NCBI GenBank assembly: GCA_900541565.1
Contig: UQKB01000029.1
Span: 1 to 18,869, forward strand
Direction of reading: 5' to 3'
Source: an uncultured Oscillospiraceae bacterium
GTDB taxonomy: Bacteria > Bacillota > Clostridia > Oscillospirales > Acutalibacteraceae
DNA: 18,869 nt
Below the pieces are notes generated by a model. The model worked only from the letters and a program-made list of their open reading frames with translations, was not told where the DNA came from and searched no databases. Below are positions 1-18,869 of the stretch, in pieces (the first letter of the stretch is position 1; every line of letters begins with the position of its first letter). Made by a program: the position numbers and the translations under genes.

Positions 1-118
1 GGAATTATGGGAACTTGAGCTCAATTCCTGTTGCACTTAGTTTGACAATTCACTTTGCCCCTGTAACGTTGGCGAGGGCATGTTTTTTATTTTGTAAAAG
101 GGTATATGCTTATTGTAT

Positions 119-934
119 TCATTCACCCGCAGCATTATTCAAAACTTCTGAAGGATTGACTGTTTTTCCGTCGATTTTTATTTCAAGATGCAAATGCGGC
201 TCATCCTTTGATTCACCGGGAATTTCCGCTACCGTCCCTAAGACATCGCCTACACAAACATGCGCGCCTTCCGTTATATTTTCACCAGGCTTTACACCGC
301 AGTAATATGCCGTAAAGCCACTGTTATGCTCCACGGTTACCGTGGTGCCAAGCAGGCTGTCTTCCTTGATTTCCAGGACGGTGCCGTCGTCCATTGCGTT
401 GACCGTATCGCCAATAGACGCTGCGTAATCTGTTCCTCTATGCAAGCGCCAGTCTTTGAGCGTTTTGGAATAAACCGGCGTATCACCGCTGTAATCCTTT
501 GTAATTTCCTGTCCCACAGGGTAAATTTTGTTTTTTGCGGCCGTTGCCTGCTCGGTTGGCGCAGTTGTATCTTCTGTGGGCTGCGTACTTGATGTTGGGC
601 TTTCAGTAGGAGCCTGCTGCACTATGGCCGGCACGGTTGGGTCTGTAGTCTGCGGGACTGTTACGCCGCTAACATTGGCACCCGCCTGCTTTTCCGCCTG
701 CGTGGCTTGGGTTGTATATTCTACCAGAGGGTCTGGCTGCATGTAGTCTTCCACACTGCTGTAAGTAGTCCATGCTGCCGCTGCCATTGCCAGCAGGCAA
801 AAGGAAAGTGCAATATAAAATCCCTTACTATACTTTTTCTTTTTTTCATTTCTCCCTTTTGCCGTATATTTTTCCAGGTTTCCTTCATCATATTCTTCGG
901 TGTGGTCATCATTGAAATCGGGATTGTTGTTCAT
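119..934 (-). CDS. spoIIQ: SpoIIQ-like forespore membrane protein with LytM/M23 domain
   Basis: The 271-residue product has an acidic, Lys-rich cytoplasmic N-terminus, one membrane helix (about 39-57), a long Thr/Gln/Pro-rich linker (about 70-135) and a C-terminal LytM/M23 domain (about 138-265). The family member SpoIIQ sits in the forespore membrane and binds SpoIIIAH across the intermembrane space during engulfment. The zinc-binding set looks complete: His165 and Asp169 in HRGTD, and His249 in HLH. As known for the family, Bacillus subtilis SpoIIQ lacks a complete set while clostridial versions keep it. The ATG at 934 is chosen over one at 952 because AGGAGG (943-948) lies 8 nt upstream of it. 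A sigma-F-type promoter precedes the gene. Its architecture could also fit a generic M23 endopeptidase, but promoter and layout together favour SpoIIQ. Confidence 0.85.
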   Translation of the reverse strand: MNNNPDFNDDHTEEYDEGNLEKYTAKGRNEKKKKYSKGFYIALSFCLLAMAAAAWTTYSSVEDYMQPDPLVEYTTQATQAEKQAGANVSGVTVPQTTDPTVPAIVQQAPTESPTSSTQPTEDTTAPTEQATAAKNKIYPVGQEITKDYSGDTPVYSKTLKDWRLHRGTDYAASIGDTVNAMDDGTVLEIKEDSLLGTTVTVEHNSGFTAYYCGVKPGENITEGAHVCVGDVLGTVAEIPGESKDEPHLHLEIKIDGKTVNPSEVLNNAAGE

Positions 935-968
935 GGGATAAACCTCCTGCATTCAAACTTTGTAAAAA

Positions 969-998
969 TATTTTTGCCTTATTAGCAGAAAAATATAC
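969..998 (-). promoter_or_regulatory. Sigma-F-type promoter of spoIIQ
   Basis: Read on the minus strand, GTATA (994-998) is followed by exactly 15 nt and then GGCAAAAATA (969-978). These match the Bacillus sigma-F consensus GywTA-N15-GgnrAnAnTw at every defined position. The predicted transcript starts around 962 and runs into AGGAGG at 943-948. No comparable sigma-A pair is seen here. Forespore-specific expression is an inference from the motif. Confidence 0.75.
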
Positions 999-1021
999 AG
1001 TTTGGCACAGGAAATTTAAAT

Positions 1022-1060
1022 AAAAAAGGCTGTGCCTGTCTTACATGAAACCAGCACAGC
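1022..1060 (-). terminator. Rho-independent terminator after the 1167-1745 gene
   Basis: On the minus strand GCTGTGC (1054-1060) and GCACAGC (1029-1035) form a 7-bp stem with an 18-nt loop, followed by CTTTTTTA. It separates the upstream membrane-protein gene from the spoIIQ promoter. Confidence 0.75.
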
Positions 1061-1134
1061 GTCAAACAGATTTTGCATACGCTATCCATCTTTCCAGCAT
1101 TTAGACAAGTACAACCGTTTGCACGACATAAATG

Positions 1135-1158
1135 CGCGGAGCATTTTCATGCTCCGCG
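1135..1158 (-). other. Strong 10-bp hairpin with GAAA tetraloop in a 3' UTR
   Basis: Arms 1135-1144 and 1149-1158 are perfectly complementary (CGCGGAGCAT). On the minus-strand transcript the loop is GAAA, a stable GNRA tetraloop. It lies 9 nt past the stop codon of the 1167-1745 gene and about 75 nt before the U-tract terminator. There is no U-run on the minus side. The plus side has a T-run after 5 nt, so plus-strand termination is possible. Confidence 0.6.
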
Positions 1159-1166
1159 TCCACTTT

Positions 1167-1745
1167 TTATATGTCGTCTTTTGGGTGTTGCTGCGTATCC
1201 TTGTATTTTTCCATAAAAGCATCGTTATCTGTAATGCGATTGAATACGTCTTCCACATGGCTGTCCAAGGCCTCATCTTCGCTTTGCACTTTCTGCTCTT
1301 CTTCCGACTGCTCTTTCCTGCTTTTTTTAAGCATTCTTAAATGCCGGTCCATAATCAGTCCCGCGCAAACAGCCGCCGCAACCTGCAGGATAAAGAAGAT
1401 CAGTGTATTGAATACCTCGTTAATCCAGCCATTGATAATAGCAAGATTCAGCAAACAGATGCATATGTAATCTACAAAGAAAACCGCGACAATTTTTCCT
1501 GTAATTTCATACCCGAACAGTTCACAGCAGAAAAAGAAAATGGGGACCAGTAAAAAGAGATCCGGCTGTTGAAAAATAAGGGCCAGCAAAATCAATAAAA
1601 CCGATGTTACGGCAAGCCCACCAATACAAAAAGCTTTAAATTTCTGCGGAAATTTTTTCTTTACAAAAAAGGTTGCCGCAACCAAAACCACTGCTACGAG
1701 CATATAGATCCATTGTTCTGTAAATAATTTTGCGATCCCGTTCAT
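1167..1745 (-). CDS. Unknown membrane protein with about five helices and acidic C-terminal tail
   Basis: I do not recognise this 192-residue protein. Hydrophobic stretches at about 10-28, 37-60, 62-80, 83-103 and 109-130 suggest five membrane helices, with Lys-rich loops after the first. The last 55 residues are hydrophilic and rich in Glu, Lys and Asp, so likely cytoplasmic. The ATG start is supported by AAAGGAAG about 7 nt upstream. It has its own extended -10 promoter and a terminator, so it is probably monocistronic. No catalytic or metal-binding motif is evident. The overlapping frames on both strands are shorter and lack ribosome binding sites. Confidence 0.8.
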   Translation of the reverse strand: MNGIAKLFTEQWIYMLVAVVLVAATFFVKKKFPQKFKAFCIGGLAVTSVLLILLALIFQQPDLFLLVPIFFFCCELFGYEITGKIVAVFFVDYICICLLNLAIINGWINEVFNTLIFFILQVAAAVCAGLIMDRHLRMLKKSRKEQSEEEQKVQSEDEALDSHVEDVFNRITDNDAFMEKYKDTQQHPKDDI

Positions 1746-1774
1746 TTTTTACTTCCTTTCGTCTAATCGCATAT

Positions 1775-1783
1775 ATTATAGCA
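1775..1783 (-). promoter_or_regulatory. Extended -10 promoter of the 1167-1745 gene
   Basis: On the minus strand TGC precedes a consensus TATAAT (1775-1780), forming an extended -10 element about 30 nt upstream of the ATG. No good -35 hexamer is found at 16-18 nt spacing, which fits extended -10 promoters. Confidence 0.55.
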
Positions 1784-1863
1784 TAGGTCGTCATAAAGGG
1801 GAAGCAATTTTTATGATTTGTTCAATCATGCAAAAGACTTTGCCGAGCCTGTAAAAAAATCTT

Positions 1864-3750
1864 TTACATAAGCGCACAGACGAGGTCACAGTAAGCAACC
1901 GGATCCTCTATTGGAAGGCCTGCAATCAAAAGCGCCTGGTTATAAAGCAACTGCACGTAATTACGGGCCTTTTCCTGATCAGTTTTGTATGCGTCTTTCA
2001 GGGCTGCAAAGGCCTTATGGGAAGCGTTGAGTTCCAGCACCTTTGTTGCCTTCGGCTTCATTTCATCGCCCGGCATAGACGCAAAATACTTTTCTGTTTC
2101 TATCGTAACCGGCCCTTCTGCAGTCATGCAAACCGGGTGGCTTTTTAATTTATCCGAAATAACAGCTTTTGCAATTTTTTCGCCCAGCGTCTCCTTGACA
2201 AAGTCCAGCAACTCTTTGTTTTCTTCCTGCTGCTTTTCTGTTTCTTTCTTTTCTTCTTCGCTTTGCAGCTGCGCGTCATCCGCTGTTACAGATTTAAAGG
2301 GTTTTTCTTCAAATTGCACCAGCGCCTGCACGGCAAACTCGTCTACATCCTCGGGCAGATACAGAATTTCGTATCCCTTATCCCTGCAAAGCTCTGTTTG
2401 CGGAAGCAACGCAATCTGCTGGATGCTTTCGCCGCAGGCATAATAAATAAACTTTTGGTCCTCTTTCATCCTGGAAACATAATCCTTAAGCGTCGTATAG
2501 CCATCTGTAGCAGAGCTGTGGAAAATCAGAAGATCCTGCAAGACTTCTTTATGCATGCCAAAGTCGCTGACAACGCCGTATTTAATGTGCCTTCCAAAAT
2601 TTTTCCAAAAGCTTTGATATTTTTCAAAGTCATTTTCGAGCAGTTTTAAAAGTTCTGCTTTAATTTTCTTTTCTATATTCTTTGCAATCACTGAAAGCTG
2701 CCTGTCATGCTGCAAAAGCTCCCTGGAAATGTTCAGGGACAGATCCGGGGAATCCACAACGCCTTTGACAAAGGCAAAATAGTCGGGCAAAAGCTGCGCG
2801 CATTTGTCCATGATCAATACACCGCTGGAATATAATTGCAGGCCTTTTTCAAATTCTTTTGTATAGTAACCATACGGTAGCACGGACGGTATAAAAAGCA
2901 TGGCCTTGTACGATACCAGTCCCTCTGCGCTAATGCGTATAGTAGAAAGCGGCGGCTGTCTGTCCATAAAATGCTCTGTATAATAGTCTGCGCAAGCCTG
3001 GTCGGATACCTCTTTTTTACTGCGCTGCCAGATTGGCACCATGCTGTTGACAGTTTGCCGCTGCACAACGGTTTCATACTTGGGTTCTTCCCCCTCTTTA
3101 GCCATATTTTGCGACGTTTCCACGTCCATAATGATAGGGTAGCGGATATAGTCGGAATATGTTTTTACCAGATCACGCAGGCGGTAATTTTCCAGATATT
3201 CACTGTAATGCTCGTCCTCCGTGTCTTCTTTAATATGCATAATAACGTCGGTTCCCGGTGTATCCTTCTGGCACTCTTCAACCGTATAGCCGTCTGCTCC
3301 GTTTGAGCTCCAGCAGTAAGCCGTGTCGCTGTCATACCGTCTTGTTTGAACCGTCACATTGTCAGACACCATAAAAGCGGAATAAAACCCCACGCCAAAC
3401 TGGCCAATAATATCGGCCTTGTCTTTTTCGTCTAAATCGTTTTTAAATTGGAAGGATCCGCTTTTTGCGATCGTGCCCAGGTTTTCCTCCAGCTCCTTAT
3501 CGGTCATACCAATCCCGTTGTCAGACACCTGCAACGTGCGCTTTTCCTTGTCCACCATAATCTCAATTGCAAGATTTTCAGCATATTTTCTTGCATTTTC
3601 ATCGGTAAGTGATACAAAATGCAATTTGTCCAAAGCGTCGCTTGCATTTGAAATAATTTCGCGCAGAAAAATTTCTTTATGCGTGTAAATCGAATGGATC
3701 ATAAGGTCAAGCAGCCTTTTTGATTCTGCCTTAAAGCTTTTCTTTCTCAT
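1864..3750 (-). CDS. htpG: Hsp90-family molecular chaperone HtpG
   Basis: The 628-residue protein is a full-length bacterial Hsp90, a cytosolic ATP-dependent homodimeric chaperone. The N-terminal GHKL ATPase motifs are in order: IISNASDAL (32-40) with the ATP-site Asn, DNGIGM (77-82) and GQFGVGFYS (116-124). A middle domain with SRELLQ follows, then an acidic Glu/Lys-rich stretch and the dimerisation domain. Length is typical. AAAGGGA lies upstream of the ATG at 3750. A consensus sigma-A promoter lies 89 nt upstream and its leader contains a GC-rich hairpin. No CIRCE element (TTAGCACTC inverted repeat) is present, so HrcA control is not indicated. Confidence 0.97.
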   Translation of the reverse strand: MRKKSFKAESKRLLDLMIHSIYTHKEIFLREIISNASDALDKLHFVSLTDENARKYAENLAIEIMVDKEKRTLQVSDNGIGMTDKELEENLGTIAKSGSFQFKNDLDEKDKADIIGQFGVGFYSAFMVSDNVTVQTRRYDSDTAYCWSSNGADGYTVEECQKDTPGTDVIMHIKEDTEDEHYSEYLENYRLRDLVKTYSDYIRYPIIMDVETSQNMAKEGEEPKYETVVQRQTVNSMVPIWQRSKKEVSDQACADYYTEHFMDRQPPLSTIRISAEGLVSYKAMLFIPSVLPYGYYTKEFEKGLQLYSSGVLIMDKCAQLLPDYFAFVKGVVDSPDLSLNISRELLQHDRQLSVIAKNIEKKIKAELLKLLENDFEKYQSFWKNFGRHIKYGVVSDFGMHKEVLQDLLIFHSSATDGYTTLKDYVSRMKEDQKFIYYACGESIQQIALLPQTELCRDKGYEILYLPEDVDEFAVQALVQFEEKPFKSVTADDAQLQSEEEKKETEKQQEENKELLDFVKETLGEKIAKAVISDKLKSHPVCMTAEGPVTIETEKYFASMPGDEMKPKATKVLELNASHKAFAALKDAYKTDQEKARNYVQLLYNQALLIAGLPIEDPVAYCDLVCALM

Positions 3751-3804
3751 ATGTGATCGTCCCTTTCCTTTATAAAGCGTCTTTTAAAACAACAACGTGG
3801 AAAA

Positions 3805-3824
3805 CCGCCCGTTGATGCGGGCGG
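3805..3824 (-). terminator. Terminator-like hairpin in the htpG leader, also 3' of cobB
   Basis: Arms 3805-3811 (CCGCCCG) and 3818-3824 (CGGGCGG) pair perfectly around a 6-nt loop. On the minus strand the hairpin is followed by TTTTCC. It lies downstream of both the sirtuin stop codon and the htpG promoter, so it can act as the cobB terminator and as a leader structure or attenuator for htpG. The short U-run makes it a weak intrinsic terminator. Confidence 0.6.
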
Positions 3825-3838
3825 AATTTCTATTACAA

Positions 3839-3867
3839 AGTATAGCTATTTTTACTTTTTCTGTCAA
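3839..3867 (-). promoter_or_regulatory. Sigma-A promoter of htpG
   Basis: On the minus strand TTGACA (3862-3867), a 17-nt spacer and TATACT (3839-3844) form a near-consensus housekeeping promoter in the cobB-htpG gap. Predicted start is near 3832, giving a leader of about 80 nt. Confidence 0.8.
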
Positions 3868-3895
3868 TTGCCGTCTTTGGTTGTTCACATACCGT

Positions 3896-4621
3896 TTACA
3901 ATATAAGCTGTCCAAGCACCTGCCCTACTTTTTCATGGATCACCAGATCCGCGCTGGCATCCATTGCCGTCTGGTCCCGGTTGATCAGCACCAAATGCCG
4001 GCCGCCAAAATAACGAACCATGCCGGCAGCCGGGTAGACCGTAAGGCTTGTCCCGGCAATGATCAGGCAGTCGGCCCGTGCAATGGCTGAAACCGCGTTT
4101 TGTACCGTCTGCTCATCGAGCCCTTCTTCATACAGTACAACGTCCGGCTTTATAACGCCGCCGCATTGATCACATTTTGGAACTTTTGCAGATTCCAAAA
4201 TATATTGCGCGGTAAATGCCTTTTTGCACTGCATACAATAATTCCTGTAAATACTCCCATGCAGCTCATACACGGTTTTTGATCCGCCACGCTGATGCAG
4301 GCCGTCTATATTTTGTGTGACCACCGCAAGCAGCCTGCCTGCTTTTTCCATTTCTGCAAGCTTTCTATGCGCCGCATTGGGCTTTGCCTGCAGGCAAAGC
4401 ATTTTATCTTTGTAAAAGCGAAAAAAGGCTTCCGTATGCTGCATAAAATAGGTATGGCTTAAAATAGTTTCCGGCGGGACTTTATATTTTTGGTGATACA
4501 AGCCGTCTGTACTGCGAAAATCGGGGATTCCTGATTCTGTACTGACGCCGGCGCCTCCAAAAAACACGATACTTCGGCTTTGGTCTATGATCCCCTGCAG
4601 CTTTTTCAGCATATTTTCCAT
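3896..4621 (-). CDS. cobB: NAD-dependent protein deacylase, sirtuin family (CobB/SIR2)
   Basis: The 241-residue sirtuin removes acyl groups from lysines using NAD+. Motifs are complete: the NAD-binding GAGVSTESGIPDFRS (23-37), TQNIDGLH (102-109), the catalytic His121 in HGS, and a structural zinc site of Cys129, Cys132, Cys150 and Cys153. The late GTSLTVYPAAG completes the Rossmann site. The ATG at 4621 has AAGGAGGG upstream. The gene starts 30 nt after the HAD phosphatase stop with no terminator between, so the two are likely cotranscribed. Substrates cannot be deduced. Confidence 0.95.
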   Translation of the reverse strand: MENMLKKLQGIIDQSRSIVFFGGAGVSTESGIPDFRSTDGLYHQKYKVPPETILSHTYFMQHTEAFFRFYKDKMLCLQAKPNAAHRKLAEMEKAGRLLAVVTQNIDGLHQRGGSKTVYELHGSIYRNYCMQCKKAFTAQYILESAKVPKCDQCGGVIKPDVVLYEEGLDEQTVQNAVSAIARADCLIIAGTSLTVYPAAGMVRYFGGRHLVLINRDQTAMDASADLVIHEKVGQVLGQLIL

Positions 4622-4651
4622 GCTAGTGCTCCCTCCTTCTTTCTTTACTCT

Positions 4652-5482
4652 TTACAAAGATAGGATATATTTTTCCAATGCATATGCTACTGCGTTTTGA
4701 TCGTTGGTCGGCAAAATTTCCGCAGCGGCCTGTTTTGCTTTGGAAGATGCATTTGCCACTGCAAGCGGAATACCCGCATAGGCAAGCATGGACAAATCGT
4801 TGCCACTGTCGCCAATTGCAAGCACCTCTTGCCTTTTTACGCCAAGCAGCTGAGATAAGCTTTGCAGTGCCCGACCCTTTGTCGCCGTTTTGCTGTTGAT
4901 TTCCACATTGGTTTCCATCGATCCGGTAATTTCTACGGTATTTCCAAACACCTGTACGTCGTTTAAAAACTGCCGCCTGTGATCCAAATTGCCAAAAAAT
5001 ATATTGATTTTTTCCACCGGCGCCATATGCCGATCAAAAAAAGCCTGCAGATCCTGCACGCCTGTGCGGGTGCTTTGTACCAACTCCTTTAGCCGGGGCG
5101 TTACACCGTAAGCGGTTAAATCTTTCAGCTTGTGCTGCTCAACAAAAACATTTCCGTCCATATAAAGCTCGCACATGCACCGATACCGCGACGCAAAAGA
5201 AATGGCTTGCCCGGCTGTTTTTCTGTCCAGACAATCTGAAAAAAGCAACTTTTGATCTTCCATACGCAAAACCTTTGCCCCATTGGCCATAATGCAGTAA
5301 CGCACCTGCGGAAGATCTATCAGCGCCCGCGGCATTTCCGCATTGGTTCTTCCTGTACATGGGATCACAAGCACACCCTTTTTTGCCGCCTGTATAATCG
5401 CATGCTTATTCTGCTTTGAAAGCTTTGCGCGATTGTCAAGCGTAGTTCCGTCAAGATCAAGCGCCGCTATTTTAACCGGCAT
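4652..5482 (-). CDS. Cof-type HAD-superfamily phosphatase
   Basis: The 276-residue protein belongs to the HAD IIB (Cof) group of cytosolic sugar-phosphate or cofactor phosphatases. The nucleophile and acid/base Asp9 and Asp11 lie in ALDLDGTTLD. Motif II is in IPCTGRT, the motif III Lys in KTATKG, and the metal-binding motif IV in GDSGNDL. The middle of the protein is the mobile C2-type cap. An AGGGCGGAG-like ribosome binding site precedes the ATG at 5482. It is first in an operon with the sirtuin, led by a strong sigma-A promoter. The exact substrate is not readable from sequence. Confidence 0.93.
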   Translation of the reverse strand: MPVKIAALDLDGTTLDNRAKLSKQNKHAIIQAAKKGVLVIPCTGRTNAEMPRALIDLPQVRYCIMANGAKVLRMEDQKLLFSDCLDRKTAGQAISFASRYRCMCELYMDGNVFVEQHKLKDLTAYGVTPRLKELVQSTRTGVQDLQAFFDRHMAPVEKINIFFGNLDHRRQFLNDVQVFGNTVEITGSMETNVEINSKTATKGRALQSLSQLLGVKRQEVLAIGDSGNDLSMLAYAGIPLAVANASSKAKQAAAEILPTNDQNAVAYALEKYILSL

Positions 5483-5521
5483 ACATACTCCGCCCTTTCT
5501 GTTTGCCGTAATTTCTTAAAA

Positions 5522-5551
5522 ATTATAATGTATACGGAAAGCGCTTGTCAA
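5522..5551 (-). promoter_or_regulatory. Sigma-A promoter of the HAD phosphatase-cobB operon, with cre-like core
   Basis: On the minus strand TTGACA (5546-5551), an 18-nt spacer and TATAAT (5522-5527) are both consensus hexamers. The spacer begins with AGCGCTTTCC, so AAGCGCTTTC matches one half and the centre of the CcpA cre consensus, but the other arm is poor. Catabolite control is therefore only a possibility. Confidence 0.8.
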
Positions 5552-5594
5552 TGGATCCCTTTTCCTTGTGTTTCTTTTCTTAATAAAACAAACC

Positions 5595-5623
5595 TTGCTT
5601 TTCTTTTCTGTTTATTATATAAT
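5595..5623 (+). promoter_or_regulatory. Probable sigma-A promoter for tRNA-Leu
   Basis: TTGCTT (5595-5600), 17 nt and consensus TATAAT (5618-5623) point to the right. The next gene on that strand is tRNA-Leu at 5753, giving a leader of about 120 nt. A TATATA stretch just before the tRNA lacks a convincing -35. Confidence 0.55.
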
Positions 5624-5752
5624 ATACAAACAATTGCAACATAAAAAATGCAAAACCGCAGGCAGAAAAAACGCCGGACAATCGCTTTCTCTTTTTGCAT
5701 ACGTTCAACCAATTTGCGGATTACCTTTTGTCTGGCGTTTATATAAAAATAT

Positions 5753-5837
5753 GCACCTGTGGTGGAATTGGCAGACACGATAGATTTAGGTTCTATTGCC
5801 GAAAGGTGTGCAGGTTCAAGTCCTGTCAGGTGCACCA
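5753..5837 (+). tRNA. tRNA-Leu(TAG) with encoded CCA
   Basis: Acceptor arms GCACCTG and CAGGTGC close the gene. The anticodon loop TTTAGGT, with stem ATAGA/TCTAT, gives anticodon TAG, reading CUN leucine codons. A class II variable arm is present, and the T-arm contains GGTTCAAGTCC. Discriminator A and CCA are encoded. Repeat copy A begins at the next base. Confidence 0.95.
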
Positions 5838-5838
5838 C

Positions 5839-5875
5839 GCCGGAGCAAAGTTCGCTTTGCTCCGGCTTATTTTTT
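5839..5875 (+). terminator. tRNA-Leu terminator with TTCG tetraloop
   Basis: A perfect 12-bp stem (arms 5839-5850 and 5855-5866) closes a TTCG loop and is followed by TTATTTTTT. It starts 2 nt after the tRNA CCA. Confidence 0.9.
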
Positions 5876-5894
5876 GCCGAAGGCAAAAAATAAG
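5866..5894 (+). other. Second hairpin sequestering the terminator T-tract
   Basis: CTTATTTTTTGCC (5866-5878) pairs perfectly with 5882-5894 around a GAA loop. The T-tract of the preceding terminator is the left arm of this hairpin. The same arrangement recurs in copy B. Confidence 0.7.
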
Positions 5895-6179
5895 CCATCT
5901 GCCCGCTCCCTTGTCTGCCCTCTTGCGGTATCCGGCTCTGGTTGCGGCGGATAAACCGCCTTGCCAATCGCCGACCGCTGCGCCAACAAATCCTCGCTGT
6001 ATCCCGCACCGCGGGCACTCGGATATGTCGCCCCTTTCCGCAAAACGTCACGCTGCACCTTTGCTGCTCGCTTGTAAACGCGTTCGCAATGCTTCGGCTT
6101 GCTATCAACTTTTTGCGGGTTCCATGTCCATATTCAAATTTTACGTTGGCTTCTCTTTTGCTACCTGTTGACAATCTAA

Positions 6180-6197
6180 AGCAAAGTTCGCTTTGCT
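6180..6197. repeat. Palindromic hairpin repeating the core of the tRNA-Leu terminator
   Basis: The 18-nt palindrome AGCAAAGTTCGCTTTGCT here is identical to 5844-5861, so copy A is bracketed by the same hairpin core. It is not followed by a clear T-tract. Confidence 0.7.
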
Positions 6198-6230
6198 TAC
6201 CTGCTTTGTATCGACATTCTATACCAAGGA

Positions 6231-6262
6231 ACCAATTTTGATTCTGATGCATAAACTATAAT
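6231..6262 (+). promoter_or_regulatory. Sigma-K-like promoter (overlapping a TATAAT) of the Cys-rich operon
   Basis: ACC (6231-6233), 16 nt and GCATAAACTA (CATA at 6250-6253, TA at 6257-6258) match the sigma-K pattern mACm-N16-gCATAnnnTA. The same bases include TATAAT at 6257-6262, but no good sigma-A -35 lies 16-18 nt upstream. Mother-cell expression late in sporulation is an inference. Confidence 0.5.
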
Positions 6263-6289
6263 AGTCTGAATGGAGAGGAGGATATATTT

Positions 6290-6643
6290 TTGGCAGAATG
6301 TACAAACTGTGCAAACGCACTGAATACACCAATAGATACGGAGGATGGAAGCTGTCCGGTAACCGGATATCAAAAAGCATCCGTCTGCGTCCCGGTAATC
6401 GTATCACCATTTGCCCATACGGGCCCGACAGTTACAAAATGCTGCGGCGATCCCATTATTGTTTCCGGTGAAAAACCTTGCCCCGGAAAAAAGAATGGCG
6501 CCTGCGCATTTACAATCAGCCAGACGATATGTGTAGAAGTTCCGGTTAACTTTGGCGCTACGGCTACAGTTGGCGACACGTATGTTGATTGTCTGAATGC
6601 ATCTACAGATGATATCTGTACGAATTGTAAAGAAGGGGATTAA
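6290..6643 (+). CDS. Small cysteine-rich protein, paralogue 1 (possible spore-surface protein)
   Basis: This 117-residue protein has 12 cysteines and no signal peptide or membrane helix. It starts at TTG, supported by AGGAGG (6276-6281) 8 nt upstream. No in-frame ATG fits. The core runs from a CxxTGYQ motif, through a V-rich segment and CCGxP, to a Thr-Ile-Ser/Thr-Gln strand and VPV, and ends in a single Cys. The next gene shares the same order, so they are tandem paralogues. The Cys pairs and beta-rich composition would suit a crosslinked coat or exosporium layer. That role rests on composition and the sigma-K-like promoter only, as I do not recognise a named family. Confidence 0.8.
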   Translation: MAECTNCANALNTPIDTEDGSCPVTGYQKASVCVPVIVSPFAHTGPTVTKCCGDPIIVSGEKPCPGKKNGACAFTISQTICVEVPVNFGATATVGDTYVDCLNASTDDICTNCKEGD

Positions 6644-6645
6644 AA

Positions 6646-6984
6646 ATGGGACCAAATACAACGTATGAAGCACAACAGGAGTTTGTAAAAACTGCGTGCA
6701 ACTGTCCGGAAGACGCCTGTGTGAAGACCGGATATCAATATGCGGATATCAGCGTGCCGATGGAGCTTAAGCCAAGTGCAACACTTGGCGATATCATCAT
6801 GGAGTGTTGTGGAGAACCGGATGTTGATTGCCGGGAAAGCAAATGCGGGGACAGCTGTGAAATTACTATCACGCAAAAGGTTAGCATCAAAATACCGGTG
6901 CATTATCAGGTGTCCGCCTGTGTGGGTAATAGCACCATAAACTGTATTTGCGACGCATCCTGTTGCCAAAAAAAGCAATTGTAA
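6646..6984 (+). CDS. Small cysteine-rich protein, paralogue 2
   Basis: This 112-residue protein has 13 cysteines. It aligns with its upstream neighbour across CxKTGYQ, a VPM strand, MECCGEP, an ITITQKVSIKIPV strand and a terminal NC. It also has a distinct CxCDASCC tail. It starts 2 nt after the neighbour's stop, with AAGGGG upstream of ATG, so the pair is translated from one mRNA. The isolated CC pair and TGYQ motif are conserved between the paralogues, and several other cysteines are not. Function is unknown, and any spore-coat role is inferred from the shared promoter. Confidence 0.82.
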   Translation: MGPNTTYEAQQEFVKTACNCPEDACVKTGYQYADISVPMELKPSATLGDIIMECCGEPDVDCRESKCGDSCEITITQKVSIKIPVHYQVSACVGNSTINCICDASCCQKKQL

Positions 6985-7045
6985 AACGTTGCTGAAATCC
7001 GTTCCAAGTACAGCAAATTTTCAGTAGCGCTTTTTCGTTTTAATA

Positions 7046-7096
7046 CACCTGTTGCAATCTGAATCCTCTGGGATTTGGACGGCAACAGGTGTTTTT
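7046..7096 (+). terminator. Terminator of the Cys-rich operon
   Basis: CACCTGTTGC (7046-7055) pairs with 7082-7091 and is followed by TTTTT. The loop contains an inner hairpin, AATCC-TCTG-GGATT (7062-7075). Confidence 0.85.
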
Positions 7097-7143
7097 GCAT
7101 CTGCTCTTTAACAAAATAGTATTGACAAATTTTCTTTAAAATT

Positions 7144-7168
7144 TTAACCCGGCATCTCTTTTGCTGCC
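7144..7168 (+). repeat. Orphan tail of the tRNA-anchored repeat (copy C)
   Basis: GGCATCTCTTTTGCTGCC (7151-7168), preceded by ATTTTAACC, matches the right ends of copy B (GGCATCTTTTTTGCTGCC, 11405-11422) and copy A (6148-6165). No upstream part of the repeat and no tRNA gene accompanies it. Confidence 0.5.
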
Positions 7169-7270
7169 GACCTTTTGTGGGGTGTGCAGGGTTTCAAGCA
7201 ACAAAATTTCTGCATTTTTAAGAAGGTCTTTCTGTTAACGCTTCATGCGTTGAAATCATTGCAGCCCATT

Positions 7271-7302
7271 AAAAAAGCCAAGCCTTTCGGCTGGGCTTTT
7301 CT
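7271..7302. terminator. Bidirectional terminator between the Cys-rich operon and metal ATPase
   Basis: Arms 7273-7284 and 7289-7300 form an 11-pair stem with one A-G mismatch, flanked by A-run and T-run. On the minus strand the loop is GAAA and the T-run is six T's, so it serves best as the ATPase terminator. Confidence 0.8.
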
Positions 7303-7338
7303 CATACCGTGGCGTTATGCCTTTTTACAGAAAAGCAA

Positions 7339-7373
7339 TCCCGCCTGCTGGGACTGTTCGCTTACAGGCGGGA
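7339..7373 (-). terminator. Additional hairpin directly 3' of the ATPase gene
   Basis: TCCCGCCTG (7339-7347) pairs with CAGGCGGGA (7365-7373). On the minus strand it lies 8 nt past the ATPase stop and is followed by a weak T-rich ATTGCTTTTC. It may stabilise the 3' end or terminate in tandem with the 7271 hairpin. Confidence 0.55.
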
Positions 7374-7380
7374 CGGAAGG

Positions 7381-9252
7381 CTACCTTCTTTTTTTCCATT
7401 TCAATAAAAACGCCGAGTTTATAATCACAAGGACAGAACCCGCATTATGCACCAGCGCGCCGAACACCGGGTTTAAAATACCCGTCATAGCAAGAATAAT
7501 TGCAATAAAATTGAGCAGCATAGAAAACGTTAAATTGCATTTGATTGTGGTCATCATCCGCTTAGACAAAGCCAGCAAGTGCGGCAGCTCTTTAATTTCA
7601 TCATTCACAAGCGCAATATCCGCGGCATCTACGGCAATGTCGCTTCCAACACCGCCCATTGCGATGCCCACATTTGCCTTTTTCAGCGCTGGCGCGTCGT
7701 TTATACCGTCGCCGACCATACAAATAGAGGTATCCTTTTTCTGGCAGTTGTCAATCCAGTTAAGCTTATCTTCCGGCAGGCAGTCTGCATGCACTTGGCT
7801 GATATGCACCTGCCTTGCAACCGTTTGTGCGGTATGTTCATGGTCGCCTGTCAGCAAAACCGGCTGTATTTTCAGCGCCGTTATACGCTTGACCATTTCT
7901 GCGCTTTCCGGGCGCACCGTGTCGGCCAGGACAAGGTACCCCGCTAAAATTTTATCCACCGCAACATAAATGACGGTACATCCCTGCGACAGATAAGCTT
8001 CAACCCCCGAAAGTGTGTTCTCTGTTCCCAAAACGCCATGCTCGGCAAGCAGCTGCAAATTCCCCGCAAGGATCTCCCTGCCCTCTACGCGGGCCGACAC
8101 ACCCCGGCCCGGCAGCATTTGAAATTGCTCCGGCTGCAAAAGCGGTTTTTCTGTCTTTTGCTGATAGCAGCATACCACCGCCTTGCCCAGCGGGTGCTCC
8201 GAGCGCTGCTCCGCCGCGGCGACCAGTGCATAAAGCTTTTCTTCCGTATATTGCGGCAAAAGGCTGCAAATTGCCGTTACCTGCGGCGTACCGTAAGTCA
8301 GCGTACCGGTTTTGTCAAACGCGACCTTCGATACGCCGGCCAACCGCTCCAACGCATCGCCTTCGCGCACAAGGAAACCATGCTTTGTCGCATTACCGAT
8401 TGCCGCCATAATCGCTGTAGGCGTGGCCAGTACAAGCGCACATGGACAGAAAACGACCAAAATGGTAACAGCGCGGATGATTTCACCTGTGATCAGCCAC
8501 GTTAGCGCTGCCGCGCTGAGCGCAATGATTACAATCCACGTCGCCCAGCGGTCAGCAATTCCTACAATTTTTGCCTTACCGGCATCCGCCGATTGCACCA
8601 GACGGATCATTCGCTGAATGGAGCTATCCTCACCTACCCTTGTGGCCCGCATGTCAAATGCGCCGAACTGGTTGACCGTCCCGCTTGCAACCTCATCCCC
8701 GGCGGTTTTATCCACCGGCAGAGATTCACCCGTCATCACAGCCTGATTGACCGAGGTTTGGCCTGATAAAATCACGCCGTCGACCGGAATCGATTCCCCG
8801 GGCAGCACACGCAGTACATTGCCGACTTGCACCTGCTCTGCAGGAATAATTTTTTCTCTGCTGTCAGTCAGCACCCTTGCAGTCTGCGGGGTAAGATGGA
8901 CAAGCTTTTCTATACCCGCCCTTGCCTTTGCTACCGTCAGGTCTTCCAGCAATGCACCCAGCTGCATAATAAACGCCACTTCACCCGCTGCAAAGGTTTC
9001 GCCAATGATAACAGAAGCGATCAGCGCAAGCGAAACAAGAACATCCGCTTTTATGTCAAACGCGGTAACCAGCCCTATCACCGCCTCCAGCACAATGGGG
9101 ACCCCGCAAAGCACAATGGCAATCCAGGCTGCATCAAAGGGCAGCAAAAACAAATCAAAAAGGCTTATCAGCAGCGCAAGGCCTGACAAAACCAGACAAA
9201 TAATGTCTTTCTTTACACCGCCCCACTCCAGAAACTTTTCAAGCTTTTTCAT
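7381..9252 (-). CDS. Heavy-metal translocating P1B-type ATPase
   Basis: The 623-residue pump exports a metal cation using ATP. Actuator motif TGES is at 174-177, membrane CPC at 269-271, phosphorylated Asp313 in DKTGT, the HP signature at 353-354 and GDGIND at 514-519. There is no N-terminal CxxC metal-binding domain. The last membrane helix carries HNAGS (602-606) and a following NS. This is neither the HEGGT of P1B-4 nor the Met/Ser pattern of Cu+ P1B-1 pumps. AGGAGG lies 7 nt before the ATG at 9252, so the upstream in-frame ATG at 9369 is rejected because it sits outside the promoter. A CsoR-type operator in the promoter, and csoR next door, suggest copper or another thiophilic metal. Confidence 0.93.
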   Translation of the reverse strand: MKKLEKFLEWGGVKKDIICLVLSGLALLISLFDLFLLPFDAAWIAIVLCGVPIVLEAVIGLVTAFDIKADVLVSLALIASVIIGETFAAGEVAFIMQLGALLEDLTVAKARAGIEKLVHLTPQTARVLTDSREKIIPAEQVQVGNVLRVLPGESIPVDGVILSGQTSVNQAVMTGESLPVDKTAGDEVASGTVNQFGAFDMRATRVGEDSSIQRMIRLVQSADAGKAKIVGIADRWATWIVIIALSAAALTWLITGEIIRAVTILVVFCPCALVLATPTAIMAAIGNATKHGFLVREGDALERLAGVSKVAFDKTGTLTYGTPQVTAICSLLPQYTEEKLYALVAAAEQRSEHPLGKAVVCCYQQKTEKPLLQPEQFQMLPGRGVSARVEGREILAGNLQLLAEHGVLGTENTLSGVEAYLSQGCTVIYVAVDKILAGYLVLADTVRPESAEMVKRITALKIQPVLLTGDHEHTAQTVARQVHISQVHADCLPEDKLNWIDNCQKKDTSICMVGDGINDAPALKKANVGIAMGGVGSDIAVDAADIALVNDEIKELPHLLALSKRMMTTIKCNLTFSMLLNFIAIILAMTGILNPVFGALVHNAGSVLVIINSAFLLKWKKRR

Positions 9253-9285
9253 GTTTACCTCCTTTTGCGTATAAACTGCGCCTTC

Positions 9286-9314
9286 ATTATACCTATAGGG
9301 GTATAGGTTGTCAA
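9286..9314 (-). promoter_or_regulatory. Metal ATPase promoter with CsoR-type operator in the spacer
   Basis: On the minus strand TTGACA (9309-9314), 17 nt and TATAAT (9286-9291) are both consensus. The spacer contains ACCTATACCCCTATAGGT (9291-9308), a perfect 7-bp inverted repeat around CCCC. It resembles the C-tract palindromes bound by CsoR/RcnR-family repressors. A repressor bound there would block both hexamers. Confidence 0.9.
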
Positions 9315-9316
9315 GA

Positions 9317-9353
9317 GAAAAAAAGAAAAAGCCGCCACCTTGACCGCTTTTTC
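9317..9353 (-). terminator. csoR terminator
   Basis: On the minus strand GAAAAAGC (9346-9353) pairs with GCTTTTTC (9325-9332) around a 13-nt loop and is followed by TTTTTTTC. It ends just before the ATPase -35, so the two genes are separate units. Confidence 0.7.
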
Positions 9354-9368
9354 TCACGCCTTTCAGCA

Positions 9369-9644
9369 TTAAGACATATTGGAAAAACGCTCTACGGCTT
9401 TTGTAAAGCTTTTTATGGTTTTATCGGCATCCCCGTGTTCGATCCCATCGCGGACACAGTGCTGAATATGTCCCTCCAGCACAACCTGCCCGGCTTTATG
9501 CAGTGCTGATTTTGCAGCGTTGATCTGTGCAAGTATGTCCTCACAGGGAACATCCTGATCGATCATACGGTCGATCGCCTGTACCTGACCAATAATTTTT
9601 CTTAAGCGGCGGTGCAGATTGTCTGCATCCATACACTGCCTCAT
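9369..9644 (-). CDS. csoR: CsoR-family metal-sensing repressor
   Basis: The 91-residue all-helical DUF156/CsoR-family repressor has the Cu(I) signature: Cys34 in DVPCEDIL, then His59 and Cys63 in GHIQHC. Cu binding in CsoR releases DNA. RcnR-type (extra His) and CstR-type (two Cys, no His) patterns do not fit. The start is the ATG at 9644, because AGGGAGG (9651-9657) lies 6 nt upstream. The in-frame ATG six bases earlier is too close. It has its own promoter, and a probable operator sits in the ATPase promoter. The only nearby target is the ATPase. Confidence 0.92.
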   Translation of the reverse strand: MRQCMDADNLHRRLRKIIGQVQAIDRMIDQDVPCEDILAQINAAKSALHKAGQVVLEGHIQHCVRDGIEHGDADKTIKSFTKAVERFSNMS

Positions 9645-9682
9645 ATGCATCCTCCCTGTTTTTAAGAGATCCATTATGGCTT

Positions 9683-9711
9683 ATTGTAGTTGCGCCGGCG
9701 CGCTTTGTCAA
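9683..9711 (-). promoter_or_regulatory. Sigma-A promoter of csoR with a GCGCCGGCGC palindrome in the spacer
   Basis: On the minus strand TTGACA (9706-9711), 17 nt and TACAAT (9683-9688). The spacer holds the perfect palindrome GCGCCGGCGC, and the -35 overlaps the stop codon of the GGDEF gene. Confidence 0.8.
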
Positions 9712-10298
9712 GCCGTTTTGCCGCTGTGATACACTGCATAGGTATTTTTTCCTTTTTCCTTTGCCTTATAAAGCGCCTGGTCTGCCTGCTGGTAATATGT
9801 GTAAAACTCGGCGGCCGGATCACACAAACATAAAAAAGCGATCCCAACAGAAGCCGCAACAAAGCCGGCCGTATCTCCTTCAAGGCAAATCTGGTTTAAT
9901 TGATCGCAAAGCGACTGTGCAAGGTTGCAAATGGCCTGCTTACTGCATGCAGCCGTCAGAACGGTAAATTCATCTCCTCCAAAGCGCGCAATGACGGCTT
10001 GTGTGCCAAACGTGCCGCGCAGGATATCCGCCGTCTTCTGCAGCACACGGTCCCCCTGCATATGTCCCAATGTATCGTTAATCTGTTTAAAATTGTCTAT
10101 ATCCAACATCAAAAGGGCCGCTGTTTGCGCTTTAAATCGGCTTTTTCCTTTCAGGTAGTCTGTCACCTTTTCCTGGAAAGCAAAGCGGTTGTACAGTCCC
10201 GTTAAAAGGTCGCGCTCTTTATACTGCCGCAGTTCCCTTTTGAGCATTTCCATTTCTTCTTCCAGCTTATGCACCTTTTGTAGCGCTTCGTTTTCCAC
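9708..10298 (-). CDS. Stand-alone GGDEF protein (probable diguanylate cyclase)
   Basis: The 196-residue protein has a short coiled-coil N-terminus (about 5-28), then a single GGDEF domain with intact RFGGDEF (105-111). It can thus be expected to make c-di-GMP from two GTP in the cytosol. The RxxD inhibitory site normally 5 residues before GGDEF is absent (GTQA here). No sensor, membrane helix or EAL domain is attached. The GTG start at 10298 is supported by GGAGGGG 5 nt upstream. It has its own promoter. Confidence 0.92.
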   Translation of the reverse strand: MENEALQKVHKLEEEMEMLKRELRQYKERDLLTGLYNRFAFQEKVTDYLKGKSRFKAQTAALLMLDIDNFKQINDTLGHMQGDRVLQKTADILRGTFGTQAVIARFGGDEFTVLTAACSKQAICNLAQSLCDQLNQICLEGDTAGFVAASVGIAFLCLCDPAAEFYTYYQQADQALYKAKEKGKNTYAVYHSGKTA

Positions 10299-10336
10299 GG
10301 CAACCCCTCCGCAACAGACTATTTTAATCCAGCCAT

Positions 10337-10365
10337 ATCTTATAATCGTTTTACAGATTTGTCAA
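10337..10365 (-). promoter_or_regulatory. Sigma-A promoter of the GGDEF gene
   Basis: On the minus strand TTGACA (10360-10365), 17 nt and TAAGAT (10337-10342). Predicted leader of about 30-35 nt. Confidence 0.7.
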
Positions 10366-10380
10366 TGCCCTGCCATTTAA

Positions 10381-10509
10381 TATGCGCATACCAATTTTTA
10401 TATGAAAAATTGGGACAAGCAATATACAGCGGCCACCGCTTTACATAACCTTTTTAAAAAGAGGCGCGGCGGCGTGAGTAAACCGATGACTTTTCTAAAA
10501 AGAAAAGTC
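10381..10509. repeat. Cluster of short palindromes in a gene-free gap
   Basis: In order: the palindrome TATGCGCATA (10381-10390); CCAATTTTT paired with AAAAATTGG (10391-10413); AGCGG-CCA-CCGCT (10428-10440); CTTTTTAAAAAG (10450-10461); and GACTTTTC paired with GAAAAGTC (10488-10509). The last arm overlaps the tRNA-Ser terminator. No ORF or RNA gene is seen here. Confidence 0.6.
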
Positions 10510-10536
10510 GTCGCGGACGATCGTCCGCGACGACTT
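10496..10536 (-). terminator. tRNA-Ser terminator built on a 32-bp perfect palindrome
   Basis: Positions 10505-10536 read identically on both strands, centred between 10520 and 10521. On the minus strand it starts at the last base of the tRNA CCA and is followed by TTCTTTTTA. Confidence 0.85.
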
Positions 10537-10625
10537 GGCGGAGAAGAAGGGATTTGAACCCTTGCGCCGGTTACCCGGCCTACTCCCTTAGCAGGGGAGC
10601 CTCTTCACCACTTGAGTACTTCTCC
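10536..10625 (-). tRNA. tRNA-Ser(GCT) with encoded CCA
   Basis: Acceptor GGAGAAG pairs with CTTCTCC, and the discriminator is G followed by CCA. Anticodon stem CTCCC/GGGAG with loop CTGCTAA gives GCT (AGC/AGU serine codons). A long class II variable arm is present. It is the second gene of a tRNA-Ser pair. Confidence 0.95.
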
Positions 10626-10674
10626 AGCAATCCAATATTCTATTATAAACATGGAAACAGAAAAATTTTTGGTG

Positions 10675-10763
10675 TGGCGGAGGGGAAGGGATTCGAACCC
10701 TTGGTCCCTTTCGGAATCACTAGTTTTCAAGACTAGCTCCTTAAACCGCTCGGACACCCCTCC
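10675..10763 (-). tRNA. tRNA-Ser(TGA) with encoded CCA
   Basis: Acceptor GGAGGGG pairs with CCCCTCC, with discriminator G and CCA. Anticodon stem CTAGT/ACTAG with loop CTTGAAA gives TGA (UCN codons). The variable arm is long, and the T-arm contains GGTTCGAATCC. Confidence 0.95.
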
Positions 10764-10781
10764 GAATAATCGGCAAGAAAT

Positions 10782-10810
10782 ATGTTACCATACCCGCCTT
10801 GCAATGTCAA
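10782..10810 (-). promoter_or_regulatory. Sigma-A promoter of the tRNA-Ser pair
   Basis: On the minus strand TTGACA (10805-10810), 17 nt and TAACAT (10782-10787), ending about 19 nt before tRNA-Ser(TGA). Confidence 0.85.
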
Positions 10811-10854
10811 GGGCTTTTTTGTTGCTGTCAGCATGATGGAAATGTCGTTTTTTC

Positions 10855-10883
10855 TTGACAAAAGCCCTAAAATCATATAAAAT
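10855..10883 (+). promoter_or_regulatory. Sigma-A promoter divergent from the tRNA-Ser promoter
   Basis: TTGACA (10855-10860), 17 nt and TAAAAT (10878-10883). It reads into the structured region at 10890-10973 and then tRNA-Arg. Confidence 0.75.
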
Positions 10884-10889
10884 AACGGA

Positions 10890-10973
10890 GTGCCTGAAAA
10901 CGTATACGTTTGTACAGAAGCAGCGTATAAGGAGCTGCCTTTTATGGGAACGTTAAAACGCCCATTTTAAAGG
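10890..10973 (+). ncRNA. Structured small RNA or tRNA-Arg leader candidate
   Basis: About 84 nt after a consensus promoter, with no ORF. It holds three structures: the palindrome AAACGTATACGTTT (10898-10911); GCAGC paired with GCTGC (10920-10938); and ATGGG-AA-CGTT-AA-AACG-CCCAT (10944-10965) followed by TTT. The CCTTT and AAAGG flanks (10938-10973) could extend the last stem. It matches no riboswitch I know. It may be a stand-alone RNA, since tRNA-Arg appears to have its own promoter, or part of its leader. Confidence 0.35.
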
Positions 10974-10981
10974 AAAAAGCA

Positions 10982-11011
10982 TTGGCAAGGTGGTTCACCT
11001 TTCGATAAAAT
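10982..11011 (+). promoter_or_regulatory. Possible own promoter of tRNA-Arg
   Basis: TTGGCA (10982-10987), 18 nt and TAAAAT (11006-11011), ending 7 nt before the first base of the tRNA. This would give almost no leader. Confidence 0.45.
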
Positions 11012-11018
11012 GATATAT

Positions 11019-11095
11019 GTCGCTATAGCTCAGCCGGATAGAGCGACCGCCTCCTAAGCGGTAGGTCGGAGGTTCGAATCCTCTTAGCGACGCCA
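11019..11095 (+). tRNA. tRNA-Arg(CCT) with encoded CCA
   Basis: Acceptor GTCGCTA pairs with TAGCGAC, with G and CCA. Anticodon stem ACCGC/GCGGT with loop CTCCTAA gives CCT (AGG codon). T-arm GGTTCGAATCC. Repeat copy B starts at the next base. Confidence 0.95.
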
Positions 11096-11096
11096 C

Positions 11097-11133
11097 GTCG
11101 GAGCAAAGTCCGCTTTGCTCCGACTTATTTTTT
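11097..11133 (+). terminator. tRNA-Arg terminator with TCCG loop
   Basis: A perfect 12-bp stem (11097-11108 and 11113-11124) is followed by TTATTTTTT. One base pair differs from copy A in a compensatory way: T-A here at the second position, C-G there. Confidence 0.9.
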
Positions 11134-11153
11134 GCCTGCGGCAGAAAAATAAG
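11124..11153 (+). other. Second hairpin sequestering the terminator T-tract in copy B
   Basis: CTTATTTTTTGCC (11124-11136) pairs with 11140-11153 around a TGC loop, with one G bulge relative to copy A. Confidence 0.65.
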
Positions 11154-11430
11154 CCATCCATCCGCTTCCTTGCTTGCCCTCTTGCGGTACCCGGCTCCGG
11201 TTGCGGCGGATAAACCGCCTTGCCAATCGCCGACCGCTACGCCAACAAATCCTTCTGTATCCCGCACCGCGGGCGCTCGGATATGTTGCCCCTTTCCGCA
11301 AAAAGTCATACTGCACCTTCGCTGTTCGCTTGTAAACGCGCTCGCGACGCTTCGACTTGCTATCAACTTTTTGCGGGTTCAAGTCTCCGTCAAGATTTTT
11401 AACTGGCATCTTTTTTGCTGCCTCTTTACA

Positions 11431-11665
11431 CCCTAGGATGTCACCCCGGATGCAAAAGCGGCGAGGAGAAAAAAACTAGTTTATGGGGGGCTCCTATTTT
11501 TATGCCAAAATTGCAGCAATAGAGCCGGTTTTGGGATAACGCAGAAGTGATTTCACAGTTTGGCTTTCTCCCTTGATTATACACATTTTATCCGATTTTA
11601 GGCGATTTGCACCCGTAGTAGTTATATTTTCCGGCTTTGTTTTCTATTGTAAACGAAAGCCATAT
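11431..11665. other. AT-rich gap without a recognisable gene
   Basis: Lies between repeat B and the XRE regulator. An 18-codon ATG frame at 11483-11539 has a GAGGAG 14 nt upstream, which is too distant. No RNA gene, terminator or mobile-element end is recognised. Confidence 0.5.
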
Positions 11666-12271
11666 TCACCTTACAATACGGTGTTTACACATTCCGTTCT
11701 TTCCGCACTCTGGGCAGGTTAATTTTCGCTTTGTAAAAGTGTGATACCCTTTAACATATTCGCCCATCGTTGGAACAAAAAGTGCTTTGCAATGCGGACA
11801 CTCGTAATAACCCGCTTTGACCTCAAGCATTGCAGCCGCTCCGATACCTGCTACTGCTGTTGCACCAGCAAGCACAATCAATGCAATTCGTGCAAGCATC
11901 GGTAATTCAATGTAAGACGCTATAACGGTAAGGGAGCAAACTGCAATTATTGTAATTACACCACAAATAACGGACAATGCCATTCGCTTTTTGTTTTCTT
12001 CATTTTCTTTCATTAAATCCATCATATTATCCTCCGCTTTCTTTTGGTAATCAGCTTCAGAAACTCTTTCTCCCGAAAGTAAGTCGTTGACGGTAACATT
12101 TAATGTATTACACAATGGCATCATTAGGGAAACTTCAGGAAGTCCCTTTCCACACTCCCATTTAGAAACAGTTTTATCACTGATGGACAGTGTGTCGGCA
12201 AGCTGTCTTTGGGTGAGGCCCTGAGCTTTTCTTGCTTCGGCTATGAATCTGCCGATTTTAATTTGTTCCAC
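11666..12271 (-). CDS. XRE-family regulator with two membrane helices and zinc ribbon
   Basis: The 201-residue protein has an N-terminal Cro/CI-type HTH (about 6-60, with TQRQLADTLSISDKTVSKW). It then has a charged linker, two membrane helices (about 97-120 and 126-148) and a C-terminal zinc ribbon with Cys158, Cys161, Cys186 and Cys189. This type of fusion suggests a membrane-tethered repressor responding to envelope or redox state. That is inference. The GTG start at 12271 has AAAGGAGG about 7 nt upstream. An upstream in-frame TTG is rejected because it overlaps this site. Base composition here looks more AT-rich than flanking genes, and the gene follows a tRNA and repeat, which fits acquisition by transfer. 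Confidence 0.88.
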   Translation of the reverse strand: MEQIKIGRFIAEARKAQGLTQRQLADTLSISDKTVSKWECGKGLPEVSLMMPLCNTLNVTVNDLLSGERVSEADYQKKAEDNMMDLMKENEENKKRMALSVICGVITIIAVCSLTVIASYIELPMLARIALIVLAGATAVAGIGAAAMLEVKAGYYECPHCKALFVPTMGEYVKGYHTFTKRKLTCPECGKNGMCKHRIVR

Positions 12272-12327
12272 TGATTTTCCTCCTTTCACCAATATTGTAG
12301 AGAATGGATGGTTTGATTAACACACAC

Positions 12328-12364
12328 GAAGCGTAGAGTTTCGTGTATCTACGGAACGTAGAGG
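12328..12364. promoter_or_regulatory. Inverted repeats upstream of the XRE gene
   Basis: ACACGAA and TTCGTGT form a 7-bp hairpin, and CTACG-GAA-CGTAG forms a second one right next to it. The sequence CGTAGAG occurs twice. A possible TACAAT -10 lies downstream (minus strand) near 12296-12301, with a weak -35. They could be operators of this regulator. Confidence 0.35.
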
Positions 12365-12430
12365 AAAATTTTCATGTTTCACCCAGCTATTTGCTTAATT
12401 TATGTAATATATGGCAATGCTTTTTTGCAG

Positions 12431-12637
12431 CTAAATCCAGACGAGATTTAAGTATGACCGTAATTGTATGATGGCATAAACAAGATAGTCTCTGTCCCCT
12501 GTTCGGTCAAAGGACAAATGTTGGAACCAGGACCGCCGCTCTAGCGTGGCTTGCCTGATTGTAAATACACTTGCGATGGTTGCTGTAGCTACCACTCCAT
12601 CAAAGGGCAGCGCCCCGGCAAAACCCAGAGCAGTCAT
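12431..12637 (-). CDS. Unrecognised 68-residue ORF overlapping the exonuclease stop
   Basis: The ATG overlaps the upstream exonuclease TGA (ATGA), the usual geometry for coupled translation. No proper ribosome binding site is seen. The product is hydrophobic at the N-terminus, and then contains SFDRTGDRDYLVYAI, which I cannot assign. It may be a real small gene, the truncated end of a mobile-element gene, or chance. Confidence 0.3.
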   Translation of the reverse strand: MTALGFAGALPFDGVVATATIASVFTIRQATLERRSWFQHLSFDRTGDRDYLVYAIIQLRSYLNLVWI

Positions 12638-13485
12638 TCCCCCGTGTCTTCCAAGACACGCATAAATTTGTGGACAGAAACGCCGTCGTACTTTAACTTA
12701 AACTGTACCCTTGCCTCATATTCCCGGTTACAGTTGCGGCAAAAAAATCTGGCGCGGAAGCTTTTGTTCTTTACAACCCAGGGGGATTTTCGCTTTGCCG
12801 CCTGCCCACAGCCTTCACAGTACATAACCATCTGCGATTTGTCGATCAGCGGATTTTTGATATTGGATAAAATCGTTGTTTTAAAGGTAAGCCGTCTGTA
12901 AAATTCGTCATCCATATTCTGGATAAAGGGCTCAAATCGCGCTTTGTCATACAGCTTTTGAAAACAGCGCGCGGCAAGCATGCTATCGGCAAGCGCCCGG
13001 TGGAGCGCCTCTTCTTCAAAATCAATGGAAAGCGCTTGTGCTGCCGTGCTTAATCCCATTTGTTTGGAAGGCTCAGCATGCCCAAGCATCTGCTCGCAAT
13101 AATGCTGCAAATCGACATATTGCTGCGCAAAATCAATTTTTTTCTGTTTAAGAAAATACTCATAATTATCCAATAGCGTCAATATATCTGACGTTCCCCA
13201 GGTCAGCAGCACACAATTCTTTGCAAACACACGAAACTTGCGCAGCACATGGGTAAAGGTGTTATCGACCTTACGCAGCTCTTCATTACTGATATGTGTA
13301 AGCGCTTCGATTCTGTCGTTAATTTTTTTTCCAACCTGCGGGTTGACCAGCATGGAAAAGGTTTCCGTAATATGCAGATCACAGGACAGCTTAACCGCCC
13401 CGAATTCGATAATTTCATTGATAAACTTTTTTCTGCGGCGGCTATAGGAGCCGTTCCATTCCAAATCAAGAATTACAAACTGCAT
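12634..13485 (-). CDS. DEDDh 3'-5' exonuclease with C-terminal zinc ribbon
   Basis: The 283-residue protein is a DnaQ/KapD-like exonuclease that removes nucleotides from 3' ends of DNA or RNA. Catalytic acids are Asp7 and Glu9 in DLEW, Asp100 in TWGTSD, and His162 plus Asp167 in HRALAD. The C-terminal third adds Cys223, Cys226, Cys249 and Cys252, a zinc-ribbon-like tail likely to bind nucleic acid. The ATG at 13485 starts 18 nt after the typA stop. A TTG at 13506, overlapping that stop, is possible but would add seven residues before the first strand. The gene is probably cotranscribed with typA. Confidence 0.85.
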   Translation of the reverse strand: MQFVILDLEWNGSYSRRRKKFINEIIEFGAVKLSCDLHITETFSMLVNPQVGKKINDRIEALTHISNEELRKVDNTFTHVLRKFRVFAKNCVLLTWGTSDILTLLDNYEYFLKQKKIDFAQQYVDLQHYCEQMLGHAEPSKQMGLSTAAQALSIDFEEEALHRALADSMLAARCFQKLYDKARFEPFIQNMDDEFYRRLTFKTTILSNIKNPLIDKSQMVMYCEGCGQAAKRKSPWVVKNKSFRARFFCRNCNREYEARVQFKLKYDGVSVHKFMRVLEDTGE

Positions 13486-13502
13486 GGCACATTTCCATTC
13501 TG

Positions 13503-15320
13503 TCAATTTTTAAACTGCTTCTTCATGCGAAGTTCTTTTTGCAAAATCGTCTTGCGCAGCCGGATGCTTTTCGGCGTAATTTCGACCAGCTCGTCATCGG
13601 CAATAAACTCTAAAGACTGCTCCAGACTTAAAATAGAAGGCGGCGTAAGCTTTAATGCATCGTCCGAACCCGCGGCTCTTGTATTGGTAATATGCTTTTT
13701 CTTGCACACGTTGACCACCAGGTCTTCCGCCTTGGGACTGGCGCCGACGATCATACCTTCATAGACAGGGATCCCCGGGCCAATAAAAAGGCGGCCTCTT
13801 TCCTGCGCGGCAAAAAGGCCATAGCCTGTTGCCTCGCCCGTTTCATGTGCAATCAGCGAACCCTGGCGACGGCTGATAATTTCCCCTTTATATGGCTCGT
13901 ACCCCTCAAACACATGGTTCATGATGCCATTTCCGTTTGTATCTGTCAAAAATTCCGGACGGTACCCCATTAAACCTCTTGCTGGAATTTTAAATTCCAT
14001 ATGTGTAGTACCAGACGCGCGCGTACCCATATTGACAAGCTCCGCCTTGCGGGCACCCAGCTTTTCCATGACCGCGCCCACATAGGCATCCGGTACCTCT
14101 ATAATTAAAAATTCGATTGGCTCGCAGACAACGCCGTCTATTTTTTTTGTGATTACGCTTGGGCGCGACACCTGAAATTCATAATTTTGCCTGCGCATGG
14201 TTTCAATTAAAATGGAAAGGTGCAGCTCCCCTCTACCGGAAACACGGAACGTGTCGGCAGAATCGGTTTCTTCCACACGCAGCGCAACGTTGGTTTCTAC
14301 CTCTTTGAACAGGCGGTCGCGTATATTTCTGGAGGTTACATACTTTCCCTCTCTGCCTGCAAATGGGCTGTTGTTAACCATAAACAGCATCGAAACCGTC
14401 GGCTCGTCTATCTTTACAAACGGCAGCGGCTCTACCTTTTCAGGCGTGCATACCGTGTCCCCAATATTCAAATCTGCAATGCCGGACACACATACAATAT
14501 CCCCCAGCGCCGCGTCGGTGGTTTCCACACGCTTTAGTCCTTCAAACTGGTACAGCTTTGTAATTTTCACATTCTTTGTGCTCCCATCCCGGCAGCACAG
14601 TACGGCGGCCTGCCCGCTTTTGACACGGCCGCGCTCCACCCTTCCGATTCCGATCCTGCCAATATATTCATCATAATCTATATTGGAAATCAGCAGCTGC
14701 AGCCCATCCTCCAGCTCGCCTTTTGGAGCCGGCACCTCTTTAATTATCGCCTCAAACAAGGGCGTCATATCTGTACCGGGCGTATGGGGGTCGTTGGTAG
14801 CGTATCCGTCGCGCGCAGAGGCGTACACCACCGGAAATTCCAATTGATCTTCATCTGCACCCAGCTCAATAAACAGATCAAGCACTTCGTCGATGACCTC
14901 TTCCGGCCGCGCGCCGGGACGGTCGATCTTATTAATAACGACCACCGGCTTTTTTCCAAGACCAAGTGCTTTTTTCAAAACAAAACGCGTTTGCGGCATA
15001 CATCCCTCAAAAGCGTCTACCAAAAGCAGAACGCCGTCGACCATTGTTAAAATCCGTTCTACTTCCCCACCAAAATCGGCATGTCCAGGCGTATCTACAA
15101 TATTAATCTTAACGCCATGGTACATAACAGCCGTATTTTTAGAAAGGATCGTAATGCCCCTTTCGCGCTCCAGGTCATTGGAGTCCATCACACGCTCCTC
15201 AACCGTTTCATTTTCCCTGAAAATGCCGCTCTGGCGTAAAAGCTGGTCAACAAGCGTTGTTTTTCCATGATCAACGTGCGCAATAATTGCCACATTTCTT
15301 AAATCTTCTCTTTCTTTCAT
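13503..15320 (-). CDS. typA: Translational GTPase TypA/BipA
   Basis: The 605-residue protein is a ribosome-binding GTPase related to EF-G, linked to stress, cold adaptation and 50S assembly. G1 is AHVDHGKT (14-21), G2 is in RERGITIL, G3 is [10 protein letters not shown] and G4 is NKID. EF-G-like domains II, III and V follow, then the TypA-specific C-terminal domain. The start at 15320 has AGAGGGA upstream and gives the usual family N-terminus. An in-frame ATG at 15398 would add 26 unrelated residues. An exonuclease follows closely. Confidence 0.97.
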
Positions 15321-15409
15321 TTTATCCCTCTTATCTGTTATAAGAACTTCTATATGCCGTTTAACAAAATTTTTACATGACAGCGGGCATAGCTTCATAA
15401 AAGCGCCCG

Positions 15410-16039
15410 TTATGTATCGTTTTGTTTTTCTTCCGGAATGCGCGCGTATACTTCCGCTACCTTATCGCGCATCCATAACGATGGTGTTATGCGCAGCGAA
15501 TAACCAAACCCATTGTCCATACGCCAGTCATACGGCTTTGCATGCGGCAATCCATAAACGGAAAGCAACGTCATGATTACGCCGCCATGTGTAACAACAA
15601 CCGCGCTGGTCTCACCCGTTTTCATCAGATTGGTTACCATGCTTTCAAACGCAAGGCATATACGCTTTGTAAACTGCGCGCCGCTTTCTCCGCCGGGGGG
15701 TGCAAAATCCGCAGAATTTGCAAGCCACGTCTGGAAACCATCCTCGCCCTTGAGCTGCTCGGCCGTTTTTCCTTCCCATGCGCCAAAATCACATTCGGCA
15801 AGCCCCGGAACAGAACGCGGTTGCAGTGCGGGATAAAGAATATTGCAGGTCTGTATGCAACGCTGCAGCGGACTGGTGTAGAGGACAGCAGCGCCCGGAT
15901 AAACAAACGCCGCACCATAGTTTTTCAGCTTCTGGATACCTTCCCCGGACAACGGAACGTCTGTAGAACCAATGTATGCCCCTTTACAGTTTTCTGCCGT
16001 TAAACCGTGCCGAATCATATGAATTTGGTAAGATTTCAT
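15410..16039 (-). CDS. Histidine phosphatase (phosphoglycerate-mutase-like)
   Basis: The 209-residue histidine phosphatase of the GpmB/CobC branch hydrolyses phosphate esters via a phospho-His. Residues Arg10-His11 (RHG), Arg60 (SPLQR), Glu82 and His151 (THGG) form the catalytic set. GpmB/CobC family members include alpha-ribazole phosphatase, phosphatases and mutases. The sequence does not separate these. AGGAGG-like TTGGAGGAA precedes the ATG. It is upstream of typA by 89 nt with no clear terminator, and divergent from the XRE gene. Confidence 0.92.
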   Translation of the reverse strand: MKSYQIHMIRHGLTAENCKGAYIGSTDVPLSGEGIQKLKNYGAAFVYPGAAVLYTSPLQRCIQTCNILYPALQPRSVPGLAECDFGAWEGKTAEQLKGEDGFQTWLANSADFAPPGGESGAQFTKRICLAFESMVTNLMKTGETSAVVVTHGGVIMTLLSVYGLPHAKPYDWRMDNGFGYSLRITPSLWMRDKVAEVYARIPEEKQNDT

Positions 16040-16094
16040 AATTATTCCTCCAAAGTACTGGTAAAATGACGATAAATGTAGACTTTACAAACTG

Positions 16095-16123
16095 TTGAAT
16101 ATAATATATACTATATGTATAGT
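16095..16123 (+). promoter_or_regulatory. XRE promoter with palindromic -10 region
   Basis: TTGAAT (16095-16100), 17 nt and TATAGT (16118-16123). The -10 is half of the palindrome ACTATA-TG-TATAGT (16110-16123). AACAATT-CTGT-AATTGTT (16127-16144) follows directly, a second inverted repeat at the predicted start. Autoregulation is an inference. Confidence 0.6.
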
Positions 16124-16138
16124 CGTAACAATTCTGTA

Positions 16139-16186
16139 ATTGTTTTGTTTTTCTTTTTTAAGAATTGTTTTCTTTTTTTAACTTTA
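16139..16186 (+). repeat. Pyrimidine-rich imperfect direct repeat in the XRE leader
   Basis: AATTGTTTT occurs at the start of two successive T/C-rich units (about 16139 and 16164), each ending in TTTTTTAA. The leader is almost all pyrimidine. Confidence 0.4.
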
Positions 16187-16214
16187 TGGATTTTTACGTA
16201 TTTTGGGGGCAACG

Positions 16215-16913
16215 ATGAACAAGGATTTTTCCAGAATCATTACACTTTTGCGGAAAGAACGCGGATTAAGCCAAAAACAAACGGCTGCCGATCTGAATAT
16301 TTCACAGGCGCTTTTATCACATTATGAAAAAGGGATCAGGGAATGCGGCCTTGATTTTGTTGTAAAGACGGCGGATTATTACGGCGTATCCTGCGACTAT
16401 CTTTTGGGAAGGACGCCTGAAAGAACAGGTGCAACGCTGAATATCAGCGATATACCGGAAGCCGGCGACACGCAGCAGGAGGCGCGCGCAACAGGTAATC
16501 TGCTGCCAACGCTGAACAAAAAGCTGATCATCAATTCGGTTGACATTTTATTTGATATTCTTGACCGCACCGCCTGCCGGGGGCTGACGACAGAGATTTC
16601 AAATTATTTAATGGTTTCGGTTTATAAAATGTTCCGGACGGTATATTCGGCAAACGCAAAGAACCCACAGGCGCTGTTTTCTGTTGCGCCGCATTTGTAT
16701 AAGGGCTTTTCCAATGCCGCTTTGTGTATTGCGGAGACAAACGCCGGCGCAATTGCCGCAGGCCGCAGCACAGCGGACTTTGACGGATTGGGAAAGGAGA
16801 ACGCCCCGGCGCTTACGCCTGAAACAATTGCCGCACAGTTTCCGCTTTATACCACTTCCCTTTTAAACCTGATCCAAACAGCGGAAAGCAAGCTGCATCT
16901 TAAAAACAAATAA
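16215..16913 (+). CDS. XRE-family transcriptional regulator with helical C-terminal domain
   Basis: The 232-residue protein begins with a Cro/CI-type HTH (about 5-58, SQKQTAADLNISQALLSHYEK) of the type found in short phage-like repressors. A linker and a mainly helical, uncharacterised C-terminal domain follow. No cysteines or metal sites dominate. The ATG at 16215 has GGGGG 5 nt upstream. An in-frame TTG at 16203 overlaps that site. It is divergent from the histidine phosphatase gene and followed by a strong terminator. The palindromes at its promoter suggest negative autoregulation. No target other than itself or the divergent neighbour can be named. Confidence 0.88.
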   Translation: MNKDFSRIITLLRKERGLSQKQTAADLNISQALLSHYEKGIRECGLDFVVKTADYYGVSCDYLLGRTPERTGATLNISDIPEAGDTQQEARATGNLLPTLNKKLIINSVDILFDILDRTACRGLTTEISNYLMVSVYKMFRTVYSANAKNPQALFSVAPHLYKGFSNAALCIAETNAGAIAAGRSTADFDGLGKENAPALTPETIAAQFPLYTTSLLNLIQTAESKLHLKNK

Positions 16914-16930
16914 CCCTTTTGCACACAGCT

Positions 16931-16962
16931 ACGGGCGGCAAGATTGCCGCCCGTTTCTTTTC
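16931..16962 (+). terminator. XRE terminator
   Basis: ACGGGCGGCAA (16931-16941) and TTGCCGCCCGT (16944-16954) form a perfect 11-bp stem, followed by TTCTTTTC. It may also help end the minus-strand PASTA gene, though that side lacks a T-run. Confidence 0.85.
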
Positions 16963-16982
16963 TATTTACACAAACCGCCTGT

Positions 16983-18677
16983 TTACGCAGCCGCTGCGGA
17001 CGCTCCCGACTGGGAGGACAGGTCCGGTTCTGGCCCAAGGCTTACAATAATCGTGACCTCCGAACCATAGTCAAGCTTTTGTCCCTCTTCAAATCCCTGT
17101 GCATAGCCAATCACTGTATTTTCCGGCACCTCGTCGCTAAATTCAAGCTGCGTATTTGCAACAAAATGCTCGCCGTTTAAAACCTTTGCGGCATCATCTA
17201 ACGTAAGATTTTCCACCTCTGGCAACTCCCTTGTTTGCGGCCCCTTGCTAACCGTGACGGAAATCGTAACGCCGTCGTTGCCTCTGTCGACCGTTGTATT
17301 GCCCTCCGGCGTTTGGCTTATAATATATCCCTCTGCAACCGTGTCGCTAAATTCGTCCTCTGTTGTCCGCAAGACGTAATATTCCGTACTGTTTTCCGCA
17401 AGCTTTTCTACGTCTTCATATCGCATTCCTACAAAATTTCGGACTCTAAAATACTGGCTATTCTGCGGATAGGTAAAGTCTTCGGATTGGCTGGCAGTTG
17501 ACTGCGTAGCGCCCGTTTCTTCCGTAGAACCACTTGAAGTCACAAACATCCCCTGAAATGGATTGCTTGCAACCCAAAAATAGCCTGCGACAGAAAAAAT
17601 AACCAATGCAACGACCGTTGCAATCACACCACAGGCAAAATTAGAAATGCGCTTCTTGCCGCCTTCTTCTCCGTCCGTTGGCGGAATCACCGCCGGACGT
17701 GCAATCTCTTCCTGAATTGCCTTTACTGTTGGCGCAGCGGAAAGCTGTGCACGCAAAGACTCAAAATCCGTTATGCGCGACTGCCTGTCCACCTGCAGCC
17801 CGTTTGCAAGCGCCGTAATCACATGCGGCGGCAACCGTTTTACCACATTGGTGCTAATCAACAGCCGCCCGTCCTGCATGCGCTTTCTGGCATCTGCAGG
17901 AAGCTTTCCAGTCAGTGCGAAAAACAGTGTTGCCGTAAACCCGTAAATGTCGGTATATTCACCAAGCACACCGGCGTTGTCGTATTGCTCCGGCGCAGAA
18001 CAGCCCGTATATAACTGTGCTTTCAGCACGCCCCCCTGCTGCCTTAAGTCATGCACGGAAAAATTTAAAATTTTCATTTTACCAGAAGGCGTTATCACAA
18101 GGTTTTCAGGTGCAATGCCATAATGGGCAAGCCCGCTCTGGTGTATTTTGGAAAGCGCGGACAAAAGCGGCATAAACAAAGGCCTTGCCGTGTCCCACTC
18201 CAGTGTACCGCCGCTGCGTTCAATATATTCATGCAGCGGGATAACCTCTTCCGTTTCTTCTATTACATATGCGGTATTGTTTTCATGAAATATATCATAA
18301 ATGGCTACAATTGCGGAAAGCTCTTTAAACCTTGCCACATTTCTGTGTACCTGTAAAAAGTCGTTTTCCAGTTTTTTGTATAAATCCTGCTTTTCCGGCT
18401 GTACAACTGCTTCTAAAGAGGCGCTTGTACGCGTACACAAGCCGTAAGGAAAAAACTCCCGAATCATCACCGGTGTATTTTCAAATTTATCATACCCCAT
18501 ATATTTTGTGCACTCTGTATTGTTATAAACGACCTTCCCTACTATATATCTGTTCTGCAACACCGTGCGCAATGGCAAATACGGTGGTAATTGTTCAGAG
18601 TGTTTGTCAAATCCGCAATTGGGGCAGATGTCTTCACCATTGTTTTCGACCATGCATCCCAAGCATATTTCAGACAT
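16983..18677 (-). CDS. Membrane PASTA pseudokinase with N-terminal zinc ribbon
   Basis: The 564-residue protein starts with a zinc ribbon (Cys5, Cys8, Cys19, Cys22), then a bacterial Ser/Thr kinase fold (about 40-315), a membrane helix (about 348-370), a Ser/Thr linker and two extracellular PASTA domains (about 412-480 and 484-549). PASTA domains bind peptidoglycan fragments in PrkC/Stk kinases. All main catalytic motifs are changed: the Gly-rich loop reads VVYNNTEC, the ATP-binding Lys is Arg73, HRD is HYG (185-187) and DFG is NFS (205-207). Only APE (228-230) is kept. It is therefore expected to be a pseudokinase that senses or scaffolds at the envelope. The ATG at 18677 has AAGAGGTG upstream, so the ATG at 18737 is rejected. 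Confidence 0.9.
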   Translation of the reverse strand: MSEICLGCMVENNGEDICPNCGFDKHSEQLPPYLPLRTVLQNRYIVGKVVYNNTECTKYMGYDKFENTPVMIREFFPYGLCTRTSASLEAVVQPEKQDLYKKLENDFLQVHRNVARFKELSAIVAIYDIFHENNTAYVIEETEEVIPLHEYIERSGGTLEWDTARPLFMPLLSALSKIHQSGLAHYGIAPENLVITPSGKMKILNFSVHDLRQQGGVLKAQLYTGCSAPEQYDNAGVLGEYTDIYGFTATLFFALTGKLPADARKRMQDGRLLISTNVVKRLPPHVITALANGLQVDRQSRITDFESLRAQLSAAPTVKAIQEEIARPAVIPPTDGEEGGKKRISNFACGVIATVVALVIFSVAGYFWVASNPFQGMFVTSSGSTEETGATQSTASQSEDFTYPQNSQYFRVRNFVGMRYEDVEKLAENSTEYYVLRTTEDEFSDTVAEGYIISQTPEGNTTVDRGNDGVTISVTVSKGPQTRELPEVENLTLDDAAKVLNGEHFVANTQLEFSDEVPENTVIGYAQGFEEGQKLDYGSEVTIIVSLGPEPDLSSQSGASAAAA

Positions 18678-18707
18678 AACGACACCTCTTTTTTGATTAT
18701 TCAGTTT

Positions 18708-18737
18708 ATTATAGCACAGCCTATACAGCAATTTCAA
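18708..18737 (-). promoter_or_regulatory. Sigma-A promoter of the PASTA pseudokinase
   Basis: On the minus strand TTGAAA (18732-18737), 18 nt and TATAAT (18708-18713), with TGC extending the -10. The region beyond it to 18869 is AT-rich and shows no gene. Confidence 0.75.
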
Positions 18738-18869
18738 CCGGCATACATCGCATTATTATTACAGTTTTGTAAAACTCCACACAGAATTTTACCCAAAAAT
18801 AAAAAAACAAAAAATTGTAGGAGTTACAATGATGTGTGACAAATAAGAAAAAAAGATAGCGAATAGAAA

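Follow-up and report, generated by a model that had tools for sequence, protein, structure and literature searches.

A CCA-linked repeat follows two unrelated tRNA genes

The stretch of DNA analysed here (the window, 18,869 nt, from an uncultured Oscillospiraceae bacterium) contains genes for tRNA-Leu(tag) and tRNA-Arg(cct), each followed on the same strand by one copy of a repeat (Table 1). Both copies start at the first base after the encoded CCA and aligned with one another at 86.4% identity over 338 columns (E = 1.7e-110), confirming what had been noticed by a sequence-only reading of the window. An ungapped repeat finder returned the same pair as three blocks of 81–92% identity at a spacing of 5258–5259. 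Upstream of the copies the T-arm region was the sole likeness, in agreement with the earlier statement that the two host tRNAs are unalike beyond it. The right ends of the copies were set from the right-end motif of relatives and from tandem joints, which left copy 2 ending at 11430 as first proposed and moved the end of copy 1 from 6172 to 6173. The alignment also bore out the claimed likeness along the whole length, although the copies proved to be composite rather than a single unit, with module B being a separate repeat.

Table 1. Features of the two tRNA-linked repeat copies in the window
Feature	Start	End	Strand	Description	Basis
tRNA-Leu(tag)	5753	5837	+	host gene of copy 1; encoded CCA	ARAGORN; Rfam RF00005
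Copy 1 (A-B-C-D)	5838	6173	+	from base after CCA to ...TTGACA	alignment; right-end motif
Module A, copy 1	5839	5866	+	intrinsic terminator; 12-bp stem then TTATTTTTTG	
Second hairpin, copy 1	5866	5894	+	terminator T-tract pairs with the A-tract after it	sequence; self-complementary match
Module B, copy 1	5917	6033	+	separate repeat of 117 bp, placed between A and C	also present by itself in other genomes
Module C, copy 1	6032	6120	+	89-nt covarying long hairpin	R1 match, 88.1 bits (copy is in model); covariation
Module D, copy 1	6121	6173	+	right end	
tRNA-Arg(cct)	11019	11095	+	host gene of copy 2; encoded CCA	ARAGORN; Rfam RF00005
Copy 2 (A-B-C-D)	11096	11430	+	from base after CCA to ...TTTACA	alignment; right-end motif
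Module A, copy 2	11097	11124	+	intrinsic terminator; 12-bp stem; a C-G pair of copy 1 is T-A here	
Module B, copy 2	11176	11291	+		
Module C, copy 2	11290	11378	+		R1 match, 88.1 bits (copy is in model)
Module D, copy 2	11379	11430	+	T-arm-like GGGTTCAAGTC at C/D border	

Modular organisation of the element

The window copies of the element measure 335–336 bp, an element lacking B about 205 bp, and the main stems are of 12 bp and 11 bp. In both copies module A consists of a stem rich in G+C with a T run after it, as in an intrinsic terminator; the shuffled region yields 1.2 such sites on average, and the weight of this assignment therefore rests on the position of A and its match to the partner copy. 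Module C is a long hairpin in which 15 of 22 pairs have changed on both sides and 95.2% of cells are paired (0/500 shuffles), with U-G being the commonest pair type at two pairs. Module D finishes in CA, often CCA, and many D modules open with the T-arm-like GGGTTCRANTC.

The repeat had been described as having no ORF of its own, and this held: open frames do cross the element, yet codon-position entropies of 0.470/0.432/0.411 across 28 gap-matched C copies give no coding signal. A protein search with a forward frame across the element retrieved 15 predictions, of which 14 came from the same contig, and these were read as spurious. Within the window only the tRNAs scored above the gathering cut-off of Rfam 15, which holds no family for the element, and two sub-threshold matches (RF02372 and RF02656) fell in 5838–6200.

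Distribution among relatives and linkage to tRNA genes

Relatives of the element were present in 33 of 311 genomes of a class sample and in 48 of 396 genomes of a family sample. Outside genome G164, 85 distinct copies of module C were placed against ARAGORN predictions, and 34 of these lay 65–87 nt behind a tRNA or tmRNA on the same strand, a distance which puts the start of the element at about +1 and leaves no room for B in these 34 relatives. Widening the interval to 200 nt gave a same-strand tRNA or tmRNA 3' end upstream of 43/85 copies, whereas the three other arrangements of tRNA and C within that distance accounted for 0/85. A later sample added 7 of 11 copies behind a tRNA, one already counted. 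Many different tRNAs, and also tmRNA, host element starts. Head-to-tail tandem joints of the form CA|CG were found at five loci (L003, L074, L115, L241 and L359). In a separate observation on proteins encoded in the window, the HAD protein was matched in 84 of the 396 family-sample genomes (the family of G001) at no more than 36% identity, and TypA at no more than 65% identity in 47 of the 48 element-bearing genomes. The closest homologues of the HAD protein had 87–99% identity.

Not every copy follows a tRNA. Twenty-two of the 85 escaped the script classes of tRNA-, remnant- and copy-adjacent; by eye, six of them follow a tRNA-like 3' end in CCA and the others do not, and one complete A-B-C-D copy (L240) has TGCA before it but no tRNA that could be recognised. 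In G164 the fetched loci contain at least 41 distinct copies, in intergenic arrays and in both orientations, and no tRNA was found in the 20 loci scanned. These arrays and the unclassed copies count against a strict tRNA specificity.

Empty sites and grouping of copies by genome

The tRNA-Leu(tag) gene of G187 has a terminator directly after its CCA and its site is empty, while in G097, of the same genus, the element stands between the CCA of tRNA-Leu and a terminator. This is the only within-genus pair of empty and occupied sites, and its two tRNA genes show 75% likeness, at distances of 280 and 501 bp from a shared neighbour. Across tmRNA orthologues, an element start follows the CCA in 3/67, of which one is the source of the query and another (A only) had entered the set through its A match, leaving 1/65 without both. 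The sequence-only reading had looked to relatives for tRNA-adjacent copies with empty counterparts, and the tRNA-adjacent copies, the 64 tmRNAs lacking the element and the empty G187 site provide these; the copies of G164, all those counted being off tRNAs, come near to the contrary pattern it had named, copies mostly away from tRNAs.

The likeness of copies follows the genome and not the tRNA: identity was 0.849 between copies of the same genome, 0.773 between copies at the same tRNA in different genomes and 0.760 for the rest, and label permutation gave 0/2000 for genome and 563/2000 for tRNA. A terminator-like hairpin stands behind C on the same strand in 29 of 84 copies and on the opposite strand in 6 of 84, although at least four of the 29 belong to module A of the copy that follows (L004, L027, L104 and L241). 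The terminators to the right of the element differ from site to site.

Comparison with known mobile systems

IS200/IS605-derived elements have no terminal inverted repeats, carry subterminal hairpins, and use a strand-specific target with a left flank resembling the right end. The present element has these features of end, hairpin and target in common with them and with RAYT-mobilised REPs. The Y1 transposase (PF01797) was present in 14 of the 20 genomes examined. It was not found in the C carriers G247, G333, G124 and G242, drafts that may be incomplete, and in G164 both ends of four IS200 copies were read and proved unrelated to those of the element; on these grounds IS200/RAYT is unsupported as the mobiliser.

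Integron attC cassettes fold into an imperfect hairpin and form directional head-to-tail arrays from a primary site, both of which recall the present element. Their crossover, however, is at G|TT within RYYYAAC/GTTRRRY boxes, whereas the joints here are CA|CG, and the element has no visible gene cargo. Genomic islands and phages use the same target, the tRNA 3' end, but here one and the same element stands behind many unrelated tRNAs. Duplication of a tRNA attachment site, as by a tyrosine-integrase island, was not seen: inspection by eye of the G097 tRNA-Leu and both window copies showed only CA/CCA in common at the far end. BLASTN of copy 1 against 50,697 phage records and 72,556 plasmid records gave no match. 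Five exact patterns gave no match in viral contigs, and none of 20 contigs from a viral 17-mer scan had an R1 match at E 0.1, both scans being run without a true-copy positive control. A phage or plasmid origin was rejected on the lack of matching records and of exact patterns in viral contigs.

Small palindromic, non-coding extragenic repeats of the REP/BIME kind, present in many copies and often 3' of genes, bear a general likeness to the element (PMC3733652). Among them, the CGTC-tagged REPs have a 20–40 bp unit with a single 8–9 bp stem starting A-T; their head is CGTC, their tail resembles CCA, and no transposase dedicated to them was found (Di Nocera et al. 2013, PMC3733652); the available part of that source reports no REP family at tRNA 3' ends. 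The present element starts CG(T/C)CGG and ends CCA/ACA, but its CGTC takes part in pairing to some extent, and the resemblance may be accidental. The element is also 5–10 times longer (with or without B), has several hairpins, is arranged head-to-tail rather than head-to-head, and sits at the tRNA CCA. With its length and its 12-bp and 11-bp stems in place of an 8–9 bp AT-started stem, it was not assigned to this family.

A probable mobile repeat with a preference for tRNA 3' ends

Insertion at, or copying with, tRNA 3' ends is supported by the many tRNAs occupied in one arrangement, the mostly empty orthologous sites and the grouping of copies by genome. The element is read, with a probability of roughly 0.7, as a mobile but non-autonomous repeat that inserts preferentially at the 3' end of a tRNA or tmRNA gene, on the tRNA strand, with the encoded CCA on one side and the native terminator on the other. 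Two forms suggested earlier, a non-autonomous tRNA-targeting element and a mobile terminator cassette, both fit, as one thing. The best reading of the sequences, with relatives of the repeat in other Clostridia, is that it has probably moved from one tRNA gene to another together with its own transcription stop signal.

Module C might instead be a structured non-coding RNA, produced by read-through from the tRNA or by processing of its trailer and kept for a cellular role. The strong covariation of C, its U-G pairs and its constant orientation along the strand of any nearby tRNA are consistent with this. An intrinsic terminator stands between the CCA and C, however, and the earlier suggestion of a structured RNA released from tRNA transcripts is therefore unsupported; moreover, neither window copy contains a promoter-like site, Rfam has no such family, nearly all tmRNAs (64/67) do without the element, and the G164 arrays run in both orientations without tRNAs. 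Such a role is unlikely. Another alternative is that homologous recombination or gene conversion, acting through the T-arm and CCA common to tRNAs, has spread a tRNA-tail cassette with no dedicated transposition. This would suit the T-arm-like opening of many D modules and the likeness of copies within a genome. Against it, the stretch shared on the left is very short, there is no shared sequence on the right, where the downstream terminators differ, and G164 has its arrays away from tRNAs; this too is improbable.

An ancestral terminator of these tRNAs, passed on by vertical descent in this bacterial group, would explain why A has the form of their working terminator, and why the same tRNA is sometimes occupied in distant genomes (Pro-cgg in G097, G001, G177 and G1017). 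Yet orthologous sites are mostly empty and copies at the same tRNA in different genomes barely exceed unrelated copies in likeness. Vertical descent is already contradicted by the empty sites and the genome-wise grouping, and is very improbable indeed.

As a mobile repeat, the element would move by recombination or transposition. The terminator in A may protect expression of the tRNA and render the site harmless, and the CA/CCA of the right end may recreate the target and so permit arrays. The folded hairpins A and C could be read in trans by a strand-specific recombinase that works on single strands, as in HUH/Y1 or attC systems, for which we see about one chance in three. Tentatively, and with some doubt, the element may represent a distinct class of mobile element, with the CCA-defined tRNA/tmRNA 3' end as target, candidate strand-specific machinery reading folded hairpins, and arrays building behind tRNA genes; its replacement terminator and tRNA-end mimic would make each insertion harmless and create a new landing site.

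No title among the literature matches listed described such a tRNA 3'-end element. Repeats of this kind can easily go unnoticed where a survey excludes the surroundings of tRNA genes; one systematic search for stem-loop families discarded clusters related to tRNAs, according to the available part of that source (PMC2267715). The finding opens to experiment the question of how tRNA 3' ends are recognised, as DNA or as RNA, so that a 200-bp hairpin element is copied to them. If the reading is true, this would be a selfish bacterial repeat that has solved the safe-harbour problem: its landing place is a highly conserved non-coding landmark, the CCA at the end of tRNA genes, and it replaces the terminator it displaces.

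Copies in the window and their modular build

Both repeat copies in the window begin at the base after the CCA of a tRNA gene, as the sequence-only reading had placed them, and are 86.4% identical over 338 alignment columns. Its further claim, that similarity 5' of the two starts is confined to the T-arm region of tRNA-Leu and tRNA-Arg, was likewise borne out. Each copy opens with the form of an intrinsic terminator (module A), in which a 12-bp stem leads into a T run; a T-A pair in copy 2 stands at the position of a C-G pair in copy 1. On RNA folding, copies 1 and 2 gave z values of -5.6 and -4.3, with none of 100 shuffles equally good.

Features of the window discussed in the text
Feature	Positions	Strand	Source or remark
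tRNA-Leu(tag)	5753-5837	+	ARAGORN
Repeat copy 1	5838-6173		starts after CCA of tRNA-Leu
Small Cys-containing protein	6290-6643	+	directly behind copy 1; no Pfam match
Small Cys-containing protein	6646-6984	+	adjacent to the preceding; ~32% mutual identity; no Pfam match
Solitary stretch	7138-7168	+	83% identity to part of right-end module D, then GGCATCTCTTTTGCTGCC-like sequence
tRNA-Arg(cct)	11019-11095	+	ARAGORN
Repeat copy 2	11096-11430		starts after CCA of tRNA-Arg
Partial match to module C model	12537-12594	+	weak; 18.5 bits, E 0.0028

The solitary stretch, lying between the second small gene and a P-type ATPase gene, is perhaps a remnant of a further element copy, and the partial match to module C is perhaps a decayed one.

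Searching with a 20-base word of the copies gave an exact match in one public genome contig, of Candidatus Schneewindia gallinarum (Clostridia), where the relative begins at the base after the CCA of tRNA-Pro and the middle part is missing; that genome gave 13 matches at E 0.01. Relatives were found in 8 of 61 genomes at E 0.001, this one counted, and in at least 48 of 396 family genomes (1e-6), 21 of 394 order genomes (1e-12) and 33 of 311 class genomes (1e-8, short form as query), the last three being lower bounds because scoring was limited to each genome's two best candidates. Many of these genomes are drafts with element copies at contig ends. The window's own relatives are known here as proteins only, the HAD protein homologues being 87-99% identical.

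The commonest arrangement among relatives is A-linker-C-D. Module B (117 bp) is a repeat in its own right, present without the other modules elsewhere; the window-like A-B-C form occurs in G546 (78%) and a B-C form in G675. In other genomes B also lies antisense behind tRNA-Ser or tRNA-Met genes (L058, L083, L091, L077, L078), and may therefore itself be drawn to tRNA tails. At seven loci (L017, L070, L072, L074, L082, L128, L137) C is replaced by another long hairpin, e.g. CCAAATCACAACC..GGTTGTGATTTGG, behind an unchanged A and linker, and the hairpin module thus seems exchangeable.

Module C is a conserved hairpin

Among 47 aligned copies of C, codon-position bias was absent (28 of the 47 tested), while base-pair covariation was clear: of 22 pairs, 15 showed changes in both partners. 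The outer stem, for example, varies from AAAAAGT/ACTTTTT to AAAAGGG/CCCTTTT, with further such changes. Pairing held in 95.2% of cells against 85.5% in shuffles, which do not keep relatedness (0/500 reached the value), and at most 54.2% in slid versions, which do. In the loop, TGTAAAC in some copies corresponds to TGCAAGC in others, two linked changes unexplained by the predicted pairs.

Position and orientation relative to tRNA genes

An HMM scan of all loci collected by then gave 126 distinct C copies, 41 of them from genome G164. Outside G164, 34 of 85 lay 65-87 nt behind a same-strand ARAGORN tRNA or tmRNA, and the window's two at 195 nt, owing to module B. Ten more were classed by pattern, with a T-arm plus CCA but no whole tRNA upstream (L189 and L199 seemingly misclassed). 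A further 14 were assigned a place behind a preceding copy (L076, L125 and L159 doubtful), three lay at contig ends and 22 fell into a residual class, six of which by eye follow a tRNA-like end in CCA (L024, L087, L109, L129, L245, L264). Within 200 nt, a same-strand tRNA 3' end was upstream of 43/85 copies, a same-strand tRNA was downstream of 0/85, and an opposite-strand tRNA was on either side of 0/85. No tRNA sequence was part of the searches that yielded these copies. Ten loci from the later class search carried 11 C copies: seven stood 71-84 nt behind a tRNA (one counted before) and at least two more were behind a preceding copy. Among the host genes are Pro, Leu, Arg, Ser, Gln, Gly, Lys, Ala, Glu, Val, Trp, Tyr, Met and Cys tRNAs and tmRNA.

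Against tRNA linkage of the element count the arrays of G164, where the C profile model, built with the window copies included, gave 53 matches (150 of 1162 candidates scored). These copies lie between genes, with glmM (named by eye) among the neighbours, in arrays that run in both directions, and none of 20 loci examined (L168-L187) contained a tRNA. Near-identical units recur at far-apart places in both orientations (L165, L168-L177). Of 20 genomes chosen for earlier DNA matches, 18 were matched by the same model.

Right ends and tandem joints

Among the 84 copies with sufficient sequence, 29 are followed by a same-strand terminator-like hairpin at 10-170 nt from C and six by one on the opposite strand; at least four of the 29 are module A of the next copy (L004, L027, L104, L241). 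At several loci such a hairpin begins only a few bases past the element's right end. Right ends read ...TTGACA, ...TTTACA, ...GCCA, ...CCCA or ...CACCA, and tandem copies are joined there, so that at least CA, often CCA, flanks the element on both sides. Many D modules begin with T-arm-like GGGTTCRANTC, a sign, perhaps, that they derive from a tRNA 3' end or imitate one.

Occupied and empty sites

Only one site allowed comparison within a genus, that of G097, which comprises three genomes. Behind tRNA-Leu(tag), G097 carries an A-linker-C-D unit of ~205 bp ahead of a terminator, whereas in G187 a terminator follows CCA immediately; an upstream gene region is common to both (76-78% DNA identity). 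Orthology of the two tRNAs rests on anticodon and neighbour, since the genes are 75% alike, their distances to the shared region differ (280 and 501 bp), and their native terminators are not of the same sequence. No match came from G254, the third genome of the genus.

The tmRNA gene, taken as a single-copy test site, was matched in 154 of 317 genomes. The 72 loci used (30 as returned, 40 chosen for full length and room, two already collected) held 70 tmRNA genes, 67 with downstream sequence. An element start lay right after CCA in 3/67: G084 (source of the query), G083 and G177 (A only, collected through its A match). Leaving out G084 and G177, occupancy was 1/65.

Likeness to a known system and grouping of copies by genome

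The element's position and orientation, its own terminator, conserved fold, sporadic occupancy and arrays are shown by these data; an enzyme acting in trans would join it at CA. Four of its traits are reminiscent of HUH/Y1 transposition: the fixed strand, the lack of inverted ends, hairpins close to either end, and a left flank resembling the right end. Y1_Tnp was, however, not found in four carrier genomes, though drafts may be incomplete, and the ends of the resident IS200 copies of G164 are unrelated to those of the element. At L222 and L230 of G164, IS200-like copies sit directly within the T run of terminator-like hairpins. Phage and plasmid records gave no match to the element, nor did exact-pattern searches of viral contigs, and no title listed in searches of open-access literature named such an element.

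Pairwise comparison of 36 labelled tRNA- or tmRNA-linked copies gave 84.9% likeness for same-genome pairs (n=21), 77.3% for the same tRNA in different genomes (n=21) and 76.0% for the remaining pairs (n=588). On permuting labels, the same-genome value was reached in 0/2000 and the same-tRNA value in 563/2000. Likeness by genome and not by tRNA shows that the copies were not simply inherited along with their tRNA but spread or are homogenised within genomes.
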